Part shown: positions 1 to 64,000 of the stretch, in pieces | Layout of the letters: each line of letters begins with the position of its first letter | Position numbering within the stretch: position 1 is the stretch's first letter | Source of the DNA: an uncultured Spirochaetales bacterium | GTDB taxonomy: Bacteria; Spirochaetota; Spirochaetia; Sphaerochaetales; Sphaerochaetaceae | Direction of reading: 5' to 3' | Assembly (NCBI GenBank): GCA_944390045.1 | Contig: CALXOO010000005.1 | Location: 1-64,000, forward strand | DNA: 64,000 bases | Made by a program: the position numbers and the translations under genes | The notes under the pieces: model-generated | Seen by the model: the letters and a program-made list of their open reading frames with translations, nothing else | What the model was told of the DNA's origin: nothing | The model's database searches: none

Positions 1-42
1 TCGCACATCGAGATCGATGTGGATCCGCTGAGCCTGATGTGA
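1..42 (+). CDS. priA: C-terminal end of primosomal helicase PriA (partial)
   Basis: The window opens inside a plus-strand reading frame that ends in TGA at 40-42. Only 13 residues are visible, ending IEIDVDPLSLM. An ending of the type I-D-V-D-P-x-S is usual for PriA, and priA commonly lies directly upstream of def-fmt in many bacteria. PriA restarts stalled replication forks. With so little sequence the call rests mainly on context and should be treated as tentative. Confidence 0.5.
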   Translation, partial: SHIEIDVDPLSLM

Positions 43-70
43 GACGCTGGAATTCCCTCCGGCTTGATGC

Positions 71-76
71 TATATT
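71..76 (+). promoter_or_regulatory. -10-like hexamer directly in front of def
   Basis: TATATT lies 6 bases before the def ATG, and no Shine-Dalgarno-like sequence sits between them. This places the expected transcription start at or within a base of the start codon, so def may be made from a leaderless mRNA. Confidence 0.45.
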
Positions 77-82
77 TTCGGC

Positions 83-583
83 ATGCTAGATATTTTCACC
101 ATTGGGGATGATGTGCTCAGACAGCAGACCGTCCCGGTCAAGGAATTTGATGATGCGCTCCGCCTGCTGGTGGATGCGATGTTTGACACCATGATGGAGG
201 CTGACGGAGTAGGCCTGGCCGCACCGCAGATCGGCGTGTCGAAGCGTATTTTCGTCGTTGACACGAGAAGGGAGGGCGAGCGCATCGCCTTCATCAATCC
301 GGAGATCATCCAGAGCAGCCCTGACAGTGTGCCTTACGAGGAAGGCTGTCTTTCAGTGCCAGGTGTCTATCATGATGTGCTCAGGCCTTCCAGGATTGTC
401 GTCCAGGCTCAGGATGTGAGAGGAAAGAACTTCACTGTTAACGCGGACGGGGTGCTTGCCCGCGTCATCCAGCATGAGAATGACCACCTGTATGGAAAGC
501 TCTTCGTCGACCGTCTGACAGAAGATGAGCGGGAGAAGGTCCTGCAGCAGTACAACAGGAAACACAGAAGGAAGAGAAAGTGA
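83..583 (+). CDS. def: Peptide deformylase
   Basis: This 166-residue enzyme removes the N-formyl group from nascent proteins in the cytoplasm. All three family motifs are visible: GVGLAAPQIG (about residues 42-51), EGCLSVPG (88-95, with the metal-binding Cys) and QHENDH (131-136, two metal-binding His plus the catalytic Glu; the more usual form is QHExDH). Length is typical of bacterial deformylases. It overlaps fmt by 4 bases, the classical def-fmt pair in which Fmt adds the formyl group that Def later removes. There is no ribosome-binding site before the ATG; see the -10-like hexamer at 71-76. Confidence 0.96.
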   Translation: MLDIFTIGDDVLRQQTVPVKEFDDALRLLVDAMFDTMMEADGVGLAAPQIGVSKRIFVVDTRREGERIAFINPEIIQSSPDSVPYEEGCLSVPGVYHDVLRPSRIVVQAQDVRGKNFTVNADGVLARVIQHENDHLYGKLFVDRLTEDEREKVLQQYNRKHRRKRK

Positions 584-1509
584 GAATACTTTTTGCGGGA
601 ACCGAGAAGATAGCTGTGCCGGCGCTTGAGAAGCTGGCCGGGCGGGGGCTGGTCGCGGCAGTGCTCACCACCCCTGATGCCCCGGGCCGGCGTGGAAGCG
701 CGCTCCTGCCGAGCCCTGTCAAGACAAAGGCTCTTGAGCTTGGTCTCCCGGTTTTCCAGCCGGAACATCTGGGATCACAGGCGAGAGAGGAAATCGCACC
801 GCTTTCGTGCGACATACTCCTGAGTTTCTGCTATGGAAAAATATTCGGGCCGAAGTTCCTGGCGCTCTTTGACAGGTGTATGAACATCCATCCATCTCTG
901 CTTCCCCGCTTCAGGGGCTGCGCACCGATCCAGAATGCGATACTCGCCCTTGACCGGAGGACAGGCGTCTCGATCCAGGAGATAGCGCTCAGGATAGATG
1001 AGGGTGATATATATCTGACTCAGTCCTTTGATCTGGACGGCACAGAGACCACTGAGAGTCTTGAGGACAGGGTCTCTGTGATAGCCGCATCGCTGGCAGA
1101 CGATCTGTTTGACAATCTTGAGGTCTTCAAGACCCGACCTCAGATCGGTGAGCCCAGCTATACGGCATTTGTGAAGAAAGAGGACGGAAGGCTTGATTTC
1201 TCCCTGAGCGCCGCCGAGCTCCATGCCCGCATCAGGGCATACAGCCACTGGCCCAGGGCTGTGTGCACCCTGGACGGTCAGGACCTGTATCTTCTCGGGG
1301 TCAGCGGCAGCGCCTTCGACATAGAAGAAGAAACATGCAGCCAGGAGCCCGGGACAATCGTCTGCCATGAGAAGGGCAGAGGGTTCAGGATCGCCACGGG
1401 ATCAGGCTATCTGTATGTGAACAGACTCCAGTGTCCGACAAAAAAGGCCTGCGACAGTCTGTCCTTCCTCAACGGCAGACGTGATATCGTCGGGAAAGTT
1501 CTGACTTGA
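580..1509 (+). CDS. fmt: Methionyl-tRNA formyltransferase
   Basis: The 309-residue product formylates initiator Met-tRNA using 10-formyl-tetrahydrofolate. It begins with the Rossmann-like FAGTEK segment (family form FAGTPxFA) and carries the folate-site signature HPSLLPRFRGCAPI near residues 105-118, followed by a DEGDIY segment and a C-terminal tRNA-binding domain. It starts at GTG and overlaps the def stop by 4 bases, implying translational coupling. Downstream it overlaps the patatin gene in the same way. Confidence 0.95.
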   Translation: MRILFAGTEKIAVPALEKLAGRGLVAAVLTTPDAPGRRGSALLPSPVKTKALELGLPVFQPEHLGSQAREEIAPLSCDILLSFCYGKIFGPKFLALFDRCMNIHPSLLPRFRGCAPIQNAILALDRRTGVSIQEIALRIDEGDIYLTQSFDLDGTETTESLEDRVSVIAASLADDLFDNLEVFKTRPQIGEPSYTAFVKKEDGRLDFSLSAAELHARIRAYSHWPRAVCTLDGQDLYLLGVSGSAFDIEEETCSQEPGTIVCHEKGRGFRIATGSGYLYVNRLQCPTKKACDSLSFLNGRRDIVGKVLT

Positions 1510-3695
1510 GAAGAATAAAAGCCGCCATTCTGCTGTTCTGTCTCTTTCTCCTCCCTCTCAGTGCCCGGGAGGAGACATTCGCCCTTGTCCTCTCAGGCGG
1601 CGGGGCCCGGGGAATCGCACACATCCCGGTCATAGAGGAGCTTGAGAGGCGCGGCATAGTGCCGGACCTTGTGGTCGGGACAAGCATGGGCGGTCTGGTC
1701 GGCGGTCTTTACTGCGCAGGCTACTCGAGCCAGGATATTTATGACCTCATAGAGAGCATGGACCTGATGTCTGCGGTCTTCAAGTTCACAAGCCAGCTTG
1801 AACGGGTCCCGCAGCGTGCATATGAACTGATCGGAGAAGACAATTTCGTGGTCAATTTCTCTGACAGCGGACTTGGCGATTCGGATGCCCTGCTGGACGA
1901 CTGGAGGATTAACAGGATCATTCACGAGGCGATCTGCAGAGTTGAGTATGTAGAGTCATTTGATGATCTCTCAATACCTTTCAGGACCGTGGGGACAGAT
2001 TATGCGACCGGTGATGGCATCATTTTTGACTCCGGCAGTCTGTACGAGGCCCTGAGGGGCACAATGTCAATGCCTGTTTTCTTCCCGGCCATGGTGCTGG
2101 ATGACGGGACCTATGTCGTGGACGGAGGAGTGTACAACAACCTTCCCGTGGATCTGGCCCGCAGCCTCGGAGCTGATATTATCCTGGCGGTGGACGTGAA
2201 CGAGAGTGTCAGGAACGAGGGAGTGGAGAACGGGGCCTTCGACAGCCTCACGGGTTCTCTGAATCATTACCTGACGCTTGTCGGTCAGATACAGAGCGAG
2301 AAGCAGTACGAAGAGGCTGACTACGTCCTGATTCCGGACACAGGAGCAGTCTGGGTGGCGGATTTCTCAGATCCTGCCTCGATAGTTGAGATAGGACGGG
2401 ACTGCGTTGCCTCAAGCCAGGCAGTCTTTGATGAGATTGAGGCCCGCCTTTCCGGAAAGCAGATGGACAGCGTGCGCCCTTACCGGACATACGAGGCCCC
2501 TGTGATAGAAGGCTTTTCATTTGATGAGTCACTCTCGAGCTTTTCCGGCCAGTTCGACAGCTTGATCGGCAGACCTTACGATGAGGAGGCTGTCGAGGAA
2601 ATTGACCGGATGCTCTCGATGATCCGCCGCATGACGGGAAAGCTGACGATAAGCTATAAGCTGGTGGACGGGACTGTCGCCGTCACGTCCCGCGACTACG
2701 CAAGCTCCAAGAGCGTGCTGAGAGTCGGCATAGAGGGAGGGCTGCATTCCTTCACCGATATAAAGGACGGACAGTTCAAGCTCCAGCTGGACCCTGACTT
2801 TCACATTGCATATGACTTCTGGCTGGACCAGAACCGGCTTTCTGCCGCATTGAAGATGGGACAGTACAACACGCTTTCGCTGTCGGGCTTCTTCCCCTTC
2901 AGCCGCACTCTCGCCCTGGACGTGGATCTTCACGGCTCATTCGGAGGCATGTCGGCGATTTCGGACAGAGTCTATGAATACCGTTATCCGACGAGAGACT
3001 GGTCTTTCGGTGCCAGGGGTTCCCTTGTCCTGCTTTACGGCGTCAGCCACAGGCTGGATTTTTCCCTGGGCTATGACTTCACACTTCTCGGGCAGATGCC
3101 GGTTGTCGGTGATGGCTTTGAGGTATACGACAGGCCTATCTGGGAGAACCGTACCCATCATCTGCCGTATCTTGAGGTCTCCTACAATTTCGATGCAAGC
3201 CATCTTGAGAGCATGCAGGAATCAGGCTTCAGCATGCAGACAGCGCTTCGTCTTGGCTGGGATGAGGGCTTTGCATATCTCTTCCGCTTCGACTTCGACT
3301 CTTCAATCAGGCTTTCCGCCGCAGGTGCCTCATTCCTGGATGCCAGTCTGGAACTCTTCACCTCCCGCTTTCCGGTGGAACTGCTGGAAAGCTACCGCGT
3401 GGACTCATTCGGCCAGCTTACTGATGATCTCGTGCTTCTTGAGATCCGCTACCGTCATTACTTCTTTCCCCGGGACAATGGCTTTCACCTGACCGGAGGC
3501 CTCTTTGTGGAAGGTCTGTCACGACAGGGACTCGGCGCCATGGAGGGCAGCCTCATTCCATTTGCTGACATCAATGGCATTGAAGGCGGAATCGTCCTCT
3601 CCATTGGCTACATCTCCGACTTTGGCGATGTGGCGCTCACTTTCCATGCATCAGTCACAGGACGCATGTCGCTTACGCTGGATATCGGGGCATGA
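1506..3695 (+). CDS. Secreted patatin-like phospholipase with C-terminal outer-membrane barrel
   Basis: The 729-residue protein has a signal peptide (about residues 1-20, ending LPLSA) and a patatin domain with the oxyanion motif GGGARG (31-36), nucleophile motif GTSMGG (58-63) and the catalytic DGG near 205. The Ser-Asp dyad is intact, so lipid acyl hydrolase activity is expected. From about residue 310 there is a short POTRA-like stretch and then alternating polar/aromatic segments resembling a 16-strand Omp85-type barrel, the architecture of PlpD/type Vd proteins. It starts at TTG in a 4-base overlap with fmt. It could be periplasmic with the barrel as anchor. The barrel call is from residue pattern only. 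Confidence 0.85.
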   Translation: MRRIKAAILLFCLFLLPLSAREETFALVLSGGGARGIAHIPVIEELERRGIVPDLVVGTSMGGLVGGLYCAGYSSQDIYDLIESMDLMSAVFKFTSQLERVPQRAYELIGEDNFVVNFSDSGLGDSDALLDDWRINRIIHEAICRVEYVESFDDLSIPFRTVGTDYATGDGIIFDSGSLYEALRGTMSMPVFFPAMVLDDGTYVVDGGVYNNLPVDLARSLGADIILAVDVNESVRNEGVENGAFDSLTGSLNHYLTLVGQIQSEKQYEEADYVLIPDTGAVWVADFSDPASIVEIGRDCVASSQAVFDEIEARLSGKQMDSVRPYRTYEAPVIEGFSFDESLSSFSGQFDSLIGRPYDEEAVEEIDRMLSMIRRMTGKLTISYKLVDGTVAVTSRDYASSKSVLRVGIEGGLHSFTDIKDGQFKLQLDPDFHIAYDFWLDQNRLSAALKMGQYNTLSLSGFFPFSRTLALDVDLHGSFGGMSAISDRVYEYRYPTRDWSFGARGSLVLLYGVSHRLDFSLGYDFTLLGQMPVVGDGFEVYDRPIWENRTHHLPYLEVSYNFDASHLESMQESGFSMQTALRLGWDEGFAYLFRFDFDSSIRLSAAGASFLDASLELFTSRFPVELLESYRVDSFGQLTDDLVLLEIRYRHYFFPRDNGFHLTGGLFVEGLSRQGLGAMEGSLIPFADINGIEGGIVLSIGYISDFGDVALTFHASVTGRMSLTLDIGA

Positions 3696-4648
3696 AAAGA
3701 CCCTGGAACACCTACTCAGACTATCTTGTCTCTCGTTACGGACAGCGGGTTTACCGGGTGAGCGTCGATGCAGGACTCTCCTGTCCCAACCGTGATGCCG
3801 CAGGACGCGGGGGCTGCGCCTTCTGTGACGGGACCGGAGCCAGGGCAGTGCATCTCAGAGAAGAAGAGCGGGATCTGGAAAAGGCCGATGGCATTCTCCT
3901 GACAGACAAGTGCGACATCGCCGGGCAGATCGAGCGGGGTCTGGCCTATATCCGCCGCCGCTACAGAAGCCGGCTCGCGATGCTCTATTTCCAGTCCTGG
4001 AGCAATACGAATGCGCCAGTGGAACGTCTGAAGACCATTTATGACAGTGCCCTGCTGCATCACGATTTCGTTTCCCTCATTGTCTCCACCCGTCCGGATC
4101 TTGTACCTGACCAGGTTTGTGACCTGCTTGCCTCCTACATCACTCCTGACAGGGATGTATGGGTTGAGCTGGGCCTGCAGAGTGCAGACGACAGGACGCT
4201 TTCCCTTCTCGGACGCGGCCATGACTGCGCCTCTTATGCCGCAGCCGCAGAGCGCCTCAGGGCCAGGGGAATCAAGGTCTGCACCCATCTGATGATACTG
4301 CCCTGTTATGAGGGGGCCGGGGCCGCCGCAGGCTCAGCCCGGCTGGTGTCGGAGTGCGGGACTGATGCCGTGAAGATACACAACCTCTCGCTTTGCAACG
4401 GTACACGCCTCCTGGATGATTACCGCACTCTGGGCTGCTATCCTGTCCTTTCCCTGAGGCGTCATGTTGAGACTGTGGCTCTGATGCTTGCAAATCTTGA
4501 TCCCCGGATCATCGTCGAGCGCCTGATGAGCGAGATGACAAGCCAGCGCTGCGTCAATCCGCGTCTTTTCCCGGACAAGCGTGAGGTTCTGGAGCAGATT
4601 GCCGTCTATATGGAGGAAAGGGGCTGGGTCCAGGGCTGCCTCAGATGA
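3692..4648 (+). CDS. Radical SAM protein, TIGR01212/YhcC family
   Basis: The 318-residue protein has the family N-terminus WNTYSDYL and the cluster motif CPNRDAAGRGGCAFC (about residues 30-44), where the widely spaced cysteines ligate the [4Fe-4S] cluster that cleaves S-adenosylmethionine. Length and the motif spacing match TIGR01212 (YhcC-like) proteins, whose reaction is not established; a role in tRNA modification has been proposed. It starts at ATG in a 4-base overlap with the patatin gene, so both belong to the def-fmt transcript. Confidence 0.88.
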   Translation: MKRPWNTYSDYLVSRYGQRVYRVSVDAGLSCPNRDAAGRGGCAFCDGTGARAVHLREEERDLEKADGILLTDKCDIAGQIERGLAYIRRRYRSRLAMLYFQSWSNTNAPVERLKTIYDSALLHHDFVSLIVSTRPDLVPDQVCDLLASYITPDRDVWVELGLQSADDRTLSLLGRGHDCASYAAAAERLRARGIKVCTHLMILPCYEGAGAAAGSARLVSECGTDAVKIHNLSLCNGTRLLDDYRTLGCYPVLSLRRHVETVALMLANLDPRIIVERLMSEMTSQRCVNPRLFPDKREVLEQIAVYMEERGWVQGCLR

Positions 4649-4654
4649 TACAAT
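4649..4654 (+). promoter_or_regulatory. -10-like hexamer directly in front of fumA
   Basis: TACAAT ends 6 bases before the ATG of the fumarase alpha gene, within the last codons of the radical SAM gene region. No Shine-Dalgarno sequence is present, so a leaderless transcript is possible. Confidence 0.4.
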
Positions 4655-4660
4655 TGCCCT

Positions 4661-5491
4661 ATGGACTTGTATGAGAAACTGCTGGAAGAACTGAAACGGG
4701 CAGTCCGTATACTCCCTCCTGATGTCGAGGCGCTGATCATGTCAGCCCGGAGCAGGGAAGAGTCTGCCCTTGGCCGCATGGTGCTGGATCGGATCGCAGA
4801 GAACATATCTGCAGCCAGGAGCGGACCTGTCCCCCTGTGCCAGGACTGCGGCATGTTCCATGCCCTTGTCAGAGTTGGCAGATCCTGCCCGTACTCCATG
4901 GCTGAAATAGGGGATGAAATCACCCGTGCCTGCCGTGATGCGGCCGAGGAGGCCTGGTACAGACGCAGCACCGTCAGCGATCCGGTCTATGACAGAGTGA
5001 ACACGGGCGACAATCTTCCGGTGGTCTTCAACTGGGAGCTTGTGGACGGAGCTTCTGTCACAGCCGATATCCTGCTGAAGGGCTTCGGGAGCGAGAACTG
5101 TTCCAGTGTGCGCATGCTGAGGCCGACAGACGGGGAGGATGGAGTCATCGGAGCCGTTCTTGACATGGTCAGGGCGGCCGGAGGAAAGCCCTGTCCCCCG
5201 ATGTTCCTGGGAATCGGCATCGGAGGAACAATGGACAAGGCCGCGATGCTGTCGAAGAAGGCTCTGGTGCGTGAGGCCGGCTCCAGACATCCGGATCCGC
5301 GCTATGCGAAACTTGAAGAGACAATACTGGAACGTGTCAACAGTCTGGGAATAGGACCTGGTGGACTGGGCGGGTGCTGCAGCGCACTCTCTGTAGCGGT
5401 CGAAACCTGTCCCACACACATTGCCGGACTGCCGGTGGCCCTCAGCGTAAACTGCTGGGCTGACAGGAAGGCCCATGTGGAGGTGATGTGA
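4661..5491 (+). CDS. fumA: Class I fumarate hydratase, alpha subunit
   Basis: The 276-residue protein is the catalytic [4Fe-4S] subunit of the two-gene class I fumarase, interconverting fumarate and L-malate. Cluster-binding cysteine regions are visible in PLCQDCGMFH (about 52-61), GSENCSSV (about 145) and GGLGGCCSA (about 230). Its partner follows immediately. The same fold is used by L(+)-tartrate dehydratase TtdAB, which cannot be excluded from sequence alone. The ATG has no ribosome-binding site but has a TACAAT hexamer 6 bases upstream. Confidence 0.9.
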   Translation: MDLYEKLLEELKRAVRILPPDVEALIMSARSREESALGRMVLDRIAENISAARSGPVPLCQDCGMFHALVRVGRSCPYSMAEIGDEITRACRDAAEEAWYRRSTVSDPVYDRVNTGDNLPVVFNWELVDGASVTADILLKGFGSENCSSVRMLRPTDGEDGVIGAVLDMVRAAGGKPCPPMFLGIGIGGTMDKAAMLSKKALVREAGSRHPDPRYAKLEETILERVNSLGIGPGGLGGCCSALSVAVETCPTHIAGLPVALSVNCWADRKAHVEVM

Positions 5492-6003
5492 TGAGACTTG
5501 AACTGCCGTATGATGAGGAAGATCTCCTTGCGGTCCGTGCCGGTGAAGAGGTCCTGCTTTCCGGAATCCTTCATGTCGGACGCGATCAGGTTCACAGGCG
5601 TCTGTGCGGAGCTCTGGAGACCGGCAGCCCGCTTCCGTTCGATTTCAGGGGCAGTGCGATTTATTATATGGGGCCGAGTCCTGCTCCTGCCGGGCATGTC
5701 ATCGGAGCCGCAGGCCCGACGACCAGCGCCCGCATGGATCCATATTCTCCGATGCTGCTTGAGAAAGGACTCAGAGTCATGGTAGGCAAGGGGCCACGGA
5801 GCAGTGCCGTGACGGATGCGGTTGCCAGGTATCATGGCCTGTACCTCTATGCATACGGAGGTTGCGGAGCACTTTATTCGTCCTGTATCCGCTCATCGCG
5901 CATCATCGCTTATCCCGAGCTCGGGCCCGAGGCCCTGCTGGAGCTTGTGGTTGAGGATTTTCCCACGATCTGTCTCATCGACAGCACAGGAGGACAGTGC
6001 TGA
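5491..6003 (+). CDS. fumB: Class I fumarate hydratase, beta subunit
   Basis: The 170-residue protein has the family features DQVHRRL near residue 31 and the MGPSPAP...TTSARMDPYSP stretch followed by VGKGPRS, all belonging to the swivelling C-terminal domain of class I fumarases. I choose the ATG at 5491, preceded at good spacing by GGAGGTG, rather than the GTG one codon earlier; the ATG shares a base with the alpha-subunit stop. The alpha and beta products assemble into one enzyme. Tartrate dehydratase is the alternative. Confidence 0.9.
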   Translation: MRLELPYDEEDLLAVRAGEEVLLSGILHVGRDQVHRRLCGALETGSPLPFDFRGSAIYYMGPSPAPAGHVIGAAGPTTSARMDPYSPMLLEKGLRVMVGKGPRSSAVTDAVARYHGLYLYAYGGCGALYSSCIRSSRIIAYPELGPEALLELVVEDFPTICLIDSTGGQC

Positions 6004-6021
6004 GGAAAGTGCAGCTTCTGT

Positions 6022-6050
6022 TTGACGGCCTGTGCTTCTCTTGGTATATT
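6022..6050 (+). promoter_or_regulatory. Sigma-70-type promoter for the FKBP lipoprotein gene
   Basis: TTGACG (6022-6027) and TATATT (6045-6050) are separated by 17 bases, close to the consensus, and lie just before the lipoprotein start at 6088. Confidence 0.7.
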
Positions 6051-6087
6051 TTTCAGAGGTGGAAGAAAGGGAAAGGAAACGGGATTG

Positions 6088-6822
6088 ATGCATAAGTATC
6101 TGATTGCATTGCTGATTGTCTGCCTGCCCCTGGCCGCCTCCTGCACCGGGGATGGAGGAAGCGCTTCCACAGCGGAGAGACAGAGTGTCGACCTGAGCGG
6201 GACAGCGGAGCCGGAGAGCCTGCAGGACCGTTTCGCATATGTGTTCGGCTACCAGATGTCCATGGCCCTCTCCAGTTCGTTTGAGGAGGTCAACCCGGAC
6301 TATATCGCGATGGGCGCCCTTGATTATGCGGCAGGGCAGTCCCTTTTCTCCGCAGAAGAGATGGCCAGCATATCACAGGAATACCAGAGCGAGATCTACA
6401 GAAGGGCAGAGGAAGTCTTCACAAGCCTGATGCGTGAGAACCTGGCCGAGGCCGAGGCCTTCCTTTCCACGAATGCGGAGAGGGCTAATGTCATCAGCCT
6501 CGATGGCCAGGTGGAGTACGAGATCCTAAGGCAGGCCAGTGTGGACGGGCTGTCGCCCTCTGACACCTCCACCGTCACGGTGACTTATCAGCTTGTCACG
6601 CTGGATGGCAAGCAGTCGGACAGCGGAGTGAATGTCCAGCTGGATCTTTCCGACACCATTCCCGGCTTCCAGTCTGTCGTCACCAGGATGAGGGAGGGAG
6701 AGAAGGTCAGGGCCTGGGTGCATCCGGACCAGGGCTATGGAGCCTATGGCAGCGGAAACATCGGACCGAACCAGCTTCTGATCTTCGACATCGAGCTAGT
6801 CAGCGTAGATGATGTCCGCTAG
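6088..6822 (+). CDS. FKBP-type peptidyl-prolyl isomerase lipoprotein
   Basis: The 244-residue product catalyses proline cis-trans isomerisation on exported proteins and probably sits on a membrane through a lipid anchor: its signal peptide ends in the lipobox LAASC (about residues 14-18). An N-terminal dimerisation domain (with FAYVFGYQMSM) is followed by an FKBP domain from about residue 155, with VTVTYQLVTLDGK, IPGFQSVV and QGYGAYG, as in FkpA/Mip. I place the start at the ATG at 6088, where the signal peptide begins; an upstream in-frame ATG would add 22 unrelated residues. Its 3' end overlaps the convergent HAD gene by 27 bases. Confidence 0.9.
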   Translation: MHKYLIALLIVCLPLAASCTGDGGSASTAERQSVDLSGTAEPESLQDRFAYVFGYQMSMALSSSFEEVNPDYIAMGALDYAAGQSLFSAEEMASISQEYQSEIYRRAEEVFTSLMRENLAEAEAFLSTNAERANVISLDGQVEYEILRQASVDGLSPSDTSTVTVTYQLVTLDGKQSDSGVNVQLDLSDTIPGFQSVVTRMREGEKVRAWVHPDQGYGAYGSGNIGPNQLLIFDIELVSVDDVR

Positions 6823-7485
6823 CTGCGCATAGCTTTCCGCATCGTATTTCACGCCTTCAGGCACCTGTACATCCTGTTTTCCCAGGTGGAGATAGAGCGC
6901 GTCAAAGCCGTTGTTCAGCGCACCCTTCATGTCGCTTGTGAGGCTGTCGCCTATTACGAGACAGTCCTTCCGCCCGGCTCCGGTGATCTCAAGCGTCCTG
7001 TCGAAGAATTCCGCTGAGGGCTTGCTTGCCCCGATCTCTCCGCTGATCACGATATGGCTGAATAAGCCGGTCAGGCCAAGCTTTGCGAGCCTGCCGCGCT
7101 GGACACGCGCAATGCCGTTTGTTATCACGACGAGACGGTAATCGCCGTACAGCCTCTCAAGCAGATTGCGGGCGCCATCAATCAGGTAGGCCTCCTGTGA
7201 GAGGCGGTCTATGTAGTATTCGCTGGCCTCATGGCTGTCAAGTGCAAGATCCTGTGAGTCAAAAAAGAGCTGGAAGCGCCTTTCCTCCAGTTCCTTCATT
7301 CCCAGGCTTCCCTCCTCAAGCATCTTCCAGCACAAGGCGTTGGATTTGTGGTATGATGAGACAAGCTGGGGCGTGTATGGGATTCCGAAGTGGGCAAAGA
7401 GGCTCCTGAGAGACTCCTCCTCAGTTCTGGAGAAGTCGAGGAAAGTGCCATCAGCATCCAGCAGAAGGTATTCGTAGTCGAGCAT
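6796..7485 (-). CDS. HAD-family hydrolase, YjjG-like nucleotidase
   Basis: The 229-residue protein is a haloacid-dehalogenase phosphatase. It has motif I LLDADGTFLDF (about 7-17), motif II VITNG (about 118), and motifs III/IV KPSAEFF and VIGDSLTSDMKGA. The phosphoserine-phosphatase-like helical cap and the DADGTFLDF start resemble YjjG, a pyrimidine nucleotidase that can remove non-canonical nucleotides. There is no ribosome-binding site; TAGAGT (7492-7497, minus strand) ends 6 bases before the ATG and TTGCCA lies 18 bases further upstream. Confidence 0.88.
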   Translation of the reverse strand: MLDYEYLLLDADGTFLDFSRTEEESLRSLFAHFGIPYTPQLVSSYHKSNALCWKMLEEGSLGMKELEERRFQLFFDSQDLALDSHEASEYYIDRLSQEAYLIDGARNLLERLYGDYRLVVITNGIARVQRGRLAKLGLTGLFSHIVISGEIGASKPSAEFFDRTLEITGAGRKDCLVIGDSLTSDMKGALNNGFDALYLHLGKQDVQVPEGVKYDAESYAQLADIIYAD

Positions 7486-7491
7486 GTGCCA

Positions 7492-7521
7492 ACTCTAGGC
7501 TGATCGTCAGAGTTTTGGCAA
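7492..7521 (-). promoter_or_regulatory. Promoter for a possibly leaderless HAD mRNA
   Basis: On the minus strand TTGCCA (7521-7516) and TAGAGT (7497-7492) are separated by 18 bases. The -10 ends 6 bases before the ATG of the HAD gene. Confidence 0.5.
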
Positions 7522-7534
7522 TAGGAGGAAAAAC

Positions 7535-8119
7535 ATGAAGGCCCAGCTCCAGTGGATTCTCGGCGGCGTCCTGCTGCTTGTCACCGGAATTTTCGTCCTG
7601 GCAAATCCGACCACGGTAATGAAGATAGCCGTGATCATCTTCGGCCTGTATCTCATGATTGAGTCGATCTTCGCCCTGGCCCTCACCTGGAAGATCAGAA
7701 AGCTTGGCAGCTATTTCACGATAAACTCGGTCAGGACGCTGGCCAGCCTTGCCATCGGCATTCTGGTGCTCTATTTCGCCCTGACTTCTCCCGGCGCGGC
7801 AGTCGCAAGCTGGATGGTCTATCTCGTTGCCGCCTGGCTGCTTGTCTCCTCGCTGCTTGAGCTGCTTGAGATCTGGATGCTGAAGCGCAGTGGTTATGAG
7901 AGTTTCGGAGTCACGACCAGCGCCCTGGTCTCTCTGGTCATCTCGCTGATCATGTTCCTCTTCCCGGTGATGATAAACAACGCGGTCTTCATGGCAGTCG
8001 GTATTGTCATGATTGTCATAGCTGTCTTCCTGATCATCTGGGCAGTGAGGATGATACTCTTCGAGCGCAGGCTGAAGGAGGAGGCAAGAAAGAGCGAGAC
8101 GGACTGGGAGGAACTCTAA
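7535..8119 (+). CDS. HdeD/DUF308-family inner-membrane protein
   Basis: The 194-residue protein consists of about six hydrophobic helices in three pairs, with the family-like GVLLLVTGIFVLANPTT near the N-terminus and a charged cytoplasmic tail rich in Lys, Arg and Glu. This matches the HdeD (DUF308) family, members of which are linked to acid resistance in E. coli; the molecular role is unknown. The ATG is preceded by TAGGAGGA at ideal spacing. It is transcribed divergently from the HAD gene. Confidence 0.85.
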   Translation: MKAQLQWILGGVLLLVTGIFVLANPTTVMKIAVIIFGLYLMIESIFALALTWKIRKLGSYFTINSVRTLASLAIGILVLYFALTSPGAAVASWMVYLVAAWLLVSSLLELLEIWMLKRSGYESFGVTTSALVSLVISLIMFLFPVMINNAVFMAVGIVMIVIAVFLIIWAVRMILFERRLKEEARKSETDWEEL

Positions 8120-8192
8120 GAAGTTAATGCTGTAATGGATTCTGCATGGGCTCTTGTCTCATATCTCCTGAGAGACAGATCAGGCTCTGATG

Positions 8193-8221
8193 TTGACAGA
8201 TTCCGGAAAAGGTGGTGATCA
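8193..8221 (+). promoter_or_regulatory. Possible promoter for the large lipoprotein gene
   Basis: TTGACA (8193-8198) is followed after 17 bases by TGATCA, a weak -10. The -35 is perfect but the -10 is poor, so this is only a candidate. Confidence 0.35.
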
Positions 8222-8241
8222 TTTTCCTGTCTGAGGGAAAA

Positions 8242-10842
8242 ATGAAAAGAACCTGTATCTATGTGTTTGTATTGCTTTCATTTGTGCTGATCTCCTGCAG
8301 CCAGAACGGCGGAGAGGTTCCGTCGGAGGGCACCTTTGTCGGAGAAATTGATCAGGCCGGGCAGACTGTTGACCTCTCACAGGACTCATCCGTGACACTG
8401 ACCGGACTTGAGAACGGAGGTCTCTACGGCATCTATCCGAAGGGAAATGTCCGCTCAGTCATGTCCAGAGCAGCGGGAAACGGCCTTATCCTGACGAATG
8501 GAGGAACCTATCTCCTGCAGTCAGACGGAAGTGACTTCACTTTCACAGGGGCAGATGTCGGCATCAGCGGGCAGGGCAGCGTCATTATCAGGAAGTATGA
8601 GCCTGTGGACGGCGACAGAGTCATCAACACTGAGACCGATGAGCCGCTGTACACTTCCCGGGATGGCTATCCTGTCTACGAAGAGTATTATATCGCCGAT
8701 CTGGAAAGAGAAGGTGTTGACCCGTCCCGCACCGCACTGATGCTCTACAGGACCGGCAGCGGCTCATTCTCCACTGATTACGGCGTGCTGGATGCATCCA
8801 CCGGAACGCTGAGTCGCGATCCCCGCCTCAGCGGAGTCATGGATCTGTCCTCACATGACAGCGTCGGACTCTTCAACCAGGTGGTCAAAAGGAATGGAAA
8901 AACCCGTCAGGAACTCATGATCCAGACACCTGAGGTACTGGAGAGGGACACTGATGCGGCCATTGATTCGTATGGGAACCTATATGAAGTGAGAGCTTCT
9001 GACTGCACTGGTGAGATGGTGCTTGAAGTCAGAACAGGGGACTGCAGTGTCTGGGACTACCATTTCTGTACCAGAGTGACGGACAGCCGCATCGCTTCCG
9101 GCGCTGATGCCGGCAAGAGGCAGCCTTACCTTTTTCCGGTCGATTATGATCCGGTTTCAGGTACAGTGATCCTGTACGTGGGTTCAGTGGAACAGGACTT
9201 CATATTCAACATCAGCCTTGACCAGGGAAAGGCCGGATCCGGAACCGTCCGGTTGAGGCAGATTGCTGAGAATGAGAAGGCCCGCATCAGATACTTTGAT
9301 CTTTCACAGACTGACAGGCTGACAGTCACTGTCAGCGCGGACGATGTCTTCACGCCCGTCATATTCACAAATACTGGAAGCAATCAGGCTGCGGCGCAGA
9401 TAAGGGCTGACTATTCTCGTTCTTCATACAATCTGAGATTCGTGCGCGGACACGAAGGGAATATCGGCTATTCCACTGACAGTCTGGACAACCATGTTCC
9501 CTTTGACTTCGGCGGAGATAATGGAGACTGTCCCGAGTACATCTCAATTGTCAACAAATACAATGAGGCCGGAGTGGTGGAGCTCGCCGTCTCCAGAACG
9601 GGATTCCCGCAGGAGAGCGGAGATGAGATCATTATCGACGCCTCCTCGCTCACGGCAGCCCTCCCGGATGAGGGTGTGAGCGTTGACTGGAACGACAGTC
9701 TCAGCTTCTGCGGCCTGCGTAAAGGCTCTGTCTATGTCCTCAGTTTTTCCGGTGACATGAATCCTTCGGATGACAGGCTGGCACGCGTCACAGGCAACAG
9801 TGTGTATGCCTTTCTTGCAACAGCCGGGACAATGACATTCGATGCCGGGGATCTGGCAATCCCTGTCAGCATGGAGGTACGGGCCGCGATTGTCACACAG
9901 TCCGGTGACTTCACGGAGGCACATGAGAAGGGCGACGGTGACTGTCTGCTGACCACGGAAGAAGGAGACCTCTATCTTACGAGCTTTACCTTCGATGTCA
10001 GCAGGACTGGAACATGTGCCCTGATGAATCAGTCCACGGGCAGTGGAAGTAAGAGTACTGGTGTCTTGTTCCTCGACGCATCGACCGGGCTTGAGATCGA
10101 GGACGGCGTTCTGTGGAATATCTATGACTTCTCCGGCTGTGACAGCGTCGTCATGATAAGCCGCACAGAGCTGATAGAAGGCAGTTTCGCGAACAGCTTC
10201 TCACTGGCTGAAGTACAGGAAGCCGGATCTGAAGAGATCAGGCCGGAATTGCCGGGTCTGTTCCTCATACGGGATGAGGGTCTGAATGATGCCGTGCTGG
10301 AGCTCGAATTCGGGGACAGTGCGTATTATGATTATTTCAGATATCCTTCCGCAGCCTATCTCAACGGCGAAAGGGCAGACGGATTCTATCCATTCCACAT
10401 TTCAGAAGATGGCAGGACTGTCCTGATATATGCAGGAGATCTTGCGGATGACGCATATTACGTCATCGACAACTACAGCGGACCTGAGCCGGTGTCAATG
10501 AGACTGCGGGGGATCACGCCTGAGGAGAAGGGCATGATCGACTTTGTCAATGTCGCACAGACTTCTTCTCACGAGGTCTCTGTCGGTGATCTGAAACTGG
10601 TCCTCTTCACTTTTGACAATCCGGAAGATGCCAGAGGCCTTTCGGTGACGGTGAGGACTCCGGATGACAGGAAATGCTGCCAGGTGTACAGCTACAGAAA
10701 TGGCGGCACCGGTCTTTCTGCTGACACCCCTTCAAGTGAAAACGGCTGGACTGTCCAGATTGATGAGGACAAGATCCTTGAGGCGGTGCTGTTCTTCCGT
10801 TCTGCTGGAGTAAAAGCAGATGTGACAATCAGCCGCTCATGA
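8242..10842 (+). CDS. Large lipoprotein of unknown function with two repeated halves
   Basis: The 866-residue protein has a lipoprotein signal peptide (MKRTCIYVFVLL..., lipobox LISC near residue 16) and no domain I recognise. The body is made of beta-rich, Asp/Ser/Gly-rich sequence. Residues roughly 40-430 and 460-866 are a diverged tandem duplication: TGSGSFSTDYGVLDASTG matches TGSGSKSTGVLFLDASTG, VTDSRIASGADAG...GTVILYVG matches an equivalent ending RTVLIYAG, and VRLRQIAENEKARIRYFDLS matches MRLRGITPEEKGMIDFVNVA, all offset by about 415 residues. The ATG at 8242 follows GAGGGAAAA; an upstream GTG start would break the signal peptide. Its stop abuts the stop of the convergent XRE gene. A surface adhesin or carbohydrate-binding role is possible but unsupported. 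Confidence 0.85.
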   Translation: MKRTCIYVFVLLSFVLISCSQNGGEVPSEGTFVGEIDQAGQTVDLSQDSSVTLTGLENGGLYGIYPKGNVRSVMSRAAGNGLILTNGGTYLLQSDGSDFTFTGADVGISGQGSVIIRKYEPVDGDRVINTETDEPLYTSRDGYPVYEEYYIADLEREGVDPSRTALMLYRTGSGSFSTDYGVLDASTGTLSRDPRLSGVMDLSSHDSVGLFNQVVKRNGKTRQELMIQTPEVLERDTDAAIDSYGNLYEVRASDCTGEMVLEVRTGDCSVWDYHFCTRVTDSRIASGADAGKRQPYLFPVDYDPVSGTVILYVGSVEQDFIFNISLDQGKAGSGTVRLRQIAENEKARIRYFDLSQTDRLTVTVSADDVFTPVIFTNTGSNQAAAQIRADYSRSSYNLRFVRGHEGNIGYSTDSLDNHVPFDFGGDNGDCPEYISIVNKYNEAGVVELAVSRTGFPQESGDEIIIDASSLTAALPDEGVSVDWNDSLSFCGLRKGSVYVLSFSGDMNPSDDRLARVTGNSVYAFLATAGTMTFDAGDLAIPVSMEVRAAIVTQSGDFTEAHEKGDGDCLLTTEEGDLYLTSFTFDVSRTGTCALMNQSTGSGSKSTGVLFLDASTGLEIEDGVLWNIYDFSGCDSVVMISRTELIEGSFANSFSLAEVQEAGSEEIRPELPGLFLIRDEGLNDAVLELEFGDSAYYDYFRYPSAAYLNGERADGFYPFHISEDGRTVLIYAGDLADDAYYVIDNYSGPEPVSMRLRGITPEEKGMIDFVNVAQTSSHEVSVGDLKLVLFTFDNPEDARGLSVTVRTPDDRKCCQVYSYRNGGTGLSADTPSSENGWTVQIDEDKILEAVLFFRSAGVKADVTISRS

Positions 10843-11460
10843 TCAGTCTGCCAGTACTTTCTTCTGCCAGCTCCTCCTGCCGCAGGAGGGGCATTTCATG
10901 TATCTGGTCGTTCCGATATGAGGCGCGATGAAGACTCTTGAGAAGCCAGGCACATAGCGTTTGTGACAGTACGCGCACTCGTACCAGCCAGTGTATGTCT
11001 CTATGGCCAGGGCCTGGATGACTCCACCCAGCAGGATGGCGAATGCCGCGATGCCGATGACTGTTCCAATGGCAGTGCTGAAGGCGGAGGCGACGAAAAC
11101 GGCGATGAGGAGCAGGGCCAGGAATGCGACAACCGCCAGAGCACCTACTGTCTTCTCTATCCTCATCAGCCTTCTGTTTGTCTCTTCTTCACGGCCTCGG
11201 AGTTCCACGATCAGCTCATCAGAGCGCCGCTGGCTGCCGCCGTCTTCGCTGTACTGTCCCAGCAGCAGCTCATTGACACTTATGCCAAGGATCTGACACA
11301 GCGGTATCATCAGCGATGCGTCCGGGAGGCAGAGCCCGCGTTCCCACTTGGATACTGCCCTGTCCGTGATCCCCAGCCTTTCTGCGAGCTGGACCTGCGT
11401 CAGTCCCTTGTCCTTTCTCCTTGCCGAGATGAATGCACCTGTTCTGGCCTGATCAATCAT
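10843..11460 (-). CDS. XRE-family regulator with membrane helices and C-terminal zinc ribbon
   Basis: The 205-residue protein has an N-terminal helix-turn-helix (about residues 4-60, ISARRKDKGLTQVQLAERLG...DRAVSKWERG), a charged linker, two hydrophobic helices (about 108-160) and a C-terminal four-cysteine ribbon (CAYCHKRY ... CPSCGRRSW). This layout of cytoplasmic DNA-binding domain tied to the membrane with a metal-binding tail is known from clostridial regulators of unknown signal. I use the ATG at 11460, preceded by GGAG at 6 bases, not the longer reading frame. It is divergent from the his operon, and its promoter region holds a TGCA dyad. Confidence 0.8.
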   Translation of the reverse strand: MIDQARTGAFISARRKDKGLTQVQLAERLGITDRAVSKWERGLCLPDASLMIPLCQILGISVNELLLGQYSEDGGSQRRSDELIVELRGREEETNRRLMRIEKTVGALAVVAFLALLLIAVFVASAFSTAIGTVIGIAAFAILLGGVIQALAIETYTGWYECAYCHKRYVPGFSRVFIAPHIGTTRYMKCPSCGRRSWQKKVLAD

Positions 11461-11534
11461 TCTTTTCTCCTGTCTGTGATTATTGACCGAAGGGCGGGAA
11501 AAGAAAACAAACTTATGGTTGAATGGCAGTCTTT

Positions 11535-11549
11535 TGCATATATTTTGCA
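11535..11549. promoter_or_regulatory. TGCA-N7-TGCA dyad between XRE gene and his operon
   Basis: TGCA TATATTT TGCA lies about 20 bases upstream of the his -35 box and inside the likely promoter of the XRE gene. Dyads of the same shape occur at both amino-acid binding-protein promoters (32515-32561 and 33424-33437), suggesting a shared repressor or activator, perhaps ArgR-like. Confidence 0.45.
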
Positions 11550-11567
11550 TAATAATTCAGATTTGTA

Positions 11568-11596
11568 TTGACCAAGTCTGCCAAGACAACTAAGAT
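11568..11596 (+). promoter_or_regulatory. Promoter of the histidine operon
   Basis: TTGACC (11568-11573) and TAAGAT (11591-11596) with 17-base spacing. Transcription would start near 11603, just ahead of the leader peptide. Confidence 0.7.
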
Positions 11597-11620
11597 TCAG
11601 GCAACAGGAGAAAAAAGGAA

Positions 11621-11665
11621 ATGACACTCAGGTCCCACCATCACCACAGGCTGACTCGGCAATAG
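11621..11665 (+). CDS. hisL: Histidine operon leader peptide
   Basis: This 14-codon open frame encodes MTLRSHHHHRLTRQ, with four consecutive histidine codons (CAC CAT CAC CAC, 11636-11647). AGGAG and AAGGA precede the ATG. It sits between a good promoter and a terminator in front of hisG. In enterobacteria a ribosome stalled on such His codons when charged tRNA-His is scarce prevents terminator formation, raising his expression. Everything needed for that mechanism is visible here. Confidence 0.88.
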   Translation: MTLRSHHHHRLTRQ

Positions 11666-11681
11666 CGGCATGGCAGGACTT

Positions 11682-11706
11682 GTCTATGATACCCCTCGTC
11701 ATGTAC
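11682..11706 (+). promoter_or_regulatory. Possible antiterminator hairpin of the his attenuator
   Basis: GTCTATGA (11682-11689) can pair with TCATGTAC (11699-11706), 7 of 8 positions counting one G-U. It would occupy part of the terminator stem-loop and so exclude the terminator. The pairing is weak and the switching order is inferred. Confidence 0.4.
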
Positions 11707-11721
11707 GGGGGATTTTTTTTT
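11690..11721 (+). terminator. Attenuator terminator of the his operon
   Basis: CCCCTCGT (11692-11699) pairs with ACGGGGG (11705-11711) over a 5-base loop and is followed by nine T residues (11713-11721). It lies between hisL and the hisG ribosome-binding site GGGAGGA, the position of an amino-acid attenuator. Confidence 0.85.
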
Positions 11722-11737
11722 ACCCGGGAGGAATGTT

Positions 11738-12607
11738 ATGGAGGAAAAGAGGCTCAGAATAGCGATCCAGAAAAGCGGAAGGCTCTCAGAGAAGAGTCTG
11801 GAGATCATCAGAAGCTGCGGCATTGACTTCAACTCGGATTCCAGAGTGCTCAGGGAGGTGGCCTCGAATTTTCCGCTTGAGTTCCTCTTCGTCCGCGATG
11901 ATGATATTCCGACCTATGTCGCGGACAATGTCGCGGATATCGGAATCGTGGGCCGCAATGAGCTGGATGAGTCAGGGTACGATCTGAATGTCGTGAGGGA
12001 TCTGGGCTTTGCCTCCTGCCGCCTCTCAATCGCTGTCCCCGGAGAATTCGAATACACCGGGCTGAAATGCCTGGAGGGAAAGAGAATCGCGACAAGCTAT
12101 CCCAGAATCCTTTCCTCAGTCCTAGAACGCAATGGTGTCAGTGCCAGTCTGGTCACTGTGGCCGGCAGCGTGGAGATCACGCCGGCAGTGGGAATAGCCG
12201 ACTGCATCTGTGATCTCGTGAGTACGGGAACCACGCTGAAGATGAACGGGCTGAAGGAGGTTGAGGAGATTTACTGGACCTCGGCCGTGATGATCAGCAG
12301 GCACGGCTTTGAAAGTGACGGTGAGCGATATGGCATCCTGAAGCGCCTTCTGCTGCGGATGGATACAGTGAACAACGCGAAGAAGAAAAAGTATGTGCTC
12401 TTCAATCTGCCTGCTGACCGCATAGACGAGGCTGCGGCGATTGTCGGAGGAATGAAGAGCCCGACAGTCACGCCTCTTCTGGACCGCAGCTGGGTCTCTG
12501 TCCAGTCAGTGGTCGCAGAAGACCGTTTCTGGTCAGTGTTCGAGGATCTCAGAGTCCTGGGCGCTGAGGGAATTCTCGTCATGCCGATCGAGAAGATGTC
12601 TGATTAG
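11738..12607 (+). CDS. hisG: ATP phosphoribosyltransferase, long form
   Basis: The 289-residue enzyme joins ATP and PRPP in the first, committed step of histidine synthesis. RIAIQKSGRLSEKS at residues 6-19 is the family N-terminus. The length and a C-terminal domain (about 215-289) place it in the long HisG form, which carries its own ACT-like regulatory domain for histidine feedback and needs no HisZ. GGGAGGA precedes the ATG. It is the first structural gene of the operon, just past the attenuator. Confidence 0.95.
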   Translation: MEEKRLRIAIQKSGRLSEKSLEIIRSCGIDFNSDSRVLREVASNFPLEFLFVRDDDIPTYVADNVADIGIVGRNELDESGYDLNVVRDLGFASCRLSIAVPGEFEYTGLKCLEGKRIATSYPRILSSVLERNGVSASLVTVAGSVEITPAVGIADCICDLVSTGTTLKMNGLKEVEEIYWTSAVMISRHGFESDGERYGILKRLLLRMDTVNNAKKKKYVLFNLPADRIDEAAAIVGGMKSPTVTPLLDRSWVSVQSVVAEDRFWSVFEDLRVLGAEGILVMPIEKMSD

Positions 12608-12621
12608 GAGGAAGGAGCGTC

Positions 12622-13914
12622 ATGTATCTCAGACTGTATGACAACCCGGATAAGGAAAGCTGGCTTCCGCTCCTTGAACGCGGACTTGGTGACGATGAGA
12701 GCGTAAGAAAGAGCGTGGAGGCGATAATCAGCGACGTCAGGGCCCGCGGTGATGAGGCACTCAGAGAGTACGAGAAGCGCTTTGACGGATCAGATCTTGA
12801 CAGCTTTCATGTCACTGAGCAGGAGTTTGACCGTGCTGAGGCCCTAGTCCCAGACGAGCTCAAGAAGGCGATCGGTACAGCCTATGAGAATATCAGGCGC
12901 TTTCATGAGGCCCAGCTGCCACACGGAGAGAGCGTCGAGACAATGCCCGGAGTCATGTGCTGGCGGAGGATTGTCCCAATCAGGCGTGTCGGACTCTATG
13001 TCCCCGGTGGAACGGCTCCGCTTTTCTCGACAGTGCTGATGCTGGCGGTTCCGGCGAAGGTCGCAGGCTGTGAGAGCATAACGCTGGCGACGCCGAGCCG
13101 GAATGGTGTTGTTAATCCTGCGGTGCTCTATGCGGCCCGCGTGTGCGGTGTTGATGATGTGGTGAAGCTCGGAGGAGCCCAGGCCATAGCCGCACTTGCC
13201 TGCGGAAGCGGGAGCATCGAGCCTGTTGATAAAATATTCGGGCCTGGAAACCGCTATGTTACGTTCGCCAAGAGCATCGTTTCCAGTTTCTGTGCCATCG
13301 ACATGCTGGCAGGTCCCAGCGAGGTCATGGTCGTGATGGACTCATCTGCCAGAGCGGATTATGTCGCAAGCGACCTGCTCAGCCAGGCAGAGCACGGTGC
13401 GGACAGTCAGGTGATTCTCATTATCAGGGCCGGGGACGCACAAGAGGGCAGGACAATGCATCAGGCGGTTGAGGAGGCTCTTGAGAAGGAGATCTCGCAC
13501 CTTGGCAGAAAGGACTACATGCTCTCATCACTTTCGCATTCATCGGCCATCATCGTTTATGACAATGAGAAGCTTGTGGATATTGTGAACAGCTATGCCC
13601 CTGAGCACCTGATCATCAATACGCGTGACTGTGATGAGCTGTGCGGGAAGGTCAGATCGGCAGGCTCGATCTTCCTGGGACCCTATTCTCCGGAGTCTGC
13701 GGGGGACTATGCTTCCGGAACCAATCACACGCTGCCGACATCAGGCTGGGCCCACAGCACCGGTGGTGTCTCGACAGACAGCTACATAAAGAAGATCACA
13801 GTGCAGAGACTGAGCCGCAGCGGACTGAGTTCCCTTGCCGATACCATTATGACAATGGCGGAGAACGAGGACCTGATGGCCCACGCCTATGCAGTGAAAG
13901 TGAGGAATACATGA
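12622..13914 (+). CDS. hisD: Histidinol dehydrogenase
   Basis: The 430-residue zinc enzyme oxidises L-histidinol to histidine in two NAD-dependent steps, the last reactions of the pathway. Family blocks are clear: GLYVPGG (about 128), the KIFGPGNRYV stretch (about 206), AGPSEV (about 230), SQAEHGADSQV (about 255) with zinc-site residues, and APEHL (about 325). GGAGGA precedes the ATG. It overlaps hisC by 4 bases. Confidence 0.97.
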   Translation: MYLRLYDNPDKESWLPLLERGLGDDESVRKSVEAIISDVRARGDEALREYEKRFDGSDLDSFHVTEQEFDRAEALVPDELKKAIGTAYENIRRFHEAQLPHGESVETMPGVMCWRRIVPIRRVGLYVPGGTAPLFSTVLMLAVPAKVAGCESITLATPSRNGVVNPAVLYAARVCGVDDVVKLGGAQAIAALACGSGSIEPVDKIFGPGNRYVTFAKSIVSSFCAIDMLAGPSEVMVVMDSSARADYVASDLLSQAEHGADSQVILIIRAGDAQEGRTMHQAVEEALEKEISHLGRKDYMLSSLSHSSAIIVYDNEKLVDIVNSYAPEHLIINTRDCDELCGKVRSAGSIFLGPYSPESAGDYASGTNHTLPTSGWAHSTGGVSTDSYIKKITVQRLSRSGLSSLADTIMTMAENEDLMAHAYAVKVRNT

Positions 13915-14960
13915 GTGTCAGGCATCTGATGAGGGAGAATATACAGAATCTCGAGCCGTACCGCTGTGCCCGTGATGAGGCAGGAGAAGGCCTGAGAATA
14001 TATCTGGATGCGAATGAGAACTATGCGCCGCTTGTTGACTGTGACGGAATCAACAGATATCCGGACAGTTCAAATCTCTGTGTAAGGAGGGCGGTTGAAT
14101 CGGTCTTCGGCTTTCCGTCTGACATGGTCTGTGCGGGAAACGGTTCAGATGAGCTTATTGACATACTGCTGCGCATTTTCTGCACCCCGGCAGTGGATTC
14201 AATTCTTGTCTTCCCGCCGACATATGGAGAGTACTCCGTACTGGCCTCGATCAACGATGTCAGAGTCATTGAATGTCCTCTTGAGAAGGATTTCTCCATC
14301 AACCTGGATCAGGCGCTCTCACTTATCAGGACACACCGGCCGAAACTGGTCTTCATCTGCTCACCGAACAACCCGACCGGGAATCTCTTCGACCGTGACG
14401 TTATCCTGACAATCGCACGCGAGAACCCTGCAGTGACAGTCGTGGACCAGGCCTATGTCGATTTCGCACCGCAGGGTGCCCTCACTCCTGCCGATGTCGA
14501 GGCCAATGAGCGTCTAGTCATCCTCCGCACACTTTCCAAGGCCTGGGCCCTGGCCGGCGCGAGAATCGGCTTCATGCTCTCATCCCGTGAGATCGCCTCG
14601 AAGTGCTATGATGTGAAATACCCCTACAACATTCCGCTCCCGTCACAGCGCGAGGCAGTGCTGGCGCTTTCCGGCCGGGAGGACTGCGAGATGAGAATCA
14701 GGACGATAATCGCCAGCAGAAAGAGTCTCATGGAGCGCATCAGCCGGCTTGCGGGGGTTGTTGAGGTGCTGGACAGCGACGCGAACTTCTTCCTGGTCCG
14801 TTTCAGGAATGCCGGTATGGTGTACAGTGAGCTGAAGCGCCGGGGTATTGTCGTGAGGGACCGGAGTTCCAATCTTCACTGTGAAGGCTGCCTCAGGATA
14901 ACGGTCGGCTCACCGCAGGAGTGCGATGAGCTTGTCAGAGCACTGGAGGAAATACTGTGA
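13911..14960 (+). CDS. hisC: Histidinol-phosphate aminotransferase
   Basis: The 349-residue PLP enzyme converts imidazole-acetol phosphate to histidinol phosphate. YLDANENY (about 25-32), SPNNPTGN (about 148-155) and the Schiff-base lysine in LRTLSKAWALAGARIG (about 208) are visible. I use the ATG at 13911, overlapping the hisD stop as ATGA; the open frame continues upstream inside hisD but that part has no HisC similarity. It overlaps hisB by 4 bases. Confidence 0.95.
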   Translation: MSVRHLMRENIQNLEPYRCARDEAGEGLRIYLDANENYAPLVDCDGINRYPDSSNLCVRRAVESVFGFPSDMVCAGNGSDELIDILLRIFCTPAVDSILVFPPTYGEYSVLASINDVRVIECPLEKDFSINLDQALSLIRTHRPKLVFICSPNNPTGNLFDRDVILTIARENPAVTVVDQAYVDFAPQGALTPADVEANERLVILRTLSKAWALAGARIGFMLSSREIASKCYDVKYPYNIPLPSQREAVLALSGREDCEMRIRTIIASRKSLMERISRLAGVVEVLDSDANFFLVRFRNAGMVYSELKRRGIVVRDRSSNLHCEGCLRITVGSPQECDELVRALEEIL

Positions 14961-16075
14961 GAAAGCTGCGGAAGGCTCTTTTTATTGACAGGGACGGCGT
15001 GATCGTCCGGGAAATGCAGGTTGACTCATATGAGAAGATTCACTTCATTCCACATGTCATTGAAGCATTGCGGGAGATCAGGCGCAGGACTGACTATGAG
15101 TTTGTGATGGTGTCGAATCAGGACGGTGTGGGCACTCCGTCCTTTCCGCTTGATGACTTCCTGCCTGTCCATGAGAAGATCATGGAGGTGCTTGATGGAG
15201 AGGATGTCGTTTTTGATGACGTGAACATCGACTACAGCCTGCCAGAGGACGGCTGTCCCGGGCGAAAGCCTGGCACCGCCATGCTGCAGTCTTATCTGGA
15301 CGGAGACTACGATCTCAAGGCTTCCTTCATGATCGGGGACAGGGCCACTGACATGGAACTGGCACGCCGTCTTGGCTGCCGCGGCATCTGGCTGCATGAC
15401 GGAACTGAATGTGGTGCCGGCATCGCGCTTGAGACTTCATCCTGGCTTGAGATCGCACGCTTTCTTACTGGAAGTGATAGGCCATTGGAGCACAGGACGG
15501 CCACAGTCGAACGCAGAACCGGGGAGACAGACATCAGCCTGAAACTGGATCTCGATGGCGGAGGTCACGGGTGCGTGGTGACCGGCATCGGTTTCTTTGA
15601 CCACATGCTGGACCAGATTGTCAGACATGGCCGCATAGGTCTGGAGGCCCGTCTTTCGGGAGACCTGCAGGTCGACGAGCATCACTCAGTCGAGGACTTC
15701 GCACTGGCACTGGGCCGTGCCTTCGCGCTGGCGCTGGGCGACAAGAAGGGAATCAACAGATATGGTTTCGACTTTCTCTGCATGGATGAGGTCAACTGCC
15801 GCTGTGCGGTCGACTTCTCAGGGCGGCCCTGTTTCACTTCAGGAGGGAGAATAACCCGTGACTATGTGGGTTCTTTCCCGACAGAGCTTGTACCTCATTT
15901 TTTCAAGTCCTTCTGTGATGAGGCCCGCTGCACACTCCACATCAGTGTTTCCAGGGGTAACGCCCATCACCAGGTGGAGGCCATGTTCAAGGCTTTTGCC
16001 AGAGCGCTGAGAATGGCTGTGAAAAGAGATCCCTCCTCAAATGAGATTCCATCCACCAAGGGGGTGCTTGAGTGA
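14957..16075 (+). CDS. hisB: Bifunctional histidinol-phosphatase / imidazoleglycerol-phosphate dehydratase
   Basis: The 372-residue protein fuses an N-terminal HAD phosphatase (FIDRDGVIV about 9-17, SNQDGVGT about 53-60, GDRATD about 130) to a C-terminal dehydratase (GIGFFDHMLDQ about 211-221, DEHHSVED about 241-248, HHQVEAMFKAFARALR near the end). It performs two non-consecutive steps of histidine synthesis. The zinc-loop residues of the E. coli phosphatase (pattern CPHxxxxxCxC) are mostly missing: the loop reads NIDYSLPEDGCPGRKP with one Cys. GTG start, 4-base overlaps on both sides. Fused hisB is typical of enterobacteria and some other groups. Confidence 0.95.
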   Translation: MRKLRKALFIDRDGVIVREMQVDSYEKIHFIPHVIEALREIRRRTDYEFVMVSNQDGVGTPSFPLDDFLPVHEKIMEVLDGEDVVFDDVNIDYSLPEDGCPGRKPGTAMLQSYLDGDYDLKASFMIGDRATDMELARRLGCRGIWLHDGTECGAGIALETSSWLEIARFLTGSDRPLEHRTATVERRTGETDISLKLDLDGGGHGCVVTGIGFFDHMLDQIVRHGRIGLEARLSGDLQVDEHHSVEDFALALGRAFALALGDKKGINRYGFDFLCMDEVNCRCAVDFSGRPCFTSGGRITRDYVGSFPTELVPHFFKSFCDEARCTLHISVSRGNAHHQVEAMFKAFARALRMAVKRDPSSNEIPSTKGVLE

Positions 16076-16662
16076 TAGCACTTGTAGACTACAGAGCTGG
16101 AAATGTCTTTTCTGTTACCAGTGCGCTGGAGAGGCTCGGGGCTGAAGTCGTGCTGACAAGCGATGCGGATGTAATACTCTCCGCAGACAGAGTCGTCTTC
16201 CCCGGCGTGGGATACGCGAAAAGCGCAATGGATGAGCTGGAGGCCCGCGGCCTGCTGCCGGTCCTGCGTGCGGTCAGACGTCCTTTCCTGGGTATCTGCC
16301 TTGGCATGCAGCTGATGTGCTCTCACAGTGATGAGGGGGATACAGGACTTATCGGAATTGTCGATGCCAGTGTGGAGCGCTTTGATGCAGGAGTCTGCCA
16401 GAAGATCCCACAGATCGGCTGGAACCGGATCCTCAGGCCACGCGGACCGTTGTTTGACGGCATCAGGGACGGCGAGTGGTTCTTCTTTGATCACTCCTAC
16501 TATGTGCCGCTGCTTGGTGATGCGACTGTCTGTGAGACAGAATATTACGGTTTCGAATACACCTCCGCGCTGGGAGTGGACAACTTCTACGGTGTCCAGT
16601 TTCATCCTGAGAAAAGCGGAAAGGCTGGCGAGAGGCTGCTTGCGAACTTCCTGGAGCTCTGA
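16072..16662 (+). CDS. hisH: Imidazole glycerol phosphate synthase, glutaminase subunit
   Basis: The 196-residue class I glutamine amidotransferase supplies ammonia to HisF. The nucleophile motif LGICLGMQLM (about 73-82) and the C-terminal catalytic His/Glu in VQFHPEKSG (about 178) are present, as is DYRAGNVFSV at the start. It begins at GTG overlapping the hisB stop, and hisA follows 2 bases after its stop. Confidence 0.96.
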   Translation: MIALVDYRAGNVFSVTSALERLGAEVVLTSDADVILSADRVVFPGVGYAKSAMDELEARGLLPVLRAVRRPFLGICLGMQLMCSHSDEGDTGLIGIVDASVERFDAGVCQKIPQIGWNRILRPRGPLFDGIRDGEWFFFDHSYYVPLLGDATVCETEYYGFEYTSALGVDNFYGVQFHPEKSGKAGERLLANFLEL

Positions 16663-16664
16663 AT

Positions 16665-17393
16665 ATGGAAATAATACCGGCAATCGATCTGATAGATGGA
16701 AAGTGTGTTCGCCTTACGAAAGGCGATTACGGTACCGCCAGGACATACGCTGATGACCCGCTGGAGCAGGCAAAGGCCTTTGAGGGTGCCGGTCTGAGAC
16801 GGCTGCATCTTGTCGATCTGGACGGTGCAAGGGAAAAAAGACCGTGCAATCTGTCTGTCCTGGAAAAGTTGGCATCGCTTACCAATCTGGTAATTGATTA
16901 TGGCGGAGGGATGTACTCCCGATCTTCCCTCGAGTCAGCCTTTTCAGCTGGTGCCACTTATGTGACCTGCGGATCCATGGCAGTGAAGAATCCTGAAGAA
17001 GCATCCTCCTGCTTCGCTTCCTTCCCGGACAGAATGATCCTCGGTGCTGACTGCGTGAACGGCCGTATCGCAGTGGGTGCCTGGACAGAAGAGAGCGGGA
17101 TTGATGCAGTGGACTTCATCAGGCAATGGAGCGGACGTGGAGCCCGCTGCTGCATTTCGACTGATGTGTCGAAGGACGGAACCCTTGCCGGCCCGGGCTT
17201 CGGCCTTTATTCGCGGATACTTGAATCATGTGACATCGCGCTCATCGCCTCCGGCGGGGTGTCGGGCGTTGATGATCTTTATGCCCTGGCAGACCTCGGC
17301 ATGTATGGAGCGATTGTCGGCAAGGCGTACTACGAGGGCCGGATAGGGCTTAAGGAACTTGGGGAGGCTGCAGAGTGCTTGCGAAAAGGATAA
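16665..17393 (+). CDS. hisA: ProFAR isomerase
   Basis: The 242-residue TIM-barrel enzyme isomerises the ProFAR aminoaldose to [19 protein letters not shown] (about 3-16) contains the catalytic Asp, a second catalytic Asp lies in [14 protein letters not shown] (about 165), and phosphate-binding glycines occur in DYGGGMYS and ASGGVSG. It overlaps hisF by 19 bases. Confidence 0.96.
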
Positions 17394-18142
17394 TTCCGTG
17401 TCTGGACATCAAGGACGGGCGCACAGTGAAGGGTATCAACTTCCTGAACCTGAAGGATGCCGGAGATCCTGTTGAGAATGCGGTGCGCTATTGCGAGGAA
17501 GGTGCTGACGAGCTGGTCTTTCTTGACATAACTGCCACAGTGGAGCGACGTGAGCCCCTTTCTGCCCTGGTCAGGAGAATAGCCAGGAATATCAACATAC
17601 CATTCACTGTCGGCGGTGGGATCAGGACCGTTGAGGATGTCCAGTCCATTCTCACCAGTGGAGCGGACAAGGTCTCCATCAACAGTCAGGCCGTGCGCAA
17701 TCCCTCACTGATAAGCGGCTCGTCATCCCGTTTCGGCGCACAGTGCATGGTTGTTGCCATTGATGCTAGGGCCAATGCCGCTATGAAGAGCGGATACGAG
17801 GTCTGTGTGGATGGGGGCAGGACGCCGGCAGGACTGGATGTCCTTGACTGGGCTCTGGAGGTCCAGGATCTGGGAGCCGGAGAAATACTGCTGACAAGCA
17901 TGGAAGCTGACGGGACAAGAAACGGTTATGACATCGGCATAACAGCACTTCTTTCAAAGAGCCTGCATATCCCGGTGATCGCTTCCGGCGGTGCCGGCAG
18001 ACCAGAGGACTTCGCAAGAGTCTTCGGCCCTGAATGCGGTGCAGATGCTGCTCTTGCCGCAAGTGTCTTTCACTATCATGAGATAGGAATCGGGGAACTC
18101 AAAGCCTATTTACAAAGAGCCGCAATTACTGTTAGGGTATGA
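17375..18142 (+). CDS. hisF: Imidazole glycerol phosphate synthase, cyclase subunit
   Basis: The 255-residue TIM barrel closes the imidazole ring using ammonia from HisH, yielding imidazole glycerol phosphate and [19 protein letters not shown] (about 6-19) carries the catalytic Asp, FTVGGGIR (about 73) and [11 protein letters not shown] (about 205) bind phosphates. The GTG start lies within hisA, a 19-base overlap that suggests coupled translation. Confidence 0.96.
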
Positions 18143-18172
18143 GGCTATCCACAATAAAACACAGGATGGCTT

Positions 18173-18781
18173 ATGGCGATAGACTTTGAGAAGGGAGATG
18201 GACTGGTTCCTGCCATTGTACAAGATGCTGTTACCCACAGAGTGCTGATGCTCGGATACATGAATGCCGAGGCCTATCAGCTCACGCTTGACCGCGGACT
18301 TGTGACCTTCTGGTCACGCTCCAGGGGCAGGATCTGGACAAAGGGAGAGACAAGCGGAAACTTTCTCCAGGTGCGCGAAATCCTCACTGACTGTGACAAT
18401 GACACTCTTCTGGTCAAGGCCATTCCCTCCGGTCCGGTCTGCCATACCGGGGCTGACACCTGCTTCAACGAGGATAATGAGCCGGGTGAGATGACCAGCA
18501 CTGAATTCCTTGTATATCTTGAGGATGTCATCGCGGACAGAAGAAACAATCCCCAGGAGGGAAGCTATACCAACCATCTGTTCAGCCGTGGACTCAACAA
18601 GATAGCCCAGAAGGTCGGAGAAGAGGCAGTGGAGCTCATCATTGCCAGCAAGGATGACAATAAGGAGCTCTTCCTCGGGGAAGCTGCTGATCTGATGTAT
18701 CATTTTCTTGTGCTGCTTGCACAGAAAGACACTAGACTTGCTGAGGTCGTTGACGTGCTGAAGGGCCGCCATTCCCGCTGA
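18173..18781 (+). CDS. hisI: Bifunctional phosphoribosyl-AMP cyclohydrolase / phosphoribosyl-ATP pyrophosphatase
   Basis: The 202-residue HisIE fusion carries out steps 2 and 3 of histidine synthesis. The HisI half (to about residue 110) has [19 protein letters not shown] and the zinc-site motif CHTGADTCF; the HisE half has [24 protein letters not shown] with the acidic pyrophosphatase helices. It lies 30 bases after hisF and its stop overlaps the next ATG by one base. Confidence 0.95.
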
Positions 18782-19368
18782 TGCTTTCCAGTCTTGCGGA
18801 TGACGGTTCCATACAGTGGCAGACAGCGGAAGGCCTTGAGTCTTCCGGAGAAGACCTGAGTGGCCTGTCTGTCAGCGATTCTTCTTTCTCCAGCTGCACT
18901 TTTTCATCCTGCACCTTCGACTCAGCCGCCTTTTCCAGTTCTGTGTTTGAGGACTGCGACTTCTCTTCATCCTCAATGGAAGGAATTCACATCACTTCAT
19001 GCCGTTTCCTCCGCTGTTCTTTCAGGGGAACAATGCTGACCGCTGCCGCAGTGAGAGGATCATCGTTCTCTGACTGCTTCATGCAGTATTCGTCATTCAG
19101 CCAGGCCGCTGTGCAGAAAACTGTCTTTTCCGGCTGCAATCTTGTTGAGGCAGACTTTTCTGATCTGAAATGCAGGGATCTGAGTCTTGTCTCATGCAGG
19201 CTGGAGCGAGCGGCTTTCATGCGTACGAGGCTCAGGGATATCGACCTGGCCTCAAGCGACCTTACCTCACTCTTCATCAGTGACAATCTGGCAGAACTCA
19301 GGGGTGCCAGGCTTGATCTTGACCAGTGGATACAGCTGGCCGGGCTTCTTCAGATACGACTCCGCTGA
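18781..19368 (+). CDS. Pentapeptide-repeat protein
   Basis: The 195-residue protein is almost wholly built of five-residue repeats with a central Phe/Leu (for example SFSSC, TFSSC, TFDSA, DFSSS, RFLRC, NLVEA), predicting a right-handed four-sided beta helix. It is rich in Ser and Cys. The short C-terminal segment LDLDQWIQLAGLLQIRLR resembles the tail of Qnr/MfpA-like members, some of which bind DNA gyrase. No catalytic function can be read. It starts in the last base of the hisI stop, so it is the last gene of the his operon, an unusual location. Confidence 0.85.
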   Translation: MLSSLADDGSIQWQTAEGLESSGEDLSGLSVSDSSFSSCTFSSCTFDSAAFSSSVFEDCDFSSSSMEGIHITSCRFLRCSFRGTMLTAAAVRGSSFSDCFMQYSSFSQAAVQKTVFSGCNLVEADFSDLKCRDLSLVSCRLERAAFMRTRLRDIDLASSDLTSLFISDNLAELRGARLDLDQWIQLAGLLQIRLR

Positions 19369-19409
19369 CAGTGTATCAATGCTGAAGTATAGAAGATTTC
19401 TGTCGTTTT

Positions 19410-19500
19410 ATTTTTAATATATAAAATATAATGCCGTATTAGGAATTATAATTCCATAAATATATTGTAAATTGGTGGATACGGCGGTTTTGAGCCGCAG
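19410..19500. repeat. AT-rich intergenic block with nested inverted repeats
   Basis: Between the convergent pentapeptide and radC genes lies strongly AT-rich DNA. It contains a perfect 14-base palindrome GGAATTATAATTCC (19442-19455) enclosed by GCCGTAT (19433-19439) and ATACGGC (19479-19485), followed by GCGG/CCGC. No T-run follows, so a plain terminator is not obvious. Confidence 0.5.
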
Positions 19501-19533
19501 CACTGGTTACGCATCCCGCTTCCTGCTGTCCTG

Positions 19534-20223
19534 TCAGAGGATTCCGTGTTCCAGGAATGAGAAATAGCCCTTGTCCGTGAAGATCAGATGGTCGAGGACC
19601 TTTATCCCTAGTATGTCGCCAGAAGCTTTCAGTCTTTTTGTGACATTCACATCGTCGTCTGATGGATCTAGGCTGCCTGAGGGGTGATTGTGAGCTATTG
19701 CAATTGCGGTGGCCCTTCTTGCGATCGCGTCTGAGAAGACCTCGCGCGGGTGCACCAGTGTCTTGTTCACCAGCCCGACTGTCGCTACGAAAGTGTTGAG
19801 CACTTCGTGTGCACCGTTGAGCACTAGCACGACAAACTGTTCCTGTGTGCGTGTCGAGAAATGCCTGACCTCACGGTAAATGTCACCAGGACAGGAGATG
19901 GTTGTCCCGAAGCCGTATTTCCTGACACGTCTTCTTCCGAGTTCCAGTGCCGCAAGCACAAGAGAGCTCTTTGCCTTGCCAAGACCCCTGATCGAGCACA
20001 GCTGAGCAAGTGTCGGCTCCTCGTTCCGGTCAAGCAGCTCCATCAGGTCATGCGACACATCGGCCACGCGTCTGTCTCCGCTGCCGCTTGAGACCAGAAG
20101 CATTATCAGCTCCAGATCGCTGAGGCTTTCAGGTCCCTTGTGATCCAGTTTTTCCCTGGGTCTGTCACGCTCTTCCATCTCGCTTATTCTCATCCAGATC
20201 GGCCTGTTCTGTTCGTATGTCAT
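19534..20223 (-). CDS. radC: RadC-family JAB/MPN protein
   Basis: The 229-residue protein has the RadC N-terminal helix-hairpin-helix region (RDRPREKLDHKGPESLSD) and a C-terminal JAB metalloprotease-like domain with the HNHPSGSLDPSDDD motif (about residues 170-183) that binds zinc. Despite the name, a repair role is not established for the family. I favour the ATG at 20223, though one at 20193 would also preserve the domains; a longer reading frame starts at 20259. TATATG lies 5 bases before the 20223 ATG and no Shine-Dalgarno is seen. Confidence 0.92.
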   Translation of the reverse strand: MTYEQNRPIWMRISEMEERDRPREKLDHKGPESLSDLELIMLLVSSGSGDRRVADVSHDLMELLDRNEEPTLAQLCSIRGLGKAKSSLVLAALELGRRRVRKYGFGTTISCPGDIYREVRHFSTRTQEQFVVLVLNGAHEVLNTFVATVGLVNKTLVHPREVFSDAIARRATAIAIAHNHPSGSLDPSDDDVNVTKRLKASGDILGIKVLDHLIFTDKGYFSFLEHGIL

Positions 20224-20244
20224 GCACTCATATACGCGGAAAGC

Positions 20245-20273
20245 TTGGCGATTGTGCAAAAAATTCCTATTCT
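20245..20273 (+). promoter_or_regulatory. Promoter for the MerR gene
   Basis: TTGGCG (20245-20250) and TATTCT (20268-20273) are 17 bases apart. The -10 ends 8 bases before the ATG, so the mRNA would have little or no leader. Confidence 0.45.
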
Positions 20274-20281
20274 TTTTCCAG

Positions 20282-20752
20282 ATGAGTGGAAAAGGCTATA
20301 AAATCGGACAGCTTGCAAGGCTGTGCTCACTGACTGAGCGCACCATCCGGTATTACGACGAACTTGGACTGCTGAAGTCAAAGACCAGGACTGCCGGAGG
20401 TCAGCGCATCTACAGCGATGATGATATTGTCTACATAAAGCGCATCATGGAGCTGAAGGCCCTTTCCTTTTCGCTGGATGAAATCAAGTCAATCATACTG
20501 ATGGGAGAAGATGACGAGAGCGGTGAGAAACGCCGTCAGGTTCTGCTGTCCAACTACAGGACAAAGCTCGAGGCTGCAAGAAGGCGGCGTGCGGAGCTTG
20601 AGCGTGAGATAGGAGAGCTGGACTGGCACATCAGACAGCTCGAATCCTCTGGGGGAAGTTTCAAGGACTGCCCGGGAAGCCTCTGCCCCATGTGTGCCTA
20701 CAAGTCCAACTGCTCGTTCTGTCTTGACAGTGAGGACGCATCAGGGCGCTGA
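20282..20752 (+). CDS. MerR-family regulator with C-terminal cysteine cluster
   Basis: The 156-residue protein has a MerR winged helix (YKIGQLARLCSLTERTIRYYDELGLL, about residues 5-30, then GGQRIYSDDDI) and the long coiled dimerisation helix (about 78-122). The C-terminus carries six cysteines, CPGSLCPMCAYKSNCSFC plus one, which could bind a metal or Fe-S cluster. MerR proteins twist suboptimal promoters in response to metals, oxidants or drugs; the cluster favours a metal or redox signal here. I chose the ATG at 20282, where the family N-terminus begins. Its 3' end overlaps the next gene by 12 bases. Confidence 0.88.
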   Translation: MSGKGYKIGQLARLCSLTERTIRYYDELGLLKSKTRTAGGQRIYSDDDIVYIKRIMELKALSFSLDEIKSIILMGEDDESGEKRRQVLLSNYRTKLEAARRRRAELEREIGELDWHIRQLESSGGSFKDCPGSLCPMCAYKSNCSFCLDSEDASGR

Positions 20753-21601
20753 GCCCATGGCTTCAAGCACTTTCGCTGTTTCCAGGGAGAGCCTGACTGC
20801 CTCAAGCTGGAGCGGGTCCGGAAGGCGGCGTGTGAAGAACATGCACTCGTAGGCGAGGGCACCGCTGTACCCTGTCTGTGTGAACGCCTTCATCACATTC
20901 TCCCAGTCTATGGTTCCGAAGAAGGGAAGGAGGTGCTCATCCTCCCTGCCTCTGTTGTCAGCAATGTGCGTCGCGATCAGTCTGTCCCCGAGGCTATGGA
21001 TCATCTGGGGAATATCATGACCCATCAGGTGGGCGTGTCCTGTGTCGAGGCAGATCCCGATGCGGGAGTCTGAACAGTTTCCGACAATGCAAAGCAGTTC
21101 CTGTGCGCTGTTCACCTCATCCGGCCTTTCCATGTTCTCCAGCGCGAGCGAAGAGCCGGTTCCGGCAAGCAGCGGCAGGAATTTCTCAAGATATTCCACG
21201 TTCTCTCCGATTCCACCTCTGACCGGATGGATGACGATTGCGCGTACTCCAAGCCGGACTGAGTACTCTATCGCCCTTGCTATGTCAGCATCGCTCCTGT
21301 CCTTCTGCTGCGCACTCAGACTGTGGTAGTCAGGAAGCGGGTAGGGGACATGGGACTGGACGTATTCCACTCCCAGTGTCTTCCTGAAACCGTCCAGAGC
21401 GGCGATATAGGATGCATCAATGCTGCAGTCAGGATTCATCATCTCGCAGAAATTCAGATCAAGACTGGTGTATCCGCAGCGGCGGAGAACTGGGATTATC
21501 TCAGTCATTCTCCGTCTGCTGCCGTCTCTCCTGAAAGCGAGCAGGTTGGTGCTAGTCGCCGTTCTGGATATGGAATTCATCGAGGTATCCATCGATCTCA
21601 T
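20741..21601 (-). CDS. Sugar-phosphate isomerase/epimerase-like TIM barrel protein
   Basis: The 286-residue protein belongs to the xylose-isomerase-like TIM barrel (AP endonuclease 2) family. Metal-binding positions are visible in VIHPVRGG (about 127), LALENMERP (about 158), CLDTGHAHL (about 190) and THIADNRGREDEHLLPFFGTIDW (about 218). It probably isomerises or epimerises a carbohydrate taken up by the transporter encoded just upstream. The ATG at 21601 has GAGGA 6 bases before it and overlaps the binding-protein gene by 50 bases; an internal ATG at 21580 is an alternative. Confidence 0.82.
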   Translation of the reverse strand: MRSMDTSMNSISRTATSTNLLAFRRDGSRRRMTEIIPVLRRCGYTSLDLNFCEMMNPDCSIDASYIAALDGFRKTLGVEYVQSHVPYPLPDYHSLSAQQKDRSDADIARAIEYSVRLGVRAIVIHPVRGGIGENVEYLEKFLPLLAGTGSSLALENMERPDEVNSAQELLCIVGNCSDSRIGICLDTGHAHLMGHDIPQMIHSLGDRLIATHIADNRGREDEHLLPFFGTIDWENVMKAFTQTGYSGALAYECMFFTRRLPDPLQLEAVRLSLETAKVLEAMGSAP

Positions 21602-22880
21602 CAGCCATCCTCGCCACAGTCTCTTCTATATCTCCTCCATTCTCAAGCATTGAGCGGATGTTCGACTGGAAAGAGTAGTACACCTGGTATGCACTGGGAA
21701 TCCATAGTCCGACGACCTTCGGATTTGATGCCAGAAGCTGGTCACTTGCGACCTGGAACAGCGGATTTGCCTGACAGTGTGCGATGTATTCCTCCATGTT
21801 GTAGGTATCCCTGTTGACCGGAAGGTAACCTGTCGCGATATGCCACTCAAGCTGGCTCCTGGCACTGGTCAGGAATTTCATGAATGTCCATACCGCGCTT
21901 TCTGTCTCTTCCGTCTTGTGGAATGTGAAGAGGGCTCCTCCGGAAAGATTCACGCCGCCGGTCGCGTTCTCGTCCACCTTCGGCACACTGGCAACTCCGA
22001 GTTCGAAGCGGCCGTCAATTGCCTCAAGCACGCTGGTCAGGTTGCTTGTGGATGCCAGCATGGAGACAGTCCTGCCGGCTGCGAACTCAGCGCTCACTCC
22101 GCTGGTCAGGTTGTTCAGTCCACCTGTCTGGTAAAGCTCGCGCCACTTGGTCAGGAAGGCCGCCAGGGTTCCTTCCTCCCGGAATACAGTGCGTGTCGGA
22201 GTACCGTCATGTCCGTTTGACATGTCCGTGATGTAGCTGAGGCCGTTCTGCATGCCGATGAAGGAGCACAGCTCGTATGTAGTTGGCACACTTGCGATCG
22301 CATAGCGTGTGATGTTTCCGTTTCCGTCACGCTGAGTGAGCAGCGGAGCTGCCGCTATCAGGTCGTCAAGTGTCTCAGGTGCTTCCAGACCGGCTTCATC
22401 GAAGGCTGTCTTGTTGTAATAGAAGAGGAGCGTGGAAGCATTGAATGGAAGTCCTATCACCTTCCCTTTATATCTCATGCTCTCAAGCGCGTGGTCCAGA
22501 ATGAAAGAGAGATCATCGCCCTGCGCCGCAGCCAGGTCCTCCACATAGTAGATGTCAGGATTCGTGCTCATGTCCACGACACCTGTCGAGTCAAGCTGCA
22601 CAAGGTCGGGAAGCTGGCTCGTGTCTCCGGCCTGCCAGACAGCCCTTACTTTGGTGAGCGTGTCATTTGCGCTTCCCTGGTAAATGGCCTCCACCCTGAT
22701 TCCGTTCTCAGCCCCTGTCGTGGAATTGAATTCCTCGACAAGCGCATCCGCAGCCTCACCGAGAATGCCGCTGTTGCTGTGCCACCAGGTTATTGTTTTG
22801 ACATTCTGTTCACTGCTTCCTCCGGCGAACAGGAGAAATGGCGCGACAGCCAGCAGCATGATTGCCAGAACTTTCCTCAT
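21552..22880 (-). CDS. Carbohydrate ABC transporter solute-binding protein (UgpB/MalE-like)
   Basis: The 442-residue exported protein is a family 1 extracellular binding protein: ITWWHSNSGI follows the signal peptide and RYKGKVIGLPFNASTLLFYYNKTAF (about residues 130-155) is the typical hinge region. The signal peptide ends LLFAGGSSEQ; no lipobox Cys is present, a form common in spirochaetal binding proteins. It is the third gene of a minus-strand operon of two permeases, this protein and a sugar isomerase-like protein. No ATPase is encoded nearby. The substrate could be an oligosaccharide or glycerol phosphate. Confidence 0.9.
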   Translation of the reverse strand: MRKVLAIMLLAVAPFLLFAGGSSEQNVKTITWWHSNSGILGEAADALVEEFNSTTGAENGIRVEAIYQGSANDTLTKVRAVWQAGDTSQLPDLVQLDSTGVVDMSTNPDIYYVEDLAAAQGDDLSFILDHALESMRYKGKVIGLPFNASTLLFYYNKTAFDEAGLEAPETLDDLIAAAPLLTQRDGNGNITRYAIASVPTTYELCSFIGMQNGLSYITDMSNGHDGTPTRTVFREEGTLAAFLTKWRELYQTGGLNNLTSGVSAEFAAGRTVSMLASTSNLTSVLEAIDGRFELGVASVPKVDENATGGVNLSGGALFTFHKTEETESAVWTFMKFLTSARSQLEWHIATGYLPVNRDTYNMEEYIAHCQANPLFQVASDQLLASNPKVVGLWIPSAYQVYYSFQSNIRSMLENGGDIEETVARMADEIDGYLDEFHIQNGD

Positions 22881-22890
22881 CTGTAACCTC

Positions 22891-23706
22891 CTACATGAAC
22901 ATATAACCCTGCCTGAGGGCTGTCATGATCCGTTTGTGCATTATGATGAATGCGGCCAGGAAGGGTATGAAGACCACGATTATGGCCGCGAAGATCGGTC
23001 CGTAGTTGAGACTTTCAGCGTAGCCCAGCATCGTGATGCCGATCTGGACTGTCCTCATCGATGGGCTGTTTGTCACGAGCAGCGGCCAGAGGTAGCTGTT
23101 GTACATGGAAACAAAGCCCTGGAGGAAGAATGTGGAGATTACGGCTTTCGATACCGGGATGAGAATTGACAGGATGTAGCGGCCGTCTCCTGCTCCGTCC
23201 ATCATCGCACTGTCCCTGACAGAAGATGGAATGGAGAGAAAGAACTGTCTCAGCATGAGTATCTGGCTGGCGGGAAGCAGACTTGTCGAGATTATCCCGA
23301 GGTAACTGTCAAGCAGGCCCAGCCTCTGGATTGTCCTGTAGTTGCCGTCAAGCAGAAGGTCGCCAGGTATGAACAATGTCAGGATTATGATCGAAAGCAG
23401 CATCCTCGAGCCGCGGAAGCGGAAGTGGCTGAATGCGTAGGCAGCCAGGATGGAAATCACCATTCTGGCCGATGCCGACAGCAGCCCGGTCAGAAGTGAA
23501 TTGAACATATAGGTGCCGAAATGGCGGTTGCCGGCCAGTCTGAGGTAGTTCCTGAGGCTCCAGCTGGAGGGAAGGATGCGTGCGGGTGATGTGGTGAAGT
23601 CGCTTGCCGAGAAGAATGAGGCAAGAAATGCGTAGATGAACGGGAAGAGCACCAGAAGTGCCATTGCGGCCGTAATTGCGGCAAGTGCGGTCCTCCTAGT
23701 TCTCAT
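22891..23706 (-). CDS. Carbohydrate ABC transporter permease (MalG/UgpE-like)
   Basis: The 271-residue integral membrane protein has six predicted helices and the cytoplasmic EAA-type loop, here DSAMMDGAGDGRYILSILIPVSKAVIST (about residues 165-192), that contacts the ATPase. The N-terminal helix (AALVLFPFIYAFLASF type) and length match MalG/UgpE/LacG proteins. It overlaps the upstream permease by 11 bases and ends 10 bases before the binding-protein gene. Confidence 0.9.
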   Translation of the reverse strand: MRTRRTALAAITAAMALLVLFPFIYAFLASFFSASDFTTSPARILPSSWSLRNYLRLAGNRHFGTYMFNSLLTGLLSASARMVISILAAYAFSHFRFRGSRMLLSIIILTLFIPGDLLLDGNYRTIQRLGLLDSYLGIISTSLLPASQILMLRQFFLSIPSSVRDSAMMDGAGDGRYILSILIPVSKAVISTFFLQGFVSMYNSYLWPLLVTNSPSMRTVQIGITMLGYAESLNYGPIFAAIIVVFIPFLAAFIIMHKRIMTALRQGYMFM

Positions 23707-24553
23707 AGTGTATCCTCCTCCTGTCCACCAGCGAGGAACATGCGGTGATCAGCGCGGCAAGGATGAATACAGTGACGCTGATGGCGGCAGCACTGGAGTG
23801 GTTCCCGTTCCGGAATGCCTCAATGTAGTAATAATAGACTATCGTCTGCGTGCTTCTGAAAGGTCCTCCTTCAGTCATGACCATGACCGGCGCCGAGATC
23901 AGCAGCGCATCCTTGAGCGAGATGAACAGCGTGAAGAAAAGCGTCGGAGAGAGCAGAGGCAGCTTGATCCTTGTCAGCACCTGCCATTCTCCGGCCCCGT
24001 CAAGGCGGGCGGCATCCTGTACTGATCTGTCAAGATTCCTCAGTCCTGACAGCAGGAGAAGATAGTCGAGTCCGAAGTCCAGGAAGATGCCGAGGAACAC
24101 GACGGACAGCATTGCGGCCCCGGCGTCGTTCGTCCACTGCACGTCAATGCCTATCAGCCGGTTCACGATCCCGACAGAGGGGCGGAACATGTACTTGAAT
24201 ATCAGTGCGGCACTGGACATTCCCATGGCCATCGGGAGCATGAAGACTGTCTCGAAGACCCTGTTGTGCCTGTTCTCCTTCTCCGTCAGCAGCACGGCGG
24301 ACATTATGAGGATGATGTTTGACGGAACGAAGAGGATAATGAACCTGAATGTGTTCGCAAGGCTCTCCCAGTAGATGCTGTCAGTCAGGAGATTCACATA
24401 GTTCCTCAGCCCCGCAGGCGATGCGAACGAGCCGTCAAGCCTGACGTTGAAAAAGGATGAGACCACGCTCCAGATGAAAGGGGAATAGACGAAGACCAGC
24501 GACAGAAGCAGGGCAGGGAGAATATAGAGATAGGCCTTCAGGGAATTGCGCAT
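23696..24553 (-). CDS. Carbohydrate ABC transporter permease (MalF/UgpA-like)
   Basis: The 285-residue permease has six helices and the conserved loop QDAARLDGAGEWQVLTRIKLPLLSP (about residues 193-217) for ATPase contact. It pairs with the next gene. I place the start at the ATG at 24553 (MRNSLKAYLYILPALLL), the usual beginning of this family, not at the longer reading frame starting 24658. A consensus promoter lies directly upstream and would give an mRNA with only a few untranslated bases. Confidence 0.9.
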   Translation of the reverse strand: MRNSLKAYLYILPALLLSLVFVYSPFIWSVVSSFFNVRLDGSFASPAGLRNYVNLLTDSIYWESLANTFRFIILFVPSNIILIMSAVLLTEKENRHNRVFETVFMLPMAMGMSSAALIFKYMFRPSVGIVNRLIGIDVQWTNDAGAAMLSVVFLGIFLDFGLDYLLLLSGLRNLDRSVQDAARLDGAGEWQVLTRIKLPLLSPTLFFTLFISLKDALLISAPVMVMTEGGPFRSTQTIVYYYYIEAFRNGNHSSAAAISVTVFILAALITACSSLVDRRRIHYEN

Positions 24554-24563
24554 CACGTGTGAG

Positions 24564-24592
24564 AAAATAGGAGTATTGTCTTGTTTTGTCAA
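24564..24592 (-). promoter_or_regulatory. Promoter of the sugar ABC transporter operon
   Basis: On the minus strand a perfect TTGACA (24592-24587) is followed after 17 bases by TATTTT (24569-24564). The -10 ends 10 bases before the ATG, leaving a leader of about 3-4 bases and no room for a Shine-Dalgarno. Confidence 0.75.
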
Positions 24593-24764
24593 GCAATTTG
24601 TTGTATATAAACAAGATACATGACGGACAAAAAAGTTACGTAAGTTTTTTGCCGTCACTTTTGCAGATGCATTTGCCGTATATTTCCCATCTTTTCACTA
24701 TTAATCTTCCCCGATTGGGGTTAGAATTGAGCCAAAAGAAAATTCAGGAGGCAATTGCATTCTT

Positions 24765-25676
24765 ATGAAACCGACACTTTTGGTATTGGCCGCAGGTATG
24801 GGAAGCCGCTATGGCGGAGTGAAGCAGATCGACGCGGTCGGCATGCACAATGAGACACTTCTGGACTTCGGAGTCTATGATGCCGCGCACTCCGGCTACG
24901 GCAAGGTTGTCTTCATCATCCGCAAGGACATCGAAAAGGATTTCAGGGAGCGCCTTTTTGACCGCATAGCCAGGAATATGGATGCTGACTATGTATTCCA
25001 GTCCCTTGATTCCCTGCTCACCAGTGACCAGATAAAGCAGGCATGTGACAGGAAGAAGCCCTGGGGCACGATCCACGCCCTGCTTTGCGCCAAAGACGCG
25101 GTCAAGACGCCGTTCACCGTCATCAACGCTGATGACTATTATGGAAGGACTGCCTACCAGGATCTCGGGGCCTATCTCTCGACTCTTGAGAATGACAGCA
25201 CTGCCCACGCAATGGTCGGCTATGTGCTTGAGAACACGATGAGCAAGTCCGGAAGCGTTTCCAGGGGTATCTGCAGTGTGAAGGACGGAATGCTGGTCTC
25301 CATGGAGGAGAACACCAAGATCGAGTATACGGCCGATGGAGGCATTGTCTCTCATATGGACCGCGGGGATGAGACTCTCACCGGAAAGGAAGTCGTCTCC
25401 ATGAACTTCTTCGGTTTCACTCCGAAAGCTTTCGACTCGTTCACTCCTTACTGGGAAGCCTTCATCAAGGACAACATCACCAGCCCGAAGGCGGAGTGTC
25501 TGCTGCCCAATGCTGCCGGCAAGATGGTCCAGGACGGAGAGGGCACGATCAAGGTGCTCACAAGTCAGGAGAGATGGTTCGGAATGACCTATCCTGAGGA
25601 CAAGCAGATCGTTGTTGACGAGCTCAGGAAGAAGATCGCCAGCCATTACTATCCGGAGAAGCTCTGGGAGAAGTGA
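24765..25676 (+). CDS. Sugar nucleotidyltransferase-like protein
   Basis: The 303-residue protein is an NTP-transferase-fold enzyme: LVLAAGMGSRYGGVKQID (about residues 5-22) is the nucleotide-binding signature and VINADDYYG (about 119-127) the metal-binding Asp region. It probably forms a UDP- or dTDP-sugar from a sugar 1-phosphate, but the sugar cannot be assigned. AGGAGG lies 13 bases before the ATG, unusually far; an in-frame ATT two codons earlier would be at 7 bases. It is divergent from the sugar transporter. Confidence 0.85.
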   Translation: MKPTLLVLAAGMGSRYGGVKQIDAVGMHNETLLDFGVYDAAHSGYGKVVFIIRKDIEKDFRERLFDRIARNMDADYVFQSLDSLLTSDQIKQACDRKKPWGTIHALLCAKDAVKTPFTVINADDYYGRTAYQDLGAYLSTLENDSTAHAMVGYVLENTMSKSGSVSRGICSVKDGMLVSMEENTKIEYTADGGIVSHMDRGDETLTGKEVVSMNFFGFTPKAFDSFTPYWEAFIKDNITSPKAECLLPNAAGKMVQDGEGTIKVLTSQERWFGMTYPEDKQIVVDELRKKIASHYYPEKLWEK

Positions 25677-25697
25677 GCCGCAGCCAAGTGGCAGTGC

Positions 25698-25725
25698 AGG
25701 GTACACTTGAAGTGTGCCCTGTTTT
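25698..25725 (+). terminator. Terminator after the nucleotidyltransferase gene
   Basis: AGGGTACACT (25698-25707) pairs with AGTGTGCCCT (25711-25720) with one G-T pair and is followed by GTTTT. Confidence 0.75.
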
Positions 25726-25743
25726 CATATCCGGGAGGGTAAT

Positions 25744-26223
25744 ATGATTCTTCTTGAAGACGGTTTCCTGCACAGGCAGGAGATTCTGTCCCTTTTCGCC
25801 GAATACACTTCCATGCTCGTCTGTCTGGACCCTTCATTCAGTGTGTATCTCGATATCCAGAACTATGATGAGGAGATTATGGACCTTGAATCGCGCTATG
25901 CGCCCCCCTGTGGGAGGCTGTATCATCTCTCGGCTGATGGACATTCTGCCGGATGTGCCGCACTCAAGAGGCTGGATTCCGGGCGCTGTGAGCTTAAGCG
26001 CCTTTACGTGAGGCCGGCCTTCAGGGGCAGGGGCTGTGCACGGATGCTGATGGACAGAATTCTTGATGATGCCCGGGCTATCGGATACAGTCGCATTCTG
26101 CTTGATACCCTGCCGGAACTGGAAGCGGCGCTGTCGCTGTACAGAATGTATGGTTTTACCGAGACCGGACGGTACAACGACTCCCCGGTCGGGCACACGG
26201 TATTCATGGAGCTTGAGCTGTGA
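25744..26223 (+). CDS. GNAT-family N-acetyltransferase
   Basis: The 159-residue protein has the GNAT core: CELKRLYVRPAFRGRGCARMLMDRIL (about residues 81-106) includes the acetyl-CoA pyrophosphate-binding R-G-R-G-x-A turn, followed by LDTLPELEAALSLYRMYGFTET. The acceptor is unknown. GGGAGGG precedes the ATG at 25744; the longer frame from 25714 would run through the preceding terminator. It is probably expressed alone. Confidence 0.87.
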   Translation: MILLEDGFLHRQEILSLFAEYTSMLVCLDPSFSVYLDIQNYDEEIMDLESRYAPPCGRLYHLSADGHSAGCAALKRLDSGRCELKRLYVRPAFRGRGCARMLMDRILDDARAIGYSRILLDTLPELEAALSLYRMYGFTETGRYNDSPVGHTVFMELEL

Positions 26224-26231
26224 ATGAGAAA

Positions 26232-26260
26232 GGACGCATGGCACAGTCAGCCATGCGTCC
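26232..26260 (-). terminator. Strong hairpin between GNAT and radical SAM genes
   Basis: GGACGCATGGC (26232-26242) and GCCATGCGTCC (26250-26260) form a perfect 11-base-pair stem with a 7-base loop. On the minus strand it is followed by TTTCTC, so it most likely terminates the radical SAM transcript. Confidence 0.65.
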
Positions 26261-26278
26261 GGACCACAGTTCCAGAGG

Positions 26279-26334
26279 CCGGAAGGGCAGGAGAGTGATG
26301 AGCGGATAGTTCGTGCCTGCAAACTCCCTTCCGG
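26279..26334 (-). other. Two-stem structured segment in a 3' untranslated region
   Basis: CCGGAAGGG (26279-26287) pairs with CCCTTCCGG (26326-26334), and inside it GCAGG (26287-26291) can pair with CCTGC (26316-26320). It lies just downstream of the radical SAM stop codon and before the hairpin at 26232-26260. Confidence 0.45.
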
Positions 26335-26342
26335 GACCCTGC

Positions 26343-27686
26343 CTATACTCTGTTTTTCAACCTCCACAGCTCGTCTGCCGTTTCCTTCCATTTCATTGCC
26401 TTGTCCTCGCATTTCCCGGCAAGTTCATGCACATCCTCTGGGGCTACCAGATCAGTGGATTCTGCCCCGGACTCTTCCACCATGCGCACCAGTTCTGACG
26501 GGTTGTCAAGCAGCGGGCAGGGGCGCAGGTGGTTGTCGCTGAAGGGCTGCCCTTTCTGGTAGGCCCTGAAGAGCGGAGACTGGAGGATCTCAATCAGGCT
26601 CATGTCCTTGATGTTGCAGTTGGAATAGTGTATGAAGGCGCAGGGTTCGGCATCTCCGTTGGCGTTTATGTGCAGGTAGTACCTTCCGCCGGCCACACAG
26701 CCTCTGACGTACTCTCCGTCATTCCAGAAGTCCATTGCAAAGATCGGTTTCGTCTTCCTGAACTTCCTTACCTGTTCATACATCCACTTCCGCTGCTGTG
26801 CGCTGACCATGAGATCCGTCGGGGCGCCCTTGCCGACTGGCATGTATGTGAAGAGCCAGCAGAACTTGGCACCGCTTTCTGTCATCCAGTCAAAGTATTC
26901 CTCACTGCCTATGACATAACAGTTTGCGCTGGTGTAGCAGCACGAGAAGCCGAATGGAAGCCTGTGTTCCCTCAGTATGGACGTGGCCCTGAGCACTTTG
27001 TCATATGTCCCGCTGCCGCGCCGGGAGTCGGTTGCTTCCCGGAAGCCTTCGACACTGATTGCCGGTACGAAGTTCCTCACACGCAGCATCTCACGGGCGA
27101 AGTCCTCGTCTATGAGGGTGCCGTTCGTGAATGCGCTGAACACGCTCGTGCTGTGCTTCTCGCAGAGCCGCAGCACAAGATCCCTGCGTACCAGAGGCTC
27201 TCCGCCGGAGAAGAGGAAGAAGTGCATGTCCAGTTTCTCTGCCTGTGTGATGAGACTGTCGAGAGTGTCGAAGTCAAGGCTGAGCCTGTCGCCGTATTCG
27301 GCAGCCCAGCAGCCTGTGCAGTGCAGGTTGCAGGCACTGGTCGGGTCGATCAGTATTGTCCAGGGTATCGAGCAGTTGTACTTCTCCATCAGGGCAGGTC
27401 TCGATTTCGACCACTTGTAGAATGCGTTCACCACGAAGTTGGTGACCAGCGTCTTCCTGACTTCTGTGTCGATATCATCAAAGAGCGATACCAGCAGCCT
27501 GTACCAGTTCGAGTTCCTGTCGGCTATGGCCCGGTCGAACTGGGCAAGCTTGGTCCTGTACTCCTCTCCGGGCATTGCCTTGTGAGCCATTGCCATGAGT
27601 TTCGGAAGGTTCTCATCCGGGTTCTTCTCAAGATACGACAGCGCGGTGCTGACTGCCATCTCCATTGCCTTGTCTTTCATTGCCAT
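26343..27686 (-). CDS. Radical SAM protein with SPASM-like C-terminus
   Basis: The roughly 447-residue protein has the canonical cluster motif CNLHCTGCW (about residues 119-127), the GGEP motif in FLFSGGEPLVRRD, and a C-terminal cysteine region (GCVAGGRYYLHINANGDAEPC ... CNIKD ... PCPLLDNP) that could hold auxiliary clusters as in SPASM enzymes. An N-terminal helical extension of about 95 residues precedes the barrel. The substrate is unknown; no peptide precursor gene is evident next to it. Among clustered ATG codons I favour 27686, 6 bases after GAGGTG. A TetR gene lies 102 bases upstream on the same strand and may control it. Confidence 0.85.
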   Translation of the reverse strand: MAMKDKAMEMAVSTALSYLEKNPDENLPKLMAMAHKAMPGEEYRTKLAQFDRAIADRNSNWYRLLVSLFDDIDTEVRKTLVTNFVVNAFYKWSKSRPALMEKYNCSIPWTILIDPTSACNLHCTGCWAAEYGDRLSLDFDTLDSLITQAEKLDMHFFLFSGGEPLVRRDLVLRLCEKHSTSVFSAFTNGTLIDEDFAREMLRVRNFVPAISVEGFREATDSRRGSGTYDKVLRATSILREHRLPFGFSCCYTSANCYVIGSEEYFDWMTESGAKFCWLFTYMPVGKGAPTDLMVSAQQRKWMYEQVRKFRKTKPIFAMDFWNDGEYVRGCVAGGRYYLHINANGDAEPCAFIHYSNCNIKDMSLIEILQSPLFRAYQKGQPFSDNHLRPCPLLDNPSELVRMVEESGAESTDLVAPEDVHELAGKCEDKAMKWKETADELWRLKNRV

Positions 27687-27788
27687 TGTCATCACCTCTG
27701 TCAGATATATAAGGCAGTGAAGGGGCCGGGAAAATGGATAAGATTGTCCTGCTGTCTGAAAACCGGACAGACCGCCCTTTCTGTCGCA

Positions 27789-28337
27789 TCAGCTCTGGCT
27801 CATCACAGTGACCATGTTCTTCAGATTCATCTCGATCATGTCTGCAAGTCTGTTGAATCTGTCTCTGTTGTCCGGCATGCCGTTTCTCACCCACTTGAGC
27901 ATGGCCGTTGCTATTACCGCGGCATGATAGTCTATGGCCAGTTCCCTGTCATCGCCGTCCAGCCTTTTTCCGGGAACCGCATTGTCTATGAGGTGCTCTA
28001 TCGTTGGAAGTATGGCGGGCTTGAGCCTGATCGTGAGCTCTTCCACGGGAACAGAGCGTACTATGTTGAGGATCACGGCCCTGTGTGACCTGAAATAATC
28101 GTAGAAGCGCATCATGCAGTTGCTCAGATCTCCGTCTGTACCCATGAGGCTGGTGTTGATGTCCAGGGAGATGTTGTATGTGAGGTCCAGTATGTCTTTA
28201 AAATGATAATAGAAAGTCTGCCTGTTGATTCCGACCCGGCTTGTGATGTCCTCTATCGTGATCTTGTTCAGGCTCTTTTCCTCCAGGAGTCCGATGAATG
28301 CCTTCTTAATGGCTTCCCTGGTCAGATTTCCGGCCAT
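27789..28337 (-). CDS. TetR/AcrR-family regulator
   Basis: The 182-residue protein has a TetR helix-turn-helix (KKAFIGLLEEKSLNKITIEDITSRVGINRQTFYYHFKD type, residues about 10-48) and a helical C-terminal ligand domain resembling DhaS-like regulators. GGAGGAG precedes the ATG. It probably represses its own gene and the radical SAM gene downstream; the ligand is unknown. The opposite strand carries a 519-codon open frame across this pair that I regard as a shadow. Confidence 0.88.
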   Translation of the reverse strand: MAGNLTREAIKKAFIGLLEEKSLNKITIEDITSRVGINRQTFYYHFKDILDLTYNISLDINTSLMGTDGDLSNCMMRFYDYFRSHRAVILNIVRSVPVEELTIRLKPAILPTIEHLIDNAVPGKRLDGDDRELAIDYHAAVIATAMLKWVRNGMPDNRDRFNRLADMIEMNLKNMVTVMSQS

Positions 28338-28403
28338 TTTTTCTCCTCCTGGGGAAAAAGTTAATCAAATTCATGGTAAAGGGAAAGCCGGGCGGGCAGA
28401 GCC

Positions 28404-28925
28404 CTACATGACCCTCACTATGACGCTCTCATTCCTCTCTTTTGCCTGTACCGGACCGCCCTTGGGGTAGCCGATGGCCAGAGCACCGACACCCATGTAC
28501 TCATCACCGAGTCCCCATCCGGAAAGGAGTGCCTTTCCTTCCTCTGTGTCGAAGATTTCCCGTTCCCGGTTGATCCAGCAGCTTCCCAGTCCCAGTGAGT
28601 GGGCTGCGAGCATCATGTTCTCAAGAGCAAGGGACGCGTCTTCCCTGCCGGTGGCTGCGCTCCTGAGGCAGAGGGCGACTATTATGCAGGGTGCTCCGTA
28701 ATAGGGGTCTCCGTCCCTTCCCATCACGGCTGCATTGAGCCTCCTGAGTCTGTCACAGTCATCCTTCCTGGTCACACAGACAAGCCGGAGCGGCTGTCTG
28801 TTCATGGCGCTTGGAGCCCAGAGTCCGGCCTCGAGGATCTGGTCCAGCTTCTCTTTCTCAACCGGCCTTTCCTCGTAACTCCTGATGCTTCTGCGTTCCC
28901 TGATTGCCTTCAGTACTTCGTTCAT
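28404..28925 (-). CDS. Nitroreductase-family flavoprotein
   Basis: The 173-residue protein has RERRSIRSYEERPVE (about residues 9-23) with FMN-phosphate-binding arginines, WAPSAMNRQPLRLV (about 37-50) and LGLGSCWINREREIF (about 110-125), the pattern of small FMN nitroreductases. It probably reduces a quinone, enal or nitro compound with NAD(P)H; the natural substrate is unknown. AGGAGGA precedes the ATG and an extended -10 TGCTATAAT lies just upstream. Confidence 0.9.
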   Translation of the reverse strand: MNEVLKAIRERRSIRSYEERPVEKEKLDQILEAGLWAPSAMNRQPLRLVCVTRKDDCDRLRRLNAAVMGRDGDPYYGAPCIIVALCLRSAATGREDASLALENMMLAAHSLGLGSCWINREREIFDTEEGKALLSGWGLGDEYMGVGALAIGYPKGGPVQAKERNESVIVRVM

Positions 28926-28945
28926 GAGAATCCTCCTGTACCCTG

Positions 28946-28954
28946 ATTATAGCA
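28946..28954 (-). promoter_or_regulatory. Extended -10 promoter of the nitroreductase gene
   Basis: TGCTATAAT on the minus strand lies about 20 bases before the nitroreductase start and close to the stop codon of the hydrolase remnant. No good -35 is visible, as allowed for an extended -10. Confidence 0.55.
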
Positions 28955-28968
28955 CAGGAGGATAAGCT

Positions 28969-29128
28969 TCAGACGTTGTCAGTGATCCAGTTCTCAACCA
29001 GTGCGGCGATCTCGTCGCTGTTGAGATCCTGGAACATGAAATGGTCATTGCCATAGATCCCGAGCTGCGGCAGGTCCACGACAGTGCAGTCATCCAGCCC
29101 ACCCTCGACTGGCCGCTGGTAGAGCACA
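28969..29128 (-). pseudogene. Remnant of an alpha/beta hydrolase (C-terminal 50 residues)
   Basis: The minus strand reads a frame of about 50 codons ending in TGA at 28969, with DLPQLGIYGNDHFMFQDLN followed by a helix ending ENWITDNV. This is the typical C-terminus of an alpha/beta hydrolase, including the catalytic His in GNDHF. Upstream the similarity stops near 29115-29128 and an in-frame stop follows within about 30 bases; the nucleophile domain is absent. The remnant lies antisense to the first codons of the aldo/keto reductase frame. Confidence 0.65.
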
Positions 29129-30069
29129 TTTGCATGGGCTGCATGGGCCTGTCACATGCCTACGGCGAGCCGGTGGAGGAGGAAGAGGCTGTCAGGACCA
29201 TCAGATATGCCCAGAGCACCGGCTACAGCTTTTTCGACACTGCTGAGGTCTATGTTGGAACCTTTGCTGACGGCAGGCTGAGCATCAACGAGCGTCTGGT
29301 CGGACGCGCACTGGCTCCGGTCAGGCACTCGGTGCAGATCGCGACCAAGTTCGGCATCAGGATCAATCCTGACAGATCACTGACTCCCGATGGCAGACCT
29401 GAGGCCATCCGGGCCTCAGTGGAACAGTCGCTGAAGAGACTGGGCACTGACTATATTGACCTTTACTATCAGCACAGGACTGATCCGGAAGTGGATCCGG
29501 AAACCGTCGCCGGCGTGATGTCAGATCTGATGAAGGAAGGCAAGATCCTTCACTGGGGGATTTGTGAATGTACTGAGGACTATCTTGTCAGGGCTGACAG
29601 AATCTGTCATGTGACGGCAGTTCAGGACCGGTATTCGATGATGGCACGGTGGAATGAATCTGTCTTCCCGCTGCTTGAGAAGCTGGATATCGGCTTCGTG
29701 GCCTTCTCGCTCATTGCAAACGGCTTCCTCACTTCCTCTCATGATTTCAACAAGTCGGACGGCAAGGACTACAGGACAGCCATGCCACAGTATACGGAAG
29801 AAGGAACAGAGAAGGGCAGGAGACTTATGCTGCTGCTTGAGGATCTTGCTGCACAGAAGGGCTGCACGGTTGCCTCGCTTTCTCTTGCCTGGATGCTTTG
29901 CAAGAAGCCTTATATCGTGCCGATTCCCGGATCCAGGAAGCCTGAGAGGATAGCTGAGAATGCTGAAGCCGTAAACATCAGGCTCTCGGATGATGAAGTC
30001 GCATCAGTTGACAGGGCACTGGCTGATATGGATTTTCTGGTATACGGGGGAGCAAAGGTCCGCCCCTGA
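29041..30069 (+). CDS. Aldo/keto reductase with a replaced or truncated N-terminus
   Basis: From about residue 31 the product is a standard aldo/keto reductase: GCMGLSHAYG, the catalytic FDTAEVYVG (Asp, Tyr), ATKFG (Lys) and YYQHRTD (His), with the NADPH-binding end IPGSRKPERIAENAEA. The usual first beta-hairpin and strand (of the type LGxxGLxVSAIGL) are missing; instead the first 30 residues are the antisense of the hydrolase remnant. No ribosome-binding site precedes 29041 or the internal ATG codons near 29134 and 29143. The enzyme may be non-functional or translated from an improvised start. Confidence 0.75.
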   Translation: MVIAIDPELRQVHDSAVIQPTLDWPLVEHICMGCMGLSHAYGEPVEEEEAVRTIRYAQSTGYSFFDTAEVYVGTFADGRLSINERLVGRALAPVRHSVQIATKFGIRINPDRSLTPDGRPEAIRASVEQSLKRLGTDYIDLYYQHRTDPEVDPETVAGVMSDLMKEGKILHWGICECTEDYLVRADRICHVTAVQDRYSMMARWNESVFPLLEKLDIGFVAFSLIANGFLTSSHDFNKSDGKDYRTAMPQYTEEGTEKGRRLMLLLEDLAAQKGCTVASLSLAWMLCKKPYIVPIPGSRKPERIAENAEAVNIRLSDDEVASVDRALADMDFLVYGGAKVRP

Positions 30070-30080
30070 GCGGGGAATGA

Positions 30081-30116
30081 CACACGACCCCGGAGTCCTC
30101 CGGGGCCGCCTGTGTG
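30081..30116. terminator. Bidirectional terminator-like hairpin
   Basis: CCCCGGAG (30088-30095) and CTCCGGGG (30098-30105) form a perfect stem, with outer CACAC/GTGTG also pairing. It sits between the convergent aldo/keto reductase and amino-acid ABC ATPase genes. Confidence 0.7.
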
Positions 30117-30117
30117 C

Positions 30118-30861
30118 TTACAGAATGTGCTCGAGGAAACTCTTCGTCCTCTCGTTCTTCGGATTGGTGAAGATCTCCTGCGGGCTGCCTGTCTCTATGA
30201 TCTCACCGCTGTCCATGAAGATGATCTTGTCAGCGGCTGCGCGGGCAAAGCCCATCTCATGTGTGACGAGTAGCATTGTCATGCCTTCCTTCGCGAGATC
30301 CAGCATGACGTCGAGGACCTCCTTGATCATTTCCGGGTCCAGGGCGCTGGTCGGCTCATCGAAAAGCATGGCCTTCGGCTTCATCGCAAGGGCTCTGGCG
30401 ATTGCAACACGCTGCTGCTGGCCTCCGGAAAGCTGAGTAGGGCGGTTCTTCGCCTTCTCTTCCAGTCCGACACGCCTGAGCAGGGAGAGTCCAAGTTCAT
30501 CAGCCTCCTTCTTGTCCATTTTCAGCACCTTGCGGGGGGCCAGCGTGATGTTGTCCAGGACGCTCAGGTGAGGGAAGAGATTGAAGGACTGGAACACCAT
30601 GCCCACCTCTTCCCTGATTTTCCTCAGATCTGTCTTCGGGTCAGTGACCTCGATTCCGTCAATCCTGATCGATCCGCTGGTCGGCTCCTCGAGCTTGTTC
30701 ACGCTTCTGAGCAGGGTGGACTTTCCAGAGCCGCTTGGCCCGATTATTACGACCACCTCTCCATCGTTGACTGTCAGTGTCGCATGCTTCACCGCATGCA
30801 CCGTCTTGATTCCCTCTACAGAGAAGTCCTTGCAGAGGTCCGTGATTTCTATCTTAGCCAT
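30118..30861 (-). CDS. Polar amino-acid ABC transporter ATP-binding protein
   Basis: The 247-residue ATPase has Walker [14 protein letters not shown] (about residues 34-46), the Q-loop in [10 protein letters not shown], the signature [15 protein letters not shown] (about 136-150), Walker [14 protein letters not shown] and the H-loop VTHEMGFA, typical of GlnQ/HisP/ArtP. I take the ATG at 30861 (MAKIEITDL), 8 bases inside the permease gene; the open frame extends 8 codons further without support. It energises the adjacent permease. Confidence 0.95.
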
Positions 30862-31723
30862 TGTTCTTGTGAAGCCTCTCCTCAAGCAGACCCACCAGTC
30901 TGGACAGAACCAGGGTGAGGATCAGGTAGATGAGTGCGACGATGAGCATTGTCTCCAGTGAGAGGAAGGTCCTGGAGATATACTCGCGTCCCTTTCTCAG
31001 TATGTCTGCCAGGGCGAGCTGGCTGACCAGTGAGGAGTCCTTGAGCATTGAGATGAACTCGTTTCCGATTGCCGGAAGGACTACCTTGACTGTCTGGGGC
31101 AGTATGACATGGATGAAGGTCTGCGTCTTGCTCATTCCAAGTGCGGTTGCCGCCTCTGTCTGACCTTTGGGAATGGCCTGAATACCGGCCCTGACAATCT
31201 CGCCCATATAGGCTCCGAAACAGATTGAGAGGGCTATTATGGCCGCGACCATGCCTTCAAGATGAAGAAACCGACCCAGTGCGTAATAGATGAAGATCAA
31301 CTGGACGAGCAGGGGGATGCCCCTGATCAGCTCGACATAGACGCCGCTTATCATATTGATCCAGCGGTGGCTTGATACCGATCCGAGCCCCGTGAAGGTT
31401 CCGATCACCACGGCACCTATGATGGCGAACACCGTGACCTGGAAGGTCACCGGGGCACCCTGGATACAGATCAGGAAGATCTGTCTGTACGGCTCAGGCT
31501 TGAAGATGATCAGGCCCAGCAGCAGGACGATTGCTCCGATGAAGGTCACCCTCCAGGATGAGAGAACATGTTTCTCTCCTTTCTTCGGGATCAGGGGGCC
31601 GTCAGTCATCGTGATTGTCTGAGGCTTCTGGGCAGCCAGCACGGCGGAATCCACGCTGACGACCTTCTTCCTTATTGTCTCGGTCCTGATCTCCTCTTCC
31701 AGTTTCTCTTTTTCCATATTCAA
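30854..31723 (-). CDS. Polar amino-acid ABC transporter permease
   Basis: The 289-residue membrane protein has five or so helices after an unusual charged N-terminal extension of about 55 residues. [18 protein letters not shown] and the EAA-type loop [33 protein letters not shown] identify the HisM/GlnP family; it probably works as a homodimer because no second permease is present. The extension, rich in Glu and Lys, is not a normal family feature. It lies 4 bases after the binding-protein gene. Confidence 0.93.
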
Positions 31724-31727
31724 AATC

Positions 31728-32477
31728 CTAAATCAGATTCCACTTGGCATACAACTCGTCCAGCTGTCCGTTCTGGCGCATTGTCTCAATTGAGGAGTTG
31801 ATGATGTCAAGCAGCTCCGTGTTGCCTTTCTCGACGGCGATTGCGATGTCTTCGATCGTGTCGCTGGCTGTTCCTGTGACCGTCAGAAGGTCCTTGTAGC
31901 TCTCGTTGGCAAGCACATAATCGGAAGCGATGACACTGTCGCAGACAACAGCATCACAGTTTCCGTTGATCATGTCCTCGATGGCCAGTGCTATGTCCTC
32001 ATAGGCCTTGATCGTGATCTCGGGATACTCTTCCATCGCGAAGTGTCCCGTTGTGCCCATCTGGACTCCGACTGTCTTGCCGAAAAGCGACTCGACAGTG
32101 CTCAGCCCGCTGTTTTCCTTCTTTGTGAGGATGGACTGCGTGACCTGATAGATTGTCGTGGAGAAGTCAATTGTCTGCTTTCTCTCCTCTGTGACTGTGA
32201 CACCGCTGGCAATCGCATCGTACTGTCCGTTTGCCAGTCCTGCGAAGATCGTGTCCCAGCTTGTGTTCACATAGTCCATCGGCACACCGCTGATCTCGCT
32301 CATGGCCTTGATCAGGTCTATTTCGAATCCTACTATCTCGCCATTCTCGTCAACGTACTCCAGCGGCGGCCAGTTGGCGTTGGTGGCGAAGGTGTACCCC
32401 GTGTCCTCTCCGGCTGCTGATGCGAAGAGGGCTGAAGTCAGAATGAGGCAAAACAGGAAAAGCAGAGTTTTTTTCAT
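31728..32477 (-). CDS. Amino-acid ABC transporter solute-binding protein 1
   Basis: The 249-residue family 3 binding protein has a signal peptide ending SALFASAAG and the typical ATNANWPPLEYVDENGEIVGFEIDL (about residues 30-55) and SGVTVTEERKQTIDFS segments. It heads the operon with the permease and ATPase. It is a close paralogue of the next gene upstream. AAGGTGG precedes the ATG. Two TGCA dyads lie across and above its promoter. The ligand is probably a polar or basic amino acid. Confidence 0.93.
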   Translation of the reverse strand: MKKTLLFLFCLILTSALFASAAGEDTGYTFATNANWPPLEYVDENGEIVGFEIDLIKAMSEISGVPMDYVNTSWDTIFAGLANGQYDAIASGVTVTEERKQTIDFSTTIYQVTQSILTKKENSGLSTVESLFGKTVGVQMGTTGHFAMEEYPEITIKAYEDIALAIEDMINGNCDAVVCDSVIASDYVLANESYKDLLTVTGTASDTIEDIAIAVEKGNTELLDIINSSIETMRQNGQLDELYAKWNLI

Positions 32478-32510
32478 AAGTTACACCACCTTGTTCGAAT
32501 TTTGGCCCCA

Positions 32511-32539
32511 AGTATGCAAACTTATGCAGTAAAGGTCAA
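32511..32539 (-). promoter_or_regulatory. Promoter of the amino-acid transporter operon
   Basis: On the minus strand TTGACC (32539-32534) and CATACT (32516-32511) are 17 bases apart. A TGCA dyad covers the spacer and the edge of the -10. Confidence 0.6.
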
Positions 32540-32561
32540 GTATTTCTGCATAAAAATTGCA
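32515..32561. promoter_or_regulatory. Two TGCA dyads at the binding-protein 1 promoter
   Basis: TGCA-AACTTA-TGCA (32515-32528) overlaps the promoter spacer and -10; TGCA-TAAAAAT-TGCA (32547-32561) lies upstream of the -35. The AT-rich centre resembles ArgR boxes. Confidence 0.45.
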
Positions 32562-32590
32562 TAAAAATACCGGGACGTTGATCCCGGTAT
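32562..32590 (-). terminator. Terminator after binding-protein 2 gene
   Basis: On the minus strand ATACCGGGA (32590-32582) pairs perfectly with TCCCGGTAT (32575-32567) and is followed by TTTTT. It separates the two binding-protein genes into different transcripts. Confidence 0.85.
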
Positions 32591-32605
32591 TCATCTGACA
32601 GCAGA

Positions 32606-33349
32606 CTAGAGAATATTCCACTTGGCCTTGAGGGCATCAAAAGAGCCGTCATCCATCATGGCCTGAAGGCCCTGGTTGACCAGGTCAAGCAGCTCTGTGT
32701 TTCCCTTCTTGACTGCGATTGCGATCTCCTCGTCCGTGAAGGGCTCGCCGGCGACACGGAGCATACCTGCATAGTTCTCATTTGCAAGGACGAAGTCAGA
32801 GGCGATGATGCTGTCACAGACACAGGCGTCAAGGTTTCCGTTGATCATGTCCTGAATGGCCAGTCCGATGTCGTCGTACTGTCTTCTGTCGACATCATAG
32901 TCATCCAGGGCGAAGTCTCCTGTGGTTCCGATCTGCACGCCGACGCTCTTTCCTGTCAGATCATATGCGCTCTGGATGTCGGAACCGGTCATGACGACGA
33001 CAACCTGTCCCTGGCTGGCAATCGGCATGGAGAAGTCCATGGTCTGCTTCCTCTCCTCGGTGACTGTGACACCGCTGGCGACTCCGTCATACTGTCCGTT
33101 CGCCAGACCTGCGAAGATTGTGTCCCAGGCGATGTTCTCAACCCGCATCTCGACACCGACGTGCTCACCGATCATGGGAACCAGCTCGACTTCGAAGCCG
33201 GTCAGGTTGCCGTTCTCATCGATGAACTCGAAAGGAGGCCAGGTGGCGTCGGCAGCGAAGACATATACACCGTCATCCTCACTCGCTCCACCGGCGAAGA
33301 TCCAGGAGCAGGCGAGAAGGCAAAGCATCAATGCGATAATTTTCTTCAT
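32606..33349 (-). CDS. Amino-acid ABC transporter solute-binding protein 2
   Basis: The 247-residue family 3 binding protein is a paralogue of the following gene (for example SGVTVTEERKQTMDFS versus SGVTVTEERKQTIDFS). Its signal peptide ends WIFAGGASE, without a lipobox Cys. It has its own promoter and terminator and no permease, so it probably delivers a second or related ligand to the same permease-ATPase pair. No clear ribosome-binding site precedes the ATG, apart from a GGGGG run 10 bases away. Confidence 0.92.
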   Translation of the reverse strand: MKKIIALMLCLLACSWIFAGGASEDDGVYVFAADATWPPFEFIDENGNLTGFEVELVPMIGEHVGVEMRVENIAWDTIFAGLANGQYDGVASGVTVTEERKQTMDFSMPIASQGQVVVVMTGSDIQSAYDLTGKSVGVQIGTTGDFALDDYDVDRRQYDDIGLAIQDMINGNLDACVCDSIIASDFVLANENYAGMLRVAGEPFTDEEIAIAVKKGNTELLDLVNQGLQAMMDDGSFDALKAKWNIL

Positions 33350-33410
33350 AAAAGGATAACCCCCAATATTTCAAAATACTGGAGGCTATACTTTCACTTT
33401 AACTGCATAT

Positions 33411-33437
33411 TGTCAAGCAGAACTGCATCTTTATGCA
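33411..33437 (-). promoter_or_regulatory. -35 box and TGCA dyad upstream of binding-protein 2 gene
   Basis: A perfect TTGACA (minus strand, 33416-33411) lies next to TGCA-TCTTTA-TGCA (33424-33437). The -10 is uncertain (AGTATA or TATAGC at 18 or 20 bases). Confidence 0.5.
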
Positions 33438-33464
33438 TGTTTTGCGGAAAATGTCTGAATATTC

Positions 33465-34808
33465 TTACAGCGGGTTGTCCAGCGGTCTGATCTTCTTCCT
33501 GTAGACGTATACGAAACAGATCACTGCTGTGGCAAGGCCGAAGACCTCTGCTATCGTGAAGCTGAGCCACACTCCGCTGATTCCGATCAGCGCACCCAGA
33601 ATATATGCGCAGGGGCAGAGGACCACCAGCTGCCTGATGATTGAGACGATCATGGAGAAAAGTCCCAGACCGGTTGCCTGGAAGGAGGCTGACAGTACGA
33701 TTGAGAAGGCGGCCGGAACAAAGCAGATGCTCAGGATCCTCAGCGCGGGACGTCCCATCTCGTACATCTCGCTGGATGCGTTGAAGAAACTCAGCAGAAG
33801 ATCCGGTGCGAACTGGAAGATCAGGGTTCCGACTGCCATGATCACGACAGCTATGACAATGCCGATCCTCATTGAGTTCGTCATTCTCTTGTGGTTCCTG
33901 GCTCCGTAGTTGTAGGCCAAGATTGGAATCAGACCGTTGTTAAGGCCGAAGACCGGCATGAAGACGAAGCTCTGGAGCTTGAAGTAGACACCGAAGACTG
34001 AGACCGCCATTGTCGAGAAGCGGATCAGGATTCCATTCAGGGCCGAGACGAGGACTGTGCTTACCGAGTTCATCACGATTGTCGGGGCTCCGACGACATA
34101 TATGTCTTTTATGATCTTGCGGTCCGGACGGATCTTCCTCATCCTGATTGTGACATACCTGTTCCGTCTGACATAGAAGATCGCGAGGAACATCGAGACC
34201 CACTGACCGATGACAGTGGCGATTGCGGCTCCCGCCACACCCATGTCGAAGACGAAGATGAAGACAGGATCCAGAATGATGTTTGTGATGGCTCCCGCTC
34301 CCTGGATGATCATCGGGTGGAAGCTGTCTCCGGTGGCCTGGAGAATGCGCTCGCCCGTGATATCGACAAAACAGCCGAGGGAAAAGCACATGCAGATCAT
34401 CGCATACTGTGTGGAGAGCTCCAGAAGCTGGGCATCCTGGGTGAACATGGCCAGGAAGGGACGGGCCAGGAAGAGTCCTGCCAGGGCAAATCCGATGTAT
34501 GTGGCGAAGGCCAGGAACATACCGGTACTGGCTGCCTTGTTCGCATCCTCGGTGTTCTTCTCTCCAAGCCTGCGGGCCAGAATCGAGTTGACGCCGACTG
34601 ACGTGCCGACGGCGAAGGCTATGATGAGGTTCTGCAGCGGATAGGCCAGCGAGACCGCAGTCAGCGCCGCCTCGCTGTAGCGTGCGACGAAGATCGAGTC
34701 GACAACATTGTATAATGCCTGGACAAGCATGCTGAGCATCATCGGAAGGCTCATGCGCATGATGAGGCGTCCGACACGCTCTCTACCCATTATATTTTCT
34801 TCTTGCAT
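33465..34808 (-). CDS. MATE-family multidrug/metabolite exporter
   Basis: The 447-residue membrane protein has twelve predicted helices in two homologous halves; MSLPMMLSMLVQALYNVVDSIFVARYSE near the N-terminus is the MATE signature. It probably exports cationic compounds in exchange for sodium or protons. I chose the ATG at 34808 (MQEENIMG), which matches the usual family start; 34790 is an alternative. The longer frame from 34847 lacks support. Substrate is unknown. Confidence 0.92.
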   Translation of the reverse strand: MQEENIMGRERVGRLIMRMSLPMMLSMLVQALYNVVDSIFVARYSEAALTAVSLAYPLQNLIIAFAVGTSVGVNSILARRLGEKNTEDANKAASTGMFLAFATYIGFALAGLFLARPFLAMFTQDAQLLELSTQYAMICMCFSLGCFVDITGERILQATGDSFHPMIIQGAGAITNIILDPVFIFVFDMGVAGAAIATVIGQWVSMFLAIFYVRRNRYVTIRMRKIRPDRKIIKDIYVVGAPTIVMNSVSTVLVSALNGILIRFSTMAVSVFGVYFKLQSFVFMPVFGLNNGLIPILAYNYGARNHKRMTNSMRIGIVIAVVIMAVGTLIFQFAPDLLLSFFNASSEMYEMGRPALRILSICFVPAAFSIVLSASFQATGLGLFSMIVSIIRQLVVLCPCAYILGALIGISGVWLSFTIAEVFGLATAVICFVYVYRKKIRPLDNPL

Positions 34809-34869
34809 GGGCACTAGATTTACGAAAAAGGAGTTTTGTGTCAACAAGCTCCCCTGTCGGGAAAAAGTC

Positions 34870-34896
34870 TTGCTAATTACAGGTCTAGTCTATAAT
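34870..34896 (+). promoter_or_regulatory. Promoter of the aspartokinase gene
   Basis: A perfect TATAAT (34891-34896) is preceded by TTGCTA (34870-34875) at the short spacing of 15 bases. Confidence 0.5.
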
Positions 34897-34936
34897 ATTG
34901 GCTAGAAATCCCCCTTATCACATGAGGAGATCGAAT

Positions 34937-36235
34937 ATGATCGTATGCAAGTTTGGTGGCTCGTCTCTGGCAGACGAGAAACAGTTCCGGAAAGTCAAGG
35001 CAATAATAGAATCAGACAGCAGGAGGACAATCGCGGTGGTCAGTGCGCCCGGCAAGCGGGACAGCGGTGATGAGAAGATCACCGACATGCTTTACCAGTG
35101 CAATGCCCTGGCTCAGAAGAACCAGTCGTGCCGTCCAGTCTTTGACAAGATCGCCAGCCGCTATATCGGGATCGCCGAGGCGCTCAGGCTGGATGTCAGC
35201 AGGCTCACCGCGGCACTGGATGAGGTCAGACAGAACATAGATGCCGGACGGGGAACCGACTATGCGGCAAGCCGTGGAGAGTATCTTTCAGGCCAGCTCA
35301 TGGCTCAATATCTTGGCTGGCAGTTCATCGAACCGGCAGAGTGCATCGTCATCAACAGCGACGGAACAGTCAATCCTCTCTCCTACGAGCGTCTAGCAAA
35401 TCTCATCAGTGACGGCGGCCACTATGTCATCCCGGGTTTCTACGGGGCAACGGAGCAGGGTGTGATAAAGACCTTCTCCCGCGGTGGCAGCGATATCTCC
35501 GGAGCCATTGCCGCAAGGGCGGCGAAGGCGGACCTGTATGAGAACTGGACAGATGTGAGCGGTATGTACGCCGCAGATCCCCGCATTGTCCCGGATGCGA
35601 AGGTCATTGATGAGATAACATATACTCAGGTCAGGGAGCTGAGTGATGTCGGTGCGTCGGTCTTCCATGAGGAGGCAATCGCCCCTGTCATTGATCTCCA
35701 GATCCCGATCAACATCCGCAACACCAACGATCCGGATGCTCCCGGCACGGTGATAAAGGCCACAAGCGAGAAGAGCGGAATCATAGGCGTCAGCGCGAAA
35801 GGCGGCTACAGCAAGCTCAAGCTCAGGAAGCTCATGATGTTCAAGCGCCCCGGCATGAGGCATGCGATGCTGACTATGCTCCACCTTTACGGAGTGCGCC
35901 CCAGCTTCTCTTTCTTCGGCATTGACTCCATTGTCTGGTACTTTGAGAGCAGTCAGGCCAATGACAGCGTGCTGACAAGCATGATCGACAGGCTCAAGAA
36001 GGACTTCAGGCTCGATTATGTATATTACGAGAGAAACCACGCCATGCTTGGCATTGTCGGAGGACATCTGGAGGATGACACCTCCTTCATCACTGCCTGT
36101 GCGGCGCTGAGGGATGCTGGAATAAAGATCAACAATGTCAACTACGGTTCATCCAATGCCACGACCCTGATCGGCGTGAATGACTGTGATGCAAAGAGGG
36201 CCGTCGAGGTGATCTACAGAGCGCTGTTCAGCTGA
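34937..36235 (+). CDS. Aspartate kinase
   Basis: The 432-residue enzyme phosphorylates aspartate, the entry to lysine, threonine and methionine synthesis and to diaminopimelate. VCKFGGSSLAD (residues 3-13) and FSRGGSDISGA (about 178-188) are kinase motifs; two ACT repeats occupy the C-terminal third (about 305-432) and probably bind an end-product inhibitor. I use the ATG at 34937, preceded by GAGGAG, not the frame opening at 34898. It is monofunctional, without a homoserine dehydrogenase domain. Confidence 0.95.
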   Translation: MIVCKFGGSSLADEKQFRKVKAIIESDSRRTIAVVSAPGKRDSGDEKITDMLYQCNALAQKNQSCRPVFDKIASRYIGIAEALRLDVSRLTAALDEVRQNIDAGRGTDYAASRGEYLSGQLMAQYLGWQFIEPAECIVINSDGTVNPLSYERLANLISDGGHYVIPGFYGATEQGVIKTFSRGGSDISGAIAARAAKADLYENWTDVSGMYAADPRIVPDAKVIDEITYTQVRELSDVGASVFHEEAIAPVIDLQIPINIRNTNDPDAPGTVIKATSEKSGIIGVSAKGGYSKLKLRKLMMFKRPGMRHAMLTMLHLYGVRPSFSFFGIDSIVWYFESSQANDSVLTSMIDRLKKDFRLDYVYYERNHAMLGIVGGHLEDDTSFITACAALRDAGIKINNVNYGSSNATTLIGVNDCDAKRAVEVIYRALFS

Positions 36236-36348
36236 GCGTTCCAGATTTCCAGTCAGGGCTGACCCGCCTCTCACAAAGAAGGCTGGTCAGTCTGTCTTCG
36301 TGACTAGTTGCTGACTTTTCCTGCCATGCGGATGAGGGCAGGGGAAAG

Positions 36349-36375
36349 AAAAAGGAGCCGTCTCAGGACGGCTCC
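36349..36375 (-). terminator. Terminator after the MsmX/UgpC-type ATPase gene
   Basis: GGAGCCGTC (36354-36362) pairs with GACGGCTCC (36367-36375). On the minus strand it is followed by TTTTTCTTT, so it ends the ATPase transcript. Confidence 0.85.
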
Positions 36376-36395
36376 CTTTCCATCGCGTGGTATCC

Positions 36396-37490
36396 TCAGC
36401 GGATGGCCAGCTCTGTGTCGATGTCGAAGAACTTTGCCTTCTCCATGTCGGGAATGAGGCTGATCTTCTCGTCGATTGCTGGGATGACTGTTCCATCAAT
36501 CTTTCCGATGACCTTGGCTGTGCTTGTGGCGATGTAGACGTGAGTCTCGGCGCCAAGCGGCTCAACAACAGAGACATGTCCGTCGATTGTCTTGCCAGCC
36601 TCGGGTGAGTGTGTGAACTCGACATCCTCGGGCCTGATTCCGAATGTGACCTGCTTGCCGATATAGGGCTTGAGGGCCTTTGCCTGGGCATCGGTGACAT
36701 CAAGTGTGAAAGTTCCCTCGTCGACGAAGATCTTTCCGGCGGCCTCCTTGACTGTGACAGTCACGAAGTTCATGGGTGGGCTTCCGATGAATCCTGCGAC
36801 AAACTTGTTGTCCGGGTTGTTGTACAGCTCAAGCGGTCCACCGATCTGCTGGATGACGCCAAGCTTCATGACGACGATCTTGTCGGCCATTGTCAGAGCC
36901 TCGACCTGGTCGTGTGTGACGTAGATCATTGTGGCCCTGAGGCGGTGGTGCAGTCCGCTGATCTCGGCTCTCATCTGGACACGGAGCTTGGCATCCAGGT
37001 TGGAGAGCGGCTCATCGAAGAGGAAGACCTTGGGCTGGCGGACGATTGCACGTCCGACAGCAACACGCTGTCTCTGTCCGCCGGAGAGAGCCTTCGGCTT
37101 TCTCTCAAGCAGCTGCTCGATGTCGAGGATCTTTGCTGCCTCCCTGACACGCTTGTCGATCTCGGCCTTGTCGAACTTCCTGATCTTAAGTCCGAATGCC
37201 ATGTTGTCATAGACAGTCATGTGGGGATAAAGGGCGTAGTTCTGGAAAACCATCGCGATGTCTCTGTCCTTGGGGGGAACGTCGTTGACGACTTTTCCAT
37301 CAATGGTCAGAGTTCCGGATGAGATATCCTCAAGACCGGCGATCATTCTCAGAGTGGTTGACTTTCCACAGCCGGAAGGACCGACGAGGACGACGAACTC
37401 CTGGTCTTCAATGTCGATGTTGACATTGTCGACAGCCTTGACGCCGCCATCGTAAATCTTGCAAATGTTCTCAAGTTTTACTGTAGCCAT
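36396..37490 (-). CDS. Carbohydrate ABC transporter ATP-binding protein (MsmX/UgpC/MalK-like)
   Basis: The 364-residue ATPase has Walker A GPSGCGKSTTLRM (about residues 36-48), the signature LSGGQRQRVAVGRAI (about 134-148), Walker B FLFDEPLSNLDAKLR and a C-terminal TOBE/regulatory domain (about 240-364). It stands alone with its own terminator. Such unlinked ATPases serve several sugar transporters in Gram-positive bacteria, and the permease pair at 22891-24553 has no ATPase of its own, so it is the likely partner. Its codon use looks strongly selected, which fits high expression. Confidence 0.94.
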   Translation of the reverse strand: MATVKLENICKIYDGGVKAVDNVNIDIEDQEFVVLVGPSGCGKSTTLRMIAGLEDISSGTLTIDGKVVNDVPPKDRDIAMVFQNYALYPHMTVYDNMAFGLKIRKFDKAEIDKRVREAAKILDIEQLLERKPKALSGGQRQRVAVGRAIVRQPKVFLFDEPLSNLDAKLRVQMRAEISGLHHRLRATMIYVTHDQVEALTMADKIVVMKLGVIQQIGGPLELYNNPDNKFVAGFIGSPPMNFVTVTVKEAAGKIFVDEGTFTLDVTDAQAKALKPYIGKQVTFGIRPEDVEFTHSPEAGKTIDGHVSVVEPLGAETHVYIATSTAKVIGKIDGTVIPAIDEKISLIPDMEKAKFFDIDTELAIR

Positions 37491-37631
37491 TTGTCTGGGT
37501 TTTTCTCCTTTTTGAAGTTTATGTCCTAAGTATGGTCACCTGTTGGCGGAAAAATAAAGGAAATTTTTTGAAATGAATGCGGATTTTTCCTTGAAAAAGG
37601 CCTGAAAACGGCTTTATGCTGACTATATAAA

Positions 37632-37648
37632 CTAATTTGGTCAAATAG
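37632..37648. promoter_or_regulatory. Probable TetR operator
   Basis: CTAATTTGGTCAAATAG contains the dyad ATTTG-GT-CAAAT and lies just after a TATAAA -10 (37626-37631) and 9 bases before the TetR start, the position of an autorepressor site. Confidence 0.5.
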
Positions 37649-37656
37649 AGGTGGTC

Positions 37657-38244
37657 ATGCCGAAGAAGTACAGTCAGAGCGAAAGGGAGAATATAAGGAA
37701 GGACCTGATCAGGCAGGCTGAACGCTGCCTTTATTACAAGGGTATAGGCGGCACAAGCGTGGATGAGCTGGTAAGGGCTGTCAGAATACCTAAGGGGACC
37801 TTCTACCTCTTCTATCCCAGCAAGGAGGACCTGTTCTTCGACGTGCTGCACTCCTTCCGGCTTGAGATGCAGGACGGAATGCTTTCACTTCTGCAGGAAC
37901 TTGACGAGAACCATATCGTGACCAGCCTCACAACCGTCTTCTTCCATCTGCTGAAGAACGTCTATGAGCGCGGGATATACCGGTTGCTGGATGAGCAGGA
38001 GATGATGGTGATCTCCCGCAAGAGTGAGGAAGATATATATAAAAGGGAGCTTGGCCAGCTGCTGGATTTCTTCAAGGAGCTGTTCAGCTACTTTGCGATT
38101 GATGACAAGGATGACATCGCCGCATTCTCAGACGCCTTCCTTCTCATTGTGTATTCAATGCCATGCGGGGTGAGAATGAAAGAGCCCCTGTCAGCCTGGA
38201 AACTGCTGCTCAGGGGCCTCGTGCTTCAGCTGGTGGGGGAGTGA
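37657..38244 (+). CDS. TetR/AcrR-family regulator
   Basis: The 195-residue protein has a TetR DNA-binding domain (RKDLIRQAERCLYYKGIGGTSVDELVRAVRIPKGTFYLFYPSKEDLF, about residues 13-60, shown here in outline) and a helical ligand domain. GAGGTGG precedes the ATG at 37657; a GTG two codons earlier is less likely. It is divergent from the ABC ATPase gene and its stop abuts that of the convergent CorC-like gene. Targets may include itself, the ATPase or unlinked genes. Confidence 0.88.
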   Translation: MPKKYSQSERENIRKDLIRQAERCLYYKGIGGTSVDELVRAVRIPKGTFYLFYPSKEDLFFDVLHSFRLEMQDGMLSLLQELDENHIVTSLTTVFFHLLKNVYERGIYRLLDEQEMMVISRKSEEDIYKRELGQLLDFFKELFSYFAIDDKDDIAAFSDAFLLIVYSMPCGVRMKEPLSAWKLLLRGLVLQLVGE

Positions 38245-39591
38245 TCAGTCCTCCTTGCCCTCAGCTTCCTGTTCCGGCGAGGGCGTGATCTTCTCAACCA
38301 CTGCCTCCGCTATTCTCTTGTCCTCGACCCTGGTCACCATGATTCTCAGGCCGTTCGTCTCTATCGTGAAAGTCTGCCCGTCTTCAGGAATCTCATGCAG
38401 ACAGGCCAGGACCATTCCTCCAAGAGTGTCGAAGTCGCTGTCATCATCAATGTCTATGTCGAGCTCCTTTTCTAGGTCCTCGATGGAAAGGGTGCCGCTG
38501 ACACGCCAGCGGTTGTCTCCCAGTTTTTCTATCTCAGGCGCCTCCGTCTCATCGAACTCGTCGTAAATGTTGCCGACTATCTCCTCCAGAAGGTCCTCCA
38601 GCGTGATGATGCCGCGGGTCTCACCGTATTCATCGATGACGATCGCGATATGGACTTTCTTGCGCTGCATGTCATTGAAGAGCTGGTCGGCCTTGATTGA
38701 TTCCGGAACGAAATAGGCGCTGCGCAGCATCTCACGCACTGTCTTCTTGGGCCGGGCGTTGAGGTTGAGGAGGAAGTCACGGGCGTTAAGGATTCCGATA
38801 ATGTCGTTGATGTCTTCCTCGTAGACAGGATAGCGCGAGTTTCCGCTCTCCTTGATCGTGTTGATGATTGTCTCCTCGTCGTCATCCACGCTGAAGTAGT
38901 TCACATCCGAGATCCTTGTCATTATCTCGCTGACGCGGATGTCGTTGAACTCGAAGATGTTGTTGATCATCTCCTTCTCGTCTTCCTCGATGACTCCGCT
39001 GTCGCCGCCGCTCTCGACCATCATCCTGATCTCTGCCTCGCTGACCGCGTCCTCTTCACTGGAAGTCTTGAGGTGCAGCATGCGCAGTATGAGGTTTGTG
39101 GCTCCGCTTGTCAGCCAGATGACCGGCTTGAGCACGGCGGAAATGACCTGCAGCAGCTTGAGGAAGACTTTCGCGACCTCGTAGCTCTTCTGCTGGGCCA
39201 CGCGCTTGGGCACAAGCTCGCCGAAGATGATCGTCACTATTGTCAGGATTATCGTAATGATGACGACCGAAATGCTGTTGAGTGTTGAATAGCCGATGCC
39301 GTCAAGGCCGATTGAGATGAGCCAGTCGGTAAGCGGCTCTGAGAGACTGTCTGCTGCAAAGGCGCTTCCGAGGAAGCCTGACAGCGAGATCGCGACCTGG
39401 ATCGCCGAGAGAAATCCCGAGGGGTTCTCCAGCATCTTCAGAAGCTTGATCGCTGCCTTGTCTCCCTTTTCCTCCAGCATCTTCAGCTTTGTGGAATTAA
39501 GGCTCACCATGGCCATTTCCAGGCCGGCGAATATGGCGTTGATGGCGATGAATACCGCCTGTATCAATAATTGTCTTGGTACTGAAATCAT
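38245..39591 (-). CDS. CorC/HlyC-type membrane protein with DUF21 and CBS domains
   Basis: The 448-residue protein has an N-terminal DUF21 membrane domain (about residues 5-190, with GLEMAMVSLNSTKLK), a pair of CBS domains (about 210-330, including TRISDVNYFSVDDD and IVIDEYGETRGIITLEDLLEEIVG) and a C-terminal CorC_HlyC domain. Such proteins are magnesium or cobalt efflux-type transporters (CorC/MpfA); the name hemolysin is historical. I use the ATG at 39591, 9 bases after AGGAG; the frame from 39651 is longer but unsupported. Confidence 0.92.
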   Translation of the reverse strand: MISVPRQLLIQAVFIAINAIFAGLEMAMVSLNSTKLKMLEEKGDKAAIKLLKMLENPSGFLSAIQVAISLSGFLGSAFAADSLSEPLTDWLISIGLDGIGYSTLNSISVVIITIILTIVTIIFGELVPKRVAQQKSYEVAKVFLKLLQVISAVLKPVIWLTSGATNLILRMLHLKTSSEEDAVSEAEIRMMVESGGDSGVIEEDEKEMINNIFEFNDIRVSEIMTRISDVNYFSVDDDEETIINTIKESGNSRYPVYEEDINDIIGILNARDFLLNLNARPKKTVREMLRSAYFVPESIKADQLFNDMQRKKVHIAIVIDEYGETRGIITLEDLLEEIVGNIYDEFDETEAPEIEKLGDNRWRVSGTLSIEDLEKELDIDIDDDSDFDTLGGMVLACLHEIPEDGQTFTIETNGLRIMVTRVEDKRIAEAVVEKITPSPEQEAEGKED

Positions 39592-39959
39592 TAGTGCATG
39601 CTCCTTTTCTAGATTATTCTTTCCTGAGATCCATCTGGACTGGACGCTCACAGGAGCATGTCGATATGCAATAGGGAAACTAGATGAGAGGATCTGCTAC
39701 TGTACGGGTCCTCTTTTGATTCACGTTTGGCAGGGTTGCCAGGGCCATCGTCCACTTGTTTTTTTCATCTCCTGAAACAGATATATGTGATAATGATATT
39801 GTTCCGTCCTGCCATGCGTCAAGTTCCTGCTGCTGACCATGCCCTGCATTCTAGCGTCTCATTGTGTGAAAAAAACGGCCTGACGGAGTTTTTTTCCTCT
39901 TTTTATTGCAAGCGGCATTTGTCATGGTATAATTACCACATCAATAGTGGAGGTACGTT
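39592..39959. other. 368-base intergenic region without a gene
   Basis: This stretch separates the divergent CorC-like and KaiC-like genes. It holds the KaiC-like promoter at its right end, a weak hairpin AGAGGA/TCCTCT followed by TTTT (39687-39717) and an A7...T7 pairing (39869-39895). No convincing coding frame or RNA gene is seen. Confidence 0.5.
39906..39933 (+). promoter_or_regulatory. Promoter of the KaiC-like gene
   Basis: TTGCAA (39906-39911), a 16-base spacer and a perfect TATAAT (39928-39933) with the extended TGG in front. Confidence 0.72.
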
Positions 39960-40667
39960 ATGGATATTCAAGAACTGAACAAGATCAGCCCGCTTCGCGT
40001 CTTCGATGACGCCATCAACGGAGGCCTGGGCAAGGGCAATCTGGGTGTCATCGTCTCACGCCATGGTGTGGGCAAGACCGCCTGCCTCGTACATCTTGCC
40101 ACAGACAAACTGCTTCGTGGCGAGAATGTGATCCATGTCTCATTCTCCGGAAACGTGGAACACGTGATGAACTGGTACAAGGAAGTCTTCAAGGAGATCG
40201 CGGAACTGCAGAGCCTTGATGACGCACACAATGTATACGCAAGCATCCTGGCCAACAGGGTCGTCATGAACTTCTCTCAGTCTCAGATCTCGATCGAGAA
40301 AGTACTCTCATCACTCAAGAGCCTGATAGAGCAGGGCGCCTTCGCCGCGGATGCGATCCTCTTCGACGGCTACAAGCTGACCCTTGCGGATGAGGACGAT
40401 ATCGTCAAGATCAGGGAGTTCGCCAAGGAAATGAATCTGGAAGTCTGGTTCAGCGTATCTCCGGCCAGCCCAGATGTCGTGTATGACGAGTTCGGCGTTC
40501 CCTCCTCTCTGGAGAAGTACTACAGCCAGATCGACGTCCTGGTCGGCCTGCGCTATCAGGACTCCATCGACAAGGTAGTAATGACTGTTGTCCGCGCTCA
40601 CGGGAAGGAGGTCCCGAAGCCGATGCAGGTCAAGCTCGATCCCAAGACGATGCTCATCAGTCACTGA
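39960..40667 (+). CDS. RecA/KaiC-like P-loop ATPase of unknown function
   Basis: The 235-residue protein resembles a single KaiC/RadA-type RecA core. It opens with an INGGLGKGNLGVIVSRHGVGKTA segment whose RHGVGKTA (about residues 35-42) is the Walker A loop, and has a Walker B-like strand ILFDGYKL (about 136-143). No KaiB, KaiA or lon-like domains accompany it. Related single-domain proteins appear in spirochaetes without assigned function. GTGGAGG precedes the ATG. It is monocistronic with a strong promoter and terminator, suggesting substantial expression. I do not assign a role. Confidence 0.75.
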   Translation: MDIQELNKISPLRVFDDAINGGLGKGNLGVIVSRHGVGKTACLVHLATDKLLRGENVIHVSFSGNVEHVMNWYKEVFKEIAELQSLDDAHNVYASILANRVVMNFSQSQISIEKVLSSLKSLIEQGAFAADAILFDGYKLTLADEDDIVKIREFAKEMNLEVWFSVSPASPDVVYDEFGVPSSLEKYYSQIDVLVGLRYQDSIDKVVMTVVRAHGKEVPKPMQVKLDPKTMLISH

Positions 40668-40687
40668 GGGAACAAAGGGGAAATGAA

Positions 40688-40715
40688 CAGGGTGCTGAGG
40701 CGGCACCCTGTCTTT
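40688..40715 (+). terminator. Terminator after the KaiC-like gene
   Basis: CAGGGTGC (40688-40695) pairs with GCACCCTG (40703-40710), followed by TCTTTG. The T-run is short. Confidence 0.65.
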
Positions 40716-40724
40716 GTCTCTGAC

Positions 40725-41186
40725 TCAGTTGACGAGGATTGTCACGAAGGCCTCGACTGCGTCCCCGCTTCCAAGTTCCCCGAGTATGCCCTCTGCCGTC
40801 TTCGCCTTGACCGATACGAGTGAGATATCTGTTCCGAGCAGCTGTGCCAGCGAGGCCCTGATTGAATCAATATGCCCTCTGAGCTTCGGTTCCTGCAGCA
40901 CGATGGTGCAGTCAATGTTGCAGAAAGATGGCGCTGTCTCCTCAAGGACACTCTTGAGCAGGAGCCGGCTGTCCGCATCCTTCCATTTCTCATCTGACGG
41001 CGGAAAGTGGCTTCCGATGTCGCCCCGGGCACAGGAGCCGAGAATGGCATCAATGAGTGCATGTATCAGCACATCACCGTCACTGTGGGCGACTTCGCCC
41101 TTTTTTGACGGGATGACGACGCCGCCCAGTATAAGCTTCCTGCCCGGTGCCAGCCTGTGAAGGTCCCAGCCGCTTCCTATTCTCAT
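40725..41186 (-). CDS. ispF: 2-C-methyl-D-erythritol 2,4-cyclodiphosphate synthase
   Basis: The 153-residue enzyme performs the fifth step of the MEP isoprenoid pathway. GSGWDLHRL (residues 4-12) and AHSDGDVLIHALIDAILG (about 33-50) supply the zinc ligands, and DIGSHFPPSD (about 56-65) is the flexible loop. It overlaps ispD by 4 bases, the usual ispDF arrangement. Confidence 0.96.
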   Translation of the reverse strand: MRIGSGWDLHRLAPGRKLILGGVVIPSKKGEVAHSDGDVLIHALIDAILGSCARGDIGSHFPPSDEKWKDADSRLLLKSVLEETAPSFCNIDCTIVLQEPKLRGHIDSIRASLAQLLGTDISLVSVKAKTAEGILGELGSGDAVEAFVTILVN

Positions 41187-41983
41187 TGTCCGTCTCCTGA
41201 ATGGATGAAACGTCTGAACATCTCATCGTTTGAACGGTTTTTCCGTCCCCGCTCCCTTTCCTCGACATAACGCCTCACCTGTTCTTCCGCATCAGGGATG
41301 TCTCCGGCGTAAGTTATCTTGCGGTTCGCCTCATCCCCCTCGCTGACCAGGCATTCGTTTCCGGCCCTGATGAAGACCTCGGCGTCATCGGTCGCACTGT
41401 TTCCTTCCGCTGATCTGTGGGCCTCCAGGAGCCTGCTGAAGCTGAAGATCTGCGGAGTCTGGACTCTGACAAGTCCGCGCCTGTCAGTCGTCTCGATGAT
41501 TCTCCCCTCCGCATCTATTCTCCTGATCGAGTCAGTGACGGCGAGGGCCGGGACAGCTCCTCCTGCCTGCCAGGCAAGTGCCATGGTCCTGATGATTAGC
41601 TCCGGAGTGGTGAAGGGGCGTGCCCCGTCCTGGATCGCGACGAGCTCCATCGGGATATCGAGTCCGGCCAGCGCCTCGAGGGCCAGATGCACTGACTCCT
41701 GTCTTGTGCTGCCTCCCGGGATGAAGAGCATCGGTATCGATGCGATGTCAGCCAGATCCTCCAGCGCGACGACTGCCTCGTCCTCGCAGCCCTTCCTGCA
41801 TGTGACGACCATGGCGGAGAGCCCCGGTATCTCAAAAAAGGGTTCGGCAGCCCGGTAGAGAATGCTGTGTCCGTCTATTTTCAGGAATTCTTTTTTCACA
41901 TCCTGCGCACCCTCAAGGCCGCAGTTGAAGCGCAGGGATGAGCCTGCCGCCGTCAGAACAAGCGCGAATGGTGGTATGGACAT
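41183..41983 (-). CDS. ispD: 2-C-methyl-D-erythritol 4-phosphate cytidylyltransferase
   Basis: The 266-residue enzyme makes CDP-methylerythritol in the MEP pathway. ALVLTAAGSSLRF (about residues 7-19) is the CTP-binding loop, AIQDGARPF (about 115-123) and VQTPQIFSFS (about 175) are family motifs. The protein has a C-terminal extension of about 25 charged residues beyond usual IspD. It starts 1 base after the carD stop, forming carD-ispD-ispF. Confidence 0.95.
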   Translation of the reverse strand: MSIPPFALVLTAAGSSLRFNCGLEGAQDVKKEFLKIDGHSILYRAAEPFFEIPGLSAMVVTCRKGCEDEAVVALEDLADIASIPMLFIPGGSTRQESVHLALEALAGLDIPMELVAIQDGARPFTTPELIIRTMALAWQAGGAVPALAVTDSIRRIDAEGRIIETTDRRGLVRVQTPQIFSFSRLLEAHRSAEGNSATDDAEVFIRAGNECLVSEGDEANRKITYAGDIPDAEEQVRRYVEERERGRKNRSNDEMFRRFIHSGDGQ

Positions 41984-41984
41984 A

Positions 41985-42488
41985 CTATTTTTCCAACTGA
42001 GAGAGGATCATGGTCGAGATTTCATCCCTGTCTTTCTTGAGTGCGTAGCTGGACTCATCAATGAGCAGTTCGAGCGCATTTTCGTAGAGTTTCCGCTCCT
42101 GGACGGGAAGTTCCTTGATCTTCGAACGATGGTACAGGCTTTGAACCACTTTTGCAATCGCGCCTATGGTGCCTGTGCGGATCAGCTCCTGGTTGCGCTG
42201 GTAGCGGAGCTTCCAGTCCGCAGGAAGGCTCTCTGCCTTGCCTGCCATGCCGTCAATGGCCTTCAGAGCCTCATCACGCGAGACGATGGAGCGCACACCC
42301 ATCTCCTTTGCCCGGTCAACCGGGATCAGGAGCGTCATGTCTGACTGCGAGAGGTAGATGGCATAGTACAGGATGCTCACTCCATCCTTGATCCTCTCCC
42401 TGATGGCTTGTATTATTCCCAGTCCCTGCTGGGGGTAGACCACAGGCTGTCCTATGGCGAAGGCTGTTTTTCCTCTCTTTGCATCCAT
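41985..42488 (-). CDS. CarD/CdnL-like transcription factor
   Basis: The 167-residue protein has the CarD RNA polymerase-interacting Tudor-like domain (FAIGQPVVYPQQGLGIIQAI, about residues 10-29, then YYAIYLSQSDMTLLIPVDRA) and a helical DNA-binding C-terminal domain with DWKLRYQRN. CarD stabilises promoter open complexes, notably at rRNA promoters. There is no ribosome-binding site; TAAAAT ends 6 bases before the ATG. It leads the isoprenoid genes. Confidence 0.92.
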   Translation of the reverse strand: MDAKRGKTAFAIGQPVVYPQQGLGIIQAIRERIKDGVSILYYAIYLSQSDMTLLIPVDRAKEMGVRSIVSRDEALKAIDGMAGKAESLPADWKLRYQRNQELIRTGTIGAIAKVVQSLYHRSKIKELPVQERKLYENALELLIDESSYALKKDRDEISTMILSQLEK

Positions 42489-42494
42489 AAGCCA

Positions 42495-42523
42495 ATTTTA
42501 CACCCAAAATGAGTGAAAAACAA
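42495..42523 (-). promoter_or_regulatory. Promoter for a possibly leaderless carD-ispDF mRNA
   Basis: On the minus strand TTGTTT (42523-42518), 17 bases, then TAAAAT (42500-42495), which ends 6 bases before the ATG. Confidence 0.55.
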
Positions 42524-42622
42524 CCTGCATCCTTTTTGATTATAATGTTTTAGAGGCCGGATTCAGCCGTTTCTCCGTTTCTGAGGCAAATATTCTACCA
42601 CGAAAAAGCAAGGCTTTCTATG

Positions 42623-42651
42623 TGGAAAAAGCTTTAATGGTAATCTATACT
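42623..42651 (+). promoter_or_regulatory. Promoter for a possibly leaderless malQ mRNA
   Basis: TGGAAA (42623-42628), 17 bases, then TATACT (42646-42651), which ends 7 bases before the malQ ATG. No Shine-Dalgarno follows. Confidence 0.55.
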
Positions 42652-42658
42652 TCCAGCC

Positions 42659-44164
42659 ATGAGAGACAAAGACAGAAAGACCGGAGTGCTGCTCCATCCG
42701 ACCAGCCTGCCCGGCAAGTGGGGAATCGGAGACCTGGGCGAGGCCGCCTTCAGGTTCGTTGACAAGCTGGAGGAGGCCGGCGTGCGCCTCTGGCAGACGC
42801 TTCCGCTCGGACCTACGGGCTTTGGCGACAGCCCCTATGCGGCCAGATCCACTTTTGCGGGAAACGAACTGCTGATCAGTCTGGACCGGCTTTATGAAGA
42901 AGGCTATCTGGACCTTGTGGATATCCTGATCCACCCTCAGGCGGGAGAGAGGGTTGACTACGGCCTGGCCCGCCAGATAAAGATGCCTCTTCTCGCCAAG
43001 GCTGCGCGCACTTTCCTAGAGGAGAGGGCGAATGACTATGATGATTTCTGCCGTGAAAAGGCTTGGTGGCTTGATGACTATGCCCTCTACCAGGTCCTGT
43101 GTGAACAGTACAACGACTCCAGATGGTTCAGCGTCTGGGACGAGGAGCTGAGAAGACGTGATGAGAAGGCTCTTTCTGAGGAGAGGATGAGACATGCGGA
43201 TGAGATCGAGCTCTACAAGGTCTATCAGTATTTCTTCTTCAGACAGTGGAAGGAACTCAAGGCGCATGCGAATGGAAAGGGCATAAGCATAATCGGGGAT
43301 ATCCCGATTTTCGTCGCCCCGGATTCAGTGGACGCCTGGACAAACGTGAAGCTGCTGAAGATTGATGAGAATGGCCGCCAGGAAGTCTCATCCGGTGTCC
43401 CGCCAGATGCCTTCTCGGCAACAGGCCAGCTGTGGGGCAACCCGCTGTACCGCTGGAGCGAGCATGAGAAGACGGGCTTTGCCTGGTGGATCAGCCGCGT
43501 GCGCGAGACGCTGGAGTTGTGTGATATCGTCCGCATAGACCACTTCCGCGGCCTTGCCGCATGCTGGGAAGTGCCTGCGGGAGAAGAGACTGCCATGAAT
43601 GGCAAATGGGTTCCCAGTCCTGGTCAGAAGCTTCTGGACGCGCTCAGGGGAGCTCTTGGCCCTAAGCTGCCGATCATAGCGGAGGATCTCGGCGTAATAA
43701 CAGAGGATGTCGAGAAGCTCAGGGACGACAACGGCCTGCCCGGCATGAAGATACTCCAGTTCGCATTCTCGGTTGATGAGCGGGACGGAGAGCTTGATGC
43801 GGGAAACGCGTATCTTCCCCACAACGTGGATGAGAACAGCGTCATGTATACGGGTACACATGACAATGACACCACACTCGGCTGGTATCTGTCACAGAGC
43901 GACAAGATGAAGGACATTGTCCGCCGCTACTACGAGGCAGGGGATGAGGACATTGTCTACCGCTTTATCCGCGCCGCCCTCTCATCCCGCTCGCGCTATG
44001 CCATCATTCCGTTCCAGGATGTGCTTGGACTGGGCAGTGACGCAAGGATGAACGTGCCTTCGACCTGCGGCACCTCAAACTGGTCCTGGAGGATGAGCCA
44101 GGGCATGCTTGATGATGACAACTTCGGCCGCCTGAAGTATTACATCAGGATGTACAACAGGTGA
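42659..44164 (+). CDS. malQ: 4-alpha-glucanotransferase
   Basis: The 501-residue glycoside hydrolase family 77 enzyme disproportionates maltodextrins and glycogen-derived glucans. HPTSLPGKWGIGDLG (about residues 12-26) is the family start, IVRIDHFRGLAACWEVP (about 290-306) contains the nucleophile Asp, IIAEDLGVIT (about 340) the acid/base Glu and YTGTHDNDTTLGW (about 398) the third acidic residue. It overlaps rsmE by 4 bases. Confidence 0.95.
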   Translation: MRDKDRKTGVLLHPTSLPGKWGIGDLGEAAFRFVDKLEEAGVRLWQTLPLGPTGFGDSPYAARSTFAGNELLISLDRLYEEGYLDLVDILIHPQAGERVDYGLARQIKMPLLAKAARTFLEERANDYDDFCREKAWWLDDYALYQVLCEQYNDSRWFSVWDEELRRRDEKALSEERMRHADEIELYKVYQYFFFRQWKELKAHANGKGISIIGDIPIFVAPDSVDAWTNVKLLKIDENGRQEVSSGVPPDAFSATGQLWGNPLYRWSEHEKTGFAWWISRVRETLELCDIVRIDHFRGLAACWEVPAGEETAMNGKWVPSPGQKLLDALRGALGPKLPIIAEDLGVITEDVEKLRDDNGLPGMKILQFAFSVDERDGELDAGNAYLPHNVDENSVMYTGTHDNDTTLGWYLSQSDKMKDIVRRYYEAGDEDIVYRFIRAALSSRSRYAIIPFQDVLGLGSDARMNVPSTCGTSNWSWRMSQGMLDDDNFGRLKYYIRMYNR

Positions 44165-44868
44165 ACATCATACTCTTTGACTCCGGCTGCACCCGCTTCG
44201 GCGGGAAGGATGAGCGTTACAGACATATAAGGGATGTCCTCCGCCTGAGGGAGGGGGACAGCTTCAAGGCCGGCATCATCAATGGTGACAGGGGGATGGC
44301 CACTATAACTGACTTCGGCCCTGACGGACTCTCATTCTCATTTGCTCCGGAAGGTCCTGATTCCTCGCTCTTCCCTCTCTATGTCATTCTGGCCGCGGTC
44401 CGCCCGATCTGCATGAAGCGCATCCTCAGGGAGCTTGTCTCTCTCGGGGCCGGACGTCTTGTGATCTGCACAAGCGAGCTGGGTGAGAGAAGCTATCTTG
44501 AGAGCGGACTCTACCGGAGCGGAGAGTACCGGGACATAATGCTCAACGGCGCCATGCAGAGCGGTCATACAGGAGTGCCGGAGGTGCTTTTCCCGGCAGG
44601 TCTGGCAAAGGCGCTAGACTGTGTGGAAGACGCACAGGTCAGGCTCTGCCTTGATGTGGCCGGAACAACGGCTTCCCTCTCATCTGTTCCCTCCGGCAGC
44701 CCGCTTGCCATCGCAATCGGCGGAGAACGAGGCTGGACTGACAGGGAAAGGAAGCTTTTCGATTCCAGGGGCTTTATCAGGACCGGACTTGGAAATAGAA
44801 TACTCAGAAGCGAGACGGCGGCCGTCGCCGCCGCGGCCCTGGCACTTGGCCGCATGAATTTGATTTAG
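44161..44868 (+). CDS. rsmE: 16S rRNA (uracil-1498-N3)-methyltransferase
   Basis: The 235-residue SPOUT-fold methyltransferase modifies U1498 of 16S rRNA with S-adenosylmethionine. The trefoil-knot motifs AIGGERGWTDRE (about residues 182-193) and LGNRILRSETAA (about 209-220) are clear, after an N-terminal PUA-like RNA-binding domain. The GTG start overlaps the malQ stop. Confidence 0.93.
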   Translation: MNIILFDSGCTRFGGKDERYRHIRDVLRLREGDSFKAGIINGDRGMATITDFGPDGLSFSFAPEGPDSSLFPLYVILAAVRPICMKRILRELVSLGAGRLVICTSELGERSYLESGLYRSGEYRDIMLNGAMQSGHTGVPEVLFPAGLAKALDCVEDAQVRLCLDVAGTTASLSSVPSGSPLAIAIGGERGWTDRERKLFDSRGFIRTGLGNRILRSETAAVAAAALALGRMNLI

Positions 44869-44878
44869 GAGATCTGAT

Positions 44879-45700
44879 ATGGCACATTGTGTAGTGGAGG
44901 AGGCAGAGGCCGTCCTCGATAAGAGTTTTCCCGTTCTCGACAAGGGCTTTGTCCGCCTTGTGGACTATCTCGGATCGGACCAGAGGATTGTCCAGAGCGC
45001 CAGAGTGAGCTATGGCGAGGGGACCAAGACCTACCGCCAGGACAAGGGGCTGATCAATTACCTGATGCGCAATGACCATACCTCTCCGTTCGAGCAGGTC
45101 GTGTTCACCTTTCACATCAAGGCTCCGATCTTTGTCGCCAGGCAGTGGGTCCGCCACCGTACTGCAAGGATGAACGAGATCAGCGGACGCTATTCCGTAA
45201 TGAAAGATGAAGTGTACGCACCGTCTGCTGACGCCATCGCACTCCAGAGCGAGGACAACAAGCAGGGCAGGAAGGATGAGCCTGTGGATGAAGCACTCGC
45301 CGCCAGAGTCTCTGCTCTGCTGTCCGGCAATGCAAAGAACACCTTCGACACCTACCATGAGCTGCTTGATCTGGGAATTGCCAGAGAACTTGCGAGGATT
45401 AATCTTCCTCTGTCCATCTACACGGAGTTCTACTGGGAGATAGACCTGCACAATCTCTTTCACTTCCTCCAGCTGAGGCTGGACCACCATGCCCAGAGGG
45501 AGATCAGGGAGTATGCCGAAGTCATGCTTGAACTTGTGAGGAAGGTCTGTCCGATCGCCACTGAGGCCTTTGAGAATCACCGTCTGAACGGCAGGAGCTT
45601 CAGTGCCGATGAGGTTGAGGCCATCCGTGCGATGAGCCGTGGAGAGTCAAATCCGCTTGAGGGCAGAGCCCTTGAGATTTTCCTGGAAAAGCTGAAATGA
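44879..45700 (+). CDS. thyX: Flavin-dependent thymidylate synthase
   Basis: The 273-residue enzyme makes dTMP from dUMP using methylene-tetrahydrofolate, FAD and NADPH. The ThyX motif appears as RHRTARMNEISGRY (about residues 92-105; the usual form has Ser in the sixth position, here Ala). ARINLPLSIYTEFYWEIDLHNL and a nucleotide-binding C-terminal helix are also present. AGGAG precedes the ATG. Confidence 0.95.
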   Translation: MAHCVVEEAEAVLDKSFPVLDKGFVRLVDYLGSDQRIVQSARVSYGEGTKTYRQDKGLINYLMRNDHTSPFEQVVFTFHIKAPIFVARQWVRHRTARMNEISGRYSVMKDEVYAPSADAIALQSEDNKQGRKDEPVDEALAARVSALLSGNAKNTFDTYHELLDLGIARELARINLPLSIYTEFYWEIDLHNLFHFLQLRLDHHAQREIREYAEVMLELVRKVCPIATEAFENHRLNGRSFSADEVEAIRAMSRGESNPLEGRALEIFLEKLK

Positions 45701-46077
45701 CGTCCTCAGAGACTGCCTTCTTCACCGGAAAGCCTGAGGCGCTTTCCCTCTATGAGGTCTTCCGCACAAGGCTTCTTGAGATCTGTCCGCAGGCGGAGAT
45801 CAGGGTGGGCAGGACTCAGATAGGCTTCTATAATCCCCGTTTTTTCTCTGCCGTGTCCTTCCTGCCTGCAAGGAAGGCAAAGGACAGACCGCGGGAGTTC
45901 ATCACAGTCACATTCGGTCTGGCTTACAGAAATGACAGCCCAAGGATAGATGTCGCCACGGAACCGTATCCGGACAGGTGGACACACCATATTCTTATCG
46001 CCTCGGCTGACCAGATAGATGATGAGCTCATGTCATGGGTGGCGGAAGCTGCTGATTTCAGCGAGGCCAAGCGTTGA
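45697..46077 (+). CDS. Small DUF5655-like protein
   Basis: The 126-residue protein resembles the DUF5655/DUF1801-type fold: a FFTGKPEALSLYEVF start, a TQIGFYNPRFFSAVSF strand pair and an FITVTFGL strand. Its role is unknown. It overlaps thyX and the glycosylase gene by 4 bases each, so it is translated with them. Confidence 0.6.
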   Translation: MTSSETAFFTGKPEALSLYEVFRTRLLEICPQAEIRVGRTQIGFYNPRFFSAVSFLPARKAKDRPREFITVTFGLAYRNDSPRIDVATEPYPDRWTHHILIASADQIDDELMSWVAEAADFSEAKR

Positions 46078-46712
46078 GCCCCTGCGGATTTCTCAGACTG
46101 CTTTCTTCTGTTCACGGCCCTGTTTCCTGGTGGTCTGATGATCCCTATCAGGTGATCGTCGAGGCTGTCATTGTGCAGAATACCGCCTGGGAGAATGTGC
46201 TTGCCGTGCGCAGGTCATTGAGCGGAAAGCTGTCTCCCGGATGGCTGTCGGCTCTTTCTGATGAAGAGCTGCATGAAGCGATACGTCCCTGCGGTTTTCA
46301 GAAGGCCAAGGGTGCCTGTCTCAGGTCACTGACCGCCTGGTTCCTGGAGAATGAGGACAGGGTCCGCTGCCTTGAGACGGAACAGATCCGGGATGAACTT
46401 ATGCTGATACGCGGTGTCGGACGTGAGACCGCCGATGTCATCCTACTCTACGCTTTTCACTGGCCTGTCTTTGTCACAGACGCTTACAGCCGCCGCATAC
46501 TTGGCCGTTTCGGCTTCTCTTTCAGCAGCGATGATATGATCAGGGACTATTTTGAAGGTTCACTCGGCACACAGGAGCTTGGAAGCCTTCACTGGCTCAT
46601 CCTTGAGACGGGGCGGACCTGGTGCCGCAAGAGTCCCCGCTGCCATCAGTGTCCCCTGGCATCTTCCTGCGCTACAGGGTCTGCAGCTCAGCCGAATACC
46701 AGATTGGGATAA
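46074..46712 (+). CDS. Endonuclease III-like DNA glycosylase without the catalytic lysine
   Basis: The 212-residue protein has the helix-hairpin-helix LIRGVGRETADVI (about residues 113-125), the catalytic Asp in VFVTDAYSRRIL and the C-terminal Fe-S loop CRKSPRCHQCPLASSC. In Nth the hairpin reads GVGxKTA with the lyase Lys; here Glu replaces it, so it should be a monofunctional glycosylase like MutY or the 3-methyladenine glycosylases of this superfamily. It starts at TTG in a 4-base overlap, and its end overlaps the convergent gene by 25 bases. Confidence 0.85.
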   Translation: MSPCGFLRLLSSVHGPVSWWSDDPYQVIVEAVIVQNTAWENVLAVRRSLSGKLSPGWLSALSDEELHEAIRPCGFQKAKGACLRSLTAWFLENEDRVRCLETEQIRDELMLIRGVGRETADVILLYAFHWPVFVTDAYSRRILGRFGFSFSSDDMIRDYFEGSLGTQELGSLHWLILETGRTWCRKSPRCHQCPLASSCATGSAAQPNTRLG

Positions 46713-47629
46713 ATCCGCTCCATCCTGGAGTCTGGGAACCTCTCGTCGAGCATCACCTCAAGGCCGTTTGACGGAGCCTTCCCCTCTATGCGCTCGCTCC
46801 AGCGGTAGACGGCCACTGCCGAGACCGCACTGTTGTAGAGCATGAAGATCAGCAGCACCCAGACCAGACCCTTGCCGATGCTGTTCGGTATGGCGAGGAT
46901 CCAGACCGACAGCCTCGGGTAGAGGGACTTCACCCAGAATACGCCGAGAAAGCCCCAGAAAATCGAATACAGCAGACAGATCCTGCCGTTGAGGTTCAGC
47001 GGTACGTTGGAATAATCCCAGCTTGTCGAGCCGAATATGAGTTCCTGGAAGAATGAGCAGGCATATTCAACCACGCTTCCGGTCACAAAGCCTCCGATGA
47101 AGGAGTAGAGCGCAGAGCGGTTCCTGTAGCGGTACAGTGTCAGGGACAGGCAGAGTGCGCCCAGTCCGTAGACCAGGTTGAAGGGACCGTATACCAGCCC
47201 TGAGCGGCTCTCGATGTACCCATGTCGCAGCAGACACCAGATCAGTTCCACCACCACTCCTGCGAAGGACCCTATGAAGAGGATCAGGAAGAGTTTGTAG
47301 AAGTTGTTTCCCCGGGCGAAGTGGTCACCCTTGCGCTCCATGTAGTCAATCGTGCCGTTGGCCGGCGCGCGGCGGATAAGGAAGGCCTTTTTCGTACTGT
47401 TCTCAGTATCCTTGCGCCTTGCCTCCAGCTCGTCAGCGTTGTCATGCAGGAAGCTTGCCCAGGAGCGTGCGTCTTCCTCCCGCCTGTTCATCCTCTCTAC
47501 AGTTTTCTCGATGTCCCTGTACAGCTTCTGCTGCTCCTTCTCATCAAGCTTGTCTATCTGTGCCAGCTGGTCATAGTAGTTTTCCAGTCTGAGCCTGATG
47601 CTCTCCTGCCGTGCCTCTCTGGTGCTCAT
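46688..47629 (-). CDS. Membrane protein of the putative ABC transporter type IV (CmpB-like) family
   Basis: The 313-residue protein has a charged, coiled-coil-prone N-terminus (about residues 1-95) followed by five or six membrane helices. GSFAGVVVELIWCLLRHGYIESRSG and YGPFNLVYGLGALCL are typical of PF06541-like proteins, whose function is uncertain. The ATG at 47629 overlaps the esterase stop as ATGA with GAGGA immediately before it. Confidence 0.75.
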   Translation of the reverse strand: MSTREARQESIRLRLENYYDQLAQIDKLDEKEQQKLYRDIEKTVERMNRREEDARSWASFLHDNADELEARRKDTENSTKKAFLIRRAPANGTIDYMERKGDHFARGNNFYKLFLILFIGSFAGVVVELIWCLLRHGYIESRSGLVYGPFNLVYGLGALCLSLTLYRYRNRSALYSFIGGFVTGSVVEYACSFFQELIFGSTSWDYSNVPLNLNGRICLLYSIFWGFLGVFWVKSLYPRLSVWILAIPNSIGKGLVWVLLIFMLYNSAVSAVAVYRWSERIEGKAPSNGLEVMLDERFPDSRMERIYPNLVFG

Positions 47630-48387
47630 TCCTCGTATCTCCATATTTTGAAAAGCCAGTCCAGCGCAAGAGGAAACCATCTCGCGAAGTCCGGGTTGCG
47701 TGTTCCCACCTCACCTGTTCCCACCGAGCTTCCATGCACGGCGGAAGGGAAGATGTGGAGCTCAAAGGGCACGCCGTTTTGTGAGAGCGCGGATGCCATG
47801 AGCAGGCTGTTCTCCACGCTGACGGTCCTGTCGTCTGCGCTTGTGAAGATGAATGAGGGCAGGGTGGACTGATCCACACGCGTCTCTATTGAGTATTCCT
47901 GACGCTCTTCCTGAGTCCGGCACAGCATGTCAAAGGAAGCCTGATGGGCCCATGTGCCGCTGGTTATGACAGGGTATCCGAGTATCATGGCTGACAGATG
48001 GAGTCCTTTTCTTATCGTGCCGTAACTGGCAGCGAGGTGGCCTCCTGCGGAAAAGCCGATCACGGCCATCCGCGTTCTGTCCACGCCATAGTCTTCCGCC
48101 CTGTCGTGAATCTCGTCAACCAGGGCGCTGAGCGTTTCCAGCGGGCTTTCCTTCCGGATGTCCTTGCCTACCGGATAGTGCAGGATGAAACAGTTGACTG
48201 CATGCGACAGGAAGCGCAGAGCCACCGGCTCTCCCTCCCTGGGAGAGATGTGGTTGTAGCCTCCTCCCGGAAGCACTATGAGGGCAGGATGCGCCCTGTG
48301 GCTCTCACATATGCCGCTGAGGTCTTCGCAGAGAAGGCAGTCCGCCCTGCTGCCCAGCCTCCCGACCCGGATTTGTCTCACTGTCAT
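47626..48387 (-). CDS. Alpha/beta hydrolase, acetyl-esterase-like
   Basis: The 253-residue protein has the oxyanion segment LIVLPGGGYNHISPREGEP (about residues 36-54), the nucleophile elbow GFSAGGHLA (about 114-122) and the catalytic His in the SAVHGSS stretch (about 214), as in BD-FAE/acetylxylan esterase-like hydrolases. There is no signal peptide, so it acts in the cytoplasm, perhaps deacetylating sugars. TATATT ends 9 bases before the ATG, without a Shine-Dalgarno. Confidence 0.85.
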   Translation of the reverse strand: MTVRQIRVGRLGSRADCLLCEDLSGICESHRAHPALIVLPGGGYNHISPREGEPVALRFLSHAVNCFILHYPVGKDIRKESPLETLSALVDEIHDRAEDYGVDRTRMAVIGFSAGGHLAASYGTIRKGLHLSAMILGYPVITSGTWAHQASFDMLCRTQEERQEYSIETRVDQSTLPSFIFTSADDRTVSVENSLLMASALSQNGVPFELHIFPSAVHGSSVGTGEVGTRNPDFARWFPLALDWLFKIWRYEE

Positions 48388-48454
48388 GAGTTAAAGAATA
48401 TAGTGGGGAAAGACGCTTGTGAAGTGTATTGTTCCAGAAAACGCATTTTCAGGC

Positions 48455-48460
48455 TATCTT
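48455..48460 (+). promoter_or_regulatory. -10-like hexamer directly in front of uvrC
   Basis: TATCTT ends 7 bases before the uvrC ATG. The GGAG inside this gap is only one base from the ATG, too close to act as a Shine-Dalgarno. Confidence 0.4.
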
Positions 48461-48467
48461 TTGGAGT

Positions 48468-50243
48468 ATGAGTGCAAAGGATCAGGCTCACGCCCTTCCG
48501 GAGAATCCGGGAATTTACATGATGAAGAACAGCGAGGACAAGGTAATTTACGTCGGCAAGGCGAAGAACCTGCGGCGCCGTGTCTCCAGCTATTTCCTTC
48601 CGAACCGGGATGCCAAGACCAGCGCCCTGGTGGCCAAGATTGACCATATAGACTACATCATCACCGGAAACGAGTATGAGGCCCTGGTCCTTGAGAACAA
48701 CCTGATCAAGAAGTACAACCCGCACTACAACATACTTCTGAAGGATGGCAAGAGCTATCCGATGATAAAGGTGACCAAGGAGAGGTTCCCGCGTGTGTAC
48801 AAGACGCGCAGGATCATTGATGACGGATCATCTTATTACGGACCCTTCAGTGCCACCGGTGCCCTTGAGACCTATCTGGACCTGATACGTGACAATTACC
48901 CGCTCCGCCTCTGTTCGGGTCCTGTGGAGAGGCACCATACGAGTTGTCTGTACTACCACATACACAAGTGCTCGGCGCCCTGCATCGGGGCAATCAGCGA
49001 GAAGGATTACAAGGTCTATGTGGATGAGATACAGGACTTCCTGTCCGGAAATGACGTGTCGCTTGTCCAGCGCCTGCAGAGTGAGATGAGGCAGGCTGCC
49101 CGTGATCTCAGGTTTGAGGAAGCGGCGAAGAAGCGGGACCTGGTCCAGGCACTGGAGTCGATCGGCAAGGCACAGAGTGTCGAGACGGCACTGTGTGATG
49201 ACAGCCGCGACTATGCCGCGGTTGCGCTGCGCGGCAACCTCTGCACTGTCGCGATCATCCAGCTGAGGGACGGACGCGTGATAGGCAAGGCCCTTTACAG
49301 GGCGGAGACGATGGGCGATGAGACTGAGGTCCTGCTGAGCTTCCTGATCCAGTATTACAGTGATGGCGAGAATCTTCCGAAAGAGCTCTATGTGAACCAG
49401 GAGATAGATTCAGACCTGATCGCCGGCTACTTCCGCAAGGAACTGGGGGTTCCGCTTTACATCGGATTTCCTAAGGACGGCAGACACTATCGCATCCTGC
49501 GCATGGCGGAAGTCAATGCCGGAGAGGATGTGGACAAGCGACTGGGCCGGATCGACAATGGAGAGGCCCTGGACGAGCTCGCGTGCTATCTGGGGCTGGA
49601 TCACAGACCTGTTTACATCGAGGGCTTCGACATCGCCCAGCTGGCCGGAAAGTACACGACAGCCAGCTGCATAGTCTTCAGGGACGGTAATCCTTCTGTC
49701 AAGGATTATCGGCGCTTCAACATGAAGACTCTCGAGGGACGCATTGATGACTTCCAGTCAATGAGGGAGGCCGTCAGCCGGCGCTACTCACGTCTGCTCA
49801 ACGAGCAGCGTCCCCTGCCGGATCTGATTATGGTAGATGGAGGAAAGGGGCAGGTCCACAGCGCGATAGACGAGCTTGAGGCACTGGGCCTGGACTATAT
49901 TCCTGTCGTGGGGCTTGCGGAACGTAATGAGGAGATTGTGTTTCCCGACGACAGACCGAATCTGGTGCTCGATAAGGCTGATCCCGCACTCAGGATTCTC
50001 ATTGCCCTCAGGGATGAGTGCCACCGCTTCGCAACCAGCGCGAACCAGAGGATGAGGAGCCGTGATGCCGGCTTTGCCCTCCTGCAGTCCGTGGAAGGAG
50101 TCGGCAGGAAGCGTGCCGAGATGATCATGAAGGAATGCGGTTCAATAGAGGGGCTTCTGGAAATGGGCCCTAGCGAGCTTGCCAGGAAGACATCAATTCC
50201 GCTCACTGTGGCCGAGAGGATTGTCAAGCAGCTCACGCTCTAG
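48468..50243 (+). CDS. uvrC: Excinuclease ABC subunit C
   Basis: The 591-residue nuclease makes both incisions in nucleotide excision repair. It has the GIY-YIG domain (NPGIYMMKN ... VIYVGKAKNLRRRVSSYF, about residues 11-40), a UVR motif (about 205-240), the RNase H-like 3' domain with DGGKGQVHSA (about 463) and a C-terminal helix-hairpin-helix. I use the ATG at 48468 (MSAKDQAHAL), the family start; the open frame begins 13 codons earlier. Its last 51 bases overlap holA on the other strand. Confidence 0.95.
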   Translation: MSAKDQAHALPENPGIYMMKNSEDKVIYVGKAKNLRRRVSSYFLPNRDAKTSALVAKIDHIDYIITGNEYEALVLENNLIKKYNPHYNILLKDGKSYPMIKVTKERFPRVYKTRRIIDDGSSYYGPFSATGALETYLDLIRDNYPLRLCSGPVERHHTSCLYYHIHKCSAPCIGAISEKDYKVYVDEIQDFLSGNDVSLVQRLQSEMRQAARDLRFEEAAKKRDLVQALESIGKAQSVETALCDDSRDYAAVALRGNLCTVAIIQLRDGRVIGKALYRAETMGDETEVLLSFLIQYYSDGENLPKELYVNQEIDSDLIAGYFRKELGVPLYIGFPKDGRHYRILRMAEVNAGEDVDKRLGRIDNGEALDELACYLGLDHRPVYIEGFDIAQLAGKYTTASCIVFRDGNPSVKDYRRFNMKTLEGRIDDFQSMREAVSRRYSRLLNEQRPLPDLIMVDGGKGQVHSAIDELEALGLDYIPVVGLAERNEEIVFPDDRPNLVLDKADPALRILIALRDECHRFATSANQRMRSRDAGFALLQSVEGVGRKRAEMIMKECGSIEGLLEMGPSELARKTSIPLTVAERIVKQLTL

Positions 50244-51266
50244 CCTGAGAGTCGTCACGCGGCCTCTGTTCACTATGATCGTGTAGAGCATGAGCTCCAG
50301 CGTCAGTGAGACTTCATCCGCAGCCGCCATTTTCACTTTCACGTCCATTCCGTCCAGGTAGCGTATGATCCGGCCGGTGTCTTCCAGCGTGTAATTGTCA
50401 GCCGCGGTCTTGAATGTGGCCTTGTCCCGCTGTGTCTTTATCCCCCTGACCGGAGCGGCAGAGGAGGAGAATGCGCTGGCATTGGAGAATGCAGCTTCTT
50501 CGCCTCCGCTTCTGATTGAGCTGAAGCTCTCCAGCAGCCTGAACTGCCTGAGAAGCACGCCTGTAAGACCAATGTGACCGTTCCTGTCGCTGTCCAGGAT
50601 TTTCTTCAGGCAGGAGAGTGACTTCGCAAGGTCCGCCCTGGCGATGCAGGCGAAGAGGGAGAAGCCGTCCTCCTCCCTGGTGTGGCTCAGATAGCTTGAT
50701 ATCTCATCCAGTCCTATCTGTCCCTTCGTTCCGGAAAGCTGGAAGAACAGGGCCAGCTGGCTGCAGGTGTTCTTCATCTCCCAGGTGTTGTTCTCAATCA
50801 TGTCCAGAATGTAGCGGATGGCATCCTGGCTTATCTGATAGCCTTCCTTCCGGAAGAAGCTCCTGATCCAGTCCTGCTTTTTGTTCTCGAACATCTCCCA
50901 GAAACTGATGACCATGTCTCTGGAAAGTGCCTTGGACAGGGCCGCAGGCAGACTGTAGGTGGTCTGGCTGGACAGGACGATCAGCGCGTTGGGGCTGTCC
51001 TTGTCCTGCACATACTTGAGTATCACGCGGTTGACTGGGCTGTCCTTCTTCAGCTCCTCGTAGTGTTTCAGCACGACAAGCGTGAAACTGGAGAAGAGAG
51101 ATGATGAGAAGAGTGACTCCTCCAGTGCTGCGGGGTCTGTGTCAAAGGCGAAGAGATTCACGACCTCCATGTCCGGATGAAGGCCTGCCAGCCTCCGTTT
51201 CTCTCCTTCAAGCCAGGCGAGCTTCTCTCCCTCCTCGGGACCCATCAGGAATCTGATCTCAGCCAT
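50193..51266 (-). CDS. holA: DNA polymerase III delta subunit
   Basis: The 357-residue protein loads the sliding clamp as part of the clamp-loader complex. The FLMGPEEGEK start and the LIVLSSQTTYSLPAALSKAL and ENNTWEMKNTCSQLALFF regions are typical of HolA, which is generally poorly conserved. It overlaps the LexA-like gene by 8 bases upstream and uvrC by 51 bases at its 3' end. Confidence 0.85.
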   Translation of the reverse strand: MAEIRFLMGPEEGEKLAWLEGEKRRLAGLHPDMEVVNLFAFDTDPAALEESLFSSSLFSSFTLVVLKHYEELKKDSPVNRVILKYVQDKDSPNALIVLSSQTTYSLPAALSKALSRDMVISFWEMFENKKQDWIRSFFRKEGYQISQDAIRYILDMIENNTWEMKNTCSQLALFFQLSGTKGQIGLDEISSYLSHTREEDGFSLFACIARADLAKSLSCLKKILDSDRNGHIGLTGVLLRQFRLLESFSSIRSGGEEAAFSNASAFSSSAAPVRGIKTQRDKATFKTAADNYTLEDTGRIIRYLDGMDVKVKMAAADEVSLTLELMLYTIIVNRGRVTTLRLERELLDNPLGHSERN

Positions 51267-51864
51267 AGAACCTCACAACTGCGTGAACTATCGCATGGAC
51301 AGTGCAGCTTTGGCAACTTATGTTGCCCATATTGTCGCATTCAGCCTGGAGGATGATCTTTGTTCCGCTGTGCAGATAGGTTCTCAGATGGAGCTTGTCG
51401 TCGCCCTCGGGGCTCGCGATCACGATCTGCCCGTTTCTTGCGTTCCGCGCCTTTCTCATCACCAGGTAGTCACCGGCCCTGATGCCGGCATTGACAAGAT
51501 TGGGGCTGCTCATTTTCAGACAGAAGTAGTCCTGTCCTGCCTCGAGTGCGAGAGCGGAGGCATTGAAGATTCCTTTCTTCCTGCGCCGGCCGCCCAGCCA
51601 TTCGTCCTCATCATACAGGTCGATGAGACTTATTCCCGGAACGTGGTCCTTCCATCCGGTGAGGAAGATTCCGCGTGCGCTGTTGCTGCGCACCGTCACG
51701 AGGTCCTTCCGCTCAAGCGCCTTGAGATGGTACCACACGCCAGTCTGGCTGATGCCGAAATGTCCGGCCATCTCCTGCAGGGTAGGGCTTGTGTTGTGCT
51801 TCGCGAAGTAGTCCTCGATGAACTCAAGCACTTCCTCCTGGCGTCTGGTGATGCCTCTGCTCAT
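51259..51864 (-). CDS. LexA-like repressor lacking recognisable autocleavage residues
   Basis: The 201-residue protein has the LexA winged helix (QEEVLEFIEDYF, SPTLQEMAGHFGIS, VWYHLKALERKDLV, about residues 8-58) and a C-terminal S24-like beta domain (AGIRAGDYLVMR, NGQIVIASPEGDD). However, the Ala-Gly cleavage site is not visible, the nucleophile stretch reads KMSSPNLVNAGI in place of xGDSMxxAGI, and the strand that should carry the catalytic Lys reads KLHLRTYL. It probably binds DNA but may not self-cleave. It overlaps ptsH by 4 bases, so SOS autoregulation from its own promoter is not evident. Confidence 0.8.
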   Translation of the reverse strand: MSRGITRRQEEVLEFIEDYFAKHNTSPTLQEMAGHFGISQTGVWYHLKALERKDLVTVRSNSARGIFLTGWKDHVPGISLIDLYDEDEWLGGRRRKKGIFNASALALEAGQDYFCLKMSSPNLVNAGIRAGDYLVMRKARNARNGQIVIASPEGDDKLHLRTYLHSGTKIILQAECDNMGNISCQSCTVHAIVHAVVRFYG

Positions 51865-52127
51865 GATCTTGTGAACCTGTTCCTGAAGAGTTCCTGGACT
51901 GCTTCCATCAGCTCCTCCTCATCTTCTCCGTCTGTCGTGCATACCAGTTCAGTCTTCCAGGTCGCACCAAGTGTGATGATTCCCATGACAGACTTTCCAT
52001 TGACCTTCATCGAGTCTCTGGAAAAGTAGATGTCGGACTTGTAGCGGGAGGCTGTCTTCACGATCTCCGTGGCCGGTCTGGCGTGTATTCCGGCGCGGTT
52101 CTCAACTGTCAGTGTCCGCTGGATCAT
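51861..52127 (-). CDS. ptsH: Phosphocarrier protein HPr
   Basis: The 88-residue protein has the phosphorylated His in NRAGIHARPA (residue about 15) and the regulatory Ser in MKVNGKSVMGI (about 46), which HprK phosphorylates. It overlaps hprK by 4 bases. No ptsI or sugar-specific EII gene is in the window. It probably links carbon supply to regulation rather than to sugar uptake alone. Confidence 0.95.
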   Translation of the reverse strand: MIQRTLTVENRAGIHARPATEIVKTASRYKSDIYFSRDSMKVNGKSVMGIITLGATWKTELVCTTDGEDEEELMEAVQELFRNRFTRS

Positions 52128-53113
52128 GTCTCGCTGTCCTCCACTTCCGTATTGTAGTACCTCTCTCTTGTGGATTCGCTCTCAAGCCAGCTCATCACGC
52201 CATGGTCGAAGTCCCGTGCCGAGTAGAATCCCTGTCCCTTCAGTCTCTCGTTGCGTGCTGCAGTCTCTATCAGGATGGGAACATTGCGCCCCGGCTTGAC
52301 CGGTATCTCGACGAAGGGCACGCGCACTCCGAGTATCTCGGTTGTCAGACTGTCTCCTATCCTGTCATAGTTCTTGCTGTCATCCCACTTTTCAAGGTGC
52401 ACGCAGAGCTGGATTTGCTTTTTCTCCCTGATCGCACCGACTCCGTACATGTTGGAGACATTTATGATTCCAAGTCCCCTGATCTCCATGTGATGGGCGA
52501 ACATCGGATTCTCCCCGCTGCCTATGAGGTATGCGTCGGAGATGTTCTTGAGCTTCACAGTGTCATCGCTGATCAGCCTGTGTCCCCTTCCGATAAGCTC
52601 GAGTGCGGTCTCGCTCTTGCCGACTCCGGCATCTCCAGTGATCAGGACGCCGATCCCGAAGACCTCGACGAGGACTCCGTGTATTGTTTCCGTGCGTGCG
52701 AAGACCTCATCGAGAATGCTGTAGGCACGTCTCGAGAAATCTGATGAGTCGAGGTCCGTGGTGAGAATGGCCATCGCATGCCGCTCCGCCATCTCGGTTA
52801 TTGCGGAAGAAGGCCTCCCGTTGTCAGTGAACACACAGCAGGGGATGGAGGTGGAGAGGATTTTCTCGACATTCTCCAGCTCATTTCTGTCCTCCAGCAT
52901 CCTGATGTAGCTCTGCTCACCCCTGCCGAAAAGCTGCAGACTGGTGTTGTTGAAGTCCACGAAGTAGCCGGACAGCGGCAGTCCGGGGCGGCTGATCATC
53001 GCGCTTGACAGCTGGCGGGACAGTCCGCTGCGCCCTGCTATGCATCTCAGCCTCAGATGATTGTGCTCTTTGAGATCGATATCCAGAAGATCGAGTACCG
53101 TGAAGTCCTTCAT
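52124..53113 (-). CDS. hprK: HPr kinase/phosphorylase
   Basis: The 329-residue bifunctional enzyme phosphorylates and dephosphorylates Ser46 of HPr. Walker A is GDAGVGKSETALEL (about residues 155-168), and the HprK signature is HHMEIRGLGIINVSNMYG (about 202-219). I use the ATG at 53113 (MKDFTVLDLL), which has TAATAT 7 bases upstream and no Shine-Dalgarno; the frame from 53170 would run through the hairpin at 53137-53159. Confidence 0.95.
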   Translation of the reverse strand: MKDFTVLDLLDIDLKEHNHLRLRCIAGRSGLSRQLSSAMISRPGLPLSGYFVDFNNTSLQLFGRGEQSYIRMLEDRNELENVEKILSTSIPCCVFTDNGRPSSAITEMAERHAMAILTTDLDSSDFSRRAYSILDEVFARTETIHGVLVEVFGIGVLITGDAGVGKSETALELIGRGHRLISDDTVKLKNISDAYLIGSGENPMFAHHMEIRGLGIINVSNMYGVGAIREKKQIQLCVHLEKWDDSKNYDRIGDSLTTEILGVRVPFVEIPVKPGRNVPILIETAARNERLKGQGFYSARDFDHGVMSWLESESTRERYYNTEVEDSET

Positions 53114-53120
53114 GTGTCGG

Positions 53121-53126
53121 ATATTA
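53121..53126 (-). promoter_or_regulatory. -10-like hexamer directly in front of hprK
   Basis: TAATAT on the minus strand ends 7 bases before the hprK ATG and follows the T-run of a terminator by two bases. Confidence 0.45.
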
Positions 53127-53128
53127 GC

Positions 53129-53159
53129 AAAAATAAGGCGGCCGGGAAAGCCGGCCGCC
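53129..53159 (-). terminator. Terminator between hpf and hprK
   Basis: GGCGGCCGG (53137-53145) and CCGGCCGCC (53151-53159) form a perfect GC stem; on the minus strand it is followed by TTATTTTTG. It ends the lpt-rpoN-hpf transcript and lies against the hprK -10. Confidence 0.85.
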
Positions 53160-53177
53160 CCAAGCGCCATGACGGCG

Positions 53178-53474
53178 TCAGATATTCATTACCTTTTCCT
53201 TCTCCTTTTTCGCGACGCTCTGGATCTTGTCGGCGATCAGCTCGATGCCCTCATACAGCTCATAGCAGTCCTGGCTGACAATTTTCTCGCTCTTCCACTT
53301 GAAGTGCAGCACTGCGTCCACGTGGTAGCCGATGCCCTTTGTTTCCCTTCTGATTGCGATATCCAGATCGTGGAGATAGTCATCTGCGAAGCCAAGTTTC
53401 TTCAGCTTCTTGTCGATGAAGTCCTTTGTCTCCTGACTTGGAACATAGTTGATGCCCCTGACTGTTAGATTCAT
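53178..53474 (-). CDS. hpf: Short ribosome hibernation-promoting factor / RaiA-like
   Basis: The 98-residue protein is the S30AE/YfiA domain alone (NLTVRGINYVPSQETKDFIDKKL start, then YHVDAVLHFKWK). It binds the small ribosomal subunit in stationary phase. AGAGGAGG precedes the ATG. Its place after rpoN and before HPr genes matches the common rpoN-hpf-pts arrangement. Confidence 0.92.
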   Translation of the reverse strand: MNLTVRGINYVPSQETKDFIDKKLKKLGFADDYLHDLDIAIRRETKGIGYHVDAVLHFKWKSEKIVSQDCYELYEGIELIADKIQSVAKKEKEKVMNI

Positions 53475-53569
53475 AGATACCTCCTCTAAAAGCCGTTTCC
53501 GGAAGCCGTCATGTTCTCTTCCGGTAATGGAATTTTACCATAGCTTGGAGGAGGGGGAAAGGAAAAAGA

Positions 53570-54961
53570 TCAGTTTCTTCTCTCAAACGAGGAGTCTATG
53601 TCGAGTTCTTTGCGGTACTTGTTCACCGTACGTCTCGCACAGCTTATTCCCTTCTGTGCCAGAATGTCGCTGATCTTCTGGTCTGACAGTGGCTTTCCGC
53701 TGTCATTCTCAAGAATGATCTTCCTGACCATTTCCTTGACCGTGTCCTTGCTCAGCATCCCGTCTCCGTCAGTGGTTTTGACTGCGGAGGTGAACAGGCT
53801 CTTCATGGGTATCACTCCCCAGTCCGTATCCACATATTTATTGCTTGTTATCCTGCTGACAGTGGCTTCGTGCACGCCGATTTCCTGGGCCACGTCCCTG
53901 AGTGTCAGCGGTCTGAGATTGCCCTGTCCGAACAGAAAGAAGGCCTTCTGCTTCACCGCAAGGACTTTCGCGACCTTTTCCAGCGTTGTGTTGCGCATGT
54001 CAATCTGGGTGATCAGCTCCTTCGCGCTCTGCAGCCTCTCCTTCAGGTACTTTGCGCCCTCTCTGTCTTCCTTCCTCCCGCTTTTTGAGAGGCTGTCTGC
54101 CATCTGCCTGTAATCCTCATCCAGAGAGAGTACCGGGATTGAGGAGGTGCACAGCCTCACGGTCAGCCTGCCGTCCTCGACCCTGATGGATACATCCGGG
54201 GCGATGTAGTGCTCCTCGGCCTTTCCCCAGGCTGAGGCCGGGTAGGGCGACAGTGACCTGAGAAAAACGAGATAGTCTTCCAGCTCATCCTTCTCAATGC
54301 CCAGGTCCTTTGCTGCGGCCTCATCCTTTCCCGATTTGATCCGGTCAAGCTCGTCATAGACGAGTCTGATGAAGATTTCCAGTTCAGATCCCTCAAGTCC
54401 CGCGGCACGTGCCTGAAGCACGAGCGACTGTCTGTAATCCTCGCAGGCGATTCCTGCCGGATCGAAGCCGTGAAGCAGTTCCAGTGCCCTGTCCTTCACG
54501 GCCAGCTGGCCGGCATTGAGCACTTCCTCAAGAGGGCGGCTGAAGAAGCCGTTTCCGTCAAGGCTGGAGATGATCGCCCTGGCGCAGTCAGCCACGTTTT
54601 CTTCACAGCCGGTGCAGCCCAGCTGCCACATGAGGTGGTCCTGCAGGGTCTCATCCTGGGTCAGAGTCCCCTCGAACCAGCCCTGATAGCTGTCAGCCGC
54701 CTCATCCGAATAAGAGGCGGAGGTGTCTGAGTAGTTATCTCTTCTGGACTCACTTCTCAGCTGGCGCGCCGTGTAGTCCTCCCAGCTCACCGTGCCCCCG
54801 TCCCGTTCCACGGCCTGGAGGGTGGGGTTCTCCAGCAGTTCTGCCTCAATCCTCTCGTTGAGCTGTGCGACAGGAAGCGTCATCAGCTGCAGTGACTGCA
54901 GCAGCTGGGTGTTGAGCTTCAGTGTCTGCTTCTGTGTGAGGACCAGGCCCTGTCCTATCAT
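53570..54961 (-). CDS. rpoN: RNA polymerase sigma-54 factor
   Basis: The 463-residue sigma factor has the Gln/Leu-rich activator region LTQKQTLKLNTQLLQSLQLM (about residues 8-27), the core-binding domain, the helix-turn-helix TLRDVAQEIGVHEATVSR (about 352) and the RpoN box ARRTVNKYR near the C-terminus. It directs transcription that needs enhancer-binding activators; none is in the window. It overlaps lptB by 4 bases. Confidence 0.95.
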   Translation of the reverse strand: MIGQGLVLTQKQTLKLNTQLLQSLQLMTLPVAQLNERIEAELLENPTLQAVERDGGTVSWEDYTARQLRSESRRDNYSDTSASYSDEAADSYQGWFEGTLTQDETLQDHLMWQLGCTGCEENVADCARAIISSLDGNGFFSRPLEEVLNAGQLAVKDRALELLHGFDPAGIACEDYRQSLVLQARAAGLEGSELEIFIRLVYDELDRIKSGKDEAAAKDLGIEKDELEDYLVFLRSLSPYPASAWGKAEEHYIAPDVSIRVEDGRLTVRLCTSSIPVLSLDEDYRQMADSLSKSGRKEDREGAKYLKERLQSAKELITQIDMRNTTLEKVAKVLAVKQKAFFLFGQGNLRPLTLRDVAQEIGVHEATVSRITSNKYVDTDWGVIPMKSLFTSAVKTTDGDGMLSKDTVKEMVRKIILENDSGKPLSDQKISDILAQKGISCARRTVNKYRKELDIDSSFERRN

Positions 54962-55695
54962 CTCTCTTCCTCTGCGAATTCGTTGCCGAAGTAGATTTCC
55001 CTTGCCAGCGGGTTGCTCACAAGCTCTTCGCTTGTTCCGGATACGATGATCTTTCCCTCACTGATTATGTGCGCGCAGGTCGTGATTGACAGCGCATCGC
55101 GCACATTGTGGTCGGTGAGCAGTATTCCGATGCCCTTCTGCGAAAGCCGTCTGACGATCTGCTTGATTTCATACACAGCCTTGGGATCTATGCCTGCGAA
55201 GGGCTCGTCCAGGAGCAGGAAACTGGGACTGGTCGCTAGTGAGCGCGCGATCTCAGTCCTGCGGCGCTCTCCGCCGGAGAGTGTATAGCCGGGCTGCCTG
55301 CGGACCCTTCCGATTCCGAAGTCCTCGATCAGCGATTCCAGCAGATCCTTCTTCTGGGCCTTGTCCAGGTCCTTCCTCGTCTGGATCACCAGCCTGATAT
55401 TGTCCTCAACGGAGAGTTTCCTGAAAATTGAACTTTCCTGGGGAAGATAGCTCAGGCCCAGGCGGCTGCGCCTGTACATCGGCATGCCGGTTATGTCTGT
55501 GTCATTGATCAGTATCCGGCCGCCGTTTGCCTTGATGAAACCGACTATCATATAGAAGGTGGTGGTCTTTCCTGCTCCGTTGGGGCCGAGCAGACCCGTG
55601 ATCTGCCCGCTCTCCATGCTGAATGACAGACCGTCGACAACAGTCTTCTTTCCGTACTTCTTCACAAGCGACTCGACTTTCAGGATCTCAGCCAT
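54958..55695 (-). CDS. lptB: LPS export ATP-binding protein
   Basis: The 245-residue ATPase has Walker A GPNGAGKTTTFYM (about residues 37-49), LSYLPQESSIFRKLSVEDNI (about 83-102), the signature LSGGERRRTEIARSL and Walker B FLLLDEPFAGIDP, the pattern of LptB. It powers extraction of lipopolysaccharide-like molecules from the inner membrane. It overlaps lptA by 8 bases. Confidence 0.93.
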   Translation of the reverse strand: MAEILKVESLVKKYGKKTVVDGLSFSMESGQITGLLGPNGAGKTTTFYMIVGFIKANGGRILINDTDITGMPMYRRSRLGLSYLPQESSIFRKLSVEDNIRLVIQTRKDLDKAQKKDLLESLIEDFGIGRVRRQPGYTLSGGERRRTEIARSLATSPSFLLLDEPFAGIDPKAVYEIKQIVRRLSQKGIGILLTDHNVRDALSITTCAHIISEGKIIVSGTSEELVSNPLAREIYFGNEFAEEER

Positions 55696-56308
55696 GGACG
55701 GTTCCTCCGATCCTTCCGGACAGGCTTATCCTCTCGCTGTCCAGATCGATTGTGATGACTGAGGCGCTGTAGTCGTCACTGTTCCAGTTAACCTGTGCTC
55801 CTCCCGAAAGCACGAGAGTGTCGGCATCACGGTCGAAGACCACGCTCTGGGCTGTTGCGCTGAGTATGCCGCTGGATGTGTTCTTGACCAGATTGACATC
55901 CATCTCCAGCTCAAGCACCTCATTGGCCATATCGAAGGTGAGTGCTCCGGCACTGGCGACCAGCTCGTTGCCGCTGTCGCTGATCTCGCACCAGGTGGAG
56001 ATCAGCAGGCGCTCGGCAGTCCTGTCATAGAAAACGCTTCCAGTCCGTATTGACAGACCTCTCTGTGAGTCAGCGGCCGTCACTGAGCCTGAACAGGTGA
56101 TTCTGTCATAGTCGTCGCCCTCAATGGTTATGGAGTCAGCGCTTATCGTGAGACTGTCCACAGTGACTTCGGCCTCTCCCGTGAGTGTCACTGAGCGCCG
56201 GCCTTCCTGCAGGCTCACTGAAGAGGAGAGTGCGGAGAAGCTTATGTCATCCGCCCAGAGCCCAGTGCAGGCCAGCAGCGCCAGCAGCAGCGTGATTGTC
56301 CGTTTCAA
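55688..56308 (-). CDS. lptA: LptA/OstA-like periplasmic protein
   Basis: The 206-residue protein has a signal peptide (about residues 1-19, ending GLWAD) and repeating short beta strands of OstA/LptA type (VSLQEGRRSVTLTGEAEVTVDSLTI, DRITCSGSVTAAD). It would form the periplasmic bridge for LPS transport. It is found by position between lptB and lptC-like genes and by the strand pattern. Confidence 0.8.
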   Translation of the reverse strand: MKRTITLLLALLACTGLWADDISFSALSSSVSLQEGRRSVTLTGEAEVTVDSLTISADSITIEGDDYDRITCSGSVTAADSQRGLSIRTGSVFYDRTAERLLISTWCEISDSGNELVASAGALTFDMANEVLELEMDVNLVKNTSSGILSATAQSVVFDRDADTLVLSGGAQVNWNSDDYSASVITIDLDSERISLSGRIGGTVHG

Positions 56309-56829
56309 TAGCTCACCTCCCCGTCATCAAGGCTGGCGATGTCAACCTGCATGCTGCGCAGATCCGCATAAAGACCGACCCCTCGCATTGCACCGCTGTC
56401 GAATGTGATGGAGAAGGCTCCATCGGTCTCGACCGTGCTGTTCGCCGTGTCAAATATAAGGTGATCGGAGGCAATCGACAAAGAGGCCGACTTGCTTTCG
56501 AGTCTCACGCTTCCTTCAAGCACCATTGTCTCTGCGTCTGTGTCTATCACGGCCCGGCCGGCACTTCCGCTTATGTCTGGCTCTCCGTCTTCGCCGTTCT
56601 GGCTGAATACGGGCGATTCCGCCTCTATCCTGTTGTCATCCATCCAGTAGGACATTCGGGCGCTTTCCATGACTACTGGCTGCCTGCCGCTCTGGCTGAG
56701 TATGTATCTGGCTCTTCCCATCTCGATGTCGCTGTGCTCGATCACGGCCGTCTGTTCTTCGACATAGGCCTCGTCGTAGACAGTGCATGAGCACAGACTC
56801 AGGATGGCAAGAAGAACCAGGATGCGCAT
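56305..56829 (-). CDS. lptC: LptC-like lipoprotein
   Basis: The 174-residue protein starts with a short lipoprotein signal (LSLCSC, lipobox at about residues 12-15) and has the beta-jellyroll pattern of LptC (ARMSYWMDDNRIEAESPVF and AVIDTDAETMVLEGSVRL). LptC is usually anchored by a transmembrane helix; here a lipid anchor is predicted. It overlaps lptA by 4 bases. Confidence 0.75.
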   Translation of the reverse strand: MRILVLLAILSLCSCTVYDEAYVEEQTAVIEHSDIEMGRARYILSQSGRQPVVMESARMSYWMDDNRIEAESPVFSQNGEDGEPDISGSAGRAVIDTDAETMVLEGSVRLESKSASLSIASDHLIFDTANSTVETDGAFSITFDSGAMRGVGLYADLRSMQVDIASLDDGEVSY

Positions 56830-57237
56830 TCACTCCTCCCCGAGCTTTTTCTCTACTGTAGGTGTGTATCTGCCCTTCGTGAAGTGGAAGTACAGTGCAG
56901 AGATCCCGAAGCCTGCAGCAAGGCCTGCAATGGCTGAGAGCAGCTGCAGTATCTCGTTCTGCGGGAAGCGGGAGTAGGCCAGCAGCATTCCTGCGAAGAA
57001 GCACAGCAGCGGAAAGATAAGTGACATCGCGGAGGCAAAGACAGTCCTGCCTGCCGGCATGGCTATCTGGACCTCATCTCCCTTTTCAAGTCTGAGACCG
57101 TGCGGGTTGAGCACTTCGAACTCGCTGTTCTTACCGCGGCAGAACGTCGAACTTTTGCAGCCCTCGCAGGCGTTTCTGTCGCAGCCTGCCGTGATCCTGC
57201 TGTCTCCTACCTCAAGTATCTTCACTTCCTTTGTCAT
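56830..57237 (-). CDS. RseC/MucC-like membrane protein
   Basis: The 135-residue protein has an N-terminal four-cysteine motif (CDRNACEGCKSSTFC, about residues 19-33) that may bind a metal or Fe-S cluster, a DEVQIAMP strand and two transmembrane helices (about 66-86 and 92-112), as in SoxR-reducing system RseC proteins. In other bacteria RseC is linked to envelope stress and to Rnf-type electron transfer. It directly precedes lptC. Confidence 0.88.
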   Translation of the reverse strand: MTKEVKILEVGDSRITAGCDRNACEGCKSSTFCRGKNSEFEVLNPHGLRLEKGDEVQIAMPAGRTVFASAMSLIFPLLCFFAGMLLAYSRFPQNEILQLLSAIAGLAAGFGISALYFHFTKGRYTPTVEKKLGEE

Positions 57238-58049
57238 TGTCTGGCCTCCGGTCTGGTGACCTTGACGTGCTCCCTGACAGTCTCAACGGAAGCGGCCAGG
57301 CCCGTGGCCTCGTCGATCCTGACCAGCAGCCCCTGGATCTGACCGTCATCCCAGGCCTCCCAGCTGCGGTTCGGAAGGGCCGTGAGGAACTTCTCGATCT
57401 CCTTGTCCGGTGCAAGTCCGCCGACAGATAGGTCTGAGCCGCAGCGTCCGTTGTCACTGATGAATGCGGTTCCTCCGGGGAGTATGGCTGCATCGGCAGT
57501 AAGCACCTTGTTGTGAGTTCCGACCACACAGGCTGTCTGTCCGTCCAGGAAATGTCCCATAGTGGCACATTCTGCCGTGGTGGTACAGTGGAACTGGACC
57601 AGCACTATGTCTGCCTCCTCCTTGAGTTTCCTGATCAGATGTCCGCACTGGACGAAGGGATTGTTGGGGGTGATGCGTGAGAAGCCGGAACAGGAGATGA
57701 GGTTCGTCACTGCCACTTTCCTGCCCTTGATCTCCAGTATCTTATATGGCTTGCCGGGGCTTGAGGCCGGGTAGTTTGCCGGGCGTATTGCGAAACTGCA
57801 CTTCGGAAGGAATTCGACGAAATCAACCTTGTAGTAGAACTTTTCCCCTCCAGTGATCAGGTCGATGCCCATGCGTGACAGCTGGATGGAATGGGCCATG
57901 CCGATCCCGAATCCGTTGGTCGTTCCCTCGGCGTTGGCTATTGTCAGGTCGACATTGTATTTTTCCTTGACCCGGCTCAGACCCTGCTTCAGGACGGCAA
58001 TGCCGGCCCGTCCCACGATCTCGCCGAGAAACAGCACGTTTAGACTCAT
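57234..58049 (-). CDS. YmdB-like metallophosphoesterase with substituted metal ligands
   Basis: The 271-residue protein matches the YmdB (TIGR00282) family in length and layout (VLFLGEIVGRAG start, CVVGTHNKVLTADAAILPGGTAF end). YmdB is a 2',3'-cAMP phosphodiesterase with ligands Asp8, Glu39, Asn40, Asn67, His68, His150, His175 and His177. Here the corresponding sites read FLGEI (Glu for Asp), ANAEGT (Gly for Asn40), TGGEKF (Glu and Lys for Asn67-His68) and GTHNKV (Lys for His177). Catalysis as in YmdB is doubtful. It heads the rseC-lpt-rpoN operon. Confidence 0.85.
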   Translation of the reverse strand: MSLNVLFLGEIVGRAGIAVLKQGLSRVKEKYNVDLTIANAEGTTNGFGIGMAHSIQLSRMGIDLITGGEKFYYKVDFVEFLPKCSFAIRPANYPASSPGKPYKILEIKGRKVAVTNLISCSGFSRITPNNPFVQCGHLIRKLKEEADIVLVQFHCTTTAECATMGHFLDGQTACVVGTHNKVLTADAAILPGGTAFISDNGRCGSDLSVGGLAPDKEIEKFLTALPNRSWEAWDDGQIQGLLVRIDEATGLAASVETVREHVKVTRPEARQ

Positions 58050-58190
58050 GAGTCCAAGATTAATTCAGATCGCCAAAAAAACCAACACGAAGCGGCCTGT
58101 GAGGCAGGAGCATGCCTCATGGAAGTGATGCCGCAATTTGGATGCAAAGTGCTTGACTATCTGCCGGAGTCTTTGCTATTGTTCGACTCG

Positions 58191-58214
58191 AAACAGGGAT
58201 CAGCTTCCTGTTTT
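58191..58214 (+). terminator. Weak hairpin with T-run upstream of the tRNA
   Basis: AAACAGG (58191-58197) pairs with CCTGTTT (58207-58213), continuing into one more T. It lies in the spacer before tRNA-Leu; function uncertain. Confidence 0.35.
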
Positions 58215-58271
58215 GTCATACTTTCCAAGGTGTGACTGCAGCGATATAACAGACTATATGATAGTCTAAGG

Positions 58272-58353
58272 GCCCAGATGGCGGAATTGGTAGACGCGCT
58301 AGCTTCAGGTGCTAGTACCGCAAGGCGTGCAAGTTCGAGTCTTGTTCTGGGCA
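58272..58353 (+). tRNA. tRNA-Leu (CAG anticodon)
   Basis: The acceptor stem GCCCAGA pairs with TCTGGGC. The anticodon arm CTAGC-TTCAGGT-GCTAG gives anticodon CAG, and the long variable arm and D-loop are of class II leucine type. The T arm contains TTCGAGT. The discriminator base is A; CCA is not encoded. Confidence 0.93.
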
Positions 58354-58417
58354 CTTTCTTTATTCAGGCGACATCGTTCTTTTTTTCGCCGGATAACAAC
58401 CGACAGGAGGGAAGGAA

Positions 58418-59266
58418 GTGAACCTTATTCTGATGAAGAGGCAGCTTTCAGCCGAAGTGTTCGAGATGGAGGTCTCTGCTCCGCTCATCGCACGGGAGCG
58501 CAGGGCAGGGCAGTTCGTCGTCCTCCAGCTTGGCGACGACTTCAATGAGAGAATTCCGCTTACAATCGCTGATGCTGATCCGCTCAAGGGAAGCATCACA
58601 CTCATATTCCAGGCCGTTGGCGAGAGCACGCACCGTCTGGCCAGACTCAGCGAGGGTGATTATATCGCGAATCTGCTTGGTCCGCTCGGCAGACCGACAG
58701 ATGTGCACAGATACGGCAGGGTGGTCGTTGTCGGAGGCGGAATCGGAGTGGCGCCGGCCTTCCCGATCGCACAGGCGATGAAGGCCGCCGGAAACGAGGT
58801 GCGCGTCATCATGGGTGCCAGGAACAGCAGCCTGCTGATCTTCCGCGACCGGATGAGAAGCGTTGATCCTGATACAATCATTGTCACGGATGACGGCTCG
58901 GAGGGAATCAAGGGTCTGGTCACGGCTCCGCTTGACGAGCTGTGCCGGGACTGGAAGCCGGACTGTGTGGTGGCGATCGGTCCCGCAGTGATGATGAAGT
59001 TCTGTGCACAGACCACACAGAAGTACGGAATACACACGCTGGTCTCTCTCAACACGATTATGATAGACGGGACCGGAATGTGCGGCGGCTGCAGGGTGGT
59101 CGTCGGAGGAAAGATGAAATTCGTCTGCGTCGAGGGACCCGAATTCGACGGTCACCAGGTCGACTGGGACAACCTCCTGCAGAGACAGGCGACATTCAGG
59201 GATTTCGAGCGTGAGCATCATCACAAGTGCCACATTGATCTTCAGATAGAGGAGGGAAGGGCATGA
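58418..59266 (+). CDS. nfnA: NfnA-like ferredoxin-NADP reductase subunit (FAD and 2Fe-2S)
   Basis: The 282-residue flavoprotein has an N-terminal FAD domain (ERIPLTIADAD, about residues 44-54), an NAD-binding VVVVGGGIGVAPAFPIAQ (about 101-118) and the C-terminal 2Fe-2S cysteines in DGTGMCGGCRVVVG...FVCVEGPEFDGH. This is the small subunit of electron-bifurcating NADH-dependent ferredoxin:NADP oxidoreductase, also annotated as sulfide dehydrogenase beta. GGAGGGAAGG precedes the GTG start. It overlaps the large subunit by 4 bases. Confidence 0.93.
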   Translation: MNLILMKRQLSAEVFEMEVSAPLIARERRAGQFVVLQLGDDFNERIPLTIADADPLKGSITLIFQAVGESTHRLARLSEGDYIANLLGPLGRPTDVHRYGRVVVVGGGIGVAPAFPIAQAMKAAGNEVRVIMGARNSSLLIFRDRMRSVDPDTIIVTDDGSEGIKGLVTAPLDELCRDWKPDCVVAIGPAVMMKFCAQTTQKYGIHTLVSLNTIMIDGTGMCGGCRVVVGGKMKFVCVEGPEFDGHQVDWDNLLQRQATFRDFEREHHHKCHIDLQIEEGRA

Positions 59267-60741
59267 CCAGGGAAGAGTTGGATCTGGAGGCCAGAAAGAC
59301 GCTGGAAAGCCTCCCCGAAGAGCTCAGTGTCAAGGACAGGATGGCCATAGACGTCTGTCCGATGCCCAGTCAGGATCCGGCGGCAAGGTGCCGCAACATG
59401 GACGAAGTCGCCCTCGGCTATGGTGAGGACCAGGCCGTGCTTGAGGCAAAGCGCTGTCTGAACTGCAAGAACCACCCCTGCGTGGATCTGTGTCCTGTCG
59501 GAATTGACATACCCCGTTTTGTCGGACTAGTGGCACAGCGGAAGTTTGCCGAGGCACTGGATGTGATTCAGGAGAGCAGTCTCCTTCCCTCAATCTGCGG
59601 ACGCGTCTGTCCCCAGGAGAACCAGTGCCAGAAGAACTGTACAGTCGGCAGGGCGCACAAGAGTGTTGACAAGGCGGTCGCAATCGGACGCATCGAGCGC
59701 TTTGTCGCCGACTGGGCCAGGGAGAACGGAGTCTCGACGGTTCCGGCTGTTGCTCCCGATACAGGGAAGAAGGTCGCCGTTGTCGGAAGCGGCCCCGCAT
59801 CAATCGCCGCCGCTGCAGATCTCAGGAGGGCCGGCCACGACGTCTGGATGTTTGAGGCCCTTCACAAGACCGGCGGCGTGCTGGTGTACGGCATTCCTGA
59901 GTTCCGCCTTCCGAAGAAGCTCGTCGAGACTGAGATCGACAAGCTGCGCCAGATGGGTGTCCATATCGAGACCAACTACCTTGTCGGACGCACACGTACC
60001 ATCCACGAGCTGATGGAGGAGGATGGATTCGACTCCATCTTCATCGCCACCGGTGCCGGGCTGCCTAAGTTCATGAACATCCCGGGAGAGAATTATGTGG
60101 GTGTGTTCTCTGCGAATGAGTATCTGACCCGCAGCAATCTCATGAAGGCCTATGATGGTAAGGATGCGCAGACTCCGCTCTATCACGCCAGGAGAGTCGC
60201 CGTGTTCGGAGGCGGAAACGTGGCCATGGATGCGGCCCGTACGGCCCTGCGCCTGGGTGCCGAGAATGTCACGGTCATCTACCGCAGGACACGCGGAGAG
60301 ATGCCTGCGAGGCGCGAGGAAGTGGAGCATGCCCATGAAGAAGGCGTGGACTTCCTCATGCTGAGCCAGCCGGTCGCGATAACTGCGGACGAGACTGGCC
60401 GCGTCAACGGGGTGACGATCAGGAAGTGTGAGCTCGGTGAGCCTGATGAGTCAGGAAGGCGCAAGCCCGTTGAGATCGAGGGCAGCGACTACACGCTTCC
60501 ATTTGACTGCGTGATCGTGGCTATCGGCAACGCTTCCAACCCGCTGATCAAGATGACGACACCTGAAATCGAGGTCAACAGCAGAGGCAATTTCATTGTT
60601 GATGAGGCCACCGGAGAGACTTCCATCAAGGGCGTCTTCGCAGGCGGTGATATCGTCCTTGGAGCTGCGACGGTAATCCTGGCTATGGGCCAGGGCCGCC
60701 GTGCGGCAGCTGCGATGAACAGGTATCTGGAGAGCAGGTGA
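59263..60741 (+). CDS. nfnB: NfnB-like large subunit (GltD-type flavoprotein)
   Basis: The 492-residue protein has N-terminal 4Fe-4S cysteines (CLNCKNHPCVDLCPVGI, about residues 66-82, and CGRVCPQENQCQKNC, about 110-124), an FAD-binding VVGSGPASIAAAADL (about 172) and a second NADPH-binding FGGGNVAMDAAR (about 322). With NfnA it couples NADH and reduced ferredoxin to make NADPH in anaerobes. GltD, its relative, is excluded by the NfnA partner and absence of gltB. Confidence 0.93.
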   Translation: MTREELDLEARKTLESLPEELSVKDRMAIDVCPMPSQDPAARCRNMDEVALGYGEDQAVLEAKRCLNCKNHPCVDLCPVGIDIPRFVGLVAQRKFAEALDVIQESSLLPSICGRVCPQENQCQKNCTVGRAHKSVDKAVAIGRIERFVADWARENGVSTVPAVAPDTGKKVAVVGSGPASIAAAADLRRAGHDVWMFEALHKTGGVLVYGIPEFRLPKKLVETEIDKLRQMGVHIETNYLVGRTRTIHELMEEDGFDSIFIATGAGLPKFMNIPGENYVGVFSANEYLTRSNLMKAYDGKDAQTPLYHARRVAVFGGGNVAMDAARTALRLGAENVTVIYRRTRGEMPARREEVEHAHEEGVDFLMLSQPVAITADETGRVNGVTIRKCELGEPDESGRRKPVEIEGSDYTLPFDCVIVAIGNASNPLIKMTTPEIEVNSRGNFIVDEATGETSIKGVFAGGDIVLGAATVILAMGQGRRAAAAMNRYLESR

Positions 60742-61229
60742 TGGATTACGGCTGCAGCCGCTTCCTCACTTTCCTGCCGGAGGCGATAGACAAGTTCGCC
60801 GCATTCGGCGAGATAGTCCGCAACTGCTCTGTCTTCGACCAGATTGCGGACAGGCATGCCTTTCTGGAGTCAGTGATCAAGCGTGAGAAACTGCAGTCAA
60901 CCGGCATCGGTCACAGCGTGGCCATAGCCCATGGCAAGGTTCCTCACCTGGACCGGACCAGAATCGCCCTGGGGCTGAGTCAGGACGGAATCCGCTTCGA
61001 TGACATCTTCCCTCAGCCCGTGCACCTGGTTTTCCTCATTGCCAGCTGTCCTACGAAACAGACAGAGTATGTGAAGGCGCTTTCCTCACTGCTCAGCTGG
61101 GTTCATGATGATGAGCTCAGGGCCTGTCTGATAGAGCACAGATTCACTTCCAGCCGGGCCGCCGGCTTCATGAGCATGATGGAAAGTCAGGACTTCCGTC
61201 CGGCAGACCAGCAGACATCTTCTCTGTGA
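60741..61229 (+). CDS. PTS EIIA-2 domain protein, PtsN-like
   Basis: The 162-residue protein is a fructose/nitrogen-type EIIA: TGIGHSVAIAHGKVP (about residues 56-70) contains the phosphorylated His, where the family form is GIGxGxAxPHxR. No EIIB or EIIC is adjacent, so a regulatory PtsN-like role is likely, receiving phosphate from HPr. It starts at ATG in the last base of the nfnB stop. Its 3' end overlaps the cyclo-ligase gene by 62 bases. Confidence 0.85.
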   Translation: MDYGCSRFLTFLPEAIDKFAAFGEIVRNCSVFDQIADRHAFLESVIKREKLQSTGIGHSVAIAHGKVPHLDRTRIALGLSQDGIRFDDIFPQPVHLVFLIASCPTKQTEYVKALSSLLSWVHDDELRACLIEHRFTSSRAAGFMSMMESQDFRPADQQTSSL

Positions 61230-61707
61230 CCAGCATGTCAACTCTGAGATCATGATCTTCGGCATCGAAGTCCAGAATCCTGGATGAGCTGACAACTCCG
61301 ATTGTGAACACCCTGCGGCCCTGCATGTAGCGGTCGTAGCAACCAAGTCCTCTTCCAAGCCTCACTCCGTCAGACCTGAATGCAAGCGCCGGGATGACCA
61401 TCACAGAGTCTTCATCCGGCTCCACTCCAGCGCCCGTGGCCTCCATCACTCCATATGCCCCTCTCACGAGCCCTCCGGTATAGAGCCGGAAGAGCATACT
61501 GTTTCCCTCCATTGAGGGAAGGGCAATGCGGGGCCCGATCCCGTACAGTGGCCTTATGTCCACTTCGTCAGGAAGAGGGTGGTAAAGAAAGAGGATTCCT
61601 GCTCCGGCAACTTTCTCAATAGAGGAGAGGGCAGAGCAGATCGCAATGCTGTCCTTTTCAGGTACAGCCTTTCCCCTCAGCATCCGTCTCAAAGACCACT
61701 TGTCCAA
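61168..61707 (-). CDS. 5-formyltetrahydrofolate cyclo-ligase family protein
   Basis: The 179-residue protein has the family end motif RLGRGLGCYDRYM (about residues 117-129), the nucleotide-binding LRRMLRGKAV start and LPSMEGNSMLF. It converts 5-formyl-THF to methenyl-THF with ATP, recycling an inhibitory folate. It overlaps the preceding ecfT gene by 19 bases and the convergent PtsN-like gene by 62 bases. Confidence 0.88.
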   Translation of the reverse strand: MDKWSLRRMLRGKAVPEKDSIAICSALSSIEKVAGAGILFLYHPLPDEVDIRPLYGIGPRIALPSMEGNSMLFRLYTGGLVRGAYGVMEATGAGVEPDEDSVMVIPALAFRSDGVRLGRGLGCYDRYMQGRRVFTIGVVSSSRILDFDAEDHDLRVDMLVTEKMSAGLPDGSPDFPSCS

Positions 61708-62408
61708 AGCAGGCCTCCTGTAATGGCTGCGAGAATGGCGAGCAGGGGAATATCTCCCGCACCCGGACCCTGCACATTCTGCAGCCTGTATGGGTCATAG
61801 GATCTTGCGATCAGGGCATCAGCCCTGTCGGATACTCCGTCCAGCAGCTGCGATACAAGGGAGACGGTTAGTTCTCCTGTACTGCGCACCGGATGTCTGA
61901 GGAATGATGCTCCCCGTGCCTTTCTTGCCTGCGATATGTTCATTGCAGTGTCGAAAATCATCGGAATCATCGAGAGAGTCAGCTGCACTGCCGATGCGAA
62001 TGAGCAGGCGTGACGGCCCAGGACCGGGTGAAGCAGCCGGCCGAGTGCGGAGGCAAGATCATCAATGCTTGTGCAGTCTATGAATGCGAGGGATGCCAGC
62101 AGTGACATGGCGAAACGCAGTGTCTCCACTGTTGAGATGAAGATTCCTGATCCCTGCAGGAGCTCGCTGGCCATGATGAAGACGGCAAGAACAGCGAATA
62201 CAGGACCGTCATGGACATACTGGGCAAGTGGAATGCGGCGGACGGTGCAGGCGGCGGCAAGTGCCAGTGAGAGTACAAGCGCATAGACCGGGGAAGCAAT
62301 GTTCACGGCTATGCAGTAGACCAGCAGGAGGGCCAGCTTGGAAAGGGGGTGGCAGCGGTCGATCCAGCGGTCAAGGTCCCTTGTGTGGAAGATCATGCCT
62401 GCAGCCAT
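61689..62408 (-). CDS. ECF transporter transmembrane (T) subunit
   Basis: The 239-residue membrane protein has about five helices and the two Ala-Arg-Gly coupling motifs, the first recognisable as QARKARGASFL (about residues 163-173), the second near DRADALIARSYD (about 212-223), typical of EcfT/CbiQ/BioN. It couples the ATPase to a vitamin-binding S subunit that is not in the window. It overlaps the ATPase gene by 16 bases. Confidence 0.88.
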   Translation of the reverse strand: MAAGMIFHTRDLDRWIDRCHPLSKLALLLVYCIAVNIASPVYALVLSLALAAACTVRRIPLAQYVHDGPVFAVLAVFIMASELLQGSGIFISTVETLRFAMSLLASLAFIDCTSIDDLASALGRLLHPVLGRHACSFASAVQLTLSMIPMIFDTAMNISQARKARGASFLRHPVRSTGELTVSLVSQLLDGVSDRADALIARSYDPYRLQNVQGPGAGDIPLLAILAAITGGLLWTSGL

Positions 62409-63136
62409 GAGAAGTCCTCCAGCGGGAGCGAGGGCACATACACATCGGCCCTGCGCAGCTCGTCAAGGCTTTCCTCTGGCCGGTACTGCCCGCACATGTG
62501 CCCGCTGTTCATTATCAGCACCTTTGTCGTGTGGCGCAGGAACTTCTCTACCTCGTGCGACACCACGAGTATCGTATGTCCCTCCTGATGAAGACGCACC
62601 AGCGATGAGAGAACCAGTCTTGTTGAAGGGTAGTCAAGTGCGCTGAATGGTTCATCGAGAAAAATGATGTCCGGACGCATTGCGAGCACCCCTGCGATCG
62701 TCAGTCTGCGCTTCTCTCCTCCGGAAAGGCTTGCCGGCCGCTGCCGGCGGACTTTGTCCAGTTCCATCACAGCGATCACTTCTTCACGGACAGACTCCAC
62801 TTCCTCTCTGCTCCAGCCAAGATTCAGTGGCCCGAATGCGATATCCTTTTCCACTGTCTCGCCGACAAACTGCAGCTGGGCATCCTGGAAGACCAGCGCC
62901 ATCCGCTTCAGTCTCTCACGCCTGTTCTTTGTCAGGTCCACGCCGTCCAGTACTATTCTTCCGCTGTCAGGCTGTATGAGGCCTTTGAGAGCCCTCAGCA
63001 GCTGGCTCTTTCCTGCGCCGTTGCGGCCGCACAGCACTGCGAAGTCGCCGCGCTCCAGTGTGAAGGAGACGGAGGACAGAATCCGGCGGTCTCCTAGTTT
63101 GAGTGAGAGATTCTCTACAGACAGAAGGTCCTGCAT
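62393..63136 (-). CDS. ECF transporter ATP-binding (A) subunit
   Basis: The 247-residue ATPase has Walker A CGRNGAGKSQLLRAL (about residues 36-50), the Q-loop in VFQDAQLQFVGETVEKDIAFGP (about 81-102), the signature LSGGEKRRLTIAGVL and Walker B FLDEPFSALD. The QFVGETVxxDIAFGPxN segment is characteristic of EcfA/CbiO/BioM. Only one ATPase is encoded, as in BioMNY-type systems. No Shine-Dalgarno; TAGAAT ends 6 bases before the ATG. Confidence 0.9.
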   Translation of the reverse strand: MQDLLSVENLSLKLGDRRILSSVSFTLERGDFAVLCGRNGAGKSQLLRALKGLIQPDSGRIVLDGVDLTKNRRERLKRMALVFQDAQLQFVGETVEKDIAFGPLNLGWSREEVESVREEVIAVMELDKVRRQRPASLSGGEKRRLTIAGVLAMRPDIIFLDEPFSALDYPSTRLVLSSLVRLHQEGHTILVVSHEVEKFLRHTTKVLIMNSGHMCGQYRPEESLDELRRADVYVPSLPLEDFSWLQA

Positions 63137-63142
63137 GGCGCC

Positions 63143-63148
63143 ATTCTA
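63143..63148 (-). promoter_or_regulatory. -10-like hexamer directly in front of the ECF ATPase gene
   Basis: TAGAAT on the minus strand ends 6 bases before the ATG, with no Shine-Dalgarno between. Confidence 0.45.
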
Positions 63149-63181
63149 GCTGGAGAGGTGCAAAAGGAGAAGGCTTTCCGA

Positions 63182-63187
63182 TATAAT
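63182..63187 (+). promoter_or_regulatory. -10 box of the peptide-type permease gene
   Basis: A perfect TATAAT ends 11 bases before the ATG, predicting a leader of about 5 bases. No convincing -35 is seen. Confidence 0.5.
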
Positions 63188-63198
63188 TCCCTCCCGTA

Positions 63199-64000
63199 AT
63201 GGCAGCAAGTATCATCAAAAGGCTATTGTCGCTGGTCCTGACACTTTTCCTGGTGTCAGCTGCCGTGTATGCGATCGCCAGCGCGATTCCCGGGCAGAGA
63301 TCCCAGATCCTGATGGGGGATGCCGTCACATCGTATTCCAGCGGCATCCAGGATGAGTGGCCAGGCTATTTTGACTGGCTGGGCAGGGTCCTGCGCCTGG
63401 ACTTCGGGCGCAGTGCCTTCGGCTCACAGGATGTCTGCAGTCTCATTGCCTCTCGCATTCCGCTGACGGCGGCCCTTTCTCTGACCTCACTTGCTCTCGC
63501 GCTGGCAATCAGCCTGTCGATGACAGCTCTCGTGCGGCTTGACCGCTCACGCCTTTCCAGGTTCCTGTACAATACGGTCTCAACTGGCAGCATGTCGCTT
63601 CCGTCTTTCATCCTGGCTCTGCTTCTCATACTGGTCTTCGCCGTCGCACTGGGACTTCTGCCATCTGGTGGCTATGTCCCGTTCTCTGCTGATCCGGTGC
63701 GCTGCATCCGTTCCCTCATACTGCCTTCATTCTCCCTGGCGCTCATACACTGCGGACTCATCATGAGAATTACGGATTCGGCTCTGGAGCGAGAAGAGAG
63801 GAGGGCTTATGTTCCTTCTGCGCGTTCACGTGGTCTTGGAGAGTGGCGCATTGTGAGCATCCATGAAGGTGTGAACATACTTGGAGAGCTTGCCGCGGTC
63901 AGCATGCAGTCCCTGGCGGGGCTTTTCACCTCGTCCGCCGCAGTAGAGTACATATTCGCACTGCCCGGTCTTGGCTCCCTCACTGTCGAGGCTGTGGGGC
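63199..64000 (+). CDS. DppB/OppB-type ABC transporter permease (partial, runs off the window)
   Basis: At least 267 residues are visible. The N-terminal helix IIKRLLSLVLTLFLVSAAVYAIASAIPG, the periplasmic domain, the LLPSGGYVPFSAD segment and the conserved end FALPGLGSLTVEAVG match the first permease of dipeptide/oligopeptide/nickel transporters. The cytoplasmic loop carries ARSRGLGEWRI where the family has ARAKGL. The periplasmic loop between helices 1 and 2 is shorter than usual. Further subunits probably follow beyond the window. Confidence 0.85.
   Translation, partial: MAASIIKRLLSLVLTLFLVSAAVYAIASAIPGQRSQILMGDAVTSYSSGIQDEWPGYFDWLGRVLRLDFGRSAFGSQDVCSLIASRIPLTAALSLTSLALALAISLSMTALVRLDRSRLSRFLYNTVSTGSMSLPSFILALLLILVFAVALGLLPSGGYVPFSADPVRCIRSLILPSFSLALIHCGLIMRITDSALEREERRAYVPSARSRGLGEWRIVSIHEGVNILGELAAVSMQSLAGLFTSSAAVEYIFALPGLGSLTVEAVG

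Follow-up and report, generated by a model that had tools for sequence, protein, structure and literature searches.

The histidine biosynthesis operon hisGDC[NB]HAF[IE] of an uncultured Spirochaetales bacterium (family Sphaerochaetaceae), which lies in the 64,000-nt stretch of DNA analysed here (the window), is preceded by what we consider, with a probability of about 93%, to be a ribosome-mediated transcription attenuator. Its leader RNA, ~120 nt in length, carries a short His-rich ORF predicted to be translated and, between this ORF and hisG, a hairpin predicted to terminate transcription (Table 1). Ribosome-mediated his attenuation had been proposed for this site in an earlier note made from the sequence of the window, and comparison with relatives (recurrence of the leaders, co-variation of their predicted helices and spacing of their parts) supports the proposal well. 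Classical histidine attenuation is thereby placed in a phylum for which we found no description of it, and the operon type, not accident, would explain its presence there.

Table 1. Predicted attenuator and his operon in the window (positions counted from its first nucleotide)
Feature	Position	Strand	Basis or detail
Sigma-70-type promoter TTGACC-N17-TAAGAT	11568-11596	+	9/12 consensus matches; TTGACC from 11568, TAAGAT to 11596
Shine-Dalgarno AGGAG for the leader ORF	11606-11610	+	Sequence; present in all 8 leadered members of the window's clade
Leader peptide ORF MTLRSHHHHRLTRQ (14 codons, stop TAG)	11621-11665	+	Sequence and relatives
Four His codons CAC CAT CAC CAC, inferred stall site	11636-11647	+	Sequence
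Segment 1, partner of 11670-11682 without a ribosome (hairpin 1:2)	11629-11641	+	Predicted fold
Segment 2, antiterminator 5′ arm	11668-11677	+	Predicted fold, co-variation, spacing across leaders
Segment 3, antiterminator 3′ arm; overlaps terminator 5′ arm and loop	11694-11704	+	Predicted fold, co-variation
Terminator stem-loop, 7 pairs, loop CAUGU	11693-11711	+	Predicted fold and relatives
T9 run of the predicted intrinsic terminator	11713-11721	+	Sequence
hisG, long form with catalytic and C-terminal regulatory domains	11738-12607	+	TIGR00070, TIGR03455; ATG at 11738
Remaining his operon	12622-18781	+	hisD 12622, hisC 13917, hisNB 14957, hisH 16072, hisA 16665, hisF 17375, hisIE 18173-18781

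Anatomy and predicted folding of the leader

The promoter, the 14-codon leader with its run of four His codons and the terminator with nine T residues ahead of hisG had all been described in the earlier note, and each was found as described (Table 1). Transcription of the leader would start near 11603, and the ORF reads ATG ACA CTC AGG TCC CAC CAT CAC CAC AGG CTG ACT CGG CAA TAG, with the stop codon beginning at 11663. Folding with and without the leader, which had been suggested as a check, yielded the classical three states, the predicted structures switching when either the leader or segment 2 was masked. In the full transcript, 11629-11635 pairs with 11676-11682 and 11638-11641 with 11670-11673 to give hairpin 1:2, and the terminator is present. 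With the leader masked by folding from 11660 or 11666, GCAUGGCAGG of segment 2 pairs with segment 3 and the terminator is lost, while folding from 11680, which masks segment 2, restores the terminator at -10.6 kcal/mol. The alternative hairpin had been misplaced at 11682-11706, an interval covering only the inner part of this antiterminator. Equilibrium folding of the finished transcript was in itself uninformative for a kinetic switch.

From these features we infer a course of events in which ribosome stalling, termination and a response to histidine would be linked in the classical manner. RNA polymerase would start at the promoter, and the leader peptide would be translated as the RNA emerges. 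When charged tRNA-His is scarce, the ribosome would stall within the His codons and keep segment 1 from pairing, so that segment 2 could pair with segment 3 before the 3′ arm of the terminator exists and transcription would enter hisG. When histidine is plentiful, the ribosome would proceed to the stop codon, its footprint would lie over segment 2, and segment 3 would be free to form the terminator, ending transcription in the T9 run. Should the leader not be translated at all, hairpin 1:2 would sequester segment 2 and the terminator would likewise form.

Taken alone, the single sequence is weak evidence, because both its terminator-like sites (1 found in 1.5 kb versus 1.0 expected) and its fold energy (z +0.20, no more stable than shuffles) are at the chance level. 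The inverted-repeat finder returned nothing at the attenuator, because the stems contain G-U pairs. It could accordingly be argued that the His-rich ORF arose by chance or encodes a short functional protein, that the hairpin is an ordinary terminator and that the promoter alone sets his expression. The position of the terminator between promoter and hisG speaks against this explanation, and the combination of parts is rare: the 2.0-Mb genome contains four consecutive His codons 15 times, only in the attenuator do they sit in a short ATG ORF with a GC-rich terminator downstream, and within the window the attenuator is the only credible unit of this kind. The reality of the observation is confirmed by comparison with relatives, in which three features conflict with this explanation, namely retention of the His run and terminator in 61 of 62 loci while the other peptide residues vary, a fixed distance from the His codons to the antiterminator, and a co-varying alternative helix. 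We therefore regard it as very improbable.

Conservation, co-variation and spacing among relatives

In 40 of the 40 relatives compared, the region before hisG contains a His leader and then a hairpin with a T-rich tail, and the His run is the only part of the peptide common to all of them, the remainder varying widely. Absence of the His run and terminator from close relatives had been named in advance as an outcome that would speak against attenuation; both are present. A wider set, which includes some near-copies of one another, comprises the loci with the same HisG type as the window and covers Sphaerochaetaceae plus four more families of the class (coded f3, f4, f5 and f17); here the leader is found in 61 of 62 Spirochaetota loci. 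The sole locus lacking it is L202 (G269:C8), in which another ORF runs almost up to hisG. Among Spirochaetota loci with a short-form or divergent HisG (16, L112-L127, plus 4, L219-L222), a run of three His codons was found upstream in 0 of 20, and in many of them other coding sequence extends up to hisG. Judged from these sequences, operons of this type in Sphaerochaetaceae and four other families carry the predicted attenuator as a rule, and it is no oddity of one genome.

The conserved stem also bears on the way in which leader translation might act. Translation of the leader could control translation of hisG or the access of Rho, with no intrinsic termination involved, and translational attenuators of that sort do exist (PMC9413887). 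This arrangement is highly unlikely here, given that every relative examined has a stem with a T-rich tail ahead of hisG and that, in the window, the hisG Shine-Dalgarno sequence (11726-11732) lies outside the stem.

A switch between antiterminator and terminator is favoured by the pairing patterns across leaders. In the predicted folds the two structures are mutually exclusive, with support from co-variation. Across 33 non-redundant leaders, duplexes of segment 2 with its native segment 3 have a mean energy of -11.67 kcal/mol, versus -9.22 kcal/mol (sd 0.39) for permuted partners, and none of 20,000 partner permutations was as good as the native pairing, a test that kinship among the sequences inflates. 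Likewise, the 5′ arm and loop of the terminator pair with the linker better than with dinucleotide-shuffled linkers. Thus, the two predicted segments change together across leaders. The antiterminator prediction is poor in a few of them (L002, L027, L038, L040 and L043). Pairing between segment 2 and the leader, as in the hairpin 1:2 predicted in the window, is modestly stronger than in shuffles (33 leaders).

The distance between the His codons and the antiterminator is nearly fixed in these leaders. Counted from the first nucleotide of the last His codon, pairing in segment 2 begins a median of 22 nt downstream, with a median absolute deviation of 1 compared to 9 for shuffles, and 0 of 200 shuffle rounds were as tight; relative to the stop codon, the start of segment 2 ranges from -12 to +14 nt. 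The window itself has 23 nt from the last His codon and 5 from the stop codon. A ribosome whose A site holds the last His codon shields about 12-15 nt of the RNA downstream, so segment 2 would be free during a stall at the His codons, while a ribosome at the stop codon would reach segment 2 or its edge in all leaders, with borderline cases at +12 to +14. This geometry is what ribosome-mediated attenuation requires. With so many divergent copies, the 22 nt from the last His codon to the antiterminator represent a measured ruler by which models of attenuation can be constrained.

A third type of explanation is that histidine is sensed by a T-box, by a riboswitch or by a repressor that binds DNA, such as the helix-turn-helix (HTH) protein encoded at 10843-11550, whose gene adjoins the his promoter in divergent orientation; in Firmicutes, his genes are indeed under T-boxes and the HisR repressor (PMC9413887). 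Rfam searches, whether at the gathering score or with E values up to 10, placed neither a his leader nor a T-box nor any other known element on the attenuator, a leader of this length is too short for a T-box, and the conserved element is the His run. We consider this explanation extremely unlikely.

Origin of the operon and initiation at the leader ORF

The earlier note had called a complete his attenuator unexpected in a genome of spirochaetal appearance. The classical parts are all there, but they are not isolated, being the rule for the operon type in five families, and the surprise is largely explained because the operon has the layout known from E. coli and Bacteroidota, sharing their gene order and fusion pattern with bifunctional hisNB and hisIE. 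According to the literature, the hisNB fusion is of gammaproteobacterial origin and may have spread together with the operon; it was present in all 72 Bacteroidetes of the study concerned (PMC8305728), and a 2007 survey recorded it in none of its four spirochaetes (PMC1963479). In our HisG tree, for which gammaproteobacterial HisG was limited to E. coli, the 36 long-form sequences from spirochaetes, each of which has a leader, cluster together (SH-aLRT 90) next to Bacteroidota. Since His leaders before hisG are frequent in Bacteroidota too, the operon type probably entered spirochaetes together with its attenuator, which is the simplest reading of these sequences. The spirochaetal attenuators could not be shown to be homologous in sequence to the others.

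Initiation at the leader ORF appears to differ among these lineages. The pattern TTGAC-N16..18-xAxxxT was recognized upstream of 58 of 61 His leaders of relatives. In 48 of these 58, the -10 hexamer ends 6 nt (40 leaders), 7 nt (7) or 8 nt (1) before the start codon, and at a distance of 6 nt position +1 falls on the A of the ATG; the leaders with short distances are listed as L008-L014, L016-L030, L040, L042-L044, L046, L055 and L200-L225. None of the 48 leaders with 6-8 nt has a Shine-Dalgarno sequence, and their start codon is ATG, or GTG in L217. As their promoters suggest, most spirochaetal his leaders are thus probably leaderless. In the clade of the window, by comparison, the -10 hexamer of the eight leadered members lies 19-35 nt from the start codon and a Shine-Dalgarno sequence is present in 8 of 8; L111 (32 nt) and L018 (10 nt) are without a clear one. 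Because three changes suffice on the tree (in L111, in the window's clade and in L008 inside that clade), the 5′ UTR and Shine-Dalgarno sequence of the window look derived.

Taken together, we find it likely, though well short of certain, that Spirochaetota contain a lineage with his attenuation by leaderless leader peptides, in which operon and attenuator crossed phyla together and the window's clade secondarily gained a 5′ UTR and a Shine-Dalgarno sequence. If true, this would provide a natural series for the retuning of translation initiation in an attenuator, and the apparent leaderless majority next to a derived Shine-Dalgarno clade offers a way to ask how the mode of initiation affects ribosome-polymerase coupling.

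Known attenuators and other leaders in the genus

Among the closest known systems is the his attenuator of E. coli and Salmonella (hisL, RF00514 His_leader), with which the window shares the operon layout, a peptide with a His run and competing antiterminator and terminator structures before hisG; however, the window has four His codons where theirs has seven, its leader RNA is shorter and no sequence match exists. Indeed, a search with RF00514 scored E. coli at 131.6 bits, so the positive control passed, and matched 0 of 19 other loci and none of the spirochaete leaders searched, the window attenuator giving no match at the gathering score; beyond the group on which it is built, the model fails to pick up his leaders. 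Upstream of a related hisG, many of the closest loci from outside the spirochaetes, which belong to Bacteroidota, have an ORF with a His run and then a hairpin and a T run, although these leader sequences are not alignable with the spirochaetal ones. Structured 5′ elements upstream of hisG were reported from Flavobacteriaceae (PMC9723704). Candidate his attenuators with three to five His codons, a terminator and an antiterminator were predicted in Firmicutes (Rodionov et al. 2022; PMC9413887), but these concern another phylum and operon type, namely the B. cereus group, Peptostreptococcaceae and Erysipelotrichales.

Attenuator ORFs with their AUG at the very 5′ end of the transcript are described for S. 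meliloti trpL, S. lividans leuL, trpL and ilvL and mycobacterial poly-Cys ORFs (PMC7298713; PMC8079986; Canestrari 2020 cited in PMC13236596). They resemble the probable form of most spirochaetal his leaders but serve other amino acids in other phyla, whereas the leader in the window is not leaderless. Our literature search found no earlier his attenuator in spirochaetes; an earlier report is possible, the attenuation surveys of 2004 and 2010 having been outside the reach of this search.

Other leaders of the attenuator type occur in the genus of the window. Ile/Leu/Val-rich leader ORFs with a Shine-Dalgarno sequence, followed by a hairpin and a T run, precede ilvN-ilvC-leuA (L226-L231), and the branched-chain leader of the window's own genome (L226; G000:C33, near 22 kb) encodes MRKTYKTSVPSMPPLAISSLLIALLIGN. 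The motifs ACCACGG and CCGTGGT in the ilvN-ilvC leader are able to pair as an antiterminator. With such a leader before ilvN-ilvC, classical attenuation in these bacteria probably extends beyond the his operon. Most genomes of the genus (G000-G015) have retained his, ilv and leu genes. A full trpE was found in none of these genomes, the window's own included, and a partial match in G003 only, so there is no trp leader for comparison.

The divergent gene beside the his promoter (10843-11550, minus strand) encodes a protein with a Cys-rich C-terminus and, at the N-terminus, an HTH domain that weakly matches repressors of the RstR/DicA type. At the other end, an ORF at 18781-19368 (plus strand) shares its first base with the end of the hisIE stop codon, and its repeats look like those of a pentapeptide-repeat protein.
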